NCBI GenBank assembly: GCA_012960475.1
Contig: DUBE01000056.1
Span: forward strand, 4,324 to 68,323
DNA from: Planctomycetota bacterium
GTDB taxonomy: Bacteria; Planctomycetota; UBA1135; GCA-002686595
DNA: 64,000 bases
Direction of reading: 5' to 3'
Shown: in pieces, positions 1-64,000 of the stretch
Numbering within the stretch: the first letter of the stretch is position 1
Layout: each line of letters begins with the position of its first letter
Notes under the pieces: model-generated
What the model saw: the letters and a program-made list of their open reading frames with translations, nothing else
Database searches by the model: none
Told to the model about the DNA's origin: nothing
Position numbers and translations under genes: made by a program

Positions 1-2
1 GT

Positions 3-263
3 GAGCGGGGCCTTGCGTCCCTACCAGAAGATCTTGTTCCGATTGCGGGTCAGGGCCCGGGTCGCCGACTGAGCCCTGAGCAGGTCCAGCGCCTGCATGA
101 GGGCGCCCGCTGGCTTGGCCATCGCGCGCGCGGCCGCAACACGGTGGAGGTGCTCTTGACAGAGGTCTTGGCCGACCCAAAGGGCCTCAAACCCCGCTGT
201 GTTTTGCGACCAATTCCAGCGCCTCGCCGGCCCAATCCAGGAGATTCCTGGGCTGGAGCATGA
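3..263 (+). CDS. C-terminal fragment of an unidentified protein (5' end outside the window)
   Basis: One plus-strand frame is open from the left edge to a TGA at 261-263 and gives about 86 residues with a protein-like composition: a helical, Arg-rich stretch (around LSPEQVQRLHEGARWL and GRNTVEVLLTEVL) and a Pro/Arg-rich tail. There is no start inside the window, so it would be the end of a gene beginning upstream. It is in the same direction as the sugar transferase 140 bp downstream and could belong to the same glycan locus. I do not recognise the family. The coding call rests only on open frame, composition and orientation, so it is tentative. Confidence 0.4.
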   Translation, partial: ERGLASLPEDLVPIAGQGPGRRLSPEQVQRLHEGARWLGHRARGRNTVEVLLTEVLADPKGLKPRCVLRPIPAPRRPNPGDSWAGA

Positions 264-404
264 TTTCAACCGAATTCGAGCCGCTTTGGACCAAGTTCAT
301 GGGGCTGAAGCATCGAATCCCGAGGGCTCTGCTGCCTACAATCCCGCAGCCGAGATTCCCCGCCGGCCCCATTTCCCTGGACCGGACCCCAAGGTCCGGG
401 CCCC

Positions 405-1997
405 ATGTTACGCGTCCTCCAACACTACCTGCCCATTCGGACCACCCTGCTGGTCTTTGGGGAGAGTCTGCTCCTGCTGGCGGTGGTGGGCTGCCTGATG
501 AGCATGCACCTGTGGGATCTGGCAGCGGGCATCCGCGGAACGGAATTCACGCCGATCTGGCGTGATCTGGTGGCCCGTGAACTCTATGCCCGGGAGGCTC
601 TGGAGATCGCCATCACGAGTTCCGTGGGGGTGGTGATCCTGACCCAGATCACCCTTGCCTTCGCCCGGCTCTATGAGTTCGCCCTCTCTGCCTCCCCCTT
701 CCGACGGGCCGCACGTTTCATCGAAGCGGGAGGCGCGGCGCTCTTCGTCAACCTCTTGCTGCTGGTGATCGCCCACACCTGGGACCTGGAACGTGTCCAC
801 ACCTTCCCGGGCCTCTCGGGAACCCAGGCGGTTATGTTGCTCGTCACCAGCTTGACCCTCGGCCTGGGTCTGGCCTGGCTCTACCGCGCCCTGTTCCACG
901 CGCTCTTACGCCGATCCAACCTGCAGTTGCGGATCTTGATCATTGGCTCCGGCGGACCCGCCCACGCCCTGGCCCGGGAGGTCCTGCGCCACCCAGAAGC
1001 GGGCTATCGGATCGTGGGCATGGTCCCCGAAGACACCGGCAATCAAGGCAGCGGCCAAGCACAAAGCCAGTGGCTGCGGGACCCCACTCACCAGGCAACC
1101 CGCAGCACCCAGGATCTGGTACTGGAAGATGTCCAGCTCCTGCGCGAACAACAAACTACGGGCAAGGACACACCGGAACCGCCGGCGGGACGACTGCGGG
1201 CCATCGTGCGCGAGTTGGGAGCAGACGCGGTAGTGGTGGCCATCGAAGACCGGCGCATGACCCTGCCCACAGGAGAATTGCTCGATTGCCGCCTGGCGGG
1301 GTTTGATGTACGCGAGCAGGAGGAACTCTTCGAAGAGATCACCGGACGCATCGCAGTCAGCGCCATGCGTCCCTCCTATCTGATCTACAACGAGGGCTTT
1401 CGACGCCAGAGTTGGGCAGTTCTGGCAAAACGCTTGATGGACATAGCGGGAGCCCTCTTCCTTCTGTTTCTTCTGTGGCCCGCCATGCTGGTCAGCGTGG
1501 TGTGGGTGCGCAGGAGTTCACCGGGACCCGCGCTCTTCAAGCAGGAGCGCATAGGCCTGCATGGTCGGCCCTTTACCCTGATCAAGTTCCGCTCCATGCG
1601 CGAAGATGCGGAAGCCACTAGCGGCCCGGTCTGGGCGGCAGGTGACGACCCGCGCATCACGCGCATGGGACGCTTCATGCGCAAGACCCGGCTGGACGAG
1701 TTGCCCCAGCTTTTCAATGTGCTGGCGGGCAGCATGAGCATGGTAGGGCCGCGACCTGAGCGCGAACATTTCATCCGCTCCCTGACCGAGAAGATTCCTT
1801 ACTACGACCAGCGGCACATCGTCAAGCCGGGCCTGACCGGCTGGGCCCAGGTCAATCATCCCTACGGCAACACCGAGGAAGACGCCCTGGCCAAACTCCA
1901 ATACGACCTGTTCTATGTGAAGAACCAGTCAGTGTTGTTCGACCTTTCAATTCTGGTAACAACCATTCGCACCGTGGTGCTGCGTCAAGGAACTTGA
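405..1997 (+). CDS. Polyprenyl-phosphate sugar-1-phosphate transferase, EpsB/PEP-CTERM-associated type
   Basis: Predicted to start exopolysaccharide repeat-unit synthesis by moving a sugar-1-phosphate from a UDP-sugar to undecaprenyl phosphate at the inner membrane. The 530 residues show four N-terminal membrane helices (about 12-165), a Rossmann-like domain starting ILIIGSGGPAHALA near residue 180, a fifth hydrophobic helix near 350, then the bacterial sugar transferase core with FKQERIG, IKFRSM, DELPQLFNVL, SMVGPRPE and PGLTGWAQVN. The end (HPYGNTEEDALAKLQYDL, FYVKNQS, then DLSIL) matches the form of the family associated with PEP-CTERM/exosortase EPS loci. The ATG chosen keeps a complete first membrane helix. 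The sugar specificity cannot be read from the sequence. The ZIP-like gene starts 3 bp downstream. Confidence 0.9.
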   Translation: MLRVLQHYLPIRTTLLVFGESLLLLAVVGCLMSMHLWDLAAGIRGTEFTPIWRDLVARELYAREALEIAITSSVGVVILTQITLAFARLYEFALSASPFRRAARFIEAGGAALFVNLLLLVIAHTWDLERVHTFPGLSGTQAVMLLVTSLTLGLGLAWLYRALFHALLRRSNLQLRILIIGSGGPAHALAREVLRHPEAGYRIVGMVPEDTGNQGSGQAQSQWLRDPTHQATRSTQDLVLEDVQLLREQQTTGKDTPEPPAGRLRAIVRELGADAVVVAIEDRRMTLPTGELLDCRLAGFDVREQEELFEEITGRIAVSAMRPSYLIYNEGFRRQSWAVLAKRLMDIAGALFLLFLLWPAMLVSVVWVRRSSPGPALFKQERIGLHGRPFTLIKFRSMREDAEATSGPVWAAGDDPRITRMGRFMRKTRLDELPQLFNVLAGSMSMVGPRPEREHFIRSLTEKIPYYDQRHIVKPGLTGWAQVNHPYGNTEEDALAKLQYDLFYVKNQSVLFDLSILVTTIRTVVLRQGT

Positions 1998-2000
1998 GCC

Positions 2001-2831
2001 GTGGAAAACCTCGATCTACTGCTGGTATTTGTGACTGCCCTCGCTGGCGGTTTCCTGCCCCTCTTGGTGCGCTGGGATGGACGGCGTCTGCACCTGGCTC
2101 TTGCGCTCTCAACTGGCATTTTCCTGGGGGCGGTTTTCTTGCACCTCCTACCGTCCCTGCCCACAGGGCATGGGCATGGGACGCTGGCTGTGGAATCCAT
2201 AGCTGGAAGCCAAGGAATGGAAGCAGAACACGCTGGGCACGCGCACTCAACTGATGCGGTCGCTGACGCGGACCACGCCAACCTGGTCTGGATGTTCGTC
2301 CTGCTGGGAGTGCTGGCGGTCTACCTGTTGGAGGCCCTGGTCTTGCGGACGCACGACCACGACGACCTGCACCGTCACCGGGCGGTGGGTTGGGCGGCCC
2401 TTTGGGGGCTTTCAGTCCATGCCCTGACCGCGGGCATGGCCTGGTCCGTGGCCGCCGGACAAGACGACCACATGGGGCATGTGATTCTGCTGGCGATCCT
2501 GGCCCACAAGGCCTTTGAGTCCTTCAGCCTGAGCACGGTCTTCTTGCTGGGAGAGATCCCGCGGGGCAAAGTGGCGTTGATCGCTCTCTTGTATGCCCTG
2601 GTGACTCCCATGGGCGCCCTGCTGGGTCAATCTCTCTTGGGCGTACTGGGTCCCCTGGGCCAAGACCTCTTGATGGCCTTGGCAGCAGGTACCTTCTTGT
2701 TTGTCTGTCTCTGCGAACTGCTCGGAGAGGTCTTTCACCACAAGGATGACATTTGGGCCAAGCTGGCCCTGCTCGGCGTTGGAGTAGGTCTGATGGTCTT
2801 GACTCAGAGTCTGGAGGCCGGTCTCGGCTGA
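2001..2831 (+). CDS. ZIP-family divalent metal transporter
   Basis: Predicted inner-membrane protein of 276 residues, with about eight hydrophobic helices, belonging to the ZIP family, which moves Zn2+, Fe2+ or similar ions into the cytoplasm. His-rich loops lie after helix 2 (TGHGHG, and EHAGHAHS about 25 residues later) and before helix 4 (HDHDDLHRHR). Helix 4 carries SVHALTAGMAW and helix 5 carries HKAFESFSL, the positions of the metal-binding H and HxxxE residues in ZIPs. Translation starts at a GTG 3 bp after the preceding stop, so expression is probably coupled to the sugar transferase. The next gene is a Cu/Zn-efflux-type permease 19 bp downstream, which suggests a metal-homeostasis pair. 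The metal transported is not determinable here. Confidence 0.82.
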   Translation: MENLDLLLVFVTALAGGFLPLLVRWDGRRLHLALALSTGIFLGAVFLHLLPSLPTGHGHGTLAVESIAGSQGMEAEHAGHAHSTDAVADADHANLVWMFVLLGVLAVYLLEALVLRTHDHDDLHRHRAVGWAALWGLSVHALTAGMAWSVAAGQDDHMGHVILLAILAHKAFESFSLSTVFLLGEIPRGKVALIALLYALVTPMGALLGQSLLGVLGPLGQDLLMALAAGTFLFVCLCELLGEVFHHKDDIWAKLALLGVGVGLMVLTQSLEAGLG

Positions 2832-2850
2832 AGGCCGAGAACGCCAAGAC

Positions 2851-3924
2851 ATGAGTGAAGGTCTGCTCCTTGTTGCTCAGCACACCTGGCAGGTCCTGCT
2901 CGCCAGTTCTGGTTGGATCCTCTTGGGCCTGATGCTCGCGGGCTTGATGGAGGAACTGATCCCCCGCCGATGGATCGAGCGACACCTGGCCGGGGAGAGT
3001 TTCGCTGCAACCATCAAGGCGGCCTTGATCGGCGCGCCCCTGCCCCTTTGTTCTTGCTCCGTGCTGCCCGCTGCCGCAGCCCTGCGGCGAACGGGAGCAG
3101 GCCGAGGCCCCACCGCGGCGTTCCTGGTCAGTACCCCTGAAACCGGCGTGGATTCAATTTCCACGACCTATGCCCTCTTTGATCCAATCACCACCCTGCT
3201 GCGACCCTTGGCGGCGGTGCTGAGCGCAATGGGAACCGGCTTGCTGGTCTCAAAGTACGGCTCTCCAGCTCCCGCAATGGCACAACAAGAACCCGCCATG
3301 GACGCGACGACTTGCTGCGCTGACGAAGCAACCGAGCATTGCGTGGAGAAGAAGCCCGAGGACTCCCATGCTCCACTCTTCCAGCGCAGCCTGCGCAAGG
3401 CCCTGGGCCCTTTGAGTGCGGATCTGGCCCTCTGGCTCAGCGTGGGCCTGGTTCTGGCCGGCCTCGCTGGAGCACTGCTGCCCGACAACCTGCTTGGCGG
3501 CAACACTTCGCTTGTGGCCCAATACGGCCTGGCCCTGATCGCCGGGGTGCCGGTCTATGTCTGCGCAACCGCCAGCACGCCCCTGGCTGCAGCGCTGGTT
3601 GCCAAAGGCATGGATCCAGGAGCAGCTCTGGTCTTCCTGTTGGCCGGACCAGCCACGAATCTGGCCACCCTTGCGGTGGTACGGGGCCTCTTGGGAATGC
3701 GCGCAACTTTCCTGTACCTGGGTTCCATCACTGGCGGTGCGGTCTTAGCGGGCCTGACTTTGGGCTGGCTGCATGAGCGTCTGGGGAGTACTCCACTGGA
3801 AACCGTCCGCGAACACCTGCACGGAGAAGCTGGTTCCGCGCAGCCGATCTTCGCCACGGCCCTGGTCCTTTTGCTCGGCTACCATCTTGTGCGCCGTCTA
3901 CGTCCCTCATCCCATGCACACTAA
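2851..3924 (+). CDS. Permease of the SO_0444 Cu/Zn efflux family (DUF318-like)
   Basis: A 357-residue membrane protein with two homologous halves, each containing a Cys- or Pro-rich re-entrant motif: APLPLCSCSVLPAAAALRRT in the first half and YVCATASTPLAAALVAKG followed by AGPATNLATL in the second. A cytoplasmic linker around residues 135-175 holds clustered cysteines and histidines (TTCCADEATEHC), as in metal-efflux members of this family. Members are thought to export Cu or Zn ions; other relatives (ArsP-like) export organoarsenicals, so the substrate is inferred. It lies 19 bp after the ZIP-like gene. Its last 11 bases overlap the next gene's start, so the three are probably co-transcribed. 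Confidence 0.82.
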   Translation: MSEGLLLVAQHTWQVLLASSGWILLGLMLAGLMEELIPRRWIERHLAGESFAATIKAALIGAPLPLCSCSVLPAAAALRRTGAGRGPTAAFLVSTPETGVDSISTTYALFDPITTLLRPLAAVLSAMGTGLLVSKYGSPAPAMAQQEPAMDATTCCADEATEHCVEKKPEDSHAPLFQRSLRKALGPLSADLALWLSVGLVLAGLAGALLPDNLLGGNTSLVAQYGLALIAGVPVYVCATASTPLAAALVAKGMDPGAALVFLLAGPATNLATLAVVRGLLGMRATFLYLGSITGGAVLAGLTLGWLHERLGSTPLETVREHLHGEAGSAQPIFATALVLLLGYHLVRRLRPSSHAH

Positions 3925-4906
3925 ATACCTCAACATCAAGGCATTCAGCTTGCTCTTGACCTCACTGCTCGTCCTTTCACTCTGCCTGGCCTGCAGTTCC
4001 CCTCCCCCAAGCAGAGCGGTACTTGTAGTGCACGGAGGCGCGGGCGTCTTGGATCGCGCCAAGATGGGGCCAGAGCTGGAAAAGGAATACCGCGCAACAC
4101 TTGCGGCAGCCCTGCGCGCGGGACATGCGGTCTTGAGCCAGGGCGGCAGTGCCCTCGATGCAGTCAGCGCCACGATCTTGCCTCTGGAGGATTCCCACCT
4201 GTTCAACGCAGGGCACGGGGCGGTGTTCAGCGCCGAAGGGCGCTGTGAGTTGGATGCGTCGATCATGGATGGCGCTGGCCCGCGGGCAGGAGCCGTGACA
4301 GGAGTTCAAAGCGTACGGCACCCTATTCTCGCGGCCCGGGCGGTGATGGAAAAGAGCGAACATGTGCTGCTGTCGGGAGCTGGGGCTGATGCCTTTGCCA
4401 AAGAGCAGGGTCTCGAAACCGTATCCAACGAGTTCTTTCACACGGAACGACGGCGCAGGGCTCTTGAACAACGACTCGCCGATGACAAGCACGGCACCGT
4501 GGGCTGCGTGGCCCTTGACAGTGCCGGGCACCTGGCGGCCGGAACCTCTACCGGGGGCATGACCGCCAAGCGCTGGGGCCGGGTGGGCGACTCACCCATC
4601 ATCGGAGCGGGAACCTGGGCCCAGGACGGGGTCTGCGCGGTGTCCGCCACGGGATGGGGAGAGTACTTCATCCGGGGAGCAATCGCCTCCAACATCGCCG
4701 GCCGCATGCGCTTTGGGGGCCTCAGTCTGGAAGCGGCAGGCTCCCAGGCAATTCACAAGGAACTGACCGAGCGCGGGGGAACGGGAGGAGTGATCGCCCT
4801 GGACTCCAAGGGGCGCTTCACGACCCCCTTCAACACCCCGGGCATGTTCAGGGGATGGGTGACCCTGGAAGGCCAGGTGACGGTGAAAATCTGGAAAGGG
4901 GAATGA
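3914..4906 (+). CDS. Isoaspartyl peptidase/L-asparaginase, lipid-anchored
   Basis: An N-terminal-nucleophile hydrolase of 330 residues that would self-cleave and release beta-linked aspartyl residues or hydrolyse asparagine. The family landmarks are VVHGGAG near 38-44, HLFNAGHGAVF near 95-105, and the autocleavage site DKHGTVGCVA with Thr185 as the new N-terminal nucleophile, followed by GTSTGGMTAKRWGRVGDSP for substrate binding. The chosen ATG overlaps the previous gene by 11 bp and directly precedes a signal sequence ending in a lipobox (LCLAC27). An earlier in-frame ATG 141 bp upstream is inside the permease gene and would bury that signal. Lipidation is unusual, since many family members are cytosolic. 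Possible role: turnover of damaged peptides in the envelope. Confidence 0.88.
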   Translation: MHTKYLNIKAFSLLLTSLLVLSLCLACSSPPPSRAVLVVHGGAGVLDRAKMGPELEKEYRATLAAALRAGHAVLSQGGSALDAVSATILPLEDSHLFNAGHGAVFSAEGRCELDASIMDGAGPRAGAVTGVQSVRHPILAARAVMEKSEHVLLSGAGADAFAKEQGLETVSNEFFHTERRRRALEQRLADDKHGTVGCVALDSAGHLAAGTSTGGMTAKRWGRVGDSPIIGAGTWAQDGVCAVSATGWGEYFIRGAIASNIAGRMRFGGLSLEAAGSQAIHKELTERGGTGGVIALDSKGRFTTPFNTPGMFRGWVTLEGQVTVKIWKGE

Positions 4907-5033
4907 CCCCCACTGGAATGGCTCCGAGTGGATAGCCAACAGCAAGCACCAGCACTACGCCCTCTCGGCCGATAGCTCCATCAGAGTACTGCTCACAATC
5001 AGCGCCCCCATGGCGTATCCTGGGGTCAGACCC

Positions 5034-5756
5034 ATGACCAGATTCCAAGCCTCGACCCTTACGCACCTTTGCTGCACCCTGTGCTGCTCGTTGCTGCTCG
5101 CTGCCTGCAGCCCGAGCCCCTCCGCCCAGGGGTTGGACGAAGATGTGGAGGCGGGCGTACAGGTCCTGCCCGAAGCCGCGCCCATCGACGCCCAGCCAGA
5201 CCTCAACCCCACCCCCTCGGACACAGTCCCTGGGGGCGAGAATGCTGTGCTCGGATTGATCAAACAAGCGGGTTTGGACGAGGACCTTGCCGCTGGTCTG
5301 GCGGTGATCGACGATGCGGAGGGCGAGAAGAACAAGAACGTACTGACCTTCAGCAAGCTCTCCCTGGCAAGGGCGGACTATGGCCTGCTGCTCGATCACC
5401 TCTATCCGGAAAAGGACCCGGAAGTACCCATCCAGCCCTTTGTCTTCCCCGAGAAGATCCAGGCCCTGGAAGGCAAGGAAATCGAGCTCTTGGGCTACAT
5501 GATTCCCACGGACTATGTGGAACGCAAGGTGCGCGAGTTCATGCTGGTGCGCGACACGGGGGCCTGTTGCTTCGGAGGTATACCGCGCCCCGACGAGTGG
5601 GCACTGGTTTCAGCCCAGGGGGAAGAAGGCTTTGATTACCACCCCTACCTGCCCATTGTGGTCAAGGGAGTCATGACTATCCTGACCCCGGGCTCGGATC
5701 CGGACTTTCCAGTGGTCTACACCCTCAGCGCGGTTTCGGTCCGGCGCTACTACTAG
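5034..5756 (+). CDS. DUF3299 domain lipoprotein
   Basis: A 240-residue predicted lipoprotein. The start at 5034 gives a signal peptide ending SLLLAAC, a clear lipobox; an ATG eight codons upstream is possible. After an acidic, low-complexity spacer, the C-terminal part (about 110-235) matches the DUF3299 pattern, with KEIELLGYMIPTDY, FMLVRDTGACCFGG and PRPDEW, and ends in a beta-rich stretch. The function of DUF3299 is not established; the paired cysteines (ACC) could bind a metal. It is the first gene after a 100-bp gap and is followed by an in-frame continuation and the acetyltransferase gene. Confidence 0.8.
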   Translation: MTRFQASTLTHLCCTLCCSLLLAACSPSPSAQGLDEDVEAGVQVLPEAAPIDAQPDLNPTPSDTVPGGENAVLGLIKQAGLDEDLAAGLAVIDDAEGEKNKNVLTFSKLSLARADYGLLLDHLYPEKDPEVPIQPFVFPEKIQALEGKEIELLGYMIPTDYVERKVREFMLVRDTGACCFGGIPRPDEWALVSAQGEEGFDYHPYLPIVVKGVMTILTPGSDPDFPVVYTLSAVSVRRYY

Positions 5757-5846
5757 GGGCAGACGCACCTGGTCTATCTCTTCAACATCAGCCTGCTGGG
5801 GCACACCCTGATGAGATTCTCACAGCACACGGCGGATGACTTGTGA
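5757..5846 (+). other. Open frame continuing in phase past the DUF3299 TAG stop
   Basis: After the TAG at 5754-5756 the same frame stays open for 29 codons (GQTHLVYLFNISLLGHTLM, then RFSQHTADDL) and ends at a TGA that overlaps the GTG start of the next gene as GTGA. That 4-bp overlap is the usual arrangement for coupled genes, so this stretch may be translated by TAG readthrough, or it may be the tail of a longer gene truncated by a recent stop. It may also be chance. No independent start or ribosome site is evident apart from an internal ATG that would leave 11 codons. Confidence 0.3.
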
Positions 5847-6307
5847 CCCTTGTCCGCAGCGCAACGATTGAGGATCGGGCCCAGTTGGAGGGCATGCATC
5901 TGGCGTACCTCGAAGCGCTCGCCCAGCATGATCATCCAGACTGTGAGCCCCATGAACTAGATGACAAGTGGTTCACAGACCGGGACCGCCTCTTTCCCTA
6001 TGTGGTTTCGAACGGGGACGAGGTCAGGGGGTACATGCTCGTGTTTGGCCCCAAGTACTCGCGGGCGATGGGGTTCGAGGTGGACTCCTACATACACGAG
6101 CTCTTCGTATGTGCGGAACTGCGTGGAAGTGGGCTGGCGCAGGCAGTGCTGGAGCACGCCCTACAGGAGCGGCCGGGTACCTGGGTGACCGAGGTGCTCG
6201 AATCGAATGGGCCTGCGAGCCGCTTCTGGGCCCGGGCGTTGGCGGGTCGGCCCGGCTTGCGAGATGAGGTGCGAGGAGCGTTCCGCACCTACTGGTTCAA
6301 GTCCTGA
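5843..6307 (+). CDS. GNAT-family N-acetyltransferase
   Basis: A 154-residue protein with the GNAT layout: an N-terminal beta strand with TLVRSATIEDRAQL, a mid-domain strand DSYIHELFVCAEL, and the acetyl-CoA pyrophosphate loop LRGSGLA (about 93-99) followed by helix AQAVLEHAL. A later asparagine strand EVLESNGPASRFW fits motif B. It would transfer an acetyl group from acetyl-CoA to an unknown amine. It starts with GTG overlapping an upstream TGA, so it is probably translationally coupled to the DUF3299 region. The substrate cannot be predicted. Confidence 0.8.
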   Translation: MTLVRSATIEDRAQLEGMHLAYLEALAQHDHPDCEPHELDDKWFTDRDRLFPYVVSNGDEVRGYMLVFGPKYSRAMGFEVDSYIHELFVCAELRGSGLAQAVLEHALQERPGTWVTEVLESNGPASRFWARALAGRPGLRDEVRGAFRTYWFKS

Positions 6308-6349
6308 CCAGGAAGACCTCAGGACTCTTGGACGTGGGAGGCTTCACCA

Positions 6350-7771
6350 TCAGGCCAGGATCTTCTTCAGCACATTGCCGTGGACATCCGTCAAGCGCAC
6401 GTCTCGGCCAGCGTATCGGTAGGTGAGACGCTTGTGATCGAGCCCCAGTTGGTGAAGGACCGTGGCCCACAGGTCGTAGATGTCGCAACGGTCTTCCACC
6501 ACGTGGTAGCCGAACTCATCCGTCTGGCCATAGACCGTTCCCCCACGAACCCCCCCACCAGCAAGGAAGACGCTGAAGCCATAGGGGTTGTGGTCCCGTC
6601 CGTCCGAGCCCTGAGAGAAAGGCGTGCGACCGAATTCCCCGGCCCAGACAATCAGGGTCTCCTCAAGCAGGCCCCTGGAGCGCAGGTCCTTGATGAGCCC
6701 CGCGATCGGTTGGTCCACCTGGTAAGCCATTGCGCTGTGCCCAGCCTTGAGCGCTCCGTGCTGATCCCAGGGGTTGGGCGCTCCACCGGCGCCGATGTTC
6801 TTCGTGATACAGCTCAGTTCGATGAAGCGCACACCGCGCTCCACCAGACGGCGAGCCAAAAGACACTGGCGTGCATAGGCCGCTTTCGTCGGCTCCGCGT
6901 CATCCAACCCATAGAGCCTACGCGTTGCCGCGCTCTCCCCCGACACGTCACAGGCCTCCGGCACCGCAGCCTGCATGCGGTAGGCCGTTTCGTAGTTGCG
7001 AATGGCCGCATCAACCTGTGGATCCGCCGTGCCCCGGGCAAAGCGGCGGTCGAGACGTCCAATCAGGTCCAAATGACGCAACTGCTCGCCGTCCTCGAGC
7101 GCGGGCGCGATATTGCGCACCGCAGGGATGCGGTTCGCCTGAACAATCGAGGCCTGATGATGAGCTGGTAGGAAGCCGCTGCTGAACAGACCCGCTCCCC
7201 CATGAGGGGTGACCGCGCCACCAGACTGCAGCACGACAAAACCAGGCAGGTTCTCGTTTTCACTACCCAGCCCATAGTTCATCCATGCGCCAGCGCTCGG
7301 GTGACCCATGAACGGGAAGCCCGTATGCATGAGGTAGTTGCCTTGTGCGTGCTCGTTGACAGAGCTCGTCATCGAACGCACGACCGCCAGTTCATCGACC
7401 ACGCTCCCGATCTCGGGGAACATGGAACTGACCGGGATTCCGCTCTGCCCGTAGCGGCGGAAGGTGAAGGGCGAAGCCATCACGTTTCCGTTCTGATTGA
7501 ACTGCGTGCGTTCGACCTTGACTGGCAAGGGCTTGCCGTGCAACGGCTCCAGTTCCGGCTTCGGGTCGAAAGAGTCGACCTGGGACACGCCGCCAGACAT
7601 AAAACAGAATATCACGTGTTTCGCCCGCGGAATGTGGTGGGCCAGGGGCCTGTCATCCACCTGGCCAGCGAAGCCGGTCTCTGCCATCAGACCCTGCAAG
7701 GCCAAGAGGCCAAAGCCGTTGGAGGTCTGGCGCAGGAGCTCGCGTCGTGAGAAATGGGATCCGCTCATCAT
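6350..7771 (-). CDS. DUF1501 family protein, Tat-exported
   Basis: A 473-residue member of the DUF1501 family, which is abundant in Planctomycetota and related to the sulfatase/alkaline phosphatase superfamily. The N-terminus has a Tat-like signal (SRRELLRQ followed by a hydrophobic stretch). Recognisable features are [20 protein letters not shown] near 50-70, [20 protein letters not shown], and the C-terminal [13 protein letters not shown] followed by [17 protein letters not shown], the equivalent of sulfatase metal-site segments. The biochemical activity is unknown. Its start is only 5 bp after the stop of the giant cytochrome-like gene, and pairs of this kind are recurrent in the phylum, so the two are probably made together. 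Confidence 0.92.
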
Positions 7772-7776
7772 CCCCT

Positions 7777-10700
7777 CTACCTGAGGTAGAGGAACTCCTT
7801 CAGGTTGTAGAGTGCGTGGGCCACACGGGCCCAGGACTCGTCTTCGCGAACGGGAGGCCCCAACTTTTCTATGCCCCGACGAGCGGCCGAGATGGCCGCC
7901 TCAATTTCAAGGACCGCGGCCCTATCCTCCGGATCCAATGCCGCGAGTACCTCACTGCGTCCCACAAAGCCACTCCCCGAGGCGGAGGCCGCTATCTCTT
8001 CCGCGGACAGCGCCCTGAGATGGAGTCGGGCCTCGAAGAGAAGGCCCTTCAGCAGTCGGCTCCCGGAGGGTGCGCCATGGCGCAGGCCGAAGAGAACCTG
8101 ACTCTCTCCCGGCTTGAATGTCGCTCGCCCCCCCTTCCTGTAAGGGGTCCCGTAGAGGGCGCCATTGCGGTAGCACCGAATGAGGCCGTCCGCATCGTAG
8201 GCCATGACGAGGTGGACGACATCGGGAGCCGTACTGGACTCCACCTCGGCGCCAAAACTCTGGGTGCGCTGGAACACATTTGAGCCGGCTATCCACTGGC
8301 CAACTGCCTGCTCACCGTAGACGATTGAGTCGAAGATATCTCCCCCAAGATCCTGCACCGTAAGCGCACCGCCACCGCGCTGCTTGAGATCCGAGAGTTG
8401 CAGCCAGACCTCCAGGGTCTTCTCTCCGACTGCGGTGGGAATAGCAGGAGTCGAAACGTGGCCGCCGCCGTCGAGGCGCAGTCCGCCTCCCTCCAAGCGC
8501 GCTGTCCCGTGGAGCTGACCGTGGAGGCTACCAGCAGTATCCTCCAGTCCCTCGCGGAAGTCCCAGCGCGCAAATGGGGTGGACTCACCCGTGGCCGCCC
8601 CCACTTCAAGATCTTCCAGCAGACGCCGATACACCGGGGCATAGATGGAATCCAACGCAGCCAGGTTGCTTGCGAGCCCCGCCTCGAGCCCCCGACGGCG
8701 CTCCCGGTCTGTCCGGATGGCGGAACGGCACTCGTCCGCGTACGCGCAGAGGGCCGCGAGTTCCTCGTCTCCTGGCTCCCGTCCAGTAGCGGCCTCGAAC
8801 ATGAGGGCAAAGCTCTCGCCTTCATGTTTACCCTTGCCACTGGAACGCATACGGGCGCCCCAACTCTTGGCGAGATCTCCCACGAGGGGATCGTTCAACA
8901 TGGTCAGCGCCTGGGACGGGACGTTGGTCACGTGACGCGAACCCACCGTGGCGAACGGCACGGGCGCATCGAAGCTCTGCAGGAAGGCGTCCAGGGTATT
9001 ACGGCGAGACTCCACGTAGACGCTGCGCCGAGGAGTACTGGAGTTCGGACCGAAGCCGGGGCCGAACATGCGCTGGTCCAAACGCCCAGCAGCCGAGAAG
9101 AGCGAGTCCCGGATCGCCTCGGCATCCAGCCGTCGGACATTCGCATGGGAAAGCCACCTGTTCCCCGGGTCCAGGGCCAGGGCTGTCGGAGACGCTACTG
9201 AACTCATCCGCCAGGTCTTGGAAAGGAGCAAGAAGCGAATCATCTCCTTGATGGACCAACCCTTCTCAACCATGCGCCCCGAGAGGTAATCCAACAGCTC
9301 AGGATGGGAGGGCTTCGTACCCAAGCGCCCAAAGTTGTCCGGGGTCGTCACGAGCCCCTGACCAAAGAGATGCTGCCAGATCCGATTGGTGATCACCCGC
9401 GCTGTGAGTGGATTGTCCGCACGCAGAAGGTCCTCTGCCAACTCCAGGCGTCCTCCCGCACCGGGCGCATAGGGCTCGGGGTCAATCGCCTCGAGGAATC
9501 GACGTGGAATGATCGCCCCGGGGTTTCGGTGATCCCCCCGCACGTAGAGCGCCTGGTCTGAAGCGTCGGCCTCGACGATGCCCGGGACCCGTGTCGGCAG
9601 GGGCACTGCGGCATCCAGCTCGCGATACGCCTCAACCAGCTTGGCAACCTGCGGCAGCTGGGCCAGGTCATTGGCGAGCAGGCCCCCGCGCAGACAAGCA
9701 TCAAGTAAGAGAGCTTGCGAGTCGGTCGCCGCAGATCGCTTCCAGCTCTCGATAGCCCCGTCGATGCGTTGCGCGATTCGCCCCGCAAGCTCGACTCTGG
9801 ACTGTGGTACTTCCTCGAAGACCTGCCCCAATACCATGGGATCGGCAGGCCTGCCCGCTCCTTTCTTGCGCAGCCGGACTTCCCGCACGCCGAACCACGA
9901 GCGGTCGCTACCGCCCACCTCGATGGGAGCGTCCTTGCCCGTGTAGAGTTCCAGGTGCACGCTGTCCCCATCCCAGTAGGACAGGTCGAGACGCAACCAC
10001 GACCAGGTGTCGTTCTTGATTTCGGTGATGGGAAAGACCGTGCCTGAGCGCGGATAGTTATGCACCGCATAGCGCAGCTTGGCCCCTCCTCCGCCAAGAA
10101 CCCGAAACCAGAGCTCGTATTCTCCCTCAAGCGAGAATTGCGCGGACTGCAGGACCCCGCGGTGCCGACTGGACAGGAGATGGGTATAGACCCCTGCCGG
10201 GTAGATCCCGCTCAGCACCTGCTCGCCGGCCGGAGCAAGCGCGAACTCACCCGCGGAAGAGACTTCCCCAGTGAGGCCGTTCCCCGAGGGATACCACTCG
10301 CCCATTTCCGTGGCGCTGGCGAGGTTCCATCGCCTCTCGTACTCCAAGGGTGTCTCGGCATCCTGCGCGCCTGCGCTCGCCGCCTCCCAAGCCGCTTCGA
10401 AACCGAGTCCCGCGTCCATGCGTTGGTCCACGTCCCAGAGCAGGTGCAGAGGATGATCCAGGCTCTTGGCCTGCTCCGGCAACTCCTCGGACGACAGCTG
10501 CCACGTACTCCAAGCCTCAGCCAGGGCCGTCCGGATTTCGGCCTTGAGCTCCACGAGGTCGCTCTTGTTGCGCTGCTGGATCTCGGCCGTATTGACATCC
10601 AGCATGGCCGGACGGCTCGAACCCAGGATGCCAAAGAGCGCGTAGTAGTCCGCCTGGCTGATCGCATCGAACTTGTGGTCGTGGCAACGCGCGCAGGAAA

Positions 10701-11796
10701 CAGTCTGGGCCAGAAAGGTCTTGCTGAAGACATTGATCTGGTCGTCAGTGAAGCGCACCTTTTCATCGAGTGCGTCGGTGGGCGCGAACCCATGGAACAC
10801 AAAGCGCCATTGCGCCGTACCGATCGCGGATTCGTTGATCCCCAGCTCGGAGTTCAAGCGCGGTTCGCTGAGAAGGTCGCCGGCGATCTGCTCGCGCACG
10901 AACTGGTCAAAGGGCAGGTCCTGATTGAATGCCCGGATCAGGTAGTCGCGATACTGATAGGCGTGAGGGATGCGAGGATCCCCCTCTGATCCGTGGGAGT
11001 CTGCGTAACGGACGAGATCCATCCAGTGCCGCGCCCACCGCTCGCCGTAGCGTGGTGAGGCGAGCAACTGATCGATAAGGCGTTCCAGCGCCTCGGGATC
11101 CTCATCCGCAAGAAAGTGGCGAATCTCATCCGGCGTTGGGGGCAAACCGAGGAGGGCGTAGTACAGGCGCCGGACGAGCGTCCTGCGGTCCGCCTCAGGG
11201 CCGGGCAGCCTCGCACCGGGCAGCAGTCCATGCTCCTCAAGGCCTCGCTGGACGAACCGATCAACGGGGTGCCCGGACCACCACTTGTATGTGATCGGCA
11301 AGGTGGGAACCACGATGGGCCGCAGGCTCCACCACTGCTTGCGCCGCTCGAATTTTGCGGCCCACGAGGTCAGCGCCTCGAGCTCTTGGTTGGTGGGCGC
11401 CGCATCCCTCGGATCGTAGGCGCCGTTGCGAATCCATTCCTCGAAGTCTGCGACCACCGACGCATCCAGCTTTCCGCCGTCCTGGGGCATCTCCTGACCG
11501 TCTATCTCGTGGCGCATGACAGCCAGGATCAGACTTTGATCCGGGTTGCCGGGTACAACCGCAAACCCCGAGTCGGACTCCATGCGCATCCGCTCCCGAC
11601 CATCAAGAGCCAGACCGCCACGAGCCTTGTCCACGCTATTGTGACAGGCGTAGCAATGCTCGATCAGGACAGGGCGAATACGCGCCTCGAACTGCTCCTC
11701 CTGCTGCGCCGTGGAACTCTGCACCTGCGCCCCAAAAACACTAGTCCCGACAGCTACCAGGAGCGGGAGTGTGAGCAGGCAGGGGAGAGGGCTCAT
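7777..11796 (-). CDS. PSCyt1 / DUF1549 / DUF1553 protein with a C-terminal LamG-like domain
   Basis: A 1339-residue exported protein. The chosen start gives a signal peptide ending VFGAQ; 91 more in-frame codons upstream lack coding character. Order of domains: planctomycete cytochrome-c-like domain with CYACH (about 45-115), DUF1549 with [13 protein letters not shown] and [18 protein letters not shown] (about 170-350) and a second haem-type motif CARCH, a carbohydrate-binding-like beta region (about 500-640), DUF1553 with [20 protein letters not shown] (about 770-1030), and a concanavalin/LamG-like module (about 1110-1280). The family function is unproven; redox or polysaccharide-related roles have been proposed. 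It is the first gene of a two-gene unit with the DUF1501 gene. Confidence 0.92.
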
Positions 11797-11913
11797 GGTC
11801 TGTGAGGCAGGCTCTCGCCCGTCCGGAGATTGTAGCCGCGCCCCGCGCTTCCCCGTAGGCAACGCTGGTCCAGCCCCCCCCAGAACAAGGTCTCGGCAAG
11901 AGAAATGAGCCTC

Positions 11914-11933
11914 TTTGGGCTGTTGAGCCCAAA
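11914..11933. repeat. Perfect 8-bp inverted repeat between divergent genes
   Basis: TTTGGGCT-GTTG-AGCCCAAA forms a short hairpin in the 287-bp region between the divergent PSCyt1-type gene and rpmB. No T-run follows on either strand, so it is not a convincing intrinsic terminator. It may be an operator or a UTR hairpin. The rest of this intergenic region shows nothing I can name. Confidence 0.35.
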
Positions 11934-12083
11934 ACCCCACCCCAGGCACTGGCGCACGCCCCGCTGGGGGGCTATGCTCCTCGGCTCGAACGGCCCAACC
12001 AGAGGCGCCCCAGGGCTCCTCCCGGTCCCAAGATTTCAGTTTTCCGCCTCCCCGGTGGCACCCCCTCAACAGAGAACTTCACC

Positions 12084-12371
12084 ATGTCCCGCGTCTGTCA
12101 GGTCACGAAACGAGGAACCCGCGTCGGCGGAACCATCGCCCGGCGGGGCCTGCCCAAGTACAAGGGCGGCATCGGTCTGCGCACCACCGGCAAGAACAAG
12201 CGCAAGTTCAAGGTCAACGTCCAGAGAAAACGCATCTGGGTACCGGAAATCGGCCAGCATGTGAATCTGCGTGTTTCTACCCGGGCGCTCAAGACGATCG
12301 CCAAGAACGGGGCCTATCCGACCCTGCTCAAGGCTGGGCTGATTCGGCCCGCGGGTCCCAAGCAGAGCTGA
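12084..12371 (+). CDS. rpmB: 50S ribosomal protein bL28
   Basis: A 95-residue basic protein with the bL28 layout: start MSRVCQVTKRGTRVGG, central NKRKFKVNVQRKRIWVPE, then the C-terminal VNLRVSTRALKTIAKNG. It binds the large ribosomal subunit near the L1 stalk and the E site. The cysteine pairs of the zinc-binding C+ paralogue are absent (only one Cys, residue 5), so this is the zinc-independent form. It is monocistronic in appearance: no rpmG follows, and the next gene starts 193 bp downstream. It is slightly longer than the common 63-78-residue forms. Confidence 0.95.
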   Translation: MSRVCQVTKRGTRVGGTIARRGLPKYKGGIGLRTTGKNKRKFKVNVQRKRIWVPEIGQHVNLRVSTRALKTIAKNGAYPTLLKAGLIRPAGPKQS

Positions 12372-12564
12372 CCCTGGAGCCTTCGGGGCGCAACCCCTGA
12401 ACAAGCGCACGAGTTCGGAGCAGCGACCCCGAACGAAGAGGACTCAGGTATGCTCCTGAAAAGATGTCCTCGAAAAACCTGCCAGGAATCCAGGGTTCCG
12501 CTGGATGAAAAAGGAACAGGCAATCACGCCCGGGGAAATAGAAAGCACCAGGAGAACAACAGTC

Positions 12565-13182
12565 ATGGCCTCGAGCACAAGCAACGATCAAGCACCTCTG
12601 ATCTTGGCCAGCACTTCCCCCGCCCGACGCGCTCTGCTTGAGCGTTTGGGTTTGCCCTTCTCCCTGGAAGCCGCGGGCATTGACGAAGCGCCCCTGCAAG
12701 CGGCTACCGAGGATCCTCTTCGTCTGGCCCGGGATCTTGCCCTGGCCAAGGCCCGGGCCGTGGCGCGGCAACATCCCGAAGCCTGGGTCATCGGCGGCGA
12801 TCAGGTGCTGGCTCTGGGAGACGAATTACTGGGCAAGCCCGGCAGCAAGCCCGCCGCCCTGCAGCAGCTCTTGCGCCTGGCCGGACGCAGGCACGAGCTG
12901 ATCAGCGCTACGGCCCTGGTGGGACCGGGCAAGGACCGAGACCAATCTGAAGAGGTCTGGGTCGAAGTCGCCCACATGACCATGGCACCCTGGGATCAGG
13001 CAACCCTGGAACGCTATGTGGAAGCGGACGATCCGAGCCAGTGCGCTGGTTCCTACAAGCTCGAAGAGCGGGGCATCGCCCTCTTCGAGCGCATCGAGTG
13101 CGCCGACTGGAACGCAATCGTGGGCCTGCCCCTCTTGGGTCTGGCCCAACGCTTGCGCGCACGGGGCTATCCTGTGCCCTGA
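12565..13182 (+). CDS. Maf family nucleoside triphosphate pyrophosphatase
   Basis: A 205-residue house-cleaning pyrophosphatase that hydrolyses non-canonical or excess (d)NTPs such as dTTP, UTP or modified nucleotides. The family start LILASTSPARRALLERLG with the S-x-R loop, the acidic VIGGDQVLAL, and the C-terminal AGSYKLEERG and WNAIVGLPL are all present. The start at 12565 is chosen because it sits about ten bases after AGGAG and directly precedes the conserved strand; an upstream in-frame ATG adds 20 residues of no family similarity. Whether it is of the YhdE or YceF subtype is not resolved. Confidence 0.9.
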   Translation: MASSTSNDQAPLILASTSPARRALLERLGLPFSLEAAGIDEAPLQAATEDPLRLARDLALAKARAVARQHPEAWVIGGDQVLALGDELLGKPGSKPAALQQLLRLAGRRHELISATALVGPGKDRDQSEEVWVEVAHMTMAPWDQATLERYVEADDPSQCAGSYKLEERGIALFERIECADWNAIVGLPLLGLAQRLRARGYPVP

Positions 13183-13249
13183 AGTCTCTTGAATGGGGCT
13201 ATTCCCTGGCCAAATCCCCGCGACCGGGAAATCCCCGAGCAGAGCAACC

Positions 13250-13915
13250 TCAACGCCCGATCAAGGAAAAGAACTCTTTGCGCGTGGCGTCCTTCGTGCG
13301 GAAGGCCCCCAACATGCGACTGGTGATCGTGTCCGCCCCAGGCTTATGCACGCCGCGCATGGTCATGCACTGGTGTTGGGCTTCAATGACCACCGCAACA
13401 CCTTTGGGCTTCAGCTCCCGATTGATGGTGTCGGCGATCTGCACCGTGAGTTTTTCTTGGATCTGCAGGCGACGGGCGTAGATCTCCACCACCCGGGCGA
13501 GTTTGGAGAGCCCCACCACCCGCCTATCGGGCAGATAAGCCACATGGGCCTTGCCCAGAAAGGGAACCATGTGATGCTCGCAGTGACTCATCAAAGGGAT
13601 GTCGCGCACCACCACCATCTCGTCGTAGCCCTCGACCTCGGAGAAAGTGGTTTTGAGCACCTCGGCCGGGTCCTGCTCGTAGCCTCCAAAGAACTCTCCA
13701 TAGGACCGGGCCACGCGGGCCGGAGTGCCCTCCAGCCCCTCCCTGTCAGGATCATCACCAGCCCACAGGATCAAGGTACGCACGGCCTGTTCGGCGGCTT
13801 CTCGACTGGGCTTCTCGATCACTTCCTCGCTTGACCTCTCGGAGGACTTCAAGGGCTTCCCAGTGACAGAAACCCGACTACTGAGATCATCTTGGACGTT
13901 ACTGCTGACATTCAT
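13250..13915 (-). CDS. folE: GTP cyclohydrolase I
   Basis: Converts GTP to 7,8-dihydroneopterin triphosphate, the first step towards folate and, in many bacteria, queuosine. The 221 residues contain the zinc site residues in [11 protein letters not shown] and [11 protein letters not shown], the substrate-binding [19 protein letters not shown], and the C-terminal [15 protein letters not shown]. An N-terminal extension of about 40 Ser-rich residues precedes the conserved helix that begins [10 protein letters not shown]. It converges with maf (67 bp between stops) and diverges from cysS (138 bp between starts), a gap likely to hold both promoters. Confidence 0.96.
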
Positions 13916-14053
13916 AGGATTCTCGCTGGAACGACGACAGGATAGCTCCTCGCGCCCCCATGGAGTGGCCAGAGCTGAAGGCCTGGTGATCGAGTTGCAG
14001 CCTTGATCCGCTGCGCCCTTGCTCCTGCGCTCCATGACCTTATCCTCGTACCC

Positions 14054-15679
14054 ATGGCGATCTGCATTTTCGACACACTGACCCGGGAAATGTCCCCCCT
14101 GGAGCCCCTGACCCCCGGCCAGGTCAAGCTCTATGTGTGTGGCCCCACGGTCTACGACGACTGCCACATAGGACATCTGATGGGGCCCGTGCTCTTCGAC
14201 GCGGTTGCCCGCTGGATCAGGGCCCGGGGATACAAGGTGGAGTTCATCAACAACATCACCGACATCGACGACAAGATCATCAACCGCTCCATCGAGAGCG
14301 GTGAGCCCTGGGACTCGATCGCGCAGCGCTACACGGACCAGTACTTGCAGTTCCTGCAAGAGCTCAACATCGAGACCATCACTGCCCATCCACGCTGTTC
14401 GGAGTACGTGCCCCAGATGGTCGCCTTCATCGAGGACCTTGTTCGGGAAGACAAGGCTTACCTGGCGGATGATGGGGTCTACTTCGACATTCAAAAACAG
14501 GAAGGCTACGGCAAACTTACCCATCGTAAACTGGAGGACATGCAAGCCGGCACCCGGGTCCAAACCCAGACCAGTCTGCGACACCCCGCAGACTTTGCCC
14601 TCTGGAAGAACGCCAAGCCCGAGGAACCCTCCTGGGAGAGTCCCTTCGGTGCGGGACGGCCGGGCTGGCACATCGAGTGCTCGGTCATGTCCAGCGAACT
14701 GTTGGGCCAGGCCTTCGACCTGCACGGAGGTGGAGACGACTTGAAGTTTCCCCACCATGAAAATGAGATCGCCCAGAGCGAAGCCCACGGTGATGCTTTC
14801 GCCAGCACCTGGATGCACACCGGGCTGGTGCAGTACGGCGGGCAGAAGGTAGGCAAGAGCGACCCGCGCATGCAGGATCCCGCCTTCCGTCAACAGTTCC
14901 AGGCGCGCTGGCTGCTGGACACCTACGGAGCCCCGGCCTTGCGCTTCTTCCTCTTGCGCTCCGCCTACCGCAGACCGGTAGAAATCGAACCGAGCACCCT
15001 GGAGGCCGCCCGCACGGGACTGATGCGCATGGTCAAGTCCCTGGGAGAACTCGCGGAGAACACAGAACAAGTGACTCTGGACGAAATCCAGGAGCGCGCC
15101 CTGAGCGACGCCAACGCCGCCCACCGGGAGAACTTCATCGCCGCCATGGACAACGACTTCAGCACTGGCGAAGCCTTGGCTGAGCTCTTCAGTCTGGCGC
15201 AGGAAGCCCGCACCCAGTCGCCAAAGGAGAAACAAATCAGTTTGACCTTGGTGCGCGACCTGGGCCGACTGCTGGGGCTCTTCCAACCAGGAGATCTGGG
15301 GCGGCTCCTGGCTGCGGGCCAGGGCTCCCAGAACGAGTTACTGGAACAGGTGGCTGCTGCCTTGCTGGAAGTGCGCTCCCTGGCCCGCGAACAAAGGTCC
15401 TTCGAAACAGCAGATGCCCTCAGGGACGCACTATTGCAGGCGGGCATCAGCGTGGAGGACGAGGCAGGACAGAAGAACAGCAGCGCCAACTGCAACGCCG
15501 CCCAAACGGATGCCCTGGATCAAATCCTCGATGCTGCCCTCGCAGCGCGGCTTGCCGCTCGAGCTGCCAAGGACTTCACCACCGCCGATGGCCTGCGGGA
15601 TGCCCTCGCCGGGGTCGGAATCAACATCATGGACAGCGCTGACGGGTCGAGTTGGATGCACTCCCCCGGTGGTGCCTGA
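14054..15679 (+). CDS. cysS: Cysteinyl-tRNA synthetase with variant KMSKS and duplicated C-terminal motif
   Basis: Class I synthetase charging tRNA-Cys with cysteine. The 541 residues show the zinc/cysteine-binding VCGPTVYD, the HIGH motif CHIGHLMG, the zinc-ligand segments HIECSVMS and [15 protein letters not shown], and at the KMSKS position KVGKS (Lys265). The DALR tRNA-binding domain follows. The C-terminal element R..AK.F..AD.LRDAL..GI..D occurs twice: once around [20 protein letters not shown] and again around [20 protein letters not shown], which makes the protein longer than the usual 460-500 residues. The start at 14054 ([12 protein letters not shown]) matches the family; an upstream ATG adds 17 unrelated residues. 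Confidence 0.95.
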
Positions 15680-15706
15680 GGCACACCAGCGAAGTTGGCA
15701 CGGGGC

Positions 15707-16069
15707 TCAGCCCTGATCCAAGCCCGCGCGGGCTCTGCGCATAAGGATCCGCAGCTCGTGCAAGGCTGCAAGAACAGTCTTGTCCCGGGTCCCATCGGGC
15801 CCCGCCTCGACCAGAGCCTGTTCACAGATCGCCGCGACCCGAGTCAGCTCGGGATAGCCATAGCCCCCCCCCGTTCCCTTCAGCTGATGCACCACGGTGC
15901 GCAGATCGATGGGGTTGGCCTGCTCCAAGGCCAGATCAATTTTTTCAGCCTGCTCGATGAAGCCCCCCACATAGGACTCGAGCAGGGGCTTGAATGCCTC
16001 CATACCCAAGCGCTCACTGACCAAGGGCGAGAGATCCTGATCGGGAGAGTCTTCCGGGGATGGATTCAT
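15707..16069 (-). CDS. Hpt-domain (histidine phosphotransfer) protein
   Basis: A 120-residue single-domain protein. The phosphotransfer helix reads VVHQLKGTGGGYGYPELT with the predicted phospho-acceptor His61 and the typical HxLKGxxxxxG pattern. The helical segments before and after fit a four-helix Hpt bundle. It would shuttle phosphate between a hybrid kinase and a response regulator; no kinase is in the window. The sigma-54 response regulator starts about 490 bp away and is divergent, so it is a candidate partner. An ATG three codons upstream is an equally possible start. Confidence 0.85.
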   Translation of the reverse strand: MNPSPEDSPDQDLSPLVSERLGMEAFKPLLESYVGGFIEQAEKIDLALEQANPIDLRTVVHQLKGTGGGYGYPELTRVAAICEQALVEAGPDGTRDKTVLAALHELRILMRRARAGLDQG

Positions 16070-16078
16070 GGGCAGCAC

Positions 16079-16558
16079 AAAGATGGCCGGGGCTGGTCAG
16101 CCCCAAATCTACCCTTTTGAACCGTGGGCCAACACTCCCATTCACACACAACCACCAGACCCCGATGACCATGGGCTGCGTTCTCGTCAGCAGCGCTGAC
16201 AGCCAGCGTGAACGCCTGGCCCCAAAAGTACAGCACCCTCGTACGCCGAAGCGACCGAGGGTACCGAGAGAGAGAGGAGATGAGCATCCGCGGGAGATGC
16301 AGCGCTGGGCCTCTATGGGAGAGAGCTCGCACGCCGCTCGCAGAAGTTTCCTCAAGCCATGAATCACGGCTCAGCGGCAGGATAGCAATCCCCGTGCCAA
16401 TTGAGGTTTCAATCCCGTGCCCCCCAGCCAGTCCTCAAGGGAATGGAATTCCCCATGGTGGGAATGAAGAATCAGGAAGGAACGGCCCAAAATGGGCAGT
16501 GTGGCCCATAATGAGCCACACTGCCCCCGGATATGCCCAGCAGACCCTCCCCACGACC
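16079..16558. other. 480-bp non-coding region between divergent signalling genes
   Basis: Holds the presumed promoters of the Hpt gene (minus) and the response-regulator gene (plus). The frame of the regulator is open back to 16208 but has a low-complexity, unrelated translation. Two inverted repeats lie near its right end: ATTCCC/GGGAAT around 16448-16465 and a longer one listed separately. No convincing sigma-54 -24/-12 element was found by eye. Confidence 0.5.
16494..16526. promoter_or_regulatory. 12-bp perfect inverted repeat upstream of the sigma-54 response regulator
   Basis: GGGCAGTGTGGC at 16494-16505 is repeated inverted as GCCACACTGCCC at 16515-16526 with a 9-base centre. It lies 32 bp before the preferred start codon. 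Position and symmetry suit an operator or a 5' UTR hairpin, possibly for autoregulation. An alternative ATG of the gene at 16511 would fall in the loop, which argues for the downstream start. Confidence 0.5.
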
Positions 16559-17986
16559 ATGGCCAGCACCTCAAGCCCCATCAACCGCCTGCTCCTGGTC
16601 GAAGACGACCTCGCCATGGTGGCCCTGGTCAAGCACTCCCTGGAGCCCCTGGGATTGCAACTGACCTCAGTTTCGACCCTGGAGGAGGCCCGGGCTCTCT
16701 TGCGCCGGGAAACGGTGGAGGGAATCCTCTTGGATCTGGGTCTGCCAGATGGAAATGGCCGCGAGTTGTTGGACGAACTGGCTGGGAGTCCCCTCTCGAT
16801 CGTAGTGCTGACGGCCCGCTCCGAGGAAGCCACCCTGGACGACTGCCTCCAAAGAGGTGCCGTGGACTTTGTGCGCAAGCCCTTTGATGAGATGCGCTTG
16901 CGCGCCTCGGTGGCCAGCGCCCTGCGACAGACCCACCAGGCCCGGACCCTGTCCCGACTGGAAGCCGAAGTGCGCACGCCCCGCGGCCTGGAGCGACTGC
17001 TGGGCACCTCGCGGGCCATGAACGATGTGCGCGAACTCCTGAGCCGGGTAGCGCAAACCAGTATCACCGTGCTGCTCACCGGAGAAAGCGGCACGGGCAA
17101 GGAGGTCGCAGCCCGGGCCGTGCATGAGGAGAGCCCCAGGGCCACGCAGCCCTTCGTGCCTATCAACTGCGGGGCGATTCCCTCAGCCCTGATCGAAAGC
17201 GAGCTGTTTGGACATGAAAAGGGTTCCTTCACGGGAGCCCACGCCACCCATAGGGGCTGCTTTGAACAGGCCCAGGGTGGCACACTCTTTCTGGACGAGG
17301 TGGGCGATCTGCCCCGGGAAATGCAAGTCAAGCTTCTGCGTGTGCTCCAGGAACAGGAGGTCATGCGGGTGGGCGGATCTGACCCGATCCCCGTCAACGT
17401 GCGCGTGCTGGCCGCCACCAACCGCGATCTGGAAGAAGGCCTACGCCGAGGCGAGTTTCGCAAAGACCTCTACTACCGTCTGGCGGTTTTCCCCGTGCAC
17501 ATGCCCCCCCTGCGCGAACGACCTGAAGATGTGATCATGCTGGCTCAGATCCTGCTGAGCCAGCTGGCCCGCCAGCATGGTCGCAGGATCTTGGGCCTGG
17601 CTCCTGAAACTGAAGAGCGACTGCGCCGTCACACCTGGCCCGGCAATGTTCGCGAGTTGAAGAACACCCTGGAGCGGGGCGTGCTGCTTGAAGACAGCCC
17701 TATACTCTCCCCCAACGCCCTGCAGCTATCGGAGAACTTTGCGCTCTCATTGCCTGGGCCACAGACAGTCCCCAAGGGCTTTCACCCCCCTCGCACCCGG
17801 GAAGAGTTGCTGCCATTGGCCACCATCGAGCGCATCTGGCTCGAGCGCGCCCTGAAACTGTGCAACTGGAACATCCGTGAGGTCTCGCGTCGCTTGGGGC
17901 TGGGTCGCGCCACAATCAACCGACGCCTCAAGAGCTACGGCTGGACTGCACCGGAGGAAGAAACTCCTTCCGCACCGGACAACTGA
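16559..17986 (+). CDS. Sigma-54-dependent response regulator (NtrC family)
   Basis: A 475-residue enhancer-binding protein. The receiver domain (about 8-125) has acidic residues in LLLVEDDLA, phospho-acceptor Asp59 in LLDLGLPDGNG and the lysine of FVRKPFDE. The AAA+ domain has Walker A GESGTGKE, a sigma-54 contact loop GSFTGA (the usual GAFTGA with Ser for Ala) and Walker B GGTLFLDEVGDL, followed by HTWPGNVRELKNTLE. The C-terminus is a Fis-type helix-turn-helix (EVSRRLGLGRATINRRLKSY). It activates RNAP-sigma54 promoters when phosphorylated. Its start is placed after the inverted repeat. The last 52 bases overlap mnmG on the other strand. Confidence 0.95.
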   Translation: MASTSSPINRLLLVEDDLAMVALVKHSLEPLGLQLTSVSTLEEARALLRRETVEGILLDLGLPDGNGRELLDELAGSPLSIVVLTARSEEATLDDCLQRGAVDFVRKPFDEMRLRASVASALRQTHQARTLSRLEAEVRTPRGLERLLGTSRAMNDVRELLSRVAQTSITVLLTGESGTGKEVAARAVHEESPRATQPFVPINCGAIPSALIESELFGHEKGSFTGAHATHRGCFEQAQGGTLFLDEVGDLPREMQVKLLRVLQEQEVMRVGGSDPIPVNVRVLAATNRDLEEGLRRGEFRKDLYYRLAVFPVHMPPLRERPEDVIMLAQILLSQLARQHGRRILGLAPETEERLRRHTWPGNVRELKNTLERGVLLEDSPILSPNALQLSENFALSLPGPQTVPKGFHPPRTREELLPLATIERIWLERALKLCNWNIREVSRRLGLGRATINRRLKSYGWTAPEEETPSAPDN

Positions 17987-19845
17987 CGCCGCAGACGCTC
18001 CACATGCACCGCCAGGAGAGCCACATCCGGGGGTCGCACGCCCTCTACACGACCGGCCGCACCCAGAGTCGCGGGGCGCACGAGGCTGAGTTTCTCCCGG
18101 GCCTCGTGCCCCAGTCCGTTGATACCTGAGTAGTTCAGCTCCTTTGGAATCGTGGTGTCCTCTTCTCTGGCCATGCGCTCCACCATGTCCTGCTGACGGC
18201 GCACATAGCCTTCGTACTTGGCTTCGATTTCCAATGCCTCTGCCACGCGCGGATCGAGGCCCACGAGTTCCTGGCAAGGATGCTCCTGCAACAGACCCTG
18301 CCAACTGATCTCCGGCCGCCGAAGGGTGTCGAAGAGATTGCGCGAGGGACTGACAAAACGCTTCTTCAAGATCCCAAGGGCCGCTTCAAATCGCTCCTCA
18401 AAAACACGCACCCGCGCAAGTTCCTCTGCTCCCACCAGACCCGCCTTGTGGGCCAAGGGCACCAGTCGTCGATCCGCGTTGTCCTGCCGCAAAAGCAGGC
18501 GGTGCTCCGCCCGGGAAGAGAACATCCGGTAGGGTTCCCGAGGACTGGTCAGGATCAGATCATCCACCATCACCCCGATGTAGGCCTCGTGCCGCCCCAG
18601 CACAAAGGGTGCTTCCCCTTGAATCCACTTGGCCGCGTTGGTTCCGGCGACAAGGCCCTGGGCAGCAGCCTCCTCATACCCCGAGGTGCCGTTGATCTGT
18701 CCAGCCAGGAACAAGCCCGACGTCTGGCGCAGGGCTAGGCTGGCGTCCAATTGGTGAGGCATCACAAAGTCGTACTCAACCGCATATCCGTACTGCAGAA
18801 AGCGCGCCTGCTCAAGACCGGGGATCGTGTGCACAAAGGCCTCTTGCACCCTCGCGGGCAAGCTGGTGGAAACCCCGTTCACATAGATCACGTCGGTACT
18901 GAGTCCCTCGGGCTCCACGAAGACCTGATGGCGATCCTTGTCCGCGAAACGCATGATCTTGTCCTCCACCGAGGGACAGTAGCGCGGCCCTATGCCCTCG
19001 ATGCGCCCGGCCGCCATGGGTGACAGATGCACATTGTCCCGGATGATCTGGTGGGTGGCGGGGGTCGTCCAGGTCAGATGGCAGGGCACCTGGGGACAGT
19101 GAGGAAAGTCGGCGATATCTGTGCGAAAAGAAAAGGGCTGCGGCTCTGAGTCCCCTAGCTGTTCTTCCATGACACCAAAGTCCAGGCTGCGCGCATCGAG
19201 GCGCGGCGGAGTTCCGGTCTTGAGCCGCCCCAACTCCAAACCCAGGGTGGCGATGTCGGCGGCGAGCCCTTCCGCCGAGGCTTCTCCCACGCGCCCTCCC
19301 GAAGACTGTTCTTCACCCCGGTGCATACGCGCACGCAGGAAAGTCCCGGTGGTCAGAATCACCGCCGGTGCGCGCAGTTCGGTGCCGTCAGCCAAACGCA
19401 CACCGCGCACTTCGGGTTGCTTTTCCCCTTCCAAGATCAAAGCCACCACAGCTCCCTCGATCAACTCGACCCCCTGGGCCGCACGCACAAGTCGGGTCGC
19501 TTCCTCACGATACAAATGACGGTCGGACTGGCAGCGGGGCGCGCGCACAGCAGCTCCTTTGCCCGTATTGAGCATGCGGAACTGAATGCCCGTTTGATCT
19601 GCGATGCGACCCTGAGCGCCACCCAGGGCATCAATTTCGCGCACCAGTTGGCCCTTACCCAAACCGCCGATAGCGGGATTGCAGCTCATCTCCCCCACGC
19701 GCTGCAGGTCAAAAGTCACCAGAGCAGCGCGCTGGCCCAGACGAGCCGCCGCCAATACCGCCTCGATGCCCGCATGGCCAGCGCCCACCACAATCACCCC
19801 AAAGTGGGCCCTGGAATCACGACGGGGTGTGGGGTGGGAGTGCAT
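17935..19845 (-). CDS. mnmG: tRNA uridine-5-carboxymethylaminomethyl(34) synthesis enzyme MnmG (GidA)
   Basis: A 636-residue FAD protein that, with MnmE, installs the cmnm5/nm5 group on U34 of tRNAs reading split codon boxes. FAD-binding VIVVGAGHAGIEA opens the protein, followed by the GidA signature CNPAIGGLGKGQLVREID and later SVEDKIMRFADKDRHQ, FLAGQINGTSGYEEAAAQG and SSRAEHRLLLRQDNAD. The C-terminal helical domain (YEGYVRRQQDMVERM, then NYSGINGLGHEAREKL) binds MnmE and tRNA. It converges with the response-regulator gene with a 52-bp overlap. MnmE is not in the window. Confidence 0.96.
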   Translation of the reverse strand: MHSHPTPRRDSRAHFGVIVVGAGHAGIEAVLAAARLGQRAALVTFDLQRVGEMSCNPAIGGLGKGQLVREIDALGGAQGRIADQTGIQFRMLNTGKGAAVRAPRCQSDRHLYREEATRLVRAAQGVELIEGAVVALILEGEKQPEVRGVRLADGTELRAPAVILTTGTFLRARMHRGEEQSSGGRVGEASAEGLAADIATLGLELGRLKTGTPPRLDARSLDFGVMEEQLGDSEPQPFSFRTDIADFPHCPQVPCHLTWTTPATHQIIRDNVHLSPMAAGRIEGIGPRYCPSVEDKIMRFADKDRHQVFVEPEGLSTDVIYVNGVSTSLPARVQEAFVHTIPGLEQARFLQYGYAVEYDFVMPHQLDASLALRQTSGLFLAGQINGTSGYEEAAAQGLVAGTNAAKWIQGEAPFVLGRHEAYIGVMVDDLILTSPREPYRMFSSRAEHRLLLRQDNADRRLVPLAHKAGLVGAEELARVRVFEERFEAALGILKKRFVSPSRNLFDTLRRPEISWQGLLQEHPCQELVGLDPRVAEALEIEAKYEGYVRRQQDMVERMAREEDTTIPKELNYSGINGLGHEAREKLSLVRPATLGAAGRVEGVRPPDVALLAVHVERLRRQLSGAEGVSSSGAVQP

Positions 19846-19961
19846 GGGAGTCCCTCAGCGGGGAAATGGCCCCCCATTGAAACCTCTTGCAAGGCCCCCG
19901 GGGAGACTGCTGACAAGATCTTCAGTAGCTCCCCAGCCCGCGGCTAGGTACCTTAGTGTCT

Positions 19962-21434
19962 ATGGCCGCTTCCTTCGAGACCTCGCCCCAGCGAGCACTA
20001 CCCCTGTGCTGGGCGCTGATCTTTTTGACGGGGCTCGCCCCGGCGTTGCCGTTCCAGGCGGAGCCGCCCGCCGAGCACGAGACCCCGGACCACCAAGACA
20101 AGGGCAAACTGGAACGCCTGCTCTCGCGGACGCGCCAGGAGGCAGCCCTGGCAGAATCCCGCGCCCGGCGCAAGGTGACGGACCTCTTGAGTTCGACCCT
20201 GAGCAACAACCCCACCGTCCACTCCAGCCTTTTTTGGGAGCAGGTGGCACACCTGGTGAATGTGGGCCCCCCTGGGATCCCGGCCCTGATCGATGCCCTC
20301 AGCCCCCCAGTGATTCAGTTTCCGCCCCTGGAGCCTGGCCTGGACGAAGCTGCCGTCGCCCGCCGCAAGACCCAGGTGCGCGAGCAGGCAATCCTGCGCG
20401 CCTCGTCCCAGAGCCTCTCCACTTACCGGGCCGATGTCGCGGCTCACGCCCTGCGCAAATTGGCCAACCCGGTCGCCACCGACGATCTGGTTCAATTGAT
20501 CCAGACCGGAACGGGCACCGCGCGCATCCATGCTCTTCTGGCCCTGGAGTCCTGCCCCGAGCCCGAGCGCGCCGCTCCAGCCCTGATCGCCTTACTGGAC
20601 ACGACCTCCAAGCCCGCAGTCCAGCGAGCCTTGTTGATTTGCCTGGTGCGCATTGGTGGCAAGACAGCCATGGCACGGGTGCGTCACAGCCTGGATCCCA
20701 GCGACCCAACCCAAGCCACTATCGCCCTCTCTGCCCTGGCTGCAGCCGAGGTGGCTGAAGTGGCGCCCGAATTGCTGACGATTCTGCAGGGCAGCAAGGG
20801 CGGCGCTGCCATGACCGGAGTCCTGGCCTACTACCGGGCCTTTCCGGAATTGCTCGAAGACAACGATCACCTCTCGGCACTGCTCTCCATCCTGGTGGAA
20901 CGCCGAGCCACCCGCAGCCAGGTCACGGCGGCCCTCGAACTACTGCTTGAGCTGCGCGTCAAGCCCCGCGCCCGCAGCCGCACCCTGGCTGAGGAACTGA
21001 CCGAGTCCCGATCAAGTGGGGTGAGCGAACTAGCCCTCAAGTGGTTGGCGTCCACCGGCAACAAGCGAGCCCTGCGCATCCTGCTCAAACCCCTCGACAA
21101 GAACATCCAAGAGAGGCCGACCTACGGGGCTTTTCACAGCCGACGCGCGAACCTGCTCTATGAGGTAGGCGAGTACAAACACGCACTGGAGGGCTATGGC
21201 AAGGCAATTCTCATGTCCTACACGGGTCGCAGCGATGACGCTCACCTGGGAGCCGCGCGCTGCCACGCACGCCTGGGCAAGTTCAAGAGCGCGGCAAACT
21301 CCCTGCGCAACTCGTCCCTCAAGCGCTCCGAACTCTCGGACCTGCCCAACGACCCGGCCTTCAAGGAAATGGCCCGCAAAAAGCAGTATTGGGTTGAGAC
21401 GTTCTTCCGCAAGATCGAGGAACTGCCAGAATGA
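19962..21434 (+). CDS. Exported HEAT-repeat protein with a C-terminal TPR-like segment
   Basis: About 490 residues. A hydrophobic N-terminal segment (PLCWALIFLTGLAPALPF) suggests export or anchoring. The middle (about 90-330) is built of helical pairs with HEAT/armadillo character, for example ADVAAHALRKLANPVA, and the last 120 residues resemble TPR helices (YGAFHSRRANLLYEVGEY, HLGAARCHARLGKFKSA). Such proteins act as scaffolds; no catalytic residues are seen. A GTG two codons upstream is an alternative start. Its ATGA overlap with the deacetylase-like gene indicates co-translation, and the gap to mnmG is 116 bp and divergent. Confidence 0.75.
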   Translation: MAASFETSPQRALPLCWALIFLTGLAPALPFQAEPPAEHETPDHQDKGKLERLLSRTRQEAALAESRARRKVTDLLSSTLSNNPTVHSSLFWEQVAHLVNVGPPGIPALIDALSPPVIQFPPLEPGLDEAAVARRKTQVREQAILRASSQSLSTYRADVAAHALRKLANPVATDDLVQLIQTGTGTARIHALLALESCPEPERAAPALIALLDTTSKPAVQRALLICLVRIGGKTAMARVRHSLDPSDPTQATIALSALAAAEVAEVAPELLTILQGSKGGAAMTGVLAYYRAFPELLEDNDHLSALLSILVERRATRSQVTAALELLLELRVKPRARSRTLAEELTESRSSGVSELALKWLASTGNKRALRILLKPLDKNIQERPTYGAFHSRRANLLYEVGEYKHALEGYGKAILMSYTGRSDDAHLGAARCHARLGKFKSAANSLRNSSLKRSELSDLPNDPAFKEMARKKQYWVETFFRKIEELPE

Positions 21435-22375
21435 GGCCGGCCCTGGGCCTCTTCACCCATCCCGATTGTCTGCTGCATGAGAGCGGCCCGGGCAACCCGG
21501 AGCGACCCGAGCGTTTGCGGGCCCTGATCGAACACCTTGAGCAAGTTGGCCTCTGGGAAGACCTTGAGGTCCTAAAGGCGGCCCCAGCCACTTCCCTCGA
21601 CCTGGAAGCAGTTCATCGAAGGGACTATCTGCAGCGGGTGGAGACTCGCTTCCGAGAGGGCGCGAGTTTCGTGGACAGCGCCGATGCAAACGGCAACCAC
21701 GCGACCTTCGCCGCCACCCTCCTGGCATCCGGCGCCGCCCTTGAGGCCACCGGGAAAGTACTGAGCGGGGACTTGCAACGAGCCTTCGTCATGCTGCGCC
21801 CCCCGGGTCACCACGCGGAGGTGGACCAAGCAATGGGTTTTTGTTTTAGCAACCATGTGGCCCTCGCCGCCCGTGCGGCACAAGCAGCCCATGGCCTCGA
21901 GCGCGTGGCCATCGTGGACTTCGATGTGCACCATGGGAATGGAACCCAACACATCTTCGAGGAAGATGGCAATGTGTTCTACGCCAGCCTGCACCAATGG
22001 CCCCACTACCCCGGGACCGGTGCGGCAGAAGAACGTGGCATCGGAGAGGGCGAAGACACGACCCTCAACTGCCCCCTGCCCGCGGGCAGTGGCAATCGGG
22101 AGTGGCAGGCCGCCCTGGAAGAGCGCGTGCTCCCGGCCCTCGATCGCTTCGAGCCAGAATTGCTCTTGATCTCTGCTGGCTTCGACGCCCACCAACGGGA
22201 CCTGCTCTCGGAGACACGCCTTACCAGCGAGGCCTTTGGACATATGACCCGTGCCCTTGTGGATCTGGCGAATCAGCATTGCGAAGGTCGGGTGATCTCG
22301 ATTCTTGAAGGGGGCTACGACCTGGTGGGCCTCTCGGAAGGGGTCCAAGCGCACCTTGAGGTGCTCGCGAGCTAG
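21431..22375 (+). CDS. Histone-deacetylase-family (arginase-fold) amidohydrolase
   Basis: A 314-residue zinc hydrolase of the HDAC/AcuC/acetylpolyamine amidohydrolase superfamily. Visible family features are ENPERPERL-like GNPERPERLRAL, the active-site RPPGHHAEVDQAMGFCF with tandem histidines, the zinc ligands in IVDFDVHHGNGTQ and SAGFDAHQRD, and the final ILEGGYDL. It would remove acetyl groups from lysines or polyamines; the substrate is not predictable. It overlaps the upstream HEAT gene by 4 bp, which is an unusual partner and may indicate a scaffolded enzyme. Confidence 0.93.
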   Translation: MRPALGLFTHPDCLLHESGPGNPERPERLRALIEHLEQVGLWEDLEVLKAAPATSLDLEAVHRRDYLQRVETRFREGASFVDSADANGNHATFAATLLASGAALEATGKVLSGDLQRAFVMLRPPGHHAEVDQAMGFCFSNHVALAARAAQAAHGLERVAIVDFDVHHGNGTQHIFEEDGNVFYASLHQWPHYPGTGAAEERGIGEGEDTTLNCPLPAGSGNREWQAALEERVLPALDRFEPELLLISAGFDAHQRDLLSETRLTSEAFGHMTRALVDLANQHCEGRVISILEGGYDLVGLSEGVQAHLEVLAS

Positions 22376-22485
22376 AGTTCGCATGTGAGGCCAGAGCCCT
22401 GCCCCCAAAATCCTGAAGTGACTACCCCCTGGGTCGGGGACCGCTGCCAGCAACCCCCGCTCCCTGCGCCTAGAATGGGACCACC

Positions 22486-23130
22486 ATGGACGAACCGATT
22501 CACATGCTGCGCCGCCAGGCCACGGCACATACCCTTCTGGAAGAAAGCGCCGGGGACGACCCCCTGGCCCTCTTCCAGACCTGGGTTGCCGAGGCCCGCG
22601 AGGGCAGCAAGGAAGAGGAACCCACCGCCTGCAGCCTGGCCACCGTGCGTGAGGACGGGGGGCCTGCGGTGCGCATGGTGCTGCTCAAGGCGCTCGAGGA
22701 CGGGGCCTTTGTGTTCTACACCCCCATCTCCGGTCGCAAGGGCAAGGAACTCTCCCTGCGCCCCCAGGCAGCCATGTGCTTCTATTGGAATGATCTGCAC
22801 CGTCAGGTGCGCGTTGAAGGGGATGTGACCGTTGTATCCGGACCTATAGCCGACAAATACTTCGCAACTCGCCCCCGAGAGAGCCAGATCGGCGCCTGGG
22901 CCTCCCCCCAAAGCGAGGTGCTCACGGACCGCTCTGCGCTCGACGAGCGCATCAAGCAATGGACAAAGAAGTTCGAAGGGAGCGATGTCCCGCGCCCAGA
23001 TGCCTGGGGCGGCTTTGCTCTGCATCCCAAGAGCATCGAATTCTGGCAAGGTCGCGCGAGCCGTTTGCACGATCGCCTGCTATACGAACGCAACGGGGAC
23101 GCATGGACACGGATGCGCCTGGCGCCCTAG
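22486..23130 (+). CDS. pdxH: Pyridoxamine 5'-phosphate oxidase
   Basis: An FMN enzyme oxidising pyridoxamine or pyridoxine 5'-phosphate to pyridoxal 5'-phosphate. The 214 residues contain the family order: ACSLATVREDGGPAVRMVLLK, FVFYTPISGRKGKEL, FYWNDLHRQVRVEG, the segment FATRPRESQIGAWASPQS, and the C-terminal PKSIEFWQGRASRLHDRL with the PLP/FMN-contact arginines. Length matches the family. It is 110 bp after the deacetylase-like gene and 85 bp before the small ORF that opens the ATPase/nuclease cassette; it marks the housekeeping flank of that cassette. Confidence 0.96.
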   Translation: MDEPIHMLRRQATAHTLLEESAGDDPLALFQTWVAEAREGSKEEEPTACSLATVREDGGPAVRMVLLKALEDGAFVFYTPISGRKGKELSLRPQAAMCFYWNDLHRQVRVEGDVTVVSGPIADKYFATRPRESQIGAWASPQSEVLTDRSALDERIKQWTKKFEGSDVPRPDAWGGFALHPKSIEFWQGRASRLHDRLLYERNGDAWTRMRLAP

Positions 23131-23215
23131 GAACGAGCGCGAAAAATTGCCGCCGGCTTGCGACGCATTTCCTCTAGTGCGGAAGGAAGTGCGGGAGTAG
23201 AATCGCACCTGGCAA

Positions 23216-23413
23216 ATGAGAGTCCTGGACGAACTAGAAGCAAGAATTCGCAAACGCGGGGTACGGGTCGAAGAGCGACTTGAACTACTCAATCGACTCA
23301 GAAAGAGCGACCCGTCCCAAGGCCACGGCCAAGAGCAACTCAACCAGCGCCTCGCGGAATTCAAGACCGCCATCCAGGGGGCCGCAAGGGCCATCCAAAA
23401 GGAGATCCGATGA
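23216..23413 (+). CDS. Small helical protein, first gene of the ATPase/nuclease cassette
   Basis: A 65-residue, strongly charged and helical protein (MRVLDELEARIRKRGVRVEE, then FKTAIQGAARAIQKEIR) with a short Gly/Ser/Gln break in the middle. No family is recognised. Its stop overlaps the start of the SMC-like gene as ATGA, which supports translation and a functional link. It could be a small accessory subunit comparable in position to small components of SMC-like defence or repair systems; this is inference from position only. Confidence 0.6.
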   Translation: MRVLDELEARIRKRGVRVEERLELLNRLRKSDPSQGHGQEQLNQRLAEFKTAIQGAARAIQKEIR

Positions 23414-25548
23414 GTGGCGCCCCCTTCCCGGTACGGCCCACTTGCCTGGAAATTGAGAACTTCCGCGGCTTCCGAGGCGCCTGCTCACTGGACTTCGCCC
23501 AGGACCTGACCCTCCTGATGGGTGAGTGCGAGGCGGGCAAGAGCAGCATCCTCATAGCCATCGAATGGTGCCTTCTTGGAACCAGGATCGTCTCCAGCAC
23601 ATCGACAGGAATCGCCGAGCGCGGGGACTGGGTCCTCGCCAACACAGAGGCCACGGGAGAGACTCGCGTGACCCTGACGCTTGTGGTTGAGGGGGGCACC
23701 GGAAAGCTCACGCGCACACGAATGCTGGATGCCAAGCGGAACGCCCCCGACCAACTGGAGCTCACTCTCCCCGGAGAGCAGGTCCTGACAGGGAGCGAAG
23801 TGGAAGAGTGGCTGGAGTGGACGGGAATGCCCAACTGGGATACCTGGAAGCAGGCCTTCGCCCAGCACCAGGAGAGCGCCCGAGCGCGGATCACCGACCA
23901 GGGGGATCGTTCCTATCTGATCGCCAGCATGCTGGGACTGAGTGACTATCGCGACCTCAGCGCAATGCTCAAGAAGGTCAAACCCAAGGAACTGGAAGAG
24001 TGCGCGCAGGAAACTCTCCAGCACCTCGCCGAGGATCAGCAGCGTGCGCGCCAGGCTCCCCAGCAAGAGGTCAATGGGATTCAAGCATCATTGCAGCGCT
24101 TGAACGTTCCCGCCACCCAGGCCGGAGACGCCGAGTTGGAACTGAGGCGCAAAGCCCTGATCACCGACGCCCTGCCCGTGGGCGAGGCCATCGGGCTGTC
24201 AGCCGAGCAACTCCCCCACCAGGACTGGTCTGCGACCGAGGTCCACACCTGGGGCGCAGGCTGGCGCAGACAAGTGGATGCTCACCTGACCCCCCTGCGG
24301 CAGGAACTCGGCAACCTGGAGGGCAACATCCGTTCTCTCACTTCCTCCCACGAGGCATTGAATCCCAAGCGGGTGGCCCTGGCGGATGCCAGGCAACAAC
24401 TGGAGGGCCTGCGCAGCAAACATGGATCCCCGCAAGACCTGCGAGTGCAACGCGAGACCATTGCCGAGGAGCTGAGCGCCCTGCGCGAGCAGCGGCGCGA
24501 ACAAGGAGAGTTGGACAGCCTATTGCGGGAAGCCCTGGGTGTGATCAAAGCCGGTGGCAGGACTGATCAATGCCCGGTATGCACCCAGGACGCCGGAGGA
24601 TTGGAACAACGCCTGCAAGAACGAGTCACCAGCGGAGGGGATGACGTGATCCAAAACCAACTGGATCAGCTCGCAAGCCGAGACAGCGCCCTCAGCAGCC
24701 AGTTGCAGCAACTGGAGCAGGCGCAGGCCACCTTCCAGGGCACCGAAGACTCTCTCGCAAGCCTTGAGAAGACCCTGCGCGGTCAGCTGCCCCCGGGCAC
24801 GCAGGAGGAAGCAGGCGTGACCGAGCTACTGGCGGCCCTCTTGGCCCAGAAGGTGCGCCTGGAGAAGACAATCAATCTAGCGGACGAGAACCTGGCCGGC
24901 ATGACCGGAAAGCTGGAAGTCCTCGGGCTACTGCTCAACCTGCGCGCGGCCCGGGAACGAGCCGAGCACAGGGCCGGGGATCTTTCTGCCATGCCCCAGT
25001 TCGCAACCCTCCAGGACAAAATCGATGAGGCTGCGGGATTCGCCTGCGACCTGATCGCACTTGAGGTCATGGCCAGGGAATTGGAAGAGGAGCAGTCCGC
25101 CCTGCAGATCCAAGCTGTCAACCAATCCATCAACCACTACATGGCCATCATCAGCCCTGGTTTTGAACGGGTTGTGTCGGTGCACCAAAAACACACGGCC
25201 ACCAAGCTCATCTACCAGCTGGTGGACAACGCAGGCGAAAATCTCACGGGCACGCTGAACCAGGGAGCGCTCAACTCCCTCTCCCTGGCGACCTTCTTCG
25301 CCGGTGCCCAGTTCCGTGTCAAGCAGGGCCTGCCCGAGTTCTTGATTCTGGATGATCCGGTACAAAGCCTGGATCGGGCACACCAGGAGGGCCTGGCCCG
25401 AGCAGCGAAGGAATTCAGCAAGCTGGCACCGGTCATCGTCGCCTGTCTCCCCTCACACTTCACCAGGGAACTGGAACGGCTCAGAAGCACAGACGACAAG
25501 CTCTACAAGGTCCACGGCTCCGATCCCATCCAATTCGAGGAACTCTGA
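23410..25548 (+). CDS. SMC/Rad50-like ATPase with a zinc-hook motif
   Basis: A 712-residue P-loop ATPase of the SbcC/Rad50/SMC group. The N-terminus has IENFRGFRGACSLDF and Walker A GECEAGKSS (from residue 38). Two long coiled coils flank a hook motif CPVC (Cys388 and Cys391). The C-terminal half holds an ABC-signature-like LNSLSLATFFAGAQ near 617 and Walker B FLILDDPVQSLD (from residue 644), followed by a switch-histidine-like H in CLPSHFTREL. It is about two thirds of the size of SbcC, so the arms are short. It overlaps the small ORF by 4 bp and is followed after 2 bp by a nuclease-like gene, instead of sbcD. A role in sensing or processing DNA ends, or in defence, is inferred. Confidence 0.85.
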   Translation: MSGAPFPVRPTCLEIENFRGFRGACSLDFAQDLTLLMGECEAGKSSILIAIEWCLLGTRIVSSTSTGIAERGDWVLANTEATGETRVTLTLVVEGGTGKLTRTRMLDAKRNAPDQLELTLPGEQVLTGSEVEEWLEWTGMPNWDTWKQAFAQHQESARARITDQGDRSYLIASMLGLSDYRDLSAMLKKVKPKELEECAQETLQHLAEDQQRARQAPQQEVNGIQASLQRLNVPATQAGDAELELRRKALITDALPVGEAIGLSAEQLPHQDWSATEVHTWGAGWRRQVDAHLTPLRQELGNLEGNIRSLTSSHEALNPKRVALADARQQLEGLRSKHGSPQDLRVQRETIAEELSALREQRREQGELDSLLREALGVIKAGGRTDQCPVCTQDAGGLEQRLQERVTSGGDDVIQNQLDQLASRDSALSSQLQQLEQAQATFQGTEDSLASLEKTLRGQLPPGTQEEAGVTELLAALLAQKVRLEKTINLADENLAGMTGKLEVLGLLLNLRAARERAEHRAGDLSAMPQFATLQDKIDEAAGFACDLIALEVMARELEEEQSALQIQAVNQSINHYMAIISPGFERVVSVHQKHTATKLIYQLVDNAGENLTGTLNQGALNSLSLATFFAGAQFRVKQGLPEFLILDDPVQSLDRAHQEGLARAAKEFSKLAPVIVACLPSHFTRELERLRSTDDKLYKVHGSDPIQFEEL

Positions 25549-25550
25549 CC

Positions 25551-26072
25551 ATGCAGCACGAGACCCACCAAAAACTTGGGGAGATCCGCGCCAGCGTAGG
25601 AATGGAGTACGGAAAGATCCTGCAGAAGATGCTGGCGATTTCCTTGCTCGAAACCAAAGTCGAGAGCCTGGTGGAACGCAGCGTCCAAGGCATCGACTTG
25701 GAAATGGTGATTGGTGGAGAGACCTGCGCCTTCGAGGTCAAGACCTCCGAGGGCGACACGATCAAACTGAGCAGAAAAGACATTGAGGGCCTGGACCGGC
25801 AGGTGGAAGCAGGCAACCGGGCCTACATCGTGGTGCTGACCAACGGCCCCCTCGACGAATTGATCTTCGCCCGCTACCACCCAGGGGAAATCCCGGTGGG
25901 CAAGGAACTCAGTTCTTTTTTCTTTCGCGCATACCAGGAGCCAGCGCTTCAACAACGGATCAAGTCCACCTTCCCGGTTGTTGTGGACAAGTACGCCCAA
26001 ACAGCCGTCGAAGGACGCCAAGGGGGGCTCGACAAGATCCTCGAACAATATGGCGAGTGGGGCCGCGCCTAG
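25551..26072 (+). CDS. Putative PD-(D/E)xK-fold nuclease, third gene of the cassette
   Basis: A 173-residue protein. Residues 45-66 read QGIDLEMVIGGETCAFEVKT: Asp49, then Glu62-x-Lys64 on the next strand, with Glu34 in the helix before. This is the spacing of the PD-(D/E)xK core shared by restriction endonucleases and Holliday-junction resolvases. After the core come RQVEAGNRAYIVVLTNGPLD, a strand-helix unit typical of the fold, and a helical tail. The nuclease call is from motif and strand order only; no named family is recognised. It begins 2 bp after the ATPase gene, so it is very likely its partner. The downstream gene converges. Confidence 0.65.
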   Translation: MQHETHQKLGEIRASVGMEYGKILQKMLAISLLETKVESLVERSVQGIDLEMVIGGETCAFEVKTSEGDTIKLSRKDIEGLDRQVEAGNRAYIVVLTNGPLDELIFARYHPGEIPVGKELSSFFFRAYQEPALQQRIKSTFPVVVDKYAQTAVEGRQGGLDKILEQYGEWGRA

Positions 26073-26078
26073 GGACAG

Positions 26079-27950
26079 CTAGAGCGCTTCGGTATACAGC
26101 CCACCATTCTCCTTGGCCAGCAAGCGCAAGAAACGGGACTTGCGGCCCACGGAGACGCAGTGGATGACCACCTTGCGGGTGCGGTTCAGGCGCTCGATGC
26201 GGGCTCGAATTTCCTGGGTATCGATCACCACGCCATTGGAGGGCTGGCCGTCGGTGAGCAGAAAAACCGTATCCACTCGGGGATCGTCAAAAGCAAACAT
26301 CAATCCGGCCCAGACATTGGTGCCGCCCCCCATGGGAGCCCGACCCACATGCTTGAGTGCACGCTTCAGATTTTTTTCATCGAGGCGCACGAGACCATCC
26401 TCCCAAGGAAAGATGCGCGATCCGAAGAAAGCCAGGTTGAAAAGGGTTTTGTCCGAGAGACTCGGCAGCACACTCAAGATCTGATCCCGGGCTACCTCGA
26501 AACGAGTTGAGGCCTCGGGCTTCTTGCGCTCTGGGCCCTTCGGCAACATGGCCCGGCCGTTCATGGAACCCGAGCGGTCCACCACAAAGACCACGCGCTC
26601 GCTGAGCACCTGGAGCCCGTAGAAGGTGCCACGGGTCGTGCTCTTCTTCTTGCGTTTTTGCCGAGCGATTTCCGCCGTACGGGTCGCCGTGGCCTTGGGT
26701 TGCTGGAAATTCTCCCCCTCTCCATGCCACCAGGCGCGCCAACGGGCGCTGCGCGGGCCATGGTCTACCCCGGTCAAAAGCCTGAGGGCCAGGTGCATGT
26801 CCCGGGCAATGCGCGGAGTCTCGCCGTCTATGCGTTCGATCAGAAGGGGTACCGCACGCAGCCGATGCAGTAAGCCCACCTGCTCTACTACCTCCACCCG
26901 CACACGCCAGTCCTCGTCGTCCAACATCTCCAGCAATCGATCGATGGCCCCCTCCGTACGGATTTCCAGCAGAGCCACTGCAGCCCCCATGCGAATGGCG
27001 GGGTGCTTGCTGCGCGAATACTCCAGCACATCCTCAAGCCAATAGGGGTCTCCGTCGGTCAAGCGGGTGACAGCGATGAGCGCCTCGCGAAGGACCGCCG
27101 CGGGGCCGCTGCGCACCAGGGGCTCGATTTCACGCACAAAATGGGAGTAGCCGCTCTTGCCGAGAATCTCCACCGCCTTGGCGGCCAGGACTTCATCCTC
27201 GGAACGAATCATGCCTGCAATCAGTGCGCAAGCGCCCCGATCCTGCCAGCCACTGAGCACATCGAGCAGCAGGAAGCGCCAGGCGCTGCTGAACTCAGGA
27301 TCCTTGAGATAGCCCGAATACAGACGCAGGATCTTGGACCCGCGCAGCTTCTGCAGGGCTCGACGAATCGCCGTGGTGTTGCGGCCATTGGGGGTTGCGT
27401 ACTCCAACACCGCCTCAGCGGAAGCCAGGTCCGCGCGCTCGGCATAGACAGGCAAGAGGGCACGCACCGCAGTGCTACGCGCCTCTCGATCCTGCGCACG
27501 GGCCACAATCTTGTCCAATTCAGCGGCCGCGTTGGCACCCAGGCGCGCCAAGGACGCGGTGGCCGCCACTCTGTTGATGCTGCGCCTATGGCGCAGGGCC
27601 GCATCAAGCAGAAACTTACGCGAGTTCTTTTGATTGGGCGTGCCCTCAAAAGCCCCAAAAGCCCGGTAAGCCGCCGTCAGAGGCCAACGATCGCTGAGAA
27701 AAGTCACCGTCTGCTTGAGGGCCTTGAAGGCCCCCGGATCCCCAGACCCGGCGATAGCCGCAAAGACTTCCTGGTCCACGGCATCCTTTTCCTGTGAGAC
27801 GCGACGCAAGAGGCCACGCACATCAACGCCCGTGCTCGGGCTCTGAGCGAAGATCGAGGCCGGGGGACCAGGAGCACATCGAAGCGCCAGCGCATGACTG
27901 CACGGCAATCCTGGAACCAGGGCCAGCAAGAGGAGGAACACAAGTTTCAT
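26079..27950 (-). CDS. Exported HEAT-repeat protein with a C-terminal VWA domain
   Basis: A 623-residue protein with a signal peptide (KLVFLLLLALVPGLPCSHA). Residues about 60-400 are HEAT-like helical repeats (for example AIRMGAAVALLEIRTEG and DWRVRVEVVEQVGLLHRL). The C-terminal VWA domain (about 450-615) has the metal-site motif VFVVDRSGSMNG, then the threonine/aspartate segments around GGTNVWAGL and FLLTDGQPSNG. VWA domains bind ligands through a Mg2+ ion; with HEAT repeats they often act as periplasmic scaffolds. Its 3' end meets the nuclease-like gene 6 bp away, convergently, marking the edge of that cassette. Confidence 0.85.
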   Translation of the reverse strand: MKLVFLLLLALVPGLPCSHALALRCAPGPPASIFAQSPSTGVDVRGLLRRVSQEKDAVDQEVFAAIAGSGDPGAFKALKQTVTFLSDRWPLTAAYRAFGAFEGTPNQKNSRKFLLDAALRHRRSINRVAATASLARLGANAAAELDKIVARAQDREARSTAVRALLPVYAERADLASAEAVLEYATPNGRNTTAIRRALQKLRGSKILRLYSGYLKDPEFSSAWRFLLLDVLSGWQDRGACALIAGMIRSEDEVLAAKAVEILGKSGYSHFVREIEPLVRSGPAAVLREALIAVTRLTDGDPYWLEDVLEYSRSKHPAIRMGAAVALLEIRTEGAIDRLLEMLDDEDWRVRVEVVEQVGLLHRLRAVPLLIERIDGETPRIARDMHLALRLLTGVDHGPRSARWRAWWHGEGENFQQPKATATRTAEIARQKRKKKSTTRGTFYGLQVLSERVVFVVDRSGSMNGRAMLPKGPERKKPEASTRFEVARDQILSVLPSLSDKTLFNLAFFGSRIFPWEDGLVRLDEKNLKRALKHVGRAPMGGGTNVWAGLMFAFDDPRVDTVFLLTDGQPSNGVVIDTQEIRARIERLNRTRKVVIHCVSVGRKSRFLRLLAKENGGLYTEAL

Positions 27951-28348
27951 CAGGTCCGCTGCGAGGATACCTGATCCGGACCTTGATTGTCAGGTGCCCG
28001 TGGCCCTGTTCGGTCCAGCAACAGAACGCTTGCTATCGTTCGTTCAACAGGGGCAGAGAAGGTTGGTCCTCTTTTGATATGGAGCAGGCACGCTCCTGAG
28101 GCCCCCTGATCCCCTATTGACCGGGGACCTGAACATTCGCCTAGCATGGATGAGAAGCGGGAGTCCCCTGATTTGGTGTCACCGTGAAGAGCGATTCAAG
28201 TTGACCCCTGCGAGCCAGTCCCGTTGCCCACCCACGCAACCCCACGTCTCTCCCACGAAAAGCGGCTTCGCAGCATGCCTTGTCGCGCTGATCTCTCTTC
28301 GCTCACCCAGTCAGCCGCACCAGACTGACCCAACACCCTTGACTTCCC
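27951..28348. other. 398-bp intergenic region without recognised gene
   Basis: Lies upstream of the HEAT-VWA gene and downstream of the hydrolase gene, both minus-strand. It should hold the promoter of the former. A weak 5-bp hairpin (CAGTC/GACTG at 28308-28327) is within 40 bases of the hydrolase stop and could help termination, but there is no T-run. An open frame on the plus strand (28117-28404) has no coding character. Confidence 0.5.
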
Positions 28349-29554
28349 TCAGGGCAAGTCCAGCTGAACCCGTCTCGTGCGCCGCCAAGGGGCGCCAGAG
28401 GTAGAGCAGTCTCCCACGAGCCGAACGCTGTCCAACCCGGGATGAGGCACCCAGATGTGTTCGGCGCTGCCGATGCTCGTGAGGACAGTCTCATGAATCA
28501 GCCGCCCTCCGCCTCCGGTGGAACCGTGGGAAGACCACATCCCGCTGCCAGCGGAGGCCTGAAACAAACGCAGATCATCCAGAGCCCGGCCCATGACCCC
28601 CAGCAACTGGCCGTCGGGAGGAAACGCTGCAGGCTGAATCCAGAGGATCGGCTGCGCGCAGTCTCCCTCGCGGGTCACCGGTTCGCCGTTGATGCCGCTG
28701 CCCACGAGGTGATAGTAAGTGTTCTCGTCTCTCTGCACTTCGCCTCGCAAGAACCCGGTAATCAAGCGAAGATGCAATCGGTGCTGCGTTGCATGGGACA
28801 AGGAACTGCCACCAAAGGGGAAATCCAGAGAACCGTTGTGAGCGCCCCCCTCGATCAATGCCCAGACCCTTCGTCGCGCGCTCTGGGCTTCGGTGTAGTA
28901 CCGCCGGGCATTGCTGCTGAATGGAGCCAAGGTATCCTCGCTGGAACCGATCGAGAGAAGACTCCCCTGGAACTGCCCCACCGTTGATTGCGCGAACCAA
29001 TTGCCTTCGGTGGAAGCAATCGTCTGCACACGCGGCTCCCAAGCCAGCAGATCAAAGATCGCGGCCGCACCATTGGAGTGACCCACCGCAGACCAGGGTC
29101 CGGGCAAGAGCATGCCTTCCAGGAAATGCCCCGAGATCAGGTTGCGCTCATCGCACCAGTGCATCAGAGCATGGGCGTCATGGGCCTCAGCGATGATGCT
29201 CTGGAAGATACCTGTCTGGGTGCTGACCGCCGCTACCACAAAACCATAGCTGGCGATATGTGTGATCAACTCGTCGTAGAAGGAAGGGGGAGCGAAGTAA
29301 CCGTGTAGAAATGAACTGAAAGGATAGGGCCCGCCTGCCTGATCCGGCGGCGTGTTGTTGCCCGAACTCAAGGCCGGGTAGTAGATGTCCGCAGTGACCG
29401 TGATGGCCGAAGCCAGAGAATGTTGGAAGCTGACCGAGCGCATACCCACCGGATAAGGCCCCATGTCCTCGGGGACCTGTGCACAAAGAGGTGCCCCAAA
29501 CAAACAAGCAATCAGCCCCAAGGAGGACATTCGATTCGGGAGGATCATCTCCAC
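28349..29554 (-). CDS. Exported alpha/beta hydrolase (PAF-acetylhydrolase/chlorophyllase-like)
   Basis: About 400 residues with a signal peptide (SLGLIACLFGAPLCAQ). The fold is indicated by SSFLHGYFAPPSFYDELI with the oxyanion-hole region after the third strand, the nucleophile elbow GHSNGAA with the serine, SIGSSEDTLAP carrying the likely acid, and EGGAHNGSLDF with the histidine. The last 110 residues form a separate Gly-rich beta segment (LHLRLI onwards, with DGQLLGVMGRAL) that may be a binding module. The substrate is unknown; esterase or lipase activity is expected. An ATG eight codons downstream is also a plausible start. Confidence 0.8.
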   Translation of the reverse strand: MEMILPNRMSSLGLIACLFGAPLCAQVPEDMGPYPVGMRSVSFQHSLASAITVTADIYYPALSSGNNTPPDQAGGPYPFSSFLHGYFAPPSFYDELITHIASYGFVVAAVSTQTGIFQSIIAEAHDAHALMHWCDERNLISGHFLEGMLLPGPWSAVGHSNGAAAIFDLLAWEPRVQTIASTEGNWFAQSTVGQFQGSLLSIGSSEDTLAPFSSNARRYYTEAQSARRRVWALIEGGAHNGSLDFPFGGSSLSHATQHRLHLRLITGFLRGEVQRDENTYYHLVGSGINGEPVTREGDCAQPILWIQPAAFPPDGQLLGVMGRALDDLRLFQASAGSGMWSSHGSTGGGGRLIHETVLTSIGSAEHIWVPHPGLDSVRLVGDCSTSGAPWRRTRRVQLDLP

Positions 29555-29708
29555 CGACTATACGCTGCGAAGCGCAAACAAGAGCCATGGCCCCTGGAGA
29601 CGAGTCCTAAAAACCCATATTCAGACACAGAACCGGGGCCATGCGCGCTCCCGGCGCTGCGCTGCTCCCTGGAGCCGAGGCCCCCCCTGCCCGTACCCTC
29701 TGCAACCC

Positions 29709-30446
29709 ATGGAACTGGAAAATCTGGCACGCCTCTTCGTGCCCTGCCCTGGGGGCACAGAGCAACAGCGCAGGGAACAACGGGCACGCCTTCTACGCGC
29801 GTCCCTTGCCCCCGTCACCGACGACCCCGGTGCCTGGCCCGACGACTGGATCGTGCTAGCGGATCGAGGGCCTGAAAATGATGGTGAAGCCAAGGCCTGG
29901 TTGGCAAGCAATGTGGCCGGTGCGTTGGTCCCCGCCGGCCAAGCGCTCTGGTCGCAGGGCCCTCCGGCGGTTGTGGTCTTTGACCAATCCCCGACCCTTG
30001 CTGAACTGGAGAGTCTGGTGGGACACGCGGGAGCCGTGGTCCTGCCCCAAGTGGATGAAGACCTGCTCTTGGCCAGCGCAGGAGTACAGGAGGAAATGGT
30101 CATGCTCATGAGGGGTCTGGATCTAGCCGAGGGCATGCGTTTGGGAGCCTGCGGGGCACTTGCTCCCGAAGCGTGGTTGGCTCCCAGTCAATTCGTCGAG
30201 TGGGCGCTCTCCACGGAAGAGGACCCCGACGGGGCTGTGCGCCGAGGGCGACACTTGCAACGATTGCTTGAAGGCACTCTAGAAAGCACCGCACGACGCA
30301 ATCAATGGAATGAGGACCAACGCACAGCAGCGCTGGCATTTGCCGCTGGCCGCAATAGGCTGGCCAGCGCCCCACCGGTGGACATCCGCGACAGCACCGC
30401 CCTGTCTGAGCTGGCAGAACGCTTCACCGAGTTGCTGCTGGCATGA
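29709..30446 (+). CDS. Unrecognised 245-residue protein
   Basis: The ATG at 29709 gives a soluble, acidic, helix-rich protein with no signal peptide and no membrane segment. Recognisable stretches are VVLPQVDEDLLLASAG in the middle and a C-terminal helix ending ALSELAERFTELLLA. No motif or family is recognised. The in-frame stretch upstream of the start has the composition of untranslated sequence. It converges with the methyltransferase/TIM-barrel gene (9 bp between stops) and diverges from the hydrolase. Coding is supported by length, internal codon character and the fitting position. Confidence 0.6.
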   Translation: MELENLARLFVPCPGGTEQQRREQRARLLRASLAPVTDDPGAWPDDWIVLADRGPENDGEAKAWLASNVAGALVPAGQALWSQGPPAVVVFDQSPTLAELESLVGHAGAVVLPQVDEDLLLASAGVQEEMVMLMRGLDLAEGMRLGACGALAPEAWLAPSQFVEWALSTEEDPDGAVRRGRHLQRLLEGTLESTARRNQWNEDQRTAALAFAAGRNRLASAPPVDIRDSTALSELAERFTELLLA

Positions 30447-30455
30447 ACGTTCGGC

Positions 30456-32345
30456 TCACTTTTTCTGGGTCGCATCCCATGCGGCCCAGGAGAGAGCAAG
30501 ATGCTCCCGCGCCGGAAGCTTGATGCCGAAAGCCTGCAGGCCCACGGGCCCAACCCAGCCAAGGCGGTCAAGGCTGCTGAGCAAACCATCCAGGTCAAAG
30601 TCCCCACGGCCCAAGGGTTGAATCAAAGTATCCCACCCCTCTCCATCGGAGTCCGCTCCGTTCACGGTCACGCTCAACAGATATGGCAGGGCACGCTGGA
30701 GCAGAGGGCCAGGATCACTCGTCTCGTGGCCTGCCAGGAAGTGAGATAAGTTGAAGCAGACCCCCAGGCGCGGATGCTTGAAGCGCTCGCACAGCACGAG
30801 TGCATCTTCGGTGGTGGAAATCCAAAAGCCCTTATGGGGATAAAGAGCCACCTCCACGCCCGTGTCCTGCGCAAGTTGGAGAACGGGCGTGAGCAGCGTC
30901 TGGACCGCATGCTCAGCATCAAATGCGTCGTCCTCTGCCTTCGGGTGCTCAAGGGCCAGCCAGATCATCCCTGGTCCACCGGCCAATGAGCCCATGGCCT
31001 TGAGCAATTGGCGCATCCTTGGGGAGTCACCCTCATCCAAACGCAGAACGCAATAAATGCTCCAAAGATCCGCAGCCTCTTGCTCGCAGACCCTACGCAC
31101 TTCCGGCGCACGCCAGATGCCCCAACCGATACCGTCAAAGCCCATCTCGCAGGCCAGAGCTGCTTGTTCCTTGGGAGTTCCCGACCCCGTGCCCGTGTTC
31201 ATGGCAAAGAAAGGCCGCTCCATATGCCTGGCAGACTCCAGGGAGTCGTCAGGCAGGAGAGGCCGCCAGCCCTCAACCACCCAGGCGCCCATGGAGTCCG
31301 CGCCCAGAACCAGTTCCCCCGGGAGACCTGCTGTTGGTACTGGTACTGCAGAATCCGCGAAGCGTCCCAGCACAGAAAAAAACGCGGGGCGAGGCAGGGG
31401 CCCTGCAAGGACGGTCCCTTCTGGCCCCGCACGCAACTCAAGCAGGGGGCCGGGCAAGTCAGGGAGCGACCCCTTGCTTAGACCTGTGCCAGAAAAAAAG
31501 AGCTCTCGACTCACAGGCAGATTGCCCAGATGGAGCACGCTGCCCAAGAAAGGCAACAGTCCCATCTCGTCCCTGCGCACAAGCGCTCGCAAGAAGCCAC
31601 GCGCCACCTCCCTTGGCTGATGACGGACTCCAGTCTCAAGCGCGCGCTCAAAGACCAGAGCATGCTGCCAAGGAAGTTCTTCAAAAGATGCCACAAAACG
31701 CATCCCATGGGCGGCCATCTCGCGCACCACCTGAGCCCTGTCCATGCGGTGCAGGGCTTTGATTGGGACCTCGGCATCCTCCCCTCGGAACTCGACCAGC
31801 ACCATACGACCGTCTGGTTTAAGCGCTTCACGCAAGTGCCGCATCACCCTCACTGGATGGGAGAGCTCATGGTACACATCAACCATCAAGATCATGTCAA
31901 GCTCACCCACTGGGAGATTTGGATCCTCAATGGTTGCCTGTACGGAGATTGTGTTATCGATGCCTGCCTCGGCCAGACGCAGCCCAAGCAAGCGCAGCAT
32001 TTCCGCTTGCAGATCCACAGCGAAGACCTTTCCCGTGGAACCAACCGCCATTGCCATGGGCAGGGTGTGATATCCGTTGCCACACCCAAAGTCGCAAACC
32101 GACTGCCCCGGCTGGATGTTCAGCCAACGCTGCAGGACCGAGGCACTCTCTTCCTGTTCGCGGCGTTCACGCACAAGCCAATTCGCACCGGAGGAATGCA
32201 TGGTGCGTGCAATGGTGCGACCCAGGAACTGCTCGCGGCCCTCGGGAGTCGCCTCAGGGTCCTGTGCCAGCGACAAGCCCCCCGACGACGCAAGGGCCAG
32301 CAGCGCAATCAGGAATCGAAGGGCAGGGTTCTGAAGGGTCTTCAT
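30456..32345 (-). CDS. Exported fusion of a class I methyltransferase and an AP-endonuclease-2-like TIM barrel
   Basis: A 629-residue protein. The chosen start gives a signal peptide (LIALLALASSGGLSLAQ). The first catalytic part (about 60-220) is a SAM-dependent methyltransferase with VCDFGCGNGYHTLPMAMAVG and acidic VFAVDLQAEML. After a linker of about 150 residues, the last 250 residues resemble the xylose-isomerase/AP endonuclease 2 TIM barrel, with CEMGFDGIGWGIW, VEVALYPHKGFW and LGVCFNLSHFL supplying possible metal residues. Fusion of these two domains and export of a methyltransferase are unusual. It follows the beta-helix lipoprotein gene by 34 bp and is probably in its operon. SAM supply outside the cytoplasm is an open problem. 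Confidence 0.78.
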   Translation of the reverse strand: MKTLQNPALRFLIALLALASSGGLSLAQDPEATPEGREQFLGRTIARTMHSSGANWLVRERREQEESASVLQRWLNIQPGQSVCDFGCGNGYHTLPMAMAVGSTGKVFAVDLQAEMLRLLGLRLAEAGIDNTISVQATIEDPNLPVGELDMILMVDVYHELSHPVRVMRHLREALKPDGRMVLVEFRGEDAEVPIKALHRMDRAQVVREMAAHGMRFVASFEELPWQHALVFERALETGVRHQPREVARGFLRALVRRDEMGLLPFLGSVLHLGNLPVSRELFFSGTGLSKGSLPDLPGPLLELRAGPEGTVLAGPLPRPAFFSVLGRFADSAVPVPTAGLPGELVLGADSMGAWVVEGWRPLLPDDSLESARHMERPFFAMNTGTGSGTPKEQAALACEMGFDGIGWGIWRAPEVRRVCEQEAADLWSIYCVLRLDEGDSPRMRQLLKAMGSLAGGPGMIWLALEHPKAEDDAFDAEHAVQTLLTPVLQLAQDTGVEVALYPHKGFWISTTEDALVLCERFKHPRLGVCFNLSHFLAGHETSDPGPLLQRALPYLLSVTVNGADSDGEGWDTLIQPLGRGDFDLDGLLSSLDRLGWVGPVGLQAFGIKLPAREHLALSWAAWDATQKK

Positions 32346-32379
32346 CACCACCATCCTAATGCGCAAGCTCCCAAAACCC

Positions 32380-34521
32380 CTAGAGCATCGCTTCCAACTC
32401 GACAATCAGGGCCAGGGTCCCGTCGATTTGAAAATACTCCAACAGCAGATCATGGACTCCGGGAGACAGTTCCAGGACAACCTCACCGGTTCGCGTGGCA
32501 TGCCAGGTCCAGTCTTCATAGGCGGGCCTGCCATCGACCAGCACCCGCACCCCATCGTCTGAGGTCACGCGCAGCAGGTGCTTGCCCCCCTGGGTCTCCA
32601 CCCGTGCATGAGCGATCAGGCCAAAGTGATCGAGGCCTACGGCGGTCCGGGTTGCTGTGCCTTTGACTGTCTCCACAGCGTTCCCATAGGGGCTGACGAG
32701 CCCCAAACAAGTCGCTAGAGCCAGGGGCGTTTCCGCCAGTGCCCGCCAATCCTCCAGCCTGCCTCGGGGATCACTCTCCGCTTCTGACCAGGAAAACCAG
32801 CGACAGTCAAAGCTCGCGTCGGCCAGCAAGCCCCCGGGGCGGCGTTGCTCGGGACGCTCTTCGCCGCTGGGGAAGTCCCAAGGACCGAAGGAACCCATCA
32901 CAATCGACTCGAGGCCCCCGTGTTCCACTCCGCGCTCCTCGGCAATGATCACCTGGGAGCCCAGCAGAGTCGGCGTCTGCATCTTGAGCACCCGCCGCAA
33001 CAATTCCGGCCGGCGTCCATCGTGAGGAATCAGCGAGGTCTCGCTCAAACTGCCCCGGGGCAGTTCTCCATCAGTACCCTGCAGCCAGGCACGGACTGTA
33101 GCCTGATTGAGGGTTTCGTCCAAGGCCGCGCTGACCTGCTCCAAATCCAAGTCCTCGCCATCCCCCTCAAAGTCGTTGTTTGCAAACACGATGCCACTGC
33201 TCTTTCGCAGCAGCAGGTCCTGGTCGTTCGACTTGAAACGATTGAGCCCAATCCAATGATCCCTGGAAGAGGTGTCGCGCTGCTCACCCAGAGGCCCGTC
33301 CATCATCTTCGGATCCTCTTCCCAAGACAGCTTGAGAGCCAGATCATTGCGAGCCAGGTCATTGTCCGCAACGACGCAGTCCTGACCCTGTTCAATGCTG
33401 ATCCCAACGCCTCGGGTGTCGTGAATCTCATTGCCAACCACTGCCAGGGATGAACTGTAGTCTCCCCAGATCCCATACTGGTGGCTACCAGAGAGCCGGC
33501 TCTGGACGATCAGATTTCCCGTACAGAAATTCTCTTCAAAGCAATTGAGCACCGCGTGACGCAGATCGTTGCCCCAAAACACATTGTTGTCGCAGCCCTT
33601 GGCGATCTCGCCCCGGTCTCGCGCCAGACCACGGGTCAAGTCATGCCCCCCATGAAGAAAGACCCCTGCGCCCCCGTGGGTCGCCGAGTTGAAGGCCACA
33701 ACATTTTCGCATGAGGATTCAGAGAACAGGATCCCTGCAGAGTACTGCCCACGCCAATAGGTTCCATGACTGTGACCGCGTACGCAGAAATCAAACAAGT
33801 TGCGAGTGATGGTGTTCTGGCTGGAGCGCCAAAGGCCTAGCCCCCAGCCCGACATGAAACTAAAATCGTTGTCGTAGACCCTGGCTCCTTCGACGCCGCT
33901 GAACAGGATTCCATTCTGACCATGCCGCCCACGACAACGTCGGATAATGGCCTGAGTTGCGCGAGTCAAGCTGATCGCGGCCCCATATTGTTGCTGCCAC
34001 TGGCCCTCGTCGTTCTCGAAGGGACGGAGCCAATCCGCCGTATCCTCCGCCACGGAACTGGAAAGCAAACGCATGCCGTACCAACCGTCAAAGCTGAGAT
34101 CTTCGAGCACGACTCCAGATGAATCCTCCACCAGGATGCAGGTCTTCCATCCCCCCAGGGAACCACCTTTGATGGTCACATCACGGCAGTTGCGCACCAG
34201 GATGCCGATGCCCGTGAGGGTATCCAGATCCTCGCCCAGCGCCGCTCCGCGCAACTCGGCCCCGGCCAGATCAAACTCCACTCCGCTCTGATTCTCAATC
34301 AACAGGCAAGGCTGCCCCTCGGAGGAGGGGACCAGATGCGAGCCCGGGGTCAAGCGCGTACCCCCCTGCAGCGCGTGAGGCCCGACGGGCGTCCAATCGA
34401 TGACCGGAATCGGAAGGGGCGGCGCATCCTTGGTTCCCGCGCAGGCACCGAGCAGGAGCAGGATTCCCGGGCAAAAGGCCCGGGAAAGTGAAGAATTGGA
34501 TTTGAGACGATCGATCGACAT
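32380..34521 (-). CDS. Right-handed beta-helix lipoprotein with a C-terminal PA14-like domain
   Basis: A 713-residue predicted lipoprotein (signal ending LLLLGAC). Most of it (about 70-470) has the repeat pattern of a parallel right-handed beta helix, as in NosD/polysaccharide-lyase-like proteins, for example RNCRDVTIKGGSLGGWKTC, VVAFNSATHGGAGVFLHGG and NEIHDTRGVGISIEQGQDC. The last 140 residues (RVTSDDGVRVLVDGRPAYED, then ELSPGVHDLLLEYFQIDG) match a PA14-like carbohydrate-binding domain. It may bind or cleave polysaccharides at the cell surface; no catalytic residue can be assigned. It is the upstream gene of a pair with the methyltransferase/TIM-barrel gene. Confidence 0.85.
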   Translation of the reverse strand: MSIDRLKSNSSLSRAFCPGILLLLGACAGTKDAPPLPIPVIDWTPVGPHALQGGTRLTPGSHLVPSSEGQPCLLIENQSGVEFDLAGAELRGAALGEDLDTLTGIGILVRNCRDVTIKGGSLGGWKTCILVEDSSGVVLEDLSFDGWYGMRLLSSSVAEDTADWLRPFENDEGQWQQQYGAAISLTRATQAIIRRCRGRHGQNGILFSGVEGARVYDNDFSFMSGWGLGLWRSSQNTITRNLFDFCVRGHSHGTYWRGQYSAGILFSESSCENVVAFNSATHGGAGVFLHGGHDLTRGLARDRGEIAKGCDNNVFWGNDLRHAVLNCFEENFCTGNLIVQSRLSGSHQYGIWGDYSSSLAVVGNEIHDTRGVGISIEQGQDCVVADNDLARNDLALKLSWEEDPKMMDGPLGEQRDTSSRDHWIGLNRFKSNDQDLLLRKSSGIVFANNDFEGDGEDLDLEQVSAALDETLNQATVRAWLQGTDGELPRGSLSETSLIPHDGRRPELLRRVLKMQTPTLLGSQVIIAEERGVEHGGLESIVMGSFGPWDFPSGEERPEQRRPGGLLADASFDCRWFSWSEAESDPRGRLEDWRALAETPLALATCLGLVSPYGNAVETVKGTATRTAVGLDHFGLIAHARVETQGGKHLLRVTSDDGVRVLVDGRPAYEDWTWHATRTGEVVLELSPGVHDLLLEYFQIDGTLALIVELEAML

Positions 34522-34731
34522 GCAGAATCAGGGCTGTGTTGGGGGCACGAGGTGCAACCCCGCCCCGAACCTCTTTTCGGCCCCAGAGAATAGGAATCCA
34601 TGGACCCCTGCAAGAGGACTCCGGGACGAACCAGTCCGGCGCAAGCAGGACTCTTCACAAGGCCTCCAAGGGAGGGCCCCCGGGGCCTATCCTATTCGCC
34701 CCGGGTCCCCGAACGGACCCGCCCAGCCCCC

Positions 34732-36075
34732 ATGACTTCTGACCCTTCTTCTCCCAACCACTCCCTCCAAGCCCCCACCCCCAGTGGCATCGTCCTGACT
34801 CCGCGGGTCCCGATCTGCCAGAGCGATCTGCCCCTGGACTGGTACCAGGAGGAGTTCAAGCCCTACGCCGAGGAATACCAGGCCCTGCCCGACCGCACCC
34901 CGGAGACCGTGCTGCCCTGGCTCGACTCCTATGTAGAGCCGGCCCTCGATCACTTCGGCGACTCGCTCCTGCTGCTGGCGCACTACTACATGGGCGGCGA
35001 AATCGTGAAACTCGTGGAGCGCTACGGAGGCGGTGTTTCCGACAGCTATGTACTCGCCCTGCAAGCACGCCAAAACCCCGAGAAGAAGGTCATCGTAGAG
35101 TCCGCCGTGCACTTCATGGCAGAAACCGTTGCACTGTTGGCCCGAGACGACCAAAAGGTGTTCATCACCAATCCCAAGGCGGGTTGCACCATGGAAATGC
35201 TGGCCAAGGACCACATGGTCCTGCCTGCCGTAGACCAGTTGCAGGAACGCTATGGGGAAGACCTCATGGTGATCGCCTACATGAACACCGCCGGCCGGAT
35301 CAAGGCGATTGCAGGCGCCACTGGAGGCGCGGTCTGCACCTCATCCAACGCCCACAAGGTGGTGGCCTGGGCCCGCAAGCAGAACAAGAAGATCCTGTTT
35401 GTTCCAGACCAACACCTGGGTCGCAACACGGCCTGGAAACTGGGCATGGACCTGAACAAGTTGGTGACCCTTCCGGATCCCAAGTCCAGGGGGGCAGCTT
35501 GGACCCTTGAAGAGGTAGGCCTTGAATCCCTCGACCAGGCAGAGATGTTGCTGTGGGGCTCTGCCTGCGGGGTGCACACAATCTTCAACGCCGAACAAGT
35601 CCGCTGGTGGCAGGAAAGGGGCTGGCAGACTCTGGTGCACCCCGAGTCCCCGCTGGAAGTCGTCCAGGCAGCAGATGGTGTGGGCAGCACCAAGTTCCTG
35701 TGGAACGCAGTGATGGAGGCTCCCAAGGGTGCCAAGATCGCCATCGGCACCGAAGGCCACTTTGTCCGTAATGCCAGGGCGGAAGCCGCCAGGCGCGGAG
35801 TCGAGGTGCAACACCTTGCGGAAATCTCCGAGCCGGGGTTCAGCCATGCGGGCTGCGGCTGCGCCACCATGAGCCGCAATGACCCACCCCATCTGGCGGG
35901 GCTGTTGGATCTCCTGAGACGGGGAGAAGCCCCGGATCTCTGCGCAGTGCTCGCGGGAGATGTAGTGGACGAGGTGACCGGTTTCCGAGACCGCATGGAT
36001 GCGGCTGAACGGGATCAGTTGACCCGGGACGCGCGGCTCTCGTTGGAGCGCATGATTGAGATCACCGAGAGTTGA
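34732..36075 (+). CDS. nadA: Quinolinate synthase
   Basis: A [4Fe-4S] enzyme condensing iminoaspartate with dihydroxyacetone phosphate to quinolinate in NAD synthesis. The 447 residues contain LLLLAHYYMGGEIVKL at the N-terminal substrate site, cluster cysteines in NPKAGCTMEML and in the C-terminal HAGCGCATMSRND, and conserved TSSNAHKVV, FVPDQHLGRNTAWKLG and GSACGVHTIFNAEQVRWW. The C-terminal segment is longer than in E. coli NadA. The start at 34732 is preferred; 44 codons upstream are open but Arg/Pro-rich and unlike the family. nadB and nadC are not in the window. Confidence 0.95.
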   Translation: MTSDPSSPNHSLQAPTPSGIVLTPRVPICQSDLPLDWYQEEFKPYAEEYQALPDRTPETVLPWLDSYVEPALDHFGDSLLLLAHYYMGGEIVKLVERYGGGVSDSYVLALQARQNPEKKVIVESAVHFMAETVALLARDDQKVFITNPKAGCTMEMLAKDHMVLPAVDQLQERYGEDLMVIAYMNTAGRIKAIAGATGGAVCTSSNAHKVVAWARKQNKKILFVPDQHLGRNTAWKLGMDLNKLVTLPDPKSRGAAWTLEEVGLESLDQAEMLLWGSACGVHTIFNAEQVRWWQERGWQTLVHPESPLEVVQAADGVGSTKFLWNAVMEAPKGAKIAIGTEGHFVRNARAEAARRGVEVQHLAEISEPGFSHAGCGCATMSRNDPPHLAGLLDLLRRGEAPDLCAVLAGDVVDEVTGFRDRMDAAERDQLTRDARLSLERMIEITES

Positions 36076-36099
36076 TCAAACTCACTTGGGCAGGCTCAG

Positions 36100-36639
36100 T
36101 TAGGCCCGCTCCACTTCCCAAACATCCGTGCCAAAGAAGTCCCAGGGCAGACGGCCTTCGTCGCAGTGCTCATCCACTGAGAACTGCACATCCACAAAGT
36201 AGATTATCTGACTGGAATTCGCCCTGCGCAGGTTCTTGGCCCCGTGGGCAACTCCGGGGGGAATACGCACCAAGAACGAATTGCCATCCCCTAGCACCTT
36301 GCGCTGCACCACACCTTCAGAAGGCGAGCCCTTGCGTACATCCCCCACCACAAGCAGGATCTTGTCACCGGGAGGCACAAACCACACGTCAGTTTGACGC
36401 TTGTGCAAGTGAAAGGCCTTGATCGCCAACGGATCCATAACCGAGTAATTGATCTGGCGCGCGCAAAAACCATCCACCAGTTGATGCAGCCCCTCATCCA
36501 AACGACCGAGCTCGGTCATGGAACCCCCATCGTCGTTGAAGCGACGCAATTGAATGATCTCAAGACCATCGATTTGAGGGGTGCCGGAGTAATCCTGAAC
36601 GCCGTACTGGGTAGCGGCCTTGTCGCTGAATTCGGTCAT
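36100..36639 (-). CDS. RmlC-like cupin (dTDP-sugar 3,5-epimerase family)
   Basis: A 179-residue cupin with IIQLRRFNDDGGSMTELGR, the beta-barrel strands around YSVMDPLAIKAFHLHKRQTD carrying the two histidines, VWFVPPGDKILLVVGDVRKG and FLVRIPPGVAHGAKNL. This matches the dTDP-4-dehydrorhamnose 3,5-epimerase superfamily, including FdtA/QdtA-like isomerases; the reaction could be epimerisation or isomerisation of a dTDP-keto-sugar. It converges with nadA (24 bp) and diverges from the deoxyhypusine-synthase-like gene (140 bp). No other dTDP-sugar gene is nearby. Confidence 0.8.
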   Translation of the reverse strand: MTEFSDKAATQYGVQDYSGTPQIDGLEIIQLRRFNDDGGSMTELGRLDEGLHQLVDGFCARQINYSVMDPLAIKAFHLHKRQTDVWFVPPGDKILLVVGDVRKGSPSEGVVQRKVLGDGNSFLVRIPPGVAHGAKNLRRANSSQIIYFVDVQFSVDEHCDEGRLPWDFFGTDVWEVERA

Positions 36640-36779
36640 GGGGAAAGTTGGAGGTCGTCGGGGATCGGGTATCTTGCCACGCACCCCGCCCCTCCACCAT
36701 CGGCAGTGAAAGCGCCAAGCCTAAGTCCCGATTGCGCTTCTTGGACCAAGCAAGGGTCTCGCAGTACACTTTGCGGCCC

Positions 36780-38027
36780 ATGAGCCCCACCCGACATGAC
36801 CAGCGCGCTCGCTGTCCGGCCTCCTCCCCTGAACTCATTCACCGTCCGGTCACCGAGATTCGGCACCTGGATCAACTCTTGCTGGAGAGCTTTCCGAGTT
36901 TTGGGGGCGCCTACCTCAGACGTGTGTACCAACTTCTGGAGGAGGCCATCGGCAAGGGCGTGCCCATGACCCTGGCAATCAGCGGCCCCGTCACCGCCAG
37001 CGGCCAGCACCTGGCCTGGCTCAACCCCCTACTGGACACGGGCTGGTTCTGCCTGCTGTCCACCACCGATGCGGTCTGCTATCACGATGGCCACAGGGGC
37101 CTCGACTCTGCCGGCGAACACCCCTTTCATCAGGTTCCAATATTTGGAGACGACGGAGCCCTGCGAGATGAGCGCACGATTCGCATCGCCGATATTGGCT
37201 TCGATGAGAATGTGCTGCTCGACCAGGACCAGATGATCTCCCGGGTCTTGATGCAGCCAGAATTTCAACGGCGCATGACCGGAACGGAAATGCGCTCTCT
37301 CCTAGGAGCCGCCTTTGCCGAGCAGGAACTCCGCAACAAGGCACCCGAGGGGCTCTTGGCGCTCTGCAACCGAAAGGCTCTGCCGATTCTTGTGGGTGCG
37401 CCTGGCGATGGTTCCGTGTTCTTGAACTCCATGAAACTCTGGGCCCTCGCGCAACAAGGGCACATCGAATACAAGTTCGAGTTGGACTTGCACGAAGAGG
37501 TGCTGGAATCCTGCGCCTACCACTGGTGGGGTTCAAACAAGACCGAGACCAAGGGCCTTGGCACTCTGGTCCTCGGAGGCGGCGTGCCCAAGAACTTCAA
37601 TCTGCAGCCAGAGCCCGCCCTGAGCCAGATTCTGGGGTTCGAGGAGGTGAGCGGATACCTCTATGACATCCAAATCACCAGCGCGCCAGTGACTGACGGC
37701 TCGCTTTCCTCCTGCCCTCCGGCCGAAGCGGTCACCTGGGGCAAAGTGGACAAGGAACTCTATACAGCGACCACCGAGTCCCTGCAGGCGGATTATTCCA
37801 TGGTCATGCCAATTATCGCCAAAGCTCTCTTGGACAAGCGTGCACGTTTGGAAGCGCTGCAGGAAGAACTGGGCGCAGAAGAACTCGCCCAGCGCCACCC
37901 CGAGGCTCCAGGATTTCTACGCAACCGAGATGGCTACCGACTGATGGATCAGCGGGCAGAACTGCTAGAAGACCTGCAACAGGAATTGAAACTCCGAAGC
38001 GCGGGCCTGCTCAAGGAGCTCATGTGA
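36780..38027 (+). CDS. Deoxyhypusine-synthase-like protein
   Basis: A 415-residue member of the deoxyhypusine synthase family. The NAD/spermidine pocket is marked by LVGAPGDGSVFLNSMK, LVLGGGVPKNF and APVTDGSLSSCPPAEAVTW, ending in WGK with Lys322 at the position of the catalytic lysine of the eukaryotic enzyme. Bacteria lack eIF5A; bacterial family members are thought to act on polyamines (homospermidine or similar) or on unknown substrates. The start at 36780 leaves a family-like N-terminus; 44 in-frame upstream codons overlap the divergent cupin promoter. It overlaps the following membrane-protein gene by 4 bp (ATGA). Confidence 0.88.
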   Translation: MSPTRHDQRARCPASSPELIHRPVTEIRHLDQLLLESFPSFGGAYLRRVYQLLEEAIGKGVPMTLAISGPVTASGQHLAWLNPLLDTGWFCLLSTTDAVCYHDGHRGLDSAGEHPFHQVPIFGDDGALRDERTIRIADIGFDENVLLDQDQMISRVLMQPEFQRRMTGTEMRSLLGAAFAEQELRNKAPEGLLALCNRKALPILVGAPGDGSVFLNSMKLWALAQQGHIEYKFELDLHEEVLESCAYHWWGSNKTETKGLGTLVLGGGVPKNFNLQPEPALSQILGFEEVSGYLYDIQITSAPVTDGSLSSCPPAEAVTWGKVDKELYTATTESLQADYSMVMPIIAKALLDKRARLEALQEELGAEELAQRHPEAPGFLRNRDGYRLMDQRAELLEDLQQELKLRSAGLLKELM

Positions 38028-39115
38028 TGAACGGCACCGCAAAAGCGCCACGTATCAGCGGCTTCGATCTGGCCCGAGGCCTCGCCATCCTGGGCATGGT
38101 GCTGGTCAACTACGATGTGGTTCTGGCCTATGGACACAAGGAGCCGGCCCTGATGCGCACTATCGTGGACGCCTGCACGGGACGCGCATCGGCCCTCTTT
38201 GTGACCCTGGCGGGAATTGGCATCATCTTGCTGGGCAAGCGCGAGGTGCTGTTCAAGCGCGCCCTGTTTCTTCTGATAGTGGGCTATGCCTGGCAGATGC
38301 TCTGGAGCGGGGACATCCTGCACTACTACGCATTCTATGTGGCCATCGGCGCGCTGTGCCTGTCCTTGAGCCCCCTTGCCCTGGGCCTGTTGGCCATCGC
38401 CAGCACTGCAGGATTCCTGTTGTTGATGGAGTACTTCAACTACGGAGCGGGATGGAATTGGATGGCGCTGGAGTACCCCCCCTTCTGGACCCTAAAGGGA
38501 CAACTGCGCAACTTGTTCTTCAATGGATTCCATCCTCTGTTTCCTTGGCTTGCGTTCCTCTTCAGTGGCATGGTCCTTGGCAAGTGCCAAATTGGCCTGC
38601 CCCGGATAAGACGCATGGCTTTGGCGGGTTCGGTGCTTGTCTTTGTCGCAGTACATTTCCTTTCCGCTCACTTTGCCTCCTTGGAGGACACCAGGGGAAT
38701 CATGTATCAGATGACCGAGTGGTACAGGGCGCCAGAAGCACTCTATGGCCTGTCTTCCATGCCTCCTGGACCGTTCTATGTACTCTCCGCAGGAGCCAGC
38801 GCGGTTTTCGTGATCTGCCTCTGCCTGGAAATCAGCGCCACGGAATTTGGGCAACGCTGCGCAACGCCGCTGATCGCCACGGGACAGATGGCCTTCACCC
38901 TCTACCTGGCCCATGTACTGGTGCTCTACTTCCTGCTCGCACCCATGTTGAGAGCATGCAGGGAAGAACACGACCTCGATCAAGCAGGAGTCATGACCGT
39001 GGTCTTCAGCGGTGCCATGATCTTCAACCTTGTAGCAGTTCTCGGATCTTGGCTCTGGAAGCAGCGCCTGGGCCGCGGACCAATAGAAACCCTCATGCGC
39101 CGGTTGACCGGGTAG
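38024..39115 (+). CDS. DUF418-like multi-pass membrane protein (YeiB/heparan-acetyltransferase-like)
   Basis: A 363-residue protein with about nine to ten membrane helices. The first helix, ISGFDLARGLAILGMVLVNY, carries the D-x-x-R-G segment shared by the DUF418/YeiB and heparan-alpha-glucosaminide acetyltransferase-like families, and FHPLFPWLAFLFSGMVLGK sits in a middle loop and helix. The C-terminal helices (GQMAFTLYLAHVLVLYFLLA) match that group, which is related to membrane acyltransferases. The activity and substrate are unknown. Its start overlaps the deoxyhypusine-synthase-like gene by 4 bp; whether the two work on one substrate is open. The next gene begins 26 bp downstream. Confidence 0.78.
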   Translation: MMNGTAKAPRISGFDLARGLAILGMVLVNYDVVLAYGHKEPALMRTIVDACTGRASALFVTLAGIGIILLGKREVLFKRALFLLIVGYAWQMLWSGDILHYYAFYVAIGALCLSLSPLALGLLAIASTAGFLLLMEYFNYGAGWNWMALEYPPFWTLKGQLRNLFFNGFHPLFPWLAFLFSGMVLGKCQIGLPRIRRMALAGSVLVFVAVHFLSAHFASLEDTRGIMYQMTEWYRAPEALYGLSSMPPGPFYVLSAGASAVFVICLCLEISATEFGQRCATPLIATGQMAFTLYLAHVLVLYFLLAPMLRACREEHDLDQAGVMTVVFSGAMIFNLVAVLGSWLWKQRLGRGPIETLMRRLTG

Positions 39116-39141
39116 CATGCCCTGAGACCTATCGTTTGACC

Positions 39142-40374
39142 ATGAAGCTCAAGTCCCTGCCAATCCTCGCCACCCTCCTACTGCTTGGTCTCGGGCAAGC
39201 GCTTGAGTCCCAACCCAAACCCCGTTGGTGGAAGGGGAACACCCATACACACACTCTTTGGAGCGACGGAAACGCGCTTCCGGATCTGGCGGTGGCCTGG
39301 TACAAGGACCGTGGCTACCACTTCCTGGCCCTGACCGACCACAACATCCTGCAAGACGGCGAAACCTGGTTCCCGGTGGCCACCGCTGGTGGAGCGAGGC
39401 TGCAGCCCGAACAGGTCGAAATGGTGCTCAAGGCCAAGGACCCAATCCTGGAAACGCGCACCCGCGAAGGCCAACCCGAAGCGCGCCTCAACCGCCACGA
39501 CGAGTTGGTACAACGCTTCTCCCAGCCTGGTGAATTCCTGCTGATCCCCGGCGAAGAAATCACCTCCAACTGGCGCTCACCTGGCCCGGAAGGTCGTGGC
39601 CATCCAGTGCACATAAATGCCATTGGCCTTGAGGAATTCATCCCTCCGGCCCGTGGAAGTTCGGTAGTTGATGTGTTGAACCAGGTGTTCGATGGCATCG
39701 CCGCCCAGCAAGAAGACCAGGAAAGTCCGGTGCTGGGGCACCTGAATCACCCCAATTTTGGTTGGGGGGTCAACTGGGAGGACATGGCCCAGATTCGGAA
39801 GGGTGTCTTCTTCGAGGTCTACAACGGACACACGGGCACCGCGGACGCGGGAAATGCTCTACACCTGAGCACAGACGAAATGTGGGACCGGGCCAACATC
39901 CGGCGCTTGACAGAACTCAAGCTGCCCCTCCTGCTTGGGGTCTCAACCGACGACACCCACCACTACCACGGAGGCAAGGTCGCGGGACCGGGGCGCGGCT
40001 GGATCGTGGTGCGCGCAGAGACCCTTACTATGAAAGCGCTTGCCAAGGCCATGCGCGCAGGAGATTTCTATTCCACATCTGGGGTGGAGATCAGCGACAT
40101 TTCAGTCAGCGCAAGCAGCTACCAGGTGCAAGCCAAAGCCCGCCCCGGAGAGACACTGACCATCGAGTTCTTGGGTGCTCGCAAGAGTCAGGGGGAACAG
40201 GTTCCCCAACCCCAAGTCCTGGCCACAAGCCAAGCTGAACAGGCAACCTACGAATTCCAGGGCGACGAGTTGTTCGTGCGTACGCGGATCACGTCCAGCC
40301 TCGCCCACTCCGCGCCAAAGGTCAAAGGCGAACTCCAGCGGGCCTGGACGCAGCCGATTCAGCCAGGGAAATAA
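39142..40374 (+). CDS. Exported PHP-domain metal-dependent phosphoesterase-like protein
   Basis: A 410-residue protein with a signal peptide (SLPILATLLLLGLGQALE). It has the PHP pattern: KGNTHTHTLWSDG with the first two histidines, FLALTDHNILQDG, a central LIPGEEITSNW, HPVHINAIG, VLGHLNHPNFGWG and LGVSTDDTHHYHG, which together can supply a trinuclear metal site. A C-terminal beta-rich part (about 310-410) may be a separate domain. PHP proteins hydrolyse phosphoesters; the substrate is unknown. The start at 39142 directly precedes the signal peptide. It lies 26 bp after the membrane-protein gene, probably in the same transcript. Confidence 0.85.
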   Translation: MKLKSLPILATLLLLGLGQALESQPKPRWWKGNTHTHTLWSDGNALPDLAVAWYKDRGYHFLALTDHNILQDGETWFPVATAGGARLQPEQVEMVLKAKDPILETRTREGQPEARLNRHDELVQRFSQPGEFLLIPGEEITSNWRSPGPEGRGHPVHINAIGLEEFIPPARGSSVVDVLNQVFDGIAAQQEDQESPVLGHLNHPNFGWGVNWEDMAQIRKGVFFEVYNGHTGTADAGNALHLSTDEMWDRANIRRLTELKLPLLLGVSTDDTHHYHGGKVAGPGRGWIVVRAETLTMKALAKAMRAGDFYSTSGVEISDISVSASSYQVQAKARPGETLTIEFLGARKSQGEQVPQPQVLATSQAEQATYEFQGDELFVRTRITSSLAHSAPKVKGELQRAWTQPIQPGK

Positions 40375-40398
40375 CGAGTCCCCATCACCCCCGAGGGC

Positions 40399-41337
40399 TC
40401 ACCAAAAGAGGCCCTTGCCCGGATCGAGCTTTCCTGGATCAAGGGTCTTGCCCAGAATCCCGTGCAAGATGCCCAGACCCTTGGCGACAACCGCGCGCCC
40501 CTTTCCCCGGGGCAGGGCACAAAGCCAGACCAGAGGCAACACCGCAACGTCCCAGAGCCAGAACCCAGCCCAGCCAACAAAGCCACCATGGGTACGCAGG
40601 AAACGCACGGACCCAAGCCCCATCAGGTACTTGCGCCGGGGGTTGTAGCCTCCGCCGGTTGCGCTCGACGCCCGGTGCACCGCACGGGCGGCCCCCACCA
40701 AACAGTTTTCCCAGCCCCCCGCCACCGCGCGCAGGCCCAGGTCCACATCTTCGGTATAGGCAAAATACCCCTCATCGAACAACCCAATCTGCTCCAGGCA
40801 CTCACGCCGCGCGAGCAACGTGCAACCTGGGACATAGTCCACCTGGCGGGTCTGCTGCCAGGCGGGCCCGTCGGGTTCCCCTTGTCCCAGAAGCTTCGAA
40901 AGGTTCGGATGAAAGCCCACTCGTCCCCCCGCCGCCCAAAGACGCGCGGGCTCTCCGGGCACAACGATCCGCGGCCCCAAGAACCCAACGGATCCCCGGT
41001 CCGACCCTGTATTGACCAGTTGCTGAACGCAATCGGGATCCAACAAAGCATCGTTGTTGAGGAACAGCACAAAGCGCGCCCCCTGCTCCAGGGCCTGGCG
41101 TGCTCCCTGATTCGCGGCAACCCCATAGCCCAGGTTGCTCGGGTTGACCAGAACCTGCAGGTCACCAAAGCGCGCTTGTACGAGTTCGAGTGATCCGTCC
41201 TGGGATCCATTGTCAATGAAGAGCGTGCGCTGGGCAGGAACGCCTGCCTCAAAGAGCGCCTGCAGACAATCCAGGTTTGCCGGCCCACCGTTCCAATTGA
41301 CCACAACGGCAAATACCTCTTCAAGGCTCGCGCTCAT
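40399..41337 (-). CDS. Family 2 glycosyltransferase
   Basis: A 312-residue GT2 (rhamnosyltransferase-like). The nucleotide-sugar fold starts VFAVVVNWNGGPANLDCLQ, with TLFIDNGSQDGSLELV, NLGYGVAANQGA and the metal-binding LFLNNDALLDPDC (DxD-like). A catalytic region GLFDEGYFAYTEDVDLGLR follows with the acid E-D pair. A hydrophobic segment at the end (GWAGFWLWDVAVLPLVWL) could anchor it to the membrane. Sugar and acceptor are unknown. Its start overlaps the stop of xseA by 4 bp, so it is the last gene of the minus-strand run. Confidence 0.9.
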   Translation of the reverse strand: MSASLEEVFAVVVNWNGGPANLDCLQALFEAGVPAQRTLFIDNGSQDGSLELVQARFGDLQVLVNPSNLGYGVAANQGARQALEQGARFVLFLNNDALLDPDCVQQLVNTGSDRGSVGFLGPRIVVPGEPARLWAAGGRVGFHPNLSKLLGQGEPDGPAWQQTRQVDYVPGCTLLARRECLEQIGLFDEGYFAYTEDVDLGLRAVAGGWENCLVGAARAVHRASSATGGGYNPRRKYLMGLGSVRFLRTHGGFVGWAGFWLWDVAVLPLVWLCALPRGKGRAVVAKGLGILHGILGKTLDPGKLDPGKGLFW

Positions 41338-42713
41338 TCGACGCCCTCGCCCTCGGGAGAATCCTGCGCTGACTCCACCAGCGAGCGCACGCGGCCCGCG
41401 GCGAGGATCGTCTCGATCTTTGCACCGACCTTCGCATCGCTCGCGGCGCGCAAGGCCTGGCCCTTTGAATCACGGGTGATGGAATATCCTCGATCCAAGA
41501 CCGCCAGGGGCGAGAGAGCCTTGAGCCCGCGAGTAACGAGTTCCAAGCGCTGCTGGCGACCCTCCAGATTCTGAGCCAGCGCACCGGAAAGGCGGGGGCC
41601 AAGGGTTTCGATGCGCGAACGTCCCTGTTCCAGCTTCAGAGCAGGATCACAACCGATCAGGCGGTTGGCCAAAGCCGCCAACAGCGCGCCACTGGCCTGG
41701 ATGGAGCGTCCAGCGCCGTGAATCAGCTTGCTCTCCAGACTCTGCAGGCGATCCCTGGGCCCCACCAGTAGATTGTGCGCATCCCGCAACACGGGCCGAC
41801 TCGCCAGATGCGCAAGAGCCTGGACACGCTCCTCCAGGACCCTCTCAAAAGCGCGGGAAAGATGTTCATCCCCACGCTCGAGAGCCTCAAGAAACGCAGC
41901 CCGCTCAGGCACTGCCACCTGCGCTGCATCCGTGGGGGTGTGGGCCCGGTGGTCCGCCACCAGATCAATCAAAGTCATGTCACTTTGGTGCCCCACTCCA
42001 CTGATCACGGGCACGGGGCAACGAAAAACAGCCTCTGCCACGGCCAGCTCGTTGAAAGTCCAGAGGTCTTCCAGGGAACCGCCCCCGCGAATCACGCAGA
42101 TCAGATCCACGCCACTGGCGGCCAGACGATCAATGGCTCGGGCCACCAAGTCTGCACTGCCCTTGCCCTGCACTCGGGCATGGGCCAGTCGCAGAGGGAA
42201 CAAGGGCCAACGCTGGGCATGGGTCTTTTGAAAGTCCTGCCAGCCCGCCGTGTCCCGGCTGGTGACCACCCCGATCATGCGCGGCAGGCGAGGCAGTGGG
42301 CGCTTGCGATCAAACCAGCCTTTGGCTTGCAGTTCTTCCTTTAGTTTTTCTAACCTTGCCAAGAGAGCCCCCAGGCCCTGGCGCTCTACTCGATCAACTA
42401 TCAGGCTGTATTTGCCCTGGGGTTGATAGACATCGATCTTGCCATGCAGCACCAGTTGGTCGCCCGGCTTGATCTGTAGTTTCAAGCGCTGCACCGTGCT
42501 CTTCCAGGCGATACAGGAGAGTTGGGCGTTGGCATCTTTGACAGCGAAGTACATGTGCCCCGAAGCTGCGCACTTGACTTCGGCAACCTCGCCCTCAACA
42601 GACACACGCCCCAGATCCGCGAGACGCCCCGCTAGCATGCGCGTGAAAGCGCTGACGGTTTGCACGGCAGGGCCCTCGGGCCTCTTGGCGGCGGCGTGTT
42701 CGAAAAGGTCCAC
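41334..42713 (-). CDS. xseA: Exodeoxyribonuclease VII large subunit
   Basis: Degrades single-stranded DNA from both ends together with XseB. The 459 residues carry an N-terminal OB fold (VSVEGEVAEVKCAASGHMYF, VQRLKLQIKPGDQLVLHG), the catalytic domain with LPRMIGVVTSRDTAG, LICVIRGGGSLEDLWTFNE and PVISGVGHQSDMTLIDLVAD, HRAHTPTDAAQ, and a long coiled-coil region. xseB is not seen; GT2 follows with a 4-bp overlap instead. The gene lies 128 bp after an unknown lipoprotein gene on the same strand. Confidence 0.95.
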   Translation of the reverse strand: MDLFEHAAAKRPEGPAVQTVSAFTRMLAGRLADLGRVSVEGEVAEVKCAASGHMYFAVKDANAQLSCIAWKSTVQRLKLQIKPGDQLVLHGKIDVYQPQGKYSLIVDRVERQGLGALLARLEKLKEELQAKGWFDRKRPLPRLPRMIGVVTSRDTAGWQDFQKTHAQRWPLFPLRLAHARVQGKGSADLVARAIDRLAASGVDLICVIRGGGSLEDLWTFNELAVAEAVFRCPVPVISGVGHQSDMTLIDLVADHRAHTPTDAAQVAVPERAAFLEALERGDEHLSRAFERVLEERVQALAHLASRPVLRDAHNLLVGPRDRLQSLESKLIHGAGRSIQASGALLAALANRLIGCDPALKLEQGRSRIETLGPRLSGALAQNLEGRQQRLELVTRGLKALSPLAVLDRGYSITRDSKGQALRAASDAKVGAKIETILAAGRVRSLVESAQDSPEGEGVE

Positions 42714-42841
42714 GGCTGATCGGATTGAATCGGAGGCGCAACCCCAGGAACTTCCCCGGGTCTCGCGACCATTCTAGGGAGTCGGTCCCTTGGGGCGAAC
42801 ACCTCAGCCGAGACTCTTGCGGCAGCCCTGTCCGCGCCCGC

Positions 42842-44008
42842 TCAGTCCCCGCCCGGATCGTTGCTGCCTTCGAACCTCTCCCGGGCCAACAGGGCAGGAT
42901 GACTCACCAGCCCCGGCATGCCCCTGGCCTTCCAGATCTCAGGCTCGGCCCGAGGCAGGATCAGACGAAAGCGACCTTCCAGGAATGGCGTGCGCTCCTG
43001 CCCCACCATCTGCACCCCGTCGGTGAGTTCGATCCGCAGCCCGGCCGTGATTCCCCTTTCCAGAGAAAGAGCGTCCGCAAAGAGCCGCCTGAGCGGGCGC
43101 CCCTCGACATCGAGTTCCACCAGTTGCACATCCCGCAGAACGCCTGACACAAGGCCGCCCAGCCCCGCCAGCCTCCACCGCCCGACGCTGGGATCCGCAG
43201 CCAGGAGCCGGTTGAATTCCTGACGCACGGCAGTCAGATCCCAGAGGCCATCATCGGGCGGACCCTGGCTGGCCTGGGCCCCAAAGAGCTCCGGCATTGC
43301 TTCGATCCAGGGCACCGGATCCACCCCCGGCAGAGTCACGCGACGCATTCCGCCCCGGGGCTTCTGTCCGGCCGCGGCGACTCCAGCAGAACCGTCAAAG
43401 GGCACGCTGACTCCCGCTCTCTCTTCAAAGCCTTCTTCAAGCCGCAGAGTCACCGTGCGCCCCGCGCGACTGGCTTCGAGCCGCAGACGCTCGGCTGCAA
43501 TCAACCCCGCTGGTCGGCCCCGGGAATCGATCAGGCGCAGAACCACCGGCCCCGCGTAGCCCTGCTCCAGTCGCCCGAGGGTCAGAACCTGATAGCTGTG
43601 CACTCCATCGGCGGCGAGCAGGCCCTGTAGAGCTGCACGTATCTCCTCCGCGCGCACTTGTGCTGGATCAGGTGGGGACTCGCTGGACGCGAGTTCTGAG
43701 TCCACGGTGAGCCCCTTGGCTTCAATCGCCAGGTCAGAACCAGGAGGAGCCTGAATCATGGCCAGGGTCGCCTGAAAACGAAGCAATTCCTCCTGGCGAG
43801 AAAGCAGGAGCGCGTCCTTTTGTGTCAAGAGATCTTCGAGTTGCACGATCTGCCTGAGCAGTTCCTCTTCCCTCTCAGAATTCCGCTCTGGATCAATTGA
43901 GGGGATCGCACGATCGGTTTTCGCCTGCTGGGGCAGCTCGGCTTCCGGAACAGGCGCCTCATGCCCACACCCCAAGAGCAACAAGCTCAGACCCAGAAAG
44001 CGTCTCAC
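42842..44008 (-). CDS. Unrecognised lipoprotein with an N-terminal coiled coil
   Basis: A 388-residue predicted lipoprotein (FLGLSLLLLGC is the lipobox). Residues about 38-80 form a coiled coil (REEELLRQIVQLEDLLTQKD, then LLLSRQEELLRFQ). The remainder repeats a pattern that may be two related beta-rich units, with LRLIDSRGRPAGLIAAERL in the first and VQLVELDVEGRPLRRLFADAL in the second. No family is recognised. Its start overlaps the preceding gene by 4 bp, and xseA follows after 128 bp. It probably sits in the outer envelope; the function is unknown. Confidence 0.7.
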   Translation of the reverse strand: MRRFLGLSLLLLGCGHEAPVPEAELPQQAKTDRAIPSIDPERNSEREEELLRQIVQLEDLLTQKDALLLSRQEELLRFQATLAMIQAPPGSDLAIEAKGLTVDSELASSESPPDPAQVRAEEIRAALQGLLAADGVHSYQVLTLGRLEQGYAGPVVLRLIDSRGRPAGLIAAERLRLEASRAGRTVTLRLEEGFEERAGVSVPFDGSAGVAAAGQKPRGGMRRVTLPGVDPVPWIEAMPELFGAQASQGPPDDGLWDLTAVRQEFNRLLAADPSVGRWRLAGLGGLVSGVLRDVQLVELDVEGRPLRRLFADALSLERGITAGLRIELTDGVQMVGQERTPFLEGRFRLILPRAEPEIWKARGMPGLVSHPALLARERFEGSNDPGGD

Positions 44009-44616
44009 TGGGGTCCACCCAGCAAAGCCCTGTCACTCTCCCCTGCAGGTCGCTCCTGTGAGTGCATGGGATGCAGCACCCCATCGAGCACGAGCACGGG
44101 CGTCTCTGGCGCAGGCCCGAAGAGCACCGGGCGTTGGCTGTTTCCCGTGGCGTGCAGCACACTTTGGACCGGATGGGGTCCCGGAGGCACAGGACGAAGA
44201 AAATCGCCCGAGCTCAATCGGATCTGGCAGGCACGCGGGATGAGACCGGGAGGCAGGACCAGCACCCAAGGCTCTCCCTCCAGACCCAACACGCGACTGA
44301 GCGCCAGCGCGTCGAAGGCCTGGCGTTCGGGACTCGCATGCAGGCGCTCCAAGCGCACGATACTGGCCGAGGAAAGGTCCTCGCCCTCTCCTTCCAAGCC
44401 TCCATCAGTCGCCGCCAGCGCCACTTCCCAACCCATGACCGTGCGCTCCTCAGGGCCTGGCGGCAACACGCGGGGACTGTCGGATTCGGGCAGAGAACGG
44501 ACCAACACAACCCCGGCGGCGAGCAGCAGCCCGAAGCCCAACAGCACCCAGGGCAGGATGCCCACAGGGGACTTCCTTGCGCCCAGGCCAAAGTCGCCCA
44601 GATCAGGTTCTTGCAT
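44005..44616 (-). CDS. Unrecognised single-pass membrane protein
   Basis: A 203-residue protein with a short cytoplasmic start, one membrane helix (ILPWVLLGFGLLLAAGVVLV, about 20-40) and an extracytoplasmic domain with no recognised fold. Its start is 25 bp after the stop of the HEAT-like gene, and its stop overlaps the next lipoprotein gene by 4 bp, so it is very likely coupled with it. The pair may form an envelope complex. No catalytic motifs are visible. Confidence 0.65.
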   Translation of the reverse strand: MQEPDLGDFGLGARKSPVGILPWVLLGFGLLLAAGVVLVRSLPESDSPRVLPPGPEERTVMGWEVALAATDGGLEGEGEDLSSASIVRLERLHASPERQAFDALALSRVLGLEGEPWVLVLPPGLIPRACQIRLSSGDFLRPVPPGPHPVQSVLHATGNSQRPVLFGPAPETPVLVLDGVLHPMHSQERPAGESDRALLGGPQ

Positions 44617-44641
44617 CAGTGCAGCCTAGAACGATCCAGCC

Positions 44642-45442
44642 TCAGACATCGTCCCACTTTTTGCGCTTATTGTCGTTCCACCAGGAGCGCCAGTCATTGG
44701 GGGTGCGCACGGTGGCACCCGAGAGCCCCTGCAAGGTTGTGATCATGGGCGCGGCGATGACATCGTATCGCTCCTGGGCCTCACGATCCGTACTGGCCCC
44801 TTCCTTGGCGTTGTAGGCCGAGTTCAGCACTTTTAGGATTTCCTCGAAGATCTCCTTGCGGATTTTCTGGTCCTTCTTGCGGTAGTGACCGAGGGCTTCC
44901 GCGGCGGCCGCCTGAATCGGGGGATCCTTGTGCACCAACAGATCGATCAACAACTTGCGCCCCTTCTTGTCAATGGTCTTGCCTAGAGCGAGCACCAGAT
45001 GGCGCTGAAGCAAGATGTCCTTGCGGTGCTTCTTGTGCCCGATCCACTTCATCAACTCTGGAACGCTCTCGGGGCCCATTCGTCCCATGGCCACGGCCAC
45101 CGCCACAAACAGCATGTTGTTCGGACGCCCGTCCTTGTCTGCCCGCCGCTTCTCGTTCAGACTGCGGGACAGGATGCGCACGATACTCTTGCGATCCTTG
45201 GGTCCGCTGTTTTCCCATTCGCCGAGCATCGTGTCCACGATTGCGAGCGCCTGACGATCCTCGTCACCACGCTTCTTGATGTGGTTGCCGAAGGCATCGA
45301 CAAGTAGCTTGATTTCTTCACGCTTGTCGGGTTTCTCCTCCTCGTCCTGGAGCAGGATTGGAGTGGGCGCAGGGGTCAGGGAAGGCGCGCCAATTGAAGC
45401 CGTAGCGGGGCAGACAAGGAGAACTAGCAGGGTGTGCATCAT
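44642..45442 (-). CDS. Exported HEAT-repeat protein
   Basis: About 266 residues with a signal peptide beginning MMHTLLVLLVCPATASIGA and a charged, Lys-rich mature part. HEAT-like helical pairs are seen from about 100 to 220 (MLFVAVAVAMGRMGPESVPE, IQAAAAEALGHYRKK). The last segment has RTPNDWRSWWNDNKRKKWDD, a planctomycete-typical ending also seen in the HEAT-VWA protein of this window (RSARWRAWWHGEGENF). The shared W-rich tail suggests a common partner or fold. The start at either of two adjacent ATGs is possible. It follows pabB by 131 bp. Confidence 0.75.
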   Translation of the reverse strand: MMHTLLVLLVCPATASIGAPSLTPAPTPILLQDEEEKPDKREEIKLLVDAFGNHIKKRGDEDRQALAIVDTMLGEWENSGPKDRKSIVRILSRSLNEKRRADKDGRPNNMLFVAVAVAMGRMGPESVPELMKWIGHKKHRKDILLQRHLVLALGKTIDKKGRKLLIDLLVHKDPPIQAAAAEALGHYRKKDQKIRKEIFEEILKVLNSAYNAKEGASTDREAQERYDVIAAPMITTLQGLSGATVRTPNDWRSWWNDNKRKKWDDV

Positions 45443-45573
45443 GATTGCTCTGGGTCGTTGTGGGTGGCATCTCCATCCTAAGGATGCGGAGGGCACGAAA
45501 CCTGTCTGAGAAGAGTCGGACAGGCGGAGGGCCCCCGCGAATAGGGTGCAAGGAGCCAGCATCGACTGCATAC

Positions 45574-47019
45574 TCAGCAAAAAGGGTGCCGAGCCAGCCC
45601 GGCTCCCCCATGCAGAGGTAGGCCCAGGGCCTCTTCGGGGGCCGCCTCACCCGCCAGGGCCGCCGCCAGACGGGCCCCTTTGACCCGGGTCTCCCGCTCT
45701 TCGGCGGCAGGGTCCGAGGCGGCGGTGATCCCGCCACCGACCCAAAAGGTGACCTCCTGGGTGGACTTCAACACACCATCCACCCTCTTGGATCGGACCA
45801 CCAGACTGCGAATCAGAATATTGAAGAGCCCGTTCCCTGCGCAGTCCAGGAAACCCAGGCTGCCGGTGAAGAAGCCCCGACCCTCGCCCTCCAGGGCCGC
45901 AATTGCCTCCATGGAACGGAGCTTTGGCGCGCCACTTATTGAGCCCCCAGGAAAAAGCGCGCGCAAGGCATCGAGGGCCGTGCGACCGGGTGCCAGCTGG
46001 GCACTCACATCTGCCGCAAGATGCAACACCGAAGCGTGACTCTCCAACTCGGGCAGGGGCCCCACCCGCACGCTGCCCACCTCGGCCACCCGAGAGCAAT
46101 CATTGCGCACCAGATCGACAATCATGGCGAGTTCCGCCCGGTCCTTTTCGCTGGCCAACAGTTCCTTGGCGCGAATCCGGTCCTCGGCCAGGGTCCGTCC
46201 ACGGGGCAGGGTGCCCTTGATCGGACGCGAGCGCAACTTGCCACCACTACACTCCAACAGCATCTCGGGAGACGAAGACAACAGGGTTGTTGTTTCGGTG
46301 CCTAGGTATCCCATGTAGGGCGCTGGGTTCCAGCGACGTAGAGCCAGGTAGAGATCAATGGGGTCGGCACGCATGGAACGGGTCAGGCGGTGGGCCAGAT
46401 TCGCCTGGTAGTACTCTCCAGCAGCGATTTCCGCCTGGGCAATACGGATGCGTTCTTCATGGATGTGGGCCGGTGTGTGGCGCACAAGAGGTCCGATTGG
46501 TTGCGGGGCTGTGGGGATTCGGGGATGGGCGAGGAGTTCTTGGACCTTGGCAACCCGCTCAGGCACCGAAGGGCGTTCGTCACCGGGGTCATGACCCAAG
46601 ATCAGGAAGCTCTTGCTGATTGAATGATCAGTGACCACGAAATCGGTGTAGAGACCGCCAAGAATCGGTGCTCGCAGGCCCTCTTCCCTGGGCAGGTCCA
46701 ACTCCTCACCGGGGACGCCCAGGTCGTAGGCCAAGGCCCCAATAAAACCGCCTTGGAACGGGCCGGGCACCGGGTCGGCGCCCTCTTCGAAGACGATGCT
46801 GGCGCAAAAGGGCGCGAGATCTTCAAAGCATCCGGGCAGATCGACACCCGTCAAGGGCTCGAAACCCATGAGCGTGAAGTTGTGTGGCTTGCCCGCCGCA
46901 CTATCCAAGAGCACGGCTCCGGGCAACTGTCCCAAAGACGACAGCAGTTGTCCCCCGTCCAGGACTCTCTCCAGAGGAAAGACCCGGGGACGAAAAGTGA
47001 AGGCAGCGCGGGTGGACAT
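45574..47019 (-). CDS. pabB: Aminodeoxychorismate synthase component I
   Basis: A chorismate-using enzyme for p-aminobenzoate, needed for folate. The 481 residues have the C-terminal chorismate-binding domain with YYQANLAHRLTRSM, LLSSSPEMLLECSGGKLRSR, the PIKGT motif (lysine as in PabB; TrpE has alanine there), AELAMIVDLVRNDCSRV and the closing ALFPGGSISGAPKLRSMEAI. The N-terminal domain is intact. The glutaminase partner PabA is not in the window; folE at 13 kb is another folate gene. It is the first gene of the minus-strand run and diverges from the MFS gene (110 bp). Confidence 0.92.
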   Translation of the reverse strand: MSTRAAFTFRPRVFPLERVLDGGQLLSSLGQLPGAVLLDSAAGKPHNFTLMGFEPLTGVDLPGCFEDLAPFCASIVFEEGADPVPGPFQGGFIGALAYDLGVPGEELDLPREEGLRAPILGGLYTDFVVTDHSISKSFLILGHDPGDERPSVPERVAKVQELLAHPRIPTAPQPIGPLVRHTPAHIHEERIRIAQAEIAAGEYYQANLAHRLTRSMRADPIDLYLALRRWNPAPYMGYLGTETTTLLSSSPEMLLECSGGKLRSRPIKGTLPRGRTLAEDRIRAKELLASEKDRAELAMIVDLVRNDCSRVAEVGSVRVGPLPELESHASVLHLAADVSAQLAPGRTALDALRALFPGGSISGAPKLRSMEAIAALEGEGRGFFTGSLGFLDCAGNGLFNILIRSLVVRSKRVDGVLKSTQEVTFWVGGGITAASDPAAEERETRVKGARLAAALAGEAAPEEALGLPLHGGAGLARHPFC

Positions 47020-47129
47020 GGTTGGGAAGAGTAGCGGGGCCGAGGTCCTGACAACTGTGCTTTTCTCAAACCCTGCAATTACGGTATTTGCAGCTTCGCT
47101 CCTTGTGCGGCCCCATTACCCTGCTCCCC

Positions 47130-48455
47130 ATGACGGATTCCTCGAACGCTTCCCGAAAGACCCTGCTGCTGGCCTGCTCCATCGTGTTCCTGGACATGAT
47201 CGGATTCAGCGTGCTGTTTCCGCTCTTCCCGAAACTCCTGGAGCACTACGTCAGCAACGAAGGCCCAGACTCCCTGGTGGGGCAACTGGCAAACTGGCTC
47301 TCGGAATTGGCCTCGGGCACAGACGGCAAGATGAAGGCGGTGGCCCTGCACGCTTTCTTCGGTGGCATTCTGGGTTCCGTCTATTCGCTGCTGCAGTTCC
47401 TCTTTGCGCCCTTTTGGGGATCCTTGAGCGATGCCCGGGGCCGACGCCCGGTGTTGCTCCTGACCCTCCTGGGCACGGCCCTTTCCTATGTGATCTGGTT
47501 CTTCGCGGGGCCCTTCTGGCTCTTGATCGTGGCGCGCATGCTTGGAGGCATCATGGCGGGCAACATCTCCACCGCCACGGCGGTGGTGGCGGATGTGACC
47601 AAGGGCCCCGAGCGCGCCAAGGGCATGGGCATGATCGGGGCGGGCATCGGGTTGGGCTTTGTGCTCGGCCCCGCCCTGGGTGGTTTGACCGCGGACTGGG
47701 ACCTGACCACCAGTCTGCCGGGATTGGTTCCCTATGGCCTCAATCCCTTCAGTGGATGCGCCCTTCTCGCCTTCGTAATTTCAATGTTGAATTTCATCGT
47801 GGCCCTGCGCTCCTTGCCCGAGACCCTGCCTCCGGAACGACGGGGAGCGGATGCAAGAACGCGCACCCTGCATCCCTTCAAAGCCCTCAAGGGTATTGAC
47901 GATCCAAAGCTGCGACGCACGAACATGGCCTACTTCAGCTACCTCTTGGCCTTCGCCGCGATGGAATTCACACTGGCGTTCTTGACCACCAGCCGCCTGG
48001 ACTTTGATCCCATGGACAACGCCTATATGTTCGTTTTTGTGGGCCTGACCATCGCCCTCGTGCAGGGAGGACTGGTGCGCCGTCTGAGCCCAATTCTTGG
48101 GGAGGGCAAGCTCGGCCGATTGGGAGTCATGCTGACCGTTCCAGGGTTCTTGATCGTGGGCTTGACCCACAGCACAGGACAGCTCTATCTGGGCCTTGGA
48201 TTCCTGTCGGTGGGCTCGGCCCTGGTCATGCCTTCCCTTTCGGCTCTGGCCAGTCGCCTCTCACCCGCAGCCTCCCAGGGCCTGTCCCTGGGGGTTTTCC
48301 GCTCCATGGGCAGCGCCGCTCGGGCAGCTGGACCAATCATCGGGGGGGGGCTGTTCTTCAGTTGGGCCTCGGAAGCGCCCTACCTTTTGGGCGCGGCCTT
48401 CCTGTTGATTCCGCTCGTACTCCTCCAGGGGGTCAGCGCGCCCAACGCAAGCTGA
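47130..48455 (+). CDS. MFS transporter, TetA-like
   Basis: A 441-residue protein with 12 predicted membrane helices. The first helix has LDMIGFSVLFPLFPKLLE and the loop between helices 2 and 3 has the MFS motif GSLSDARGRRPVLLL, as in the tetracycline-efflux-like TetA subgroup. Motif C-like GAGIGLGFVLGPALGG occurs in helix 5. It is probably a proton-coupled drug or metabolite efflux pump; the substrate is not predictable. The start at 47130 precedes a short polar N-terminus; an earlier ATG adds 14 residues. It faces the patatin gene tail to tail. Confidence 0.9.
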   Translation: MTDSSNASRKTLLLACSIVFLDMIGFSVLFPLFPKLLEHYVSNEGPDSLVGQLANWLSELASGTDGKMKAVALHAFFGGILGSVYSLLQFLFAPFWGSLSDARGRRPVLLLTLLGTALSYVIWFFAGPFWLLIVARMLGGIMAGNISTATAVVADVTKGPERAKGMGMIGAGIGLGFVLGPALGGLTADWDLTTSLPGLVPYGLNPFSGCALLAFVISMLNFIVALRSLPETLPPERRGADARTRTLHPFKALKGIDDPKLRRTNMAYFSYLLAFAAMEFTLAFLTTSRLDFDPMDNAYMFVFVGLTIALVQGGLVRRLSPILGEGKLGRLGVMLTVPGFLIVGLTHSTGQLYLGLGFLSVGSALVMPSLSALASRLSPAASQGLSLGVFRSMGSAARAAGPIIGGGLFFSWASEAPYLLGAAFLLIPLVLLQGVSAPNAS

Positions 48456-48612
48456 ATTGCGCGGGACGCACTGCCTTCACGACAATCGCGAGAGGAGGCG
48501 AGCAATCAAGGGAGGAGACACCTGCCTCCACCCTCAAAGCCGAGCAATAGGCCTAAGGGCCAATTCGTCTCCGAGGACCCCAACAAGAGGTCCACTGCGA
48601 GCAAAAACGATT

Positions 48613-48632
48613 GGTGCCTTCATTAGGACACC
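48613..48632. terminator. Weak hairpin in the convergent MFS/patatin intergenic region
   Basis: GGTG-CCT-loop-AGG-(A)-CACC makes a 7-bp stem with one bulge in the 202-bp gap between the two convergent stops. A run of eight A (48640-48647) lies between it and the patatin stop, so on the minus strand the T-run precedes the hairpin and on the plus strand there is no T-run. It is therefore only a weak terminator candidate. Confidence 0.2.
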
Positions 48633-48657
48633 TGATTTCAAAAAAAACGCCCGTCCC

Positions 48658-49524
48658 TCAACGATTCGCTTGCTTTGATTGGGTATCTCGCGCCAATCGA
48701 TCGGCAACTTCGGTCACAACCTCGTGTCCCAATTCGATCACCTCCGCGACTGCGGACACATCGAACAGCCCGTGCCTCGCGAGCTTGGGCTGCAACAGGA
48801 GCGCCGGCGGATTACAAGCCACATGGGCCTTGGTCAAGTGGTTGCAAACAATCGCCAGGCCCGCCCCAAGAGCACGCACCAGGCCCGGACTCGCAGGGGA
48901 TCTCGCCTCGAGATCAGCCGCGGGCAATGGCCCCGCAGCGTGATCCGACTCGATGGCATTCAAATCCACCGCCACCACCGGCAAGTCAGAAAGGTCCGCC
49001 GCAGCCTCCAGGGGCAAGGGACAGGCGAGCCCCCCATCCCCCAACCAGCGCTGCTCCACCAGAATCGGTCGAAAGACCCCGGGGATCGCTGATGATGCCC
49101 GCATGGCCGTCAACAAAGACCCGCGCTCCAACCAGAACTCCGCCCCGCTGTCCAAGTCCACAGCCACGGCCCGATAGGGCAGCTCAAGGTCCTCGATCAA
49201 CTGATCGCCAATGAAGCGATGCACAAAACGCGCCATCTTCTCTCCGGTGAACAGCCCGCCCCGGGGCAGAGACACATCCATCATGGCCAGCAGGTCCCGG
49301 CGGGAAAGCCCCCGAACCGCTTCCTCGTAGTCGTCGAGCGCCCCGGCGGCAAAGACCCCGCCCACCACCGAACCGATCGAGCACCCCGCGACGGCTGATA
49401 CCTCAATGCCCTGTTCTTGAAGACCTCGGATCACGCCGATGTGTGCAAATCCCCGCGCAGCTCCTCCACCGAGGGCCAGGACCACCTGCTCTCCAAGCTG
49501 GCTCTTGAGAGGGGAGTTTGTCAT
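48658..49524 (-). CDS. Patatin-like phospholipase (RssA-like)
   Basis: A 288-residue serine lipid hydrolase. The oxyanion loop is VLALGGGAARGFAHIGVI, the nucleophile elbow AGCSIGSVVGG (GxSxG), and the second catalytic residue lies in WLGDGGLACPLP (DGG). It probably hydrolyses acyl esters of phospholipids at the cytoplasmic membrane. The start at 49524 gives a normal family N-terminus. It is downstream of the candidate selenoprotein gene, from which it is separated by a 19-bp inverted repeat. Confidence 0.92.
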   Translation of the reverse strand: MTNSPLKSQLGEQVVLALGGGAARGFAHIGVIRGLQEQGIEVSAVAGCSIGSVVGGVFAAGALDDYEEAVRGLSRRDLLAMMDVSLPRGGLFTGEKMARFVHRFIGDQLIEDLELPYRAVAVDLDSGAEFWLERGSLLTAMRASSAIPGVFRPILVEQRWLGDGGLACPLPLEAAADLSDLPVVAVDLNAIESDHAAGPLPAADLEARSPASPGLVRALGAGLAIVCNHLTKAHVACNPPALLLQPKLARHGLFDVSAVAEVIELGHEVVTEVADRLARDTQSKQANR

Positions 49525-49534
49525 GGGTTCAGCA

Positions 49535-49627
49535 TAACTGCTGACACCAGGCCGAAACACACTCTCTGGACCTTCAAGCCTGGGGCGAAGGTGCGCAGAA
49601 TTTGGCTGGGCCTGGTGTCAGCAGTTA
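49535..49627. repeat. Perfect 19-bp inverted repeat with a nested 6-bp hairpin
   Basis: The arm at 49535-49553 (TAACTGCTGACACCAGGCC) is exactly repeated in inverted form at 49609-49627, with 55 bases between. Inside, ACCTTC (49570-49575) pairs with GAAGGT (49587-49592). On the minus strand the structure begins exactly at the TAA stop of the thioredoxin-like gene and ends ten bases before the patatin start codon. There is no T-run. It may control termination, RNA stability or patatin translation. Confidence 0.7.
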
Positions 49628-50632
49628 CTTCATGGCCCACTCGGCCAGCACCTCGGCCCGCACGGCCACTTTGGTGCCTGCGTGCTTGGAAGCGAGCTTG
49701 GCAATGCGGCGGCTGAGTTTCTCGTCGGGGCCGTCCTCGTAGAAGGCGCGCTCCAGACGACTCAGTTCCTTGGCGGCGGCGAGTTCTTCCTTGGCCTCCT
49801 CGATGGTCTCGGCCAGGGGCTCAAGGCGCCCCAGCAACATATCATCGCGCTTGGATCCCTTGAGCAGAACGCCCACGAGTTCCTTGGCGCGCTGGGGGTA
49901 ACCGTTCTCCAAGAGCCATTCAGCCCGCGCGACAAAGCTGTTGAAGGCACGATCCAATTCCTCCTTTTCTTCGCCCAGGGCCGCAGCGGTGACACCTTCT
50001 GCGTCGGCCTCTTCCTTGGCCAGGGCGGCCCTGGCCTTGGCCCACTGACCTTTGACCCGCAGCTTGCGCACCTTGGCGGCCTCCTTTGGCAGACCCTTGG
50101 GACCCTTCTTGCTGCGCGCGATGGCGGCATCGATCTCCTCGGTGATCTTGCCGTGATCCCTGAGGGGATTGCCCATGGAAACGATCTTGCCGGTTTCGTC
50201 CAGCAGAGCGTAATTCGGCAAGCCCTTGGCGCCCGTCATGAACGGACGCTCTCTTGTCCACATCATCTCTCGCCCGAGCCATTTGCGGCCCGCAGCGAAC
50301 TTCATGAATTTCTGCTCGTCAGCACCCTGACACTCCACCAGGATCACGGCGAGATCGCTTCCATATTCTTCCTTCAACTTGACGGTGGCCGGCACGGACC
50401 CCCCAACACAGGGGCCTCACCTGGTGCCCCAGAACTCCACCAGGATTGGTGTGCCCCTGAGGTCCTTGAATGACTTGACGCCGAAAGAATCCGCCGGAGC
50501 CTTGGAGAAGGTCTTGTCGATCTGATCGCCGACCTTGACATTTTCCAGGGCTCTGCTGCCGGAGTTGAAGTTGAATGCTGAACAGACCAGCGTGAGGCCA
50601 GCAAGTCCAAGGGCAAGAGAAGTGTTCTTCAT
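49625..50632 (-). CDS. Candidate selenoprotein: thioredoxin/TlpA-like with UGPC motif
   Basis: The frame runs 335 residues with one in-frame TGA (50417-50419) at residue 72. Just before it reads ILVEFWGTR and just after GPCVGGSVPATVKLKEEYG, so TGA takes the place of the first Cys of a WxxxCGPC redox site, as in TlpA/thioredoxin-like proteins. The frame does not shift. The N-terminus is a signal peptide (SLALGLAGLTLVCSAF); the thioredoxin fold continues to about residue 160 with a cis-Pro-like KGLPNYALLDETGKIV; the rest is helical and charged. If the TGA is read as selenocysteine this is an exported redox protein; if it is a stop, the gene is broken by a single-base change. A GTG at 50395 could start only the distal part, which would lack the redox site. 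Confidence 0.8.
50384..50419 (-). promoter_or_regulatory. Possible bacterial SECIS hairpin just after the TGA
   Basis: Counting from the base after TGA, GGUCCG (17-22) pairs with CGG and ACC (26-28 and 31-33) with a 2-base bulge, leaving the three-base loop UGC with G in second place, 24 bases after the TGA. Bacterial SECIS elements typically have a short apical loop with G among its first two bases at a similar distance. The stem is short and competing foldings with the adjacent G6 and C4 runs are possible, so this is tentative. Confidence 0.4.
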
Positions 50633-50762
50633 GATGGGCCTATCATGGCAAACCTACTGTGATGTATTGGATGTCCAGTTGGTTTCCAAGGGCCCTGTCC
50701 CAGCCCAGGACCCCTCAAGAGGGGTATTCAGATGCTCCCGGGTGCCGGTCGATGCTCTCTCC

Positions 50763-51134
50763 ATGACCCTGCACCCTGCCCTCGTGACCCTGCGACCCGT
50801 CCTCGTGGCGCTGCCGCTCGCTCTCTGCTGCCTTGGAACCCCCTCAGTCCAAGACCCGGACAGCCTCGCTGCCCTGGAGAAAACCATCGCCACGCAGGCC
50901 AAAACCATTGCCGCGAGTGAAGCGCGCCTGACCCGGCTGGAGGAGTACCTCAGCGCCCAGGCCGCCGCCGAAAGCGCCTTCGTCGGGGCCACCCAAGCCG
51001 CTCGCAAGGCAGGCTTCGTGGCGGGCATCAACCCCGCCTCGCGGGAGATCCTGATCAGCGCCTGGGCCGCACGAGCAGCGGCGCGCAACACGGGTCTGCC
51101 CGCAACTCTTCCCAAGGCCAGCACAAGGGACTAG
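50763..51134 (+). CDS. Unrecognised small exported coiled-coil protein
   Basis: The ATG at 50763 gives 123 residues with a signal-like hydrophobic start (LRPVLVALPLALCCLGTP), a coiled-coil-like segment (LAALEKTIATQAKTIAASEA) and an Ala-rich C-terminus with FVAGINPASREILISAW. No family is recognised. It is 36 bp before xerC and divergent from the thioredoxin-like gene. An earlier in-frame ATG is possible but would bury the signal sequence. Confidence 0.6.
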   Translation: MTLHPALVTLRPVLVALPLALCCLGTPSVQDPDSLAALEKTIATQAKTIAASEARLTRLEEYLSAQAAAESAFVGATQAARKAGFVAGINPASREILISAWAARAAARNTGLPATLPKASTRD

Positions 51135-51170
51135 AACCGGCACCCCCCAACTGGGATGATCTCTTGCTCC

Positions 51171-52091
51171 ATGGACGAGTGGATTGATCAATACCTGCAG
51201 CGCCTCAAGAATGCCCGCGGTGTCTCCGTGCACACCCTGCGAGCCTATGGCACAGATCTGGCGACCTTTGCTGCGTTTTGCGCCGAACGCGGAATCGAAG
51301 CACCCAGCGACCTGGCACCACGCGCCATGCGCGCCTACCTGGGACAACTGGAAGACCAGGGTCTCGCTGGCACTTCGGTGCAACGCAAACTCTCCTCCGT
51401 GCGTGGTCTGCTCAAGTGGTTGGTGGAAGAGGGTCAGCTCGAAACCAGCCCCGCCGTGGGCTTGCGCCGCCGCCGCACCCCGCGCAACCTGCCCGGGGTT
51501 CTTTCTGAAAAAGAGGTGGATGCCCTGCTCGCCGCCCCGGATACAGCCACGCCGACCGGCCGCCGGGACCAGGCCCTGCTTGAAGTGATCTACTCCGCCG
51601 GCACCCGCGCAGCGGAAACCGTGGGCCTCAACGCAGAAGACTTGGACCTCAAAGTAGGCACCGCGCGAGTCATGGGCAAGGGCGGCAAACAACGACTGGT
51701 TGCTCTGGGCAGTCACGCTCTCTCCGCCCTGGCCGCCTATCGGGAAGATCCAGATCGCCCCAAACCTGTCACCACAGCAGGGGACGCTTTGTTCCTCGGT
51801 CCGCGGGGTACACGCCTGACCGTACGAACCCTTGAGCGAGTGGTGGAACGCAATCTCATGCGAGCCCACATTCACCGCCGCGCCACACCCCACACCCTGC
51901 GCCACTCATTCGCCACGCACCTGCTCGACCGTGGCGCAGACCTGCGCAGCGTGCAAGAGATGCTGGGCCACGCCCATCTGGTCACCACGCAAATCTACAC
52001 CCACCTTTCAATCGAGCGCCTGCGCGAGGTCTATGAGCAGGCCCACCCCCGGGCAGCGGCGGAACTGGAAGAGGAAAACTCCAAGGGCTAG
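51171..52091 (+). CDS. xerC: Tyrosine recombinase XerC/XerD
   Basis: A 306-residue site-specific recombinase of the kind that resolves chromosome dimers at dif. The SAM-like core-binding N-terminus (IDQYLQRLKNARGVSVHTLR) is followed by the catalytic domain, with Arg in YSAGTRAAETVGL, Lys in MGKGGKQRLV, HTLRHSFATHLLDRGADLRS, LGHAHLVTTQIY and the nucleophile Tyr in IYTHLS. Length and motif order match the housekeeping XerCD group better than phage integrases, and no attachment repeats or phage genes are near. XerC versus XerD is not resolved. The stop overlaps the convergent Gfo/Idh gene by 4 bp. Confidence 0.9.
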   Translation: MDEWIDQYLQRLKNARGVSVHTLRAYGTDLATFAAFCAERGIEAPSDLAPRAMRAYLGQLEDQGLAGTSVQRKLSSVRGLLKWLVEEGQLETSPAVGLRRRRTPRNLPGVLSEKEVDALLAAPDTATPTGRRDQALLEVIYSAGTRAAETVGLNAEDLDLKVGTARVMGKGGKQRLVALGSHALSALAAYREDPDRPKPVTTAGDALFLGPRGTRLTVRTLERVVERNLMRAHIHRRATPHTLRHSFATHLLDRGADLRSVQEMLGHAHLVTTQIYTHLSIERLREVYEQAHPRAAAELEEENSKG

Positions 52092-53398
52092 AACTCCCAG
52101 CCCTCTCGCACGGGTGAGGACAGGAACTCCTCCGCCTCTGGGATTTGCTCCGCCAGACCATCGCTCCTGCAACCGGTGAGCTTCTTCCCCGCGCGAAGCG
52201 CCACATTGCCCAGCAGCACCGTTTCGGAAAGCGCACCCGAGTAGGAAAAGTCGCAGGTGGTGGGACCGCCCTCGCGAATCGCGCGGAACCACTCCGCATG
52301 GTGGCCGATGGAAGGAGCAATCGTGCGCTCTGGAGGAACGAACTCAGCAAAGTCCTTTTCTGGCAGCAGCCTGTGGCGCCCGTAGTCCGCGCACAGAACG
52401 CCCTTGTCCCCTATGAACACACAGCCATCTCCCCACTGGATCTTCTGACCATCGGGAGCCACGAGATCCGGCTTGTGTCCCCCATCCCACCAATGAACCT
52501 CGACTGCCCTGCGAGGCCCACGGGCCGGATGCCCCCAGCGTACATGGATCCACGAGGGCGTGCCCACAGGATGCACCGGTGGCCCTTCGGATTCCGTGCT
52601 GTCGGGCAGGTCCAGGTCCAAAGCCCAGTGCACCAGGTCCAGATGATGACAGGCCATGTCACCAAGAGTTCCCGTGCCATAATTCCAGAAGCGACGCCAG
52701 TTGGCCCGATGCAAACCTGCGCTGTAGGGACGAGCGGGCACTGGTCCCTGCCATAGATCCCAGTTCAGGTTTTCGGGCACGGGCACCTCCTCGCCGAAGC
52801 GCCCATCCGACCAGCTCTTGCCACAGACCACATGCACTTCGGATACGGAACCTATCGATCCCGCACGGATCAACTCCACTACCCGGCGGTAGTTTTCCCC
52901 AGCGTGGATCTGAGTGCCCATCTGGGTCGGTCGCCCACTGGCGGCCGCCACCCGGCGCACCAAACGAACCTCTTCCACCGTGTGAGCCAGCGGCTTTTCA
53001 CAATAGACCGCCAGTCCTGAACGCAGGCCACCGACGGTTGGATGGGCGTGGGTGTGGTCCGGAGTCGATACCAGGAGCGCATCCAAGCCTCCCGCGTCAA
53101 TCAGCTCCCGGTAGTCGCGGTAGACCTTGATCCCTGAAGGGTCATGGCCTCGGGCCTCCAGAGTTTTCTGGGCAGCATTGATCTGCGTCGAGTCCACATC
53201 ACAGATCCCTACGATCTGCTCTCCCAGTATGCTCGCCAGGTTTCCCGCTCCGCGACCGCCCACTCCAACAATCGCCACGCGCACCTTGTCGCGTAGGGGA
53301 CCAAACCGCAGAAAGGGACCCGCGGCGGGCAGGAGGGCGGCGGACAGAAAAGCGCGCCGGGGCAAGCGGGTGGATGCGGAGGATGGACCTTTGGCCAT
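52088..53398 (-). CDS. Tat-exported Gfo/Idh/MocA family oxidoreductase
   Basis: A 436-residue NAD(P)-dependent oxidoreductase. A Tat-like signal (RLPRRAFLSAALLPAAG) precedes the Rossmann start VRVAIVGVGGRGAGNLASI. The middle has LLVSTPDHTHAHPTVGGL, VYCEKPLAHTVEEV with the catalytic lysine, GRPTQMGTQIHAGENYRR, and the C-terminal substrate domain GTLGDMACHHLDLVHWALD with the paired histidines. These enzymes act on sugars or inositols; export is frequent in planctomycetes. The substrate is unknown. It converges with xerC and diverges from the next oxidoreductase of the same superfamily (236 bp). Confidence 0.9.
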   Translation of the reverse strand: MAKGPSSASTRLPRRAFLSAALLPAAGPFLRFGPLRDKVRVAIVGVGGRGAGNLASILGEQIVGICDVDSTQINAAQKTLEARGHDPSGIKVYRDYRELIDAGGLDALLVSTPDHTHAHPTVGGLRSGLAVYCEKPLAHTVEEVRLVRRVAAASGRPTQMGTQIHAGENYRRVVELIRAGSIGSVSEVHVVCGKSWSDGRFGEEVPVPENLNWDLWQGPVPARPYSAGLHRANWRRFWNYGTGTLGDMACHHLDLVHWALDLDLPDSTESEGPPVHPVGTPSWIHVRWGHPARGPRRAVEVHWWDGGHKPDLVAPDGQKIQWGDGCVFIGDKGVLCADYGRHRLLPEKDFAEFVPPERTIAPSIGHHAEWFRAIREGGPTTCDFSYSGALSETVLLGNVALRAGKKLTGCRSDGLAEQIPEAEEFLSSPVREGWEF

Positions 53399-53634
53399 GG
53401 AGTGCTCGGGGAATTGAAGTGAAAAGGAAAGTGGGTGGAACTGGTTCGCAGCGCCCACCCTAGCAGCCCCATGCCATGCTCGACAGCCGCAGGCTAAACC
53501 CAGGCCCAATCCGCTCAGCGGGCACCGCCCTCCCACCTCCAGCACGACAACTCGACCACAATTGAAAGCCAACCCTGCCCCCCAGCCGTCTCGCTCGCTA
53601 CCGTAGCCCCGCGCGATCTCCGCGCCCCCCAACC

Positions 53635-54690
53635 ATGAGCGAAGCAAGACAAGACCTTTCAATCGGGATCGTCGGCCTCGGTGCCGTGGCCGGCGCACAC
53701 ATCGAAGCATTTCAAGCGGTCAAGGGTGCCAACATCACCGCCGTCAGTTCCCGCCGTTCATTGAACGAGGCGGAACTCGCAGCCAAGTATGGCCAGCCCC
53801 TGCGCCCGGTCAGCTCCTACGACGAGCTGCTTGCAGACCCCGATATCGACACGGTGGATATCTGCACCCCCCACCATCTGCACACAGAACAGGCCATCGC
53901 CGCAGCGGAAGCAGGCAAGCATGTAATCATCGAGAAGCCCATCAGTACCAATTGGGAAGACGCGCTGCGCATTGAAGCCGCGGTCAAAGCCAACGGTGTG
54001 CAAGCCATGGTGTGTTTCGAGTGCCGCTTCAGCGCCCAGTTTTCCCTCGTTCGCTCCATGCTTGACCAGGAGATGATCGGCGATGTGCACTACGCGGAGA
54101 TCGATTACTTTCACGGCATCGGCCCCTGGATCGGCCAGTTCCCCTGGAATGTCAAGAAAGAGATCGGCACCTCCAGCCTGGCCACCGCCGGCTGCCACGC
54201 CCTGGACGCGATCCTGTTCCTAATGGATGGCGAGGTGGAAGAAGTCACCAGCATCAGCACCAGTTCCAAGTCAAAGATCTTTGAGCCCTACGAGTACGAC
54301 ACCACCTGTGTGACCTTGCTGCGTTTCGCCGATGGTCGCATTGCCAAGTGCGCTTCCGCCATCGATTGTCTGCAGCCCTATTATTTTCATGTACACCTGT
54401 TGGGCAGCCACGGCTCGATCCTCGACGACCGTTTCTACAGCCACAAACTCGACGGGCTCAATCGCGCCAAGTGGTCCAAACTGGAAACCAGTCTGATCGA
54501 CTCGGGCGATGTGACCGATCATCCCTACCAGCCCCAGTTCCAGGCCTTCACCGACAGCACCCTGGCAGGCAGGCCCATGCCCCGCACAAGCCTCGAAACA
54601 GCCATGGAGACCCACCGGGTCATGTTTGCGGCAGATCTGTCCGCAGCGGAGGGCCGCCCCGTACGGCTTGACGAGTTACCCAGAGCGTGA
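53635..54690 (+). CDS. Cytoplasmic Gfo/Idh/MocA family oxidoreductase
   Basis: A 351-residue oxidoreductase without a signal peptide. It begins [18 protein letters not shown] (NAD-binding), then [37 protein letters not shown] with the catalytic lysine, and a substrate domain with [16 protein letters not shown]. It probably oxidises or reduces a sugar derivative. It lies head to head with the exported oxidoreductase of the same superfamily, so the pair may share a regulator and act on related substrates. The gene ends 62 bp before a large exported protein. Confidence 0.9.
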
Positions 54691-54752
54691 AAAGAACTAT
54701 GCTGAAGGCGCGCCCACTCCCCTGGGCCAAGACTCGATAAGTAGCTCTCCCG

Positions 54753-56846
54753 ATGACCTCTTCCGCCCGTCCCACGATCCTCGCAGTCCTCTTCGGACTC
54801 GCCGGTGGTTTTGGCCTCAGCCAACTGCTGCAGATGCCCACCGTTTCCGAGGCGGGAACTCCTATCCTCACTGCTAACAGAAAAGACGTAGACAGGGTCC
54901 AGGACACTCGACCGTCCGCCTCCCTGACACCCCCGGTCGACCCAGGCAGTGAAGGACCTGTACGCGCACGAGCCAGCACAGAGTCGAACTCGCGGGTCTC
55001 CGACGCCGTCATTGACTCCGCCCTGGGGCAGCCCACCTCCACCCAATCCCAAACAGGTGACTTCTGGCTCGAAGCCCTCGTGCTTGACGGAGCAGGCCAA
55101 CCCCTTCCTGGAGTAACCGTGACCGCCAGACCCAGCAGGAGCAACGATCATGTGCGCCAATCCCTGGGCGGCCCGGCCCCAGCCCAGCAGGACCCACGAT
55201 CCAAACTGCGCGAAACGGCAGAACGCATTGCAATGGACCATGCCAACATGCACTCGGGCATGACCGACTCAACCGGCAGAGTGCGGTTCGAGGGCATTGC
55301 CCGGACCACTTGGACGATCAATGCTTATCTCGAGGGATTCTTGATCGAACGAAGCCCCGCCTATGTCCCGGTCCACAGCAATTCAAAGGTCAACTTCAAC
55401 GCACAACCCACGCCCTCCCTGTCGATCACAATTCTCGCCCCCGATGGCACGCCCGTTGAGGAGGCCATCATCGAGGTGAAATTTCCCAATCGCGAGAATC
55501 AGAGCGAAAGAGGGGTCCAATACCGCTGGAGCCAGAACGAACCCTTTCGTCTGACCGAGGGCATTTATACCCTGCGCGCCCTCTCTTTGGAACGACTGCA
55601 GGAAACCGAGAGCATGCGCTTCTCCCGCCTTGGCTCGGAGGCCGTGCCCTTGGAGGTGTACGCGGGACAAGCCCCCGCCCCCCTGACCCTACAGCTTGTA
55701 CCACGCACCGGCATCTGCGGTCGCATCCTGCAAGCGAACGGAGCGCCGGCCATGGAAGACACTCGAGTCCGCGTACTGCTGCTGGCTCCGGGCCAGATTC
55801 CATCCCCCGACCTGCTGAAGGGGGATGATGCGAAGCGGCTCAGCACCAGATCTGGAACTTTCACACTCTTGGACATTGAACCTGGAACCTACCTCTTGGG
55901 TCTCAGCCTGCGTCGGGGCCGAACCATCCTGACAACTGAAACGGTCACCTTGGAAACAGGGGTACTGGAAAAGGACCTGGTGATCCCTGACTTGGGGCCA
56001 GAGGGCACCTTGCAAGTCACCACCCTGGACCCCACTGGCCGCCGCATCAATGTGGATTCCATGCGACTCAAGGTGACTTACACGGGGGGGAGTTCCAATT
56101 CCAACATCATCCAGCCCCGGCGCGAGTCCACCGGCGTCTACCTCCTGCGCAAACCCGACTTCATGAAAAAAGAAGCCGCTCCGGATTCGACCTACTCAAT
56201 CAGCGCGACCGATTCCCGCTACGGCAACTGTACGGTCAGCTTCGCACAGGGCACCAACGAGGTTGCGCTGCGCTTCATTGAACCCGCTAGCATTGAAGTG
56301 ACCATCACAGGATTCGCAGGTCACAAGTTCGCGGACCGCCTGACACTGACGGTCAAGACTCTCTCAGAAAATAACAACTCCTCGCTCAACAGAGACAAGA
56401 AGGTCGATGAAACCGGCAGCTATCTCTTCAAGGGCCTGCAGCCCGGAGTCAATCGCATCAGCTTGGGCCTCCAGCAGTCAAGCACCAGAAACCGCTGGTG
56501 GTCTTCCGCGAGCACAATCGCGAGGCTGGATGTCACCCTGGAAAAAGGCGCGAACTACGCGCAGATCCACATTCCGACCCTCTTCTCCCTATCGGTGCGT
56601 GCCCCGGGCACCAGAAAAGGACGCGAAGTGACCGTGAGGCCCACCCGCGAGAACACCTCAGGGGATGACTCCCAACCCCGCACCAGCTACAAGCGGGCAA
56701 GCTTCGATGAAAGCGGTCTGGCCACCATCGATGAGATCCTGCCCGGATCCTACCGGGTGCAGGCAGATGGCTTCCAAGAGGCCAGGGTGGAAGTTCCCTG
56801 CGGCGAAGTGAAACTGGAGCCCGCCAAGGCAAAGAAAGACAGTTAG
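54753..56846 (+). CDS. Exported protein with carboxypeptidase-regulatory-like domains
   Basis: A 697-residue protein with an N-terminal hydrophobic helix (RPTILAVLFGLAGGFGLSQL) that would export or anchor it. The mature part is beta-rich and repeats a carboxypeptidase-D regulatory (transthyretin-like) pattern, for example LEALVLDGAGQPLPGVTVTA near 120, RILQANGAPAMEDTRVRVLL near 325 and DIEPGTYLLGL near 375, ending GSYRVQADGFQEARVEVPCG. These folds usually bind ligands or act as structural modules; no enzymatic site is seen. It resembles the large surface proteins common in planctomycetes. Confidence 0.8.
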   Translation: MTSSARPTILAVLFGLAGGFGLSQLLQMPTVSEAGTPILTANRKDVDRVQDTRPSASLTPPVDPGSEGPVRARASTESNSRVSDAVIDSALGQPTSTQSQTGDFWLEALVLDGAGQPLPGVTVTARPSRSNDHVRQSLGGPAPAQQDPRSKLRETAERIAMDHANMHSGMTDSTGRVRFEGIARTTWTINAYLEGFLIERSPAYVPVHSNSKVNFNAQPTPSLSITILAPDGTPVEEAIIEVKFPNRENQSERGVQYRWSQNEPFRLTEGIYTLRALSLERLQETESMRFSRLGSEAVPLEVYAGQAPAPLTLQLVPRTGICGRILQANGAPAMEDTRVRVLLLAPGQIPSPDLLKGDDAKRLSTRSGTFTLLDIEPGTYLLGLSLRRGRTILTTETVTLETGVLEKDLVIPDLGPEGTLQVTTLDPTGRRINVDSMRLKVTYTGGSSNSNIIQPRRESTGVYLLRKPDFMKKEAAPDSTYSISATDSRYGNCTVSFAQGTNEVALRFIEPASIEVTITGFAGHKFADRLTLTVKTLSENNNSSLNRDKKVDETGSYLFKGLQPGVNRISLGLQQSSTRNRWWSSASTIARLDVTLEKGANYAQIHIPTLFSLSVRAPGTRKGREVTVRPTRENTSGDDSQPRTSYKRASFDESGLATIDEILPGSYRVQADGFQEARVEVPCGEVKLEPAKAKKDS

Positions 56847-56885
56847 GCCCCGCCAAGGAAGATTGCTCAGCACTCTTGCCAACTC

Positions 56886-56914
56886 TTGACTCGCCCCCCC
56901 AGGAGCCCTATTCT
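56886..56914 (+). promoter_or_regulatory. Sigma70-type promoter of tRNA-Glu
   Basis: TTGACT (56886-56891) and TATTCT (56909-56914) are separated by 17 bases and end 37 bases before the tRNA. Both hexamers match four or five of the six consensus positions and the spacing is ideal. Transcription would start near 56921. Confidence 0.6.
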
Positions 56915-56951
56915 CTCGCCCTCAGACGCGGGCAACTGCGTCGCTCTCGGT

Positions 56952-57029
56952 GGCCCCGTCGTCTAGTCAGGCCTAGGACACCAGGTTTTCATCCTGGCGA
57001 CCGGGGTTCAAATCCCCGCGGGGTCACCA
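56952..57029 (+). tRNA. tRNA-Glu (anticodon TTC)
   Basis: A full cloverleaf can be drawn. The acceptor stem GGCCCCG pairs with CGGGGTC (one G-T pair), the anticodon stem CCAGG/CCTGG holds the loop TTTTCAT with anticodon TTC, and the T arm is CGGGG-TTCAAAT-CCCCG. The discriminator is A and the CCA end is encoded. It lies between the exported protein gene and the third Gfo/Idh gene, 41 bp before the first of two direct repeats. Confidence 0.95.
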
Positions 57030-57069
57030 TCCTTCGCCGCTCGTTCTGAGGCTTCCTGGCTTGGTTGCC

Positions 57070-57110
57070 CCCGGATTCCGGGTCACTTCCAAGGCACAGT
57101 CGCAGACGAA
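57070..57110 (+). repeat. Imperfect 41-bp direct repeat, copy 1 (copy 2 at 58554-58594)
   Basis: The two copies match at 34 of 41 positions and share the core CCGGGTCACTTCCA. They flank the third Gfo/Idh gene. On the minus strand copy 2 is the 3' end of the propeller gene (reading GPWK and stop), and copy 1 reads VPWK and stop in the same phase, so copy 1 may be a remnant of a second such gene end. Confidence 0.5.
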
Positions 57111-57189
57111 CTGGTTGTGGAGTCCCGGACAAACATGTGTGGCGGCCCATGGGCCCTTGCCCGTAAGTTGGATGACAAGGAGCTTTGTC

Positions 57190-58482
57190 ATGTCCCAACC
57201 CACCGCTATGAACCGTCGCCAACTCGTCGCTGCCGCTGCGGCAACCCCAGCCCTGTGGACAGGGCCCCTACGCAAGACGCGATTCTTGCCGCAGGACCAA
57301 GTGCGCCTGGGCGTGATCGGCATCGGCATTCGAGGCCGCAACCTGATGAACGGAGCCTTTCTGGCCCAGGACGGGTTCCGGGTCGTAGCCGTCTGTGACG
57401 TAGACACGAACAGGCGGGAGGACGGCAAACGCCGAGTGGATAAGCGTTATGGCGACAGCGACTGCGCCATGTTCCTGGACCACCGTGAGCTCCTGCAGAT
57501 GCCCGGCCTCGACGCAGTCGTCATCGCCACTCCCGACCACTGGCACGCGAATCAGATCGTAGATGCCGCCGTCGCAGGCAAGGACATCTACTGCGAGAAA
57601 CCTCTAACCAACTCGTTGCGTGAAGCACAGGTCGTCATCGAGGTGGTGCGCAAGCACGGGATCGTCTTTCAGACCGGCAGTCAGCAGCGCACCGAATACG
57701 GCAAGCGTTTCGTCGATGCTTGCGAGCACGTACGCAACGGACACATCGGACGGGTGCTAACCATCAACGTCGGGGTCGGAGACCCGTCGCGGGCCTGCGA
57801 CCTGGCAACGGAAGAGCCCGAACCAGGGCTGGACTGGGACTTATGGCAGGGGCCCGTGCCTGAGCGCGGCTACAGCAGCGTGCTCAGCCCGCGCGGTTTG
57901 CACAGTCACTACCCCCAATGGCGTTCCTATCAGGAGTACGCAGGCGGGGGCGTAGCAGACATGGGCGCGCACCACATCGATATCGGGCATTGGGGCATCA
58001 AACGAGACGGATCGGGTCCTGTACTCGTCCTCCCACCCAGTGATCCCGGCGCACTTCGTGGTGCCTCAGTGGTCTACGACGACGGCACGCGCCTCATCCA
58101 CGGTGGCCCCGGTGGGACCACGTTCATCGGAGATGACGGAATGCTGCACGTGGACCGCGGCCGCATCTCCAGCGTCCCCGACGACATCCTCAAGCGCGAG
58201 TTCGGTAAGGACGATGAGCGCCTGCCCCGACCCGCCAACCACGCCGCGGACTGGCTGGAGTGCATCCACTCACGGGCCAAGCCCATTTGTGACGTCGACG
58301 TGGGTGCGGGCAGCGCAGCCGTATGCCACCTCCTGAACCTGGCCTACCGCCACAGGTGTGAACTGCACTGGAACCCCAAGACCTGGCGCTTTGTGGAATC
58401 CGATGGGACAGGCGACAACGTTCTCCAGAATGCATGGCTCGATGGGGAGAGGCGAGAGGGATACGCGCTGCCGCAAATTTGA
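57190..58482 (+). CDS. Tat-exported Gfo/Idh/MocA family oxidoreductase
   Basis: A 430-residue oxidoreductase with a Tat-like signal (NRRQLVAAAAATPALWTG). The NAD-binding segment is VRLGVIGIGIRGRNLMNG, followed by VVIATPDHWHANQIVDAAVA, IYCEKPLTNSLREAQ with the catalytic lysine, FQTGSQQRTEYGKRF and GGGVADMGAHHIDIGHWGI with paired histidines. It is of the same general type as the exported oxidoreductase at 52 kb (DWDLWQGPVP in common). An unusual point is its location right after tRNA-Glu and between imperfect direct repeats. The substrate is unknown. Confidence 0.9.
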   Translation: MSQPTAMNRRQLVAAAAATPALWTGPLRKTRFLPQDQVRLGVIGIGIRGRNLMNGAFLAQDGFRVVAVCDVDTNRREDGKRRVDKRYGDSDCAMFLDHRELLQMPGLDAVVIATPDHWHANQIVDAAVAGKDIYCEKPLTNSLREAQVVIEVVRKHGIVFQTGSQQRTEYGKRFVDACEHVRNGHIGRVLTINVGVGDPSRACDLATEEPEPGLDWDLWQGPVPERGYSSVLSPRGLHSHYPQWRSYQEYAGGGVADMGAHHIDIGHWGIKRDGSGPVLVLPPSDPGALRGASVVYDDGTRLIHGGPGGTTFIGDDGMLHVDRGRISSVPDDILKREFGKDDERLPRPANHAADWLECIHSRAKPICDVDVGAGSAAVCHLLNLAYRHRCELHWNPKTWRFVESDGTGDNVLQNAWLDGERREGYALPQI

Positions 58483-58553
58483 GGTCCCACTCTGGGGGAC
58501 CCACCAGCCCGCCAGGCGCCAGGGGAACCAACCGGGCCTGCTACAGGTGGCCA

Positions 58554-58594
58554 CCCGGATCCCGGGTCACTTCCATGGGCCAGTCTCAGAGAAA
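58554..58594 (+). repeat. Imperfect 41-bp direct repeat, copy 2
   Basis: Second copy of the repeat at 57070-57110 (34 of 41 positions identical). It includes the last codons and the stop of the propeller gene on the minus strand. Confidence 0.5.
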
Positions 58595-59631
58595 TTGGTG
58601 AAGGTCTTGCCGTCGTAGCGACATGCGCCTTCGCCAGCACTGGCGAACCAGATCTTTCCGTCCTTGTCTTCGAGCATGCCGTAGACATTGTTGAAGGGGA
58701 GGCCTTCCTTCTGCGTGAACTGCTTGAAGGACTTGCCGTCGTAGCGGGTCGCGCCGCCTCCCTCAAAGCTGGGAAACCCACCGGGGTGCCCGAACCAGAT
58801 GTTTCCAGCCTGATCTACGATCATCGAGCCGACGAAGTCTGACTGCAGTCCTTCCTTGGAAGTGAACGTCGTCAGCGTCTTGCCGTCCCAGCGGAAGGCA
58901 CCCTCTTGGCCGCCGAACCAGACGTTTTCCGACCCGTCCGCAACGATCGATCGGACATTCTGGAAGGATCTTCCGGCCTGGTCGGCGAGATTCGAGAAAG
59001 TCTTGCCGTCGTAGAAGCAGACACCACCCTGCGTTCCGAACCACATGCGCCCCGCTGTGTCCTGGGTGATTGCGTAGACCGAGTTGCTGACGAGTCCGTC
59101 CTTTGTCGTGAAGTTGGTCATCGACTTGCCGTCGTAACGACTGACGCCGCCTTCCGTGCCAATCCAGATCTTCGAGTCGCGATCCTCGAAGATCCAGGCC
59201 ACGGTGTTGTTCACCAGGCCCTCCTTCTCGGTGAACTGCGTGGCTGTCTTCCCGTCGAAGCGCGTCGCCCCGGCGAGAACGGAGCCGAACCAGAGTGTGC
59301 CCGCTCGATCTTCCATGAGCGCAAAGATGCGCAACTTCGCCAGGCCCACCTCTTCTCCGAAGTTCGTGAAGTCCTTTCCGTCGTAGCGAATCGGTCCGCC
59401 AAACGTGGCGAACCAGATATGCCCCGCGCGATCCTCAATCATGTTGCGGATGATCACCCGCGGCATGTATGAGGTCGACTTGGCCCCGATTGGCGTGAAG
59501 TAGGGATCCTTGGTCGGCTCTTGGACAAGGGCATGTCCGCTTGACATGAGCATGAAGCTCAGAATCAGGACCAAGAGGTTCCCGCTAGTAATGCCGCCTG
59601 AAGTGGGTTTCAAAAGCATGAGGGACTCCAT
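58567..59631 (-). CDS. Exported beta-propeller of the two-component-regulator propeller type
   Basis: A 354-residue protein with a signal sequence (NLLVLILSFMLMSSGHALVQ). The mature part is about seven repeats of roughly 40 residues with the Reg_prop pattern: D-x-x-G-x-(I/L)-W-(F/I)-(A/G) then (R/F)-(Y/F/W)-D-G-K-x-(F/M/L), for example GHIWFATFGGPIRYDGKDFT and SKIWIGTEGGVSRYDGKSMT. This predicts one complete propeller. In two-component hybrids such propellers are sensor domains before a kinase; here no kinase or membrane anchor follows. It may be a stand-alone ligand-binding protein. Confidence 0.88.
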   Translation of the reverse strand: MESLMLLKPTSGGITSGNLLVLILSFMLMSSGHALVQEPTKDPYFTPIGAKSTSYMPRVIIRNMIEDRAGHIWFATFGGPIRYDGKDFTNFGEEVGLAKLRIFALMEDRAGTLWFGSVLAGATRFDGKTATQFTEKEGLVNNTVAWIFEDRDSKIWIGTEGGVSRYDGKSMTNFTTKDGLVSNSVYAITQDTAGRMWFGTQGGVCFYDGKTFSNLADQAGRSFQNVRSIVADGSENVWFGGQEGAFRWDGKTLTTFTSKEGLQSDFVGSMIVDQAGNIWFGHPGGFPSFEGGGATRYDGKSFKQFTQKEGLPFNNVYGMLEDKDGKIWFASAGEGACRYDGKTFTNFSETGPWK

Positions 59632-59918
59632 CCTAGGGATTCGCGGGGGATAGCGCCGCCCTTTGGGATGACCATGGTCCGCCCCAGATTCAGCTTGTAC
59701 AAGGGAGGCTTCCTCCTGGCCAGACCACCCGGCACCATCACCACCGCCAAGGCAGAAGACATGACTCCCAAGAAGGGCTGGGCTCGTGCTCTAGCGAGCA
59801 GACCCCAAGAGGCACTCCGCGGGATTGGGCAAAAGGTCAGGAGCGTCTGTGAGAGCTCAGGCAATAGGCGCAGAAACCAGCCACAGTGCGCCGAAGAAAA
59901 GGGAACCCCTGCGGCCCC

Positions 59919-61133
59919 ATGTCCCCCTCCCCAAGCACCCCAGACCAGCCCATCAGCGCCCTGGTCCTTTCCAGCGTCTATCCCAACGCGACGAGACCTC
60001 GCCATGGACTGTTTGTGGAGGAGCGGATTCGGCATCTAGCCGACCTGGCCCGGGTACGGGTGGTGGCACCGGTAGCCTGGCATCAAGGGCTCGTGGGTGG
60101 ACCGCCCCGCAGAGAAGAACGGCGCGGAATCAGCGTGCATCATCCGATCTTCTGGTACCTGCCGGGTGTGTGCAAGGGCTGGGACGGAGCATTGATGGCA
60201 TGCTCGCTGCAACGCACGGTGGAACGACTGCAAAGGGAAGAGCCCATCGATCTGATCGACGCGCACTTCGTCTGGCCGGAAGGGTTTGCGGCCTTGCGCT
60301 TGGGACAAGACCTCGGGGTACCGGTTTGCGTAACCCTGCGTGGAACTCTTGAGTGGCTGGCCCAGGACCCGGCGCGCGGAAAAAAAATGGCGCAGGTGGT
60401 ACGCGAGGCTGATCAGTTGATTGCGGTGTCGCAACCACTGGCTCAACGGGCCATTGACTTGGGCGCGGACCCCAGCCGAGTGACGGTGGTGACCAATGGA
60501 GTTGATCTCGAACGCTTTGATCTGGCACACAGGGATGATGCGCGCAAGGCTCTGGGCCTGAAGGTCAGCGCCCAATGGATCGTCTCTGTGGGGCATCTTT
60601 CCCCGCGCAAGGGCTTTCAGGATTTGATAGGAGTGCTCAGTCAGCTGCGGGCGACCCATCCAGAAGCACACTTGTGCATCGTCGGAGGCGGTGGCGCCGA
60701 GGGCGACAACACTGAGCAACTCAAAGCTCAAGCCAAACAGGCCGGGGTCGAGGACCTGGTGCACTTCTTGGGACCGCGCAGCCCGAACGAAGTAGCCCAG
60801 GCCCTGGCGGCAGCAGATGTATTCGCCCTGGCCAGCCGTTACGAGGGCTGCCCCAATGTGCTTCTCGAAGCCCTTGCCAGCGGCCGGCCCGTGGTGGCTT
60901 CGAATGTGGGAGAGATCCCACGTCTGGTGACCGAGGCTGGCGGGGTGGTCTATGGACGCGCGGACGACCAACTGGCTCTGCTGCAGGCTTTGCGCCGGGT
61001 CTTGAGCGCCGAATGGAGCCCCCAGTCAGTACGCGCCAGCGTGACCGAGCGCACCTGGCAAAGGACCGCGAATGAGGTGCTGGAGATTTGGTCCCGGGCC
61101 TTGCACTATGCCCACTCCCAGGCGTCCGATTAG
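59919..61133 (+). CDS. Family 4 glycosyltransferase
   Basis: A 404-residue retaining glycosyltransferase. The N-terminal acceptor domain starts LVLSSVYPNATRPRHGLFVE, with IDAHFVWPEGFAALRLGQ; the C-terminal donor domain has WIVSVGHLSPRKGFQDLIGV, LCIVGGGGAEGDN and the EX7E-type ASRYEGCPNVLLEALASGRP with GEIPRLV. It would use a nucleotide sugar in surface-polysaccharide synthesis. The start at 59919 is preferred; an upstream ATG adds 11 unrelated residues. The methyltransferase gene starts 26 bp downstream. Confidence 0.92.
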   Translation: MSPSPSTPDQPISALVLSSVYPNATRPRHGLFVEERIRHLADLARVRVVAPVAWHQGLVGGPPRREERRGISVHHPIFWYLPGVCKGWDGALMACSLQRTVERLQREEPIDLIDAHFVWPEGFAALRLGQDLGVPVCVTLRGTLEWLAQDPARGKKMAQVVREADQLIAVSQPLAQRAIDLGADPSRVTVVTNGVDLERFDLAHRDDARKALGLKVSAQWIVSVGHLSPRKGFQDLIGVLSQLRATHPEAHLCIVGGGGAEGDNTEQLKAQAKQAGVEDLVHFLGPRSPNEVAQALAAADVFALASRYEGCPNVLLEALASGRPVVASNVGEIPRLVTEAGGVVYGRADDQLALLQALRRVLSAEWSPQSVRASVTERTWQRTANEVLEIWSRALHYAHSQASD

Positions 61134-61159
61134 ATGCCCTGGAGACCCACGACGCCCCT

Positions 61160-62278
61160 ATGAAACCCCGCCTGGTTGAACTCCTTTGCTGCCCCGCTTG
61201 CGGTGCCGACCTCACCTGCCACTCTTTTGAGGACCGGCCAGACCCAAAGGGCCTGGCTCTTGGTGGCGAAGCCTACGGCACGGAGGTCGTCTGCGGACTC
61301 CTGGCCTGCCAGACCTGCGATCTGGCCTTCCCCATCATCGAAGAAGTGCCCCGGGTCATCCGCAATGCCTTTGAGGAATACGCGGACTGGTTCTCGGACC
61401 AGGCTGCACGCATCTCGGCCATCGAAGGCCTCGGCGCGGTCTCACAGAAGATCGGCAGCGTGGACAGCTCGCGCTTCGACAAACGATCCAACGAGTCCTT
61501 CAGCCTGCAATGGGAGAAGTACCAATACGGGGACAAGACCTGGTTCAAGAGCGACCTGGACCAGCGCCGGGACGAGTTCTTGGACGCCATGCAACTGACA
61601 GCCGAGCAACTGGACGGCAAGCTGGTGCTGGATGCGGGTTGCGGCAACGGCCGGCTGACAGCGTCGGTCACGCGCTACGGAGCCGAGGTCGTCGGCATGG
61701 ATCTTTCCCGCAGCGTGGTGCGCGCCCAAGAGATGCGCGAAGAGCACGCGGGAGAGAACGCTCACCACCTGCACTTTGTCCAGGGCAACGTGATGGAGCC
61801 TCCCTTCCCGCCCAATACCTTTGACCACGAACACACCTCCGGCGTGTTGCACCATACCCCCAGCACGGAACGCTCCCTGGACAGTTTCTTGACCCTGGTC
61901 AAGCCCGGGGGCCGAGTGTATGTACAGCTCTACCGTACCAGGGAACCCTGGGTAGGCATCCCCAACGCCATCATCCGGGCCTTCACCAGTCGGCTGCCCC
62001 TCAAACTCCTGTTTGGCATCTGCTACACCCTCGCCCCCCTTCACCGTCTGCTGGTTCTACTGGTTGCCAAGCTACGCGGCGAGTCCTCCCCCATAGAAAA
62101 CACCACCCGCCGCGAACAAGCCGTCAGCCTCTTCGACAACTACTCACCGCGCTACCAATACCGCTACACCCCCTCGGAGATGCAAGCTCTCTTCGAGAAA
62201 CGCGATCTCAAGAATGTGCGCGATGTGACCTTCGACAACGAGGCCCGTCATATGATCGCCTTTGCGGGCGACAAGTAA
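61160..62278 (+). CDS. SAM-dependent methyltransferase with an N-terminal Trm112-like zinc ribbon
   Basis: A 372-residue protein. The N-terminus has paired cysteines (LLCCPACGADLTC and LLACQTCDLAFPI, with EEVPRVI) typical of Trm112/UPF0434-like ribbons found in front of sugar and lipid methyltransferases. The class I methyltransferase core has LVLDAGCGNGRLTASV, VVGMDLSRSVVRAQEM and FDHEHTSGVLHHTPSTERSL. It likely methylates a glycan or lipid intermediate. It lies between GT4 and the asparagine synthase gene, which it precedes by only 2 bp. Confidence 0.88.
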   Translation: MKPRLVELLCCPACGADLTCHSFEDRPDPKGLALGGEAYGTEVVCGLLACQTCDLAFPIIEEVPRVIRNAFEEYADWFSDQAARISAIEGLGAVSQKIGSVDSSRFDKRSNESFSLQWEKYQYGDKTWFKSDLDQRRDEFLDAMQLTAEQLDGKLVLDAGCGNGRLTASVTRYGAEVVGMDLSRSVVRAQEMREEHAGENAHHLHFVQGNVMEPPFPPNTFDHEHTSGVLHHTPSTERSLDSFLTLVKPGGRVYVQLYRTREPWVGIPNAIIRAFTSRLPLKLLFGICYTLAPLHRLLVLLVAKLRGESSPIENTTRREQAVSLFDNYSPRYQYRYTPSEMQALFEKRDLKNVRDVTFDNEARHMIAFAGDK

Positions 62279-62280
62279 CC

Positions 62281-64000
62281 ATGTGTGGCATCGCTGGGAT
62301 CTTTTTGGGCGACAATCAGGGCCGCGTGGACTCGGTCCTGCTTGAACGCATGACCGCCAGCATGCGGCACCGGGGCCCGAACGGCAGCGGCACCTGGAGT
62401 GAGGGGCGCTTTGGTCTGGGTCATCGACGACTCTCGATCATCGATCTCTCAGACAAGGGTGCCCAGCCCATGAGCGATCCAGCGGGAAAAATCTGGGTCA
62501 GTTTCAATGGAGAGATCTACAACTGGCTGGCTGTGCGCGACGAGCTCAAGGCTCTGGGGCATGTCTTCTCCAGCGAATGCGACACAGAAGTCCTGGCTGC
62601 GGGCTGGCAGGAATGGGGACCGGACTTGCCCCACAAGCTGCACGGCATGTTCGCCTTCGCCATCGTGGACCTGCGACGAAAGAGTCTGTTCTTGGTGCGC
62701 GACCGGCTGGGCATCAAGCCCCTTTATTGGGCCAAGGTGGGTGCTGACCTGCTCTTCGCCTCGGAAATCCGTGCCCTGCTCGAAGATCCACGGCTGGTGG
62801 CAGAGCCCAATCCCGAGCGAGTGGATGCGTATCTGACCCTGGGGTATGTGCCCGGTGAGCAGACGTTTTTCAGGGGCATCGAAAAGCTCCGGCCGGGGCA
62901 TTCCCTGCTGATTGAAGCAGGCCAACAAACAGTTCAGCGTTGGTATGACCCGAGCCAGATCGATCCCCTCCAAATCGATTTCGAGAGCGCCAAGGAGCAA
63001 CTGGACGAACTGCTCACCCGTTCCATAGAAGAGCGCCTGATGAGCGATGTGCCCCTGGGCTGCTTCCTTTCAGGCGGCGTGGACTCCTCAGGCCTGGTGG
63101 CCTATCTGACCAAGAAACTCGGCCAAAAGGTCCAGACGTTCACGGTGGGCTACCCCGAGGACAAGAGCGAATTGGGTCACGCGGCGCGGGTCGCAGAATT
63201 GTTCGGCACCGAACACCATGCCCTGGAGTTGACCCACGGGGACTTCTTCAGGGGCGTCGACCGCCAACTGGAACACGCGGAAGAGCCCCTGCTCGAAAGC
63301 GCAGCAGTTGCCCTGCTGGAACTCTCCCATTTCGCCAGTTCCCACGCCACGGTGCTGCTCTCCGGCGAGGGCGCGGACGAAGCATTCGCGGGCTATCCTC
63401 TCTATGAGCGCAACCTCAAGCTCGACCGACTGCGCCAGATCTTCTTCCCCCTGCGAAACTCCTCCCTTCGCTCCGCGGCCCGCCGGGTCCTGCCGGGAGA
63501 GCGCATGGCCAAGTACCTTGACTGGCTGGCGAAGCCCACAGCCGCCCGCCACCAGGGAAACTCCTGTGATGTGACCCCGGCTGTGCGAGGCCTGCTCTAT
63601 GGCCCAAAAGGAGATGATGGCCATTGGATCCAGGACCACTTCATCGAGTTGTTCGGCAGAACCCGAGGCCAGGACCTGGTGGCCCGCATGCAGGCGGCGG
63701 ATCTGGAGACCTGGCTGGTGGATGATCTGCTCTTGAAGGCAGACAAGATGACCATGGCCGCCTCGATCGAGTTGCGCGTGCCTTTTCTGGACCACCGACT
63801 GGTGGAGTTCGGACTGGCCCTGCCGCGCTCCCACAAGATCCGCGGCAGTGTGGGCAAGTACATCCTCAAGGATCTGTTCAGCGAATGCCTGCCAAAAGAT
63901 CTTCTGTTCCGCACCAAACAGGGCTTCCCCGTTCCAATTTCCCAGTGGTTCCGAGAAGGCCTGTTCGAGCGCGTGCAACGGCTTCTCACCGACGAACGCA
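62281..64000 (+). CDS. asnB: Asparagine synthase (glutamine-hydrolysing), 3' end outside the window
   Basis: Partial; 573 codons are present without a stop. The start ATGTGTGGC gives the exposed Cys2 nucleophile of the class II glutaminase (MCGIAGIF), followed by MRHRGPNGSGTW, FNGEIYN and RDRLGIKPLYW. The synthetase domain has the ATP pyrophosphatase loop FLSGGVDSSGLVA, LLSGEGADEAFAGYP and LLLKADKMTMAASIELRVPF. It makes asparagine, or it amidates another carboxylate in a glycan cluster, as members next to GT4 and methyltransferase genes often do. The spacing to the upstream gene is 2 bp, so it is co-transcribed. Confidence 0.93.
   Translation, partial: MCGIAGIFLGDNQGRVDSVLLERMTASMRHRGPNGSGTWSEGRFGLGHRRLSIIDLSDKGAQPMSDPAGKIWVSFNGEIYNWLAVRDELKALGHVFSSECDTEVLAAGWQEWGPDLPHKLHGMFAFAIVDLRRKSLFLVRDRLGIKPLYWAKVGADLLFASEIRALLEDPRLVAEPNPERVDAYLTLGYVPGEQTFFRGIEKLRPGHSLLIEAGQQTVQRWYDPSQIDPLQIDFESAKEQLDELLTRSIEERLMSDVPLGCFLSGGVDSSGLVAYLTKKLGQKVQTFTVGYPEDKSELGHAARVAELFGTEHHALELTHGDFFRGVDRQLEHAEEPLLESAAVALLELSHFASSHATVLLSGEGADEAFAGYPLYERNLKLDRLRQIFFPLRNSSLRSAARRVLPGERMAKYLDWLAKPTAARHQGNSCDVTPAVRGLLYGPKGDDGHWIQDHFIELFGRTRGQDLVARMQAADLETWLVDDLLLKADKMTMAASIELRVPFLDHRLVEFGLALPRSHKIRGSVGKYILKDLFSECLPKDLLFRTKQGFPVPISQWFREGLFERVQRLLTDER

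What the first reader, a model, noticed from the sequence alone, without database searches (positions are those of the whole stretch)
23216..26072. Three-gene cassette: small helical protein, zinc-hook SMC-like ATPase, PD-(D/E)xK-like protein
Seen: overlaps of 4 bp and a gap of 2 bp join a 65-residue protein, a 712-residue ATPase (Walker A GECEAGKSS, hook CPVC, Walker B ILDDPVQSLD) and a 173-residue protein with D-x12-E-x-K. It sits between pdxH and a HEAT-VWA gene. Known: Lamassu (LmuA/B/C) and ABC-3C systems combine an SMC-like ATPase with an effector nuclease and a small protein. Here order and sizes differ, and it is not sbcC-sbcD. Inference: a defence or DNA-end-processing system, possibly a new type.
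Basis: partly seen in the sequence, partly recalled or inferred. Interest (0 to 1): 0.75.

Follow-up and report, generated by a model that had tools for sequence, protein, structure and literature searches.

The report
Rad50-like ATPase with resolvase-type nuclease
A compact three-gene cassette (small helical protein, zinc-hook Rad50-like ATPase, and a nuclease shaped like a Holliday-junction resolvase) recurs in the same order in about a dozen bacterial phyla and two archaeal records, is inserted or missing between close relatives and sometimes lies beside phage-defence genes, so it is probably an undescribed immune (or DNA-end-processing) machine related to, but distinct from, Lamassu.

Summary
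The triad is under purifying selection and is a recurrent unit: 24 of 27 relatives of the ATPase found across GTDB species have the same nuclease directly downstream, and nearly all have a 60-84-residue helical ORF directly upstream. They come from about a dozen bacterial phyla and two archaeal records. In the window's genus the cassette is a clean insertion: two relatives have pdxH and the HEAT-VWA gene only 21 bp apart. The ATPase is a short Rad50 with an invariant CPxC zinc hook and an unusual Walker B (LDDPxQ). The third protein folds with high confidence as a PD-(D/E)xK nuclease, closest to archaeal Hjc. It is not Lamassu: genuine Lamassu operons from the same phylum have A-C-B order, a DQ Walker B, a ~400-aa effector and a ~160-aa LmuC, and none of the three proteins matches as family. 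Several distant copies lie near SIR2-HerA, OLD, AbiU, Cas3 or a DNA methylase; the window copy does not. Best reading: a Rad50-type sensor that licenses a resolvase-type nuclease against foreign DNA. Mobile DNA repair is the main rival. New variant of the known SMC/Rad50-plus-nuclease kind. No function is shown by experiment.

The parts
23131..23215 (+). 85-bp stretch between pdxH and the first gene of the cassette; part of the insertion relative to the empty sites, presumably holds the promoter
   Evidence: Comparison with G001 and G004, where pdxH and the HEAT-VWA gene are 21 bp apart; promoter role is inference
23216..23413 (+). small helical protein, 65 aa (putative adaptor)
   Evidence: homologues or positional equivalents of 60-84 aa upstream of the ATPase in 21 other loci; no match in Pfam above cut-off, NCBIfam, PADLOC or PDB by sequence
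23410..25548 (+). Rad50/SMC-like ABC ATPase with zinc hook, 712 aa
23521..23547 (+). Walker A (GECEAGKSS)
   Evidence: G38, G43, K44, S45 invariant in 23 homologues
24571..24582 (+). zinc hook CPVC at the tip of the coiled coil
   Evidence: C388, P389, C391 invariant in 23 of 23; loop between long helices in the model
25345..25374 (+). Walker B and D-loop (ILDDPVQSLD); Asp where Rad50 has catalytic Glu and Lamassu LmuB has Gln
   Evidence: D648, D649, P650, Q652 invariant; LmuB has DQP in five of six genuine copies and DQV in the sixth
25551..26072 (+). PD-(D/E)xK nuclease, Hjc/RecU-like fold, 173 aa
   Evidence: AF2 pLDDT 92.9; Foldseek and VIA best matches archaeal Hjc, Z 11.4; profile match to Hjc 1gef E 1.4e-5
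25623..25625 (+). Q25, invariant residue in the N-terminal helix of the nuclease
   Evidence: invariant in 21 nucleases
25695..25697 (+). catalytic D49
   Evidence: invariant in 21
25734..25742 (+). catalytic E62-V-K64
   Evidence: E62 invariant; V63 and K64 nearly invariant

Best explanation
The cassette encodes a complex in which a short, zinc-hook-dimerised Rad50-like ATPase scans or clamps DNA and, on meeting an aberrant structure (a free end, hairpin, fork or recombination intermediate, as invading phage or plasmid DNA produces), licenses a small Holliday-junction-resolvase-type PD-(D/E)xK nuclease to cut; the 60-84-residue helical protein is the adaptor that docks nuclease and ATPase. 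It is an accessory immune module moved between phyla. Shown here: gene unit, motifs, predicted folds, selection, patchy distribution, defence neighbours at some loci. Inferred: complex formation, DNA-structure sensing, nuclease activation, the adaptor role, anti-invader function. Walker B carries Asp in place of the catalytic Glu, so ATP hydrolysis is expected to be slow and to act as a switch (inference).
For: Recurrent triad in about a dozen bacterial phyla and two archaeal records, with a single nuclease copy per genome in 18 of 18 genomes with a match. Invariant Walker A, hook and Walker B and nuclease site D-E-(x)K plus Q. AF2 nuclease model pLDDT 92.9 with Hjc as best fold; ATPase model matches Rad50 heads, Z about 29. 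Purifying selection. Insertion between pdxH and the HEAT-VWA gene in 3 congeners, empty sites in 2. Present in 3 of 392 planctomycete genomes, 2 of them congeners, and 2 of 350 genomes of another phylum. Tree groups cut across phyla. Neighbours: SIR2-HerA 325 bp upstream (L047), OLD 0.9 kb downstream (L057), AbiU (L049), Cas3 (L061), N6 DNA methylase 133 bp downstream (L056). Among the 25 families shown for random stretches of the same genomes, only kinase-type and MkoA families appear.
Against: The window copy itself has no known defence gene beside it (pdxH, a histone-deacetylase family gene and HEAT proteins), and several other copies have no recognisable defence neighbour. No match in plasmids, phages or viral contigs, so mobility is inferred only from trees and empty sites. 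A copy without the nuclease sits behind an Mre11-like phosphoesterase and a second large SMC-like ATPase (L010/L038), which points to DNA-end processing. The Moorena copies share one neighbourhood, so there the locus is stable. The neighbour control is small and not a formal enrichment test.
Confidence: 0.58

Rival explanations
1. A horizontally mobile DNA-repair or end-processing module: a Rad50-like ATPase that uses an Hjc-type nuclease instead of Mre11 to process breaks, hairpins or recombination intermediates of the host's own DNA.
For: The closest solved relatives of both enzymes are repair proteins (Rad50 and Hjc). In L010/L038 the small-ATPase pair follows an Mre11-like and a large SMC-like gene. 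No SbcD passes the family cut-off in any genome of the genus, so a gap in end processing may exist. The window copy lies among housekeeping-type genes.
Against: Absent from close relatives that equally lack a clear SbcD (G001 and G004 have empty sites), so it is not a steady replacement; very sparse; several copies lie beside SIR2-HerA, OLD, AbiU, Cas3 or an R-M-type methylase.
Confidence: 0.27
2. A divergent Lamassu (ABC-3C) system in which small protein = LmuC, ATPase = LmuB, nuclease = LmuA.
For: PADLOC LmuB model PDLC03859 hits the ATPase at 7.6e-30 and all 23 homologues; same three kinds of component; a Lamassu LmuB structure (9hqx) is among the Foldseek matches.
Against: That model scores genuine planctomycete LmuB at 1e-100 to 1e-140 and long SMC-like proteins (1198-1407-aa frames) at 1e-20 to 1e-26; the window scores 2e-29. 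Genuine operons are A-C-B with 160-185-aa LmuC and 385-428-aa LmuA; reciprocal profiles find no LmuA-nuclease or LmuC-small relationship, and LmuB aligns only around the P-loop. The LmuB Walker B is DQ in all six, here DDP in all.
Confidence: 0.05
3. A relative of the CxC/PbeC-DndE (phosphorothioate-linked) ABC-ATPase systems, with the small protein as a DndE equivalent.
For: PbeC models hit all 23 homologues weakly (best 1e-18); PbeC also has a zinc hook and a small DNA-binding partner (PMC10853773).
Against: PbeC is defined by a CxC hook; here it is CPxC in 23 of 23. No DndE match for the small protein in Pfam, NCBIfam or PADLOC, and no DndA-C or HKD-helicase genes were seen nearby.
Confidence: 0.04

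Closest known systems
Rad50-Mre11 / SbcCD
   Same: Short Rad50-type head, coiled coil and CPxC zinc hook; best structural and sequence match (Z about 29; profile E 1.2e-29); nuclease encoded in the same operon
   Different: Nuclease is PD-(D/E)xK (Hjc-like), not the Mre11 metallophosphoesterase; extra 65-aa gene; Walker B LDDPxQ instead of a DE-type motif; accessory and sparse
Lamassu (LmuACB / DdmABC, ABC-3C)
   Same: SMC/Rad50-like ATPase of about 650-700 aa, often with a hook, plus a nuclease and a small protein in one operon
   Different: Gene order small-ATPase-nuclease instead of A-C-B; nuclease 173 aa without the ~400-aa LmuA architecture; small protein 65 aa versus ~165 aa; DDP versus DQ Walker B; no family-level sequence match
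Archaeal Hjc / RecU Holliday-junction resolvases
   Same: Fold and active-site layout of the third protein (Z 11.4 for Hjc, 9.4 for RecU; Pfam Hjc hits in 14 of 21 at E up to 0.1)
   Different: Long N- and C-terminal helices (residues 3-33 and 131-165); Gln (Q25) in the helix near where Hjc has a Glu (position inferred from the aligned ranges); always encoded behind a Rad50-like ATPase in the genomes examined
Wadjet (JetABCD) / MksBEFG
   Same: SMC-type ATPase with an effector nuclease; Jet structures among the matches
   Different: No kleisin or KITE genes, no Toprim nuclease, zinc hook instead of hinge
CxC-DndE / PbeABCD
   Same: Hooked coiled-coil ABC ATPase with an obligate small partner
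   Different: CxC versus CPxC hook, different partner, no HKD-helicase or sulphur-modification genes

Membership tests
Lamassu (LmuABC) | ATPase belongs to LmuB at family level | tested here: not met
   Genuine LmuB score 1e-100 to 1e-140 to PDLC03859, window 2e-29, long SMC-like proteins up to 3e-26; A4 profile finds no full-length LmuB match, HH alignment covers 90 columns around the P-loop
Lamassu (LmuABC) | Walker B catalytic Glu replaced by Gln (DQ) | tested here: not met
   DQ in six of six genuine LmuB (DQP in five, DQV in one); DDP invariant in 23 triad ATPases
Lamassu (LmuABC) | LmuA effector with N-terminal enzymatic and C-terminal docking domain | tested here: not met
   Third protein is 161-198 aa in all homologues, one nuclease domain; LmuA of 385-428 aa; HH probability 0.6%
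Lamassu (LmuABC) | LmuC middle component, order A-C-B | tested here: not met
   Small protein 60-84 aa, first in the operon, no LmuC similarity
Rad50 / SMC-like coiled-coil ABC ATPases | Split ABC head with Walker A/B and long coiled coil closed by a zinc hook | tested here: met
   (coiled coil and hook position from a predicted model)
SbcCD / Mre11-Rad50 complex | Mre11/SbcD metallophosphoesterase partner | tested here: not met
   Neighbour is a PD-(D/E)xK protein; TIGR00619 finds no SbcD in the own genome. One relative (L038) does have a calcineurin-like gene upstream, with another ATPase between
PD-(D/E)xK nucleases, Hjc-like | Core fold with D and ExK in place | tested here: met
   AF2 pLDDT 92.9, strands 50-54 and 57-65 lie at D49, E62, K64; Hjc best match
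PD-(D/E)xK nucleases, Hjc-like | Structure-specific cleavage of four-way junctions | not testable with these tools
   needs biochemistry
CxC/PbeC-DndE systems | CxC zinc hook | tested here: not met
   CPxC in 23 of 23; definition from PMC10853773
CxC/PbeC-DndE systems | DndE partner with two RHH domains | tested here: inconclusive
   No family match for the small protein; its structure was not predicted
Wadjet/MksBEFG | Kleisin and KITE subunits, Toprim JetD | tested here: not met
   Operon has three genes, none of these
Anti-phage defence systems (by association) | Located among other defence genes in a notable share of genomes | tested here: inconclusive
   Five of about 17 loci with usable flanks (L047, L049, L056, L057, L061); small control
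Anti-phage defence systems (by association) | Protects a host against phage or plasmid | not testable with these tools
   experiment needed

The most novel reading that the evidence does not exclude
A separate, ancient class of Rad50-type immunity, spread across bacteria and archaea, in which a zinc-hook Rad50 works with a Holliday-junction-resolvase-type nuclease through a ~65-residue adaptor, standing beside Wadjet and Lamassu as an independent branch between DNA repair and DNA-sensing immunity.
Probability: 0.4. Interest if true: 0.78.

Novelty: new variant of a known kind. Interest (0 to 1): 0.62.

Why it matters
SMC/Rad50-type ATPases are now known as DNA-shape sensors in immunity (Wadjet, Lamassu). 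A third architecture that keeps the Rad50 zinc hook but swaps Mre11 for a resolvase-like nuclease, with a tiny adaptor, would show that repair ATPases were recruited to immunity more than once and would give a minimal (three short genes, about 2.9 kb) system in which to test how structure sensing is coupled to cutting. If it is repair instead, it is a transferable, Mre11-free end-processing machine, which would also be unexpected.

Tried and rejected
Lamassu membership: looked strong from the PADLOC hit but failed the control with genuine planctomycete Lamassu operons and long SMC-like proteins. SbcCD: SbcC model gives only a weak head match, no SbcD. PbeC/DndE: hook type and partner differ. 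Phage or plasmid carriage: no hits; the weak plasmid hits for one homologue are 23% identical over 41% of the query and are generic AAA ATPases. A viral scan with the nuclease alignment could not be run (too divergent). The small protein's Pfam MLKL_N hit (E 0.008, below cut-off) and PDB helical hits are ordinary helix matches. VIA-align did not list Lamassu among its top rows for the ATPase; this is no evidence against. Literature: no description of this triad found; the ABC-ATPase classification of Krishnan et al. 2020 and the Lamassu structure paper of Haudiquet et al. 2025 are not held, so prior mention there cannot be excluded.

Full report
Observation. The ATPase matches Pfam AAA_23/SMC_N; the nuclease gives only a sub-threshold Hjc hit; the 65-aa protein matches nothing credible. 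The upstream neighbours are a HEAT gene, a histone-deacetylase family gene and pdxH; the downstream neighbour is the convergent HEAT-VWA gene.

Accessory locus. In seven genomes of the genus, the ATPase is present only in the window's genome and two 92%-identical congeners, G003 and G005, at the same site. In G001 and G004 pdxH and the HEAT-VWA gene are 21 bp apart, so the whole 2.9-kb cassette is missing; G006 has an unrelated stretch there, and G002 gave no pdxH match. Gain in the carriers' ancestor and loss elsewhere fit equally well. Composition is that of the host (61.2% versus 62.1% G+C). Between congeners dN/dS is 0.15-0.22 for the ATPase, 0.15-0.16 for the nuclease and 0.20 for the small gene, so all three are maintained.

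A recurrent triad. One scan of 84,980 species genomes with the ATPase alignment returned 27 loci. A nuclease profile built from four sequences finds the nuclease directly downstream in 24 of them (one cut by the contig end); the exceptions are L038, L059 and L060. A 60-84-aa ORF precedes the ATPase in nearly all, usually overlapping or within 15 bp. The distant small proteins are joined by position and pattern more than by sequence: only about seven lineages pass a confident profile match, the rest are weak. Hosts by record title include Planctomycetota, Myxococcota, Pseudomonadota, Cyanobacteriota, Chloroflexota, Acidobacteriota, Nitrospirota, Cloacimonadota, Kryptonia, WOR-3 and two archaeal records; most are MAGs and a few contigs are short, so individual labels may be wrong. 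Eighteen of 19 host genomes searched carry exactly one copy of the nuclease. Prevalence is low: 3 of 392 genomes of the window's phylum and 2 of 350 of another. ATPase, nuclease and small-protein divergences are correlated (Mantel r 0.81 and 0.78) and tree groups mix phyla, e.g. the G024 planctomycete with a myxococcote, and a euryarchaeon with an acidobacterium.

Structure and motifs. Across 23 ATPases the Walker A, the CPxC hook and LDDPxQ are invariant or nearly so. The model (pLDDT 85.6) has an ABC head, coiled-coil arms and the hook loop at the tip; Rad50 heads are the best matches (Z 29.9 for 5da9, 355 residues aligned, 5.3 A rmsd), and a profile search of PDB sequences ranks archaeal Rad50 first at 1.2e-29. 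The nuclease model (pLDDT 92.9) has the alpha-beta-beta-beta-alpha-beta core with D49, E62 and K64 at the expected strands. Archaeal Hjc tops both Foldseek (E 1.2e-4) and VIA (Z 11.4, 113 residues, 3.0 A), RecU follows, and SPARDA effector-nuclease chains appear lower at Z about 6-7. Q25 is invariant near where Hjc has its helix Glu (position inferred, not measured).

Not Lamassu. PADLOC calls the ATPase LmuB at 7.6e-30, which would tempt one to file it there. As a control I searched 294 planctomycete genomes with that same model. Six proteins score 1e-99 to 1e-140, and proteins with 1198-1407-aa frames, most likely chromosomal SMC, score 1e-20 to 3e-26. The window sits just above the latter. 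The six high scorers lie in classic lmuA-lmuC-lmuB operons (385-428, ~160-185, 645-673 aa). Their Walker B is DQP in five and DQV in one, matching the published Glu-to-Gln feature (PMC10586767). Reciprocal profile and HH comparisons show no LmuA-nuclease or LmuC-small similarity and only P-loop similarity for LmuB.

Neighbours. SIR2-HerA lies 325 bp upstream in L047; an OLD nuclease 0.9 kb downstream in L057; AbiU in L049; Cas3 in L061; an N6 DNA methylase 133 bp downstream in L056, with a PDDEXK_1 gene and TRIP13-like AAA upstream. Random stretches of the same genomes gave kinase-type and MkoA hits among the 25 of 33 families shown. This is suggestive, not a statistical test; the window copy has no defence neighbour. 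In L038/L010 the small-ATPase pair has lost (or never had) the nuclease and follows a calcineurin-like gene and a second 1224-aa SMC-like gene, which keeps the repair reading alive.

Mechanism (inference). By analogy with Mre11-Rad50 and Lamassu: hook-joined ATPase dimers clamp DNA; end or structure binding with ATP exposes or positions the resolvase-type nuclease; the helical protein bridges them, as the Rad50-binding helices of Mre11 do. The Asp in Walker B suggests slow hydrolysis, hence a switch. None of these steps has been shown.

Verdict. The finding is real and interesting, probably an undescribed Rad50-type nuclease system. I classify it as a new variant of a known kind, with defence favoured over mobile repair at roughly two to one.

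Noticed in passing
L010:5496-11503 (G024) and L038:285-8130 (SMVQ01000090.1): Small protein + hook ATPase without the Hjc-like nuclease, directly behind a calcineurin-like (Mre11/YhaO-type) gene and a 1224-aa YhaN/SbcC-like ATPase: an apparent link between the triad and an Mre11-Rad50-like pair.
   Followed up: partly
L056:4863-10490: Triad flanked by a PDDEXK_1 gene upstream and an N6 DNA methyltransferase 133 bp downstream; could be a modification-linked version of the system.
   Followed up: partly
L061:8700-9860; L039:3-617; L049:5333-5650: Transposase-like ORFs close to the triad (integrase core by Pfam in L061; the other two judged by eye only), suggesting how it moves.
   Followed up: partly
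L123-L128: Six genuine Lamassu lmuA-lmuC-lmuB operons in planctomycete genomes, useful as in-phylum references.
   Followed up: yes
L133:4130-6550 (G109:C43): An 806-aa hook ATPase that matches the triad ATPase profile (E 1e-29) but sits among different small genes: perhaps a sister system.
   Followed up: no
L059:5825-8475: Dehalococcoidia locus with a 58-aa ORF overlapping an 825-aa relative of the ATPase but no nuclease detected downstream.
   Followed up: no
window 19956-27950: HEAT-repeat and HEAT-VWA genes flank the site; the genus has many paralogues of the HEAT-VWA gene.
   Followed up: no
G006, L031:1248-2005: At the same pdxH/HEAT-VWA junction a more distant congener has an unrelated stretch of about 0.78 kb, so the junction seems permissive for insertion.
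   Followed up: partly

Follow-up and report, generated by a model that had tools for sequence, protein, structure and literature searches.

The stretch of DNA analysed here (64,000 nucleotides, hereafter the window) belongs to a Planctomycetota MAG of 3.83 Mb in 68 contigs, which is 90% complete. The gene under study lies on the minus strand; its whole coding sequence of 335 residues (49625..50632) runs from an ATG to a TAA, an extent shared by full-length homologues. Read from 50632 to 49625, the frame consists of 71 codons, a TGA, 263 codons and the TAA, without any frame shift, and its translation is MKNTSLALGL...FWGTR*GPCVGGSVP.... Sequence and translation match exactly the original prediction of an in-frame, minus-strand TGA within FWGTR-TGA-GPCVGG. 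Read as selenocysteine (Sec), the TGA (50417..50419, minus) is residue 72 and the first position of a UGPC motif, with the TGT at 50408..50410 (minus) as its resolving Cys75. A mechanical ORF list cuts the gene into pieces of 71 and 256 amino acids, the latter starting from the GTG at 50395, and reproduces the split that had been expected of a gene caller.

Neighbouring genes encode a patatin-like protein and a Xer-type recombinase; the translations alone suggest, for three others, an MFS-like transporter, an anthranilate/aminodeoxychorismate synthase-like protein and an oxidoreductase. Their order is kept in congeners, and no evident redox link was seen among the neighbour genes in this genome and its congeners. 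An inverted repeat whose two 19-nt ends match perfectly (TAACTGCTGACACCAGGCC) is located between the gene and the patatin-like gene (window positions 49535-49627), one arm of which contains the gene's stop codon. It was not found at the corresponding place in the close relatives L063 and L064.

Comparisons between congeners yield dN/dS values of 0.08-0.25 before the TGA, 0.05-0.07 for the 99 codons after it (the closest pair giving zero) and 0.09-0.13 for the C-terminal part. These estimates indicate strong purifying selection both before and after the TGA.

The TGA column among homologues

Close relatives are mostly Planctomycetota MAGs (bin32s, ARS68, ANT-43), with 83-94% identity over the best segment. 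Homologues were matched in 86 of the 154 genomes of the order (threshold E<=1e-15) and span the full gene length with one internal TGA. Among the 91 homologues that align at the position of residue 72 with an alignment score >200, the codon there is TGA in 83 cases, TGC in four and another codon in four; within the order there are about 20 Sec forms for each Cys form. The alignment thus returns TGA or Cys at the column, as predicted for the first Cys of a CxxC motif. The same alignment column carries the TGA in five other species of the genus and in these 83 homologues, so its position is not due to chance. Every homologue with U or C at column 72 retains the second Cys. This Cys is lost too in the four homologues with another codon, i.e. 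the redox site is gone there as a whole.

Loss of both redox residues (replaced by AA, WG, QT or a gap) with the remaining chain kept is observed at L021, L116, L117, L120 and L050, in genomes G024, G075, G056, G055 and G007, respectively, of which G024 and G007 possess SelB. Judged by their sequences, homologues lacking both residues are possibly non-catalytic versions.

A lone TGA interrupting a frame that is otherwise open could stem from one wrong base, whether through an error in sequencing or assembly or through a nonsense mutation that recently created a pseudogene. The identical TGA is found, however, in 83 homologues from independent assemblies, and its recurrence in more than 80 assemblies shows that it is not a sequencing error. 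The low dN/dS downstream of the TGA and a hairpin conserved only in TGA forms (see below) likewise stand against an error or a pseudogene, the probability of which we consider negligible.

The UGA could also be a true stop that separates a 71-residue exported peptide from a 256-residue protein, for which the GTG at 50395 is a legal start. Such a split would fall inside the active-site motif and the predicted thioredoxin fold, however, and the residues between TGA and GTG, the resolving Cys among them, are conserved. Moreover, the Cys homologues L049, L107, L114 and L132 each form a single uninterrupted chain. A genuine termination at this position is therefore very improbable, and a continuous protein with Sec at residue 72 is the reading followed here.

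In a quick maximum-likelihood tree, the root of which is not known, Cys forms are interspersed with Sec forms at three or more points, a nesting which suggests that Sec preceded Cys in the gene family. Genome G025 possesses both a Sec copy (L013) and a Cys copy (L049), and the two group as sisters. Strong family members were also detected outside the order by a profile search over the phylum, most of them with one TGA. A planctomycete of another order carries two divergent, adjacent copies (G310:C34:18191-20475), one with a TGA and one stop-free.

A SECIS-like hairpin downstream of the TGA

Independent evidence for Sec, absent from the original prediction, comes from a SECIS-like hairpin (50384..50403, minus) composed of the arms 50403-50397 and 50390-50384 and the loop CGUGCC (50396-50391), which starts 20 nt downstream of the UGA. 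Among 75 distinct sequences, the region 16-35 nt from the U of the UGA comprises a 7-pair stem around the loop [CG]GUGCC. Pairing is possible in 84.8% of the cells and both-side changes are found in all seven pairs, e.g. at alignment columns 20-33 (GC in 38, CG in 26, AU in 3) and 21-32 (GC in 48, CG in 15, AU in 7), counts that do not equal independent events as the sequences are related by descent. The covariation score is 0.441 versus 0.154 +/- 0.018 for shuffles, none of 500 being as high, and reaches at most 0.177 when the hairpin is slid along the alignment. Loop positions GUGCC are invariant in 75 of 75 sequences, including the third base of a Val codon. The four Cys homologues lack the hairpin, with one to three of the seven pairs left. 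In L014 and L086 one codon is deleted ahead of the hairpin and the hairpin sequence is kept.

The bSECIS model demands a G in the first two loop positions, a spacing of 16-37 nt and an MFE <= -7.5 (PMC13188914). These rules are satisfied by 79 of 80 members, versus 14% of in-frame positions picked at random from these genes. The window's own hairpin forms six of seven pairs (one mismatch) and its energy is marginal (-7.6), just within the bSECIS rule. Folded alone, it does not exceed shuffled sequences in stability, and RNAalifold returns a weak consensus (-1.3) for all 75 sequences; for 21 sequences, the consensus energy lies far beyond that of synonymous-codon shuffles (z -9.2). A stronger competing hairpin starts immediately after the UGA in the window's copy, a region that would lie in the mRNA channel of the ribosome while the UGA occupies the A site.

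Selenocysteine machinery and other likely selenoproteins

The genes selA, selB, selC (tRNA-Sec) and selD, proposed for a search of the genome along with the prediction, are all present. selB is located on contig C5 (PF09107, 57.1 bits), selA (381.8 bits) and selD (333.7 bits) on contig C66, together with a tRNA-Sec with UCA anticodon (73.7 bits versus a gathering score of 47). SelB is found in 41 of 41 related genomes searched. The host selD has an in-frame TGA of its own near the N-terminus (YAACAGU; C66:5443), which we take to be the known Sec site of SelD.

Targeted searches of the host genome add nine or more likely selenoproteins, a lower bound. Besides SelD, in-frame TGAs are present in UGPC proteins (C65:37137, C63:10563, C44:19649 and C29:41267), a UGAC protein (C18:18020), a TxxU peroxiredoxin (C27:37494) and a YTUPPF protein (C27:4094), the latter presumably deiodinase-like by its motif. 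The paralogues on C63 and C44 possess an identical CGUGCC loop with GUGC/GCAC arms at the corresponding place. With a threshold of six for "selenoprotein-rich" (PMC5029168), the host genome is rich in predicted selenoproteins.

A further selenoprotein candidate is a DsbD homologue on the minus strand of contig C43 (DsbD_TM, 89.2 bits), with a TGA at 198432-198434 (L176: 1096-1098; L179). It reads ...NFTGFN-TGA-VNCR, the TGA being at the first Cys of the periplasmic thioredoxin domain. Of 25 loci in this genome and related ones, 21 have TGA and 4 have Cys at that column, with the second Cys following in every case, and the host gene has a SECIS-like hairpin after the TGA. Another weak match to a DsbD gamma domain, with one TGA inside, is found at C43:164343-164603.

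Since several genes of the genome contain an in-frame TGA, the UGA might be read as another amino acid, via a changed code or near-cognate read-through. Against this stands the use of TGA as the commonest ordinary terminator, closing 26 of the window's 38 long frames (a few of them antisense), from which it follows that the genetic code is not reassigned as a whole. The in-frame TGAs inspected are furthermore at redox-active or known Sec positions, Cys is the only sense alternative at the column that retains its partner residue, and the genome has dedicated Sec machinery. Decoding as an amino acid other than Sec is consequently also very unlikely, and that the TGA encodes Sec is, in our judgement, nearly certain.

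Protein domains and probable export

A probable signal peptide extends from residue 1 to about residue 29 (50546..50632, minus), recognised by eye from K2 followed by a hydrophobic stretch; such N-termini are clearer, again by eye, in orthologues (e.g. AGAASAQ in L007). Residues 33-155 (50168..50536, minus) form a predicted thioredoxin/redoxin-like domain, according to a Pfam Redoxin match (E 9.8e-5, below the curated cut-off for the window's member), a match to the PDB thiol-disulfide oxidoreductase 2lja (E 5e-11) and the invariant columns at residues 72, 75 and Pro139. From its place in the sequence, Pro139 is likely the cis-Pro. Residues 180-335 (49628..50095, minus) form a conserved C-terminal region, helical by prediction and possibly TPR-like, delimited by model helices and purifying selection: the AlphaFold model, built with five close sequences, has a mean pLDDT of 49, with helices of pLDDT 67-83 at residues 231-330, and a few members give weak TPR matches in this region. 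None of the NCBIfam models reaches its cut-off for the protein.

The prediction of an exported Sec-containing redox protein holds for Sec, by TGA conservation, machinery and hairpin; its export part is suggested by the N-termini read by eye. That the gene product is an exported redox protein appears likely, with good confidence. Taken as a whole, the gene product is very probably a TlpA/ResA-type thiol-disulfide oxidoreductase that is exported and whose predicted attacking residue is Sec (UGPC).

Comparison with known systems

Bacterial selenoproteins of the UxxC type include thioredoxin-like, redoxin-family (PF08534) and cd02966 thiol-disulfide isomerase-like proteins (Table 1 in PMC13188914) and the "Trx-like 1" proteins of the GOS survey (PMC2398784). 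As UxxC thioredoxin-like selenoproteins are thus a published class, known from marine bacteria (PMC13188914, PMC2398784), the gene is less novel than the original prediction implied. The gene shares with them a predicted Sec in the first position of a thioredoxin-type redox motif, an in-frame UGA followed by a SECIS and the existence of Cys homologues. It differs in belonging to a family with a conserved helical C-terminal region that no NCBIfam model covers at cut-off, and in the excess of Sec over Cys forms within the order. Its assignment as a previously unnamed member of the known UxxC class is well supported; it may belong to one family with HEU0032618.1, the published "Redoxin family" representative. 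The planctomycete selenoprotein literature considered (Porphyra isolates P1/P2, PMC4807772; general surveys) does not name this family.

With TlpA/ResA, the Cys forms of which are represented by PDB 1jfu, 1st9 and 2lja, the protein has in common a thioredoxin-like domain behind a probable signal peptide, a WGxx[UC]xxC motif and Pro139 at the cis-Pro place. In contrast to TlpA/ResA, Sec replaces the first Cys and about 155 additional residues form a predicted helical region at the C-terminus; the sequence similarity is distant. Sec has also been reported in cd02953 (DsbD-gamma-type) proteins, the "Trx-like 2" group of the GOS survey (PMC2398784), to which the separate UxxC DsbD of this genome and its relatives corresponds. 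The gene under study is a different gene, for which the Sec-DsbD is only a possible electron donor.

Proposed mechanism and implications

By analogy with the established bacterial pathway, SelB loaded with Sec-tRNA-Sec would bind the hairpin after the UGA, and the ribosome would then decode the UGA as Sec without stopping. The protein probably reduces or exchanges disulfides outside the cytoplasm; Sec72 would attack the substrate disulfide and Cys75 would resolve the intermediate. Its reductant may be the host DsbD, which likewise would carry Sec in its periplasmic thioredoxin domain; a functional link between the two proteins is conceivable, and DsbD as the actual partner is a tentative suggestion.

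Because gene callers cut such proteins at the active site, widespread Planctomycetota redox enzymes are likely misannotated. About 80 Sec forms, a few Cys forms nested among them and covariation in the SECIS provide material for the question why Sec is kept over Cys, and the family also suits the question what SelB recognises. The interesting parts are the strong lineage-wide preference for Sec and its joint occurrence with a Sec-DsbD. Given at least nine other likely selenoproteins including the Sec-DsbD, a selenium-based periplasmic reducing relay is plausible, and the co-occurrence makes it a concrete, testable idea. In its widest form, which is possible but still doubtful, periplasmic disulfide reduction in an order-level clade of Planctomycetota would be run by selenium, leading from Sec-DsbD to several exported Sec-TlpA-like reductases, with Sec as the rule, Cys rare and derived, and a SECIS design (a CGUGCC-loop stem 20 nt after the UGA) shared by several families.
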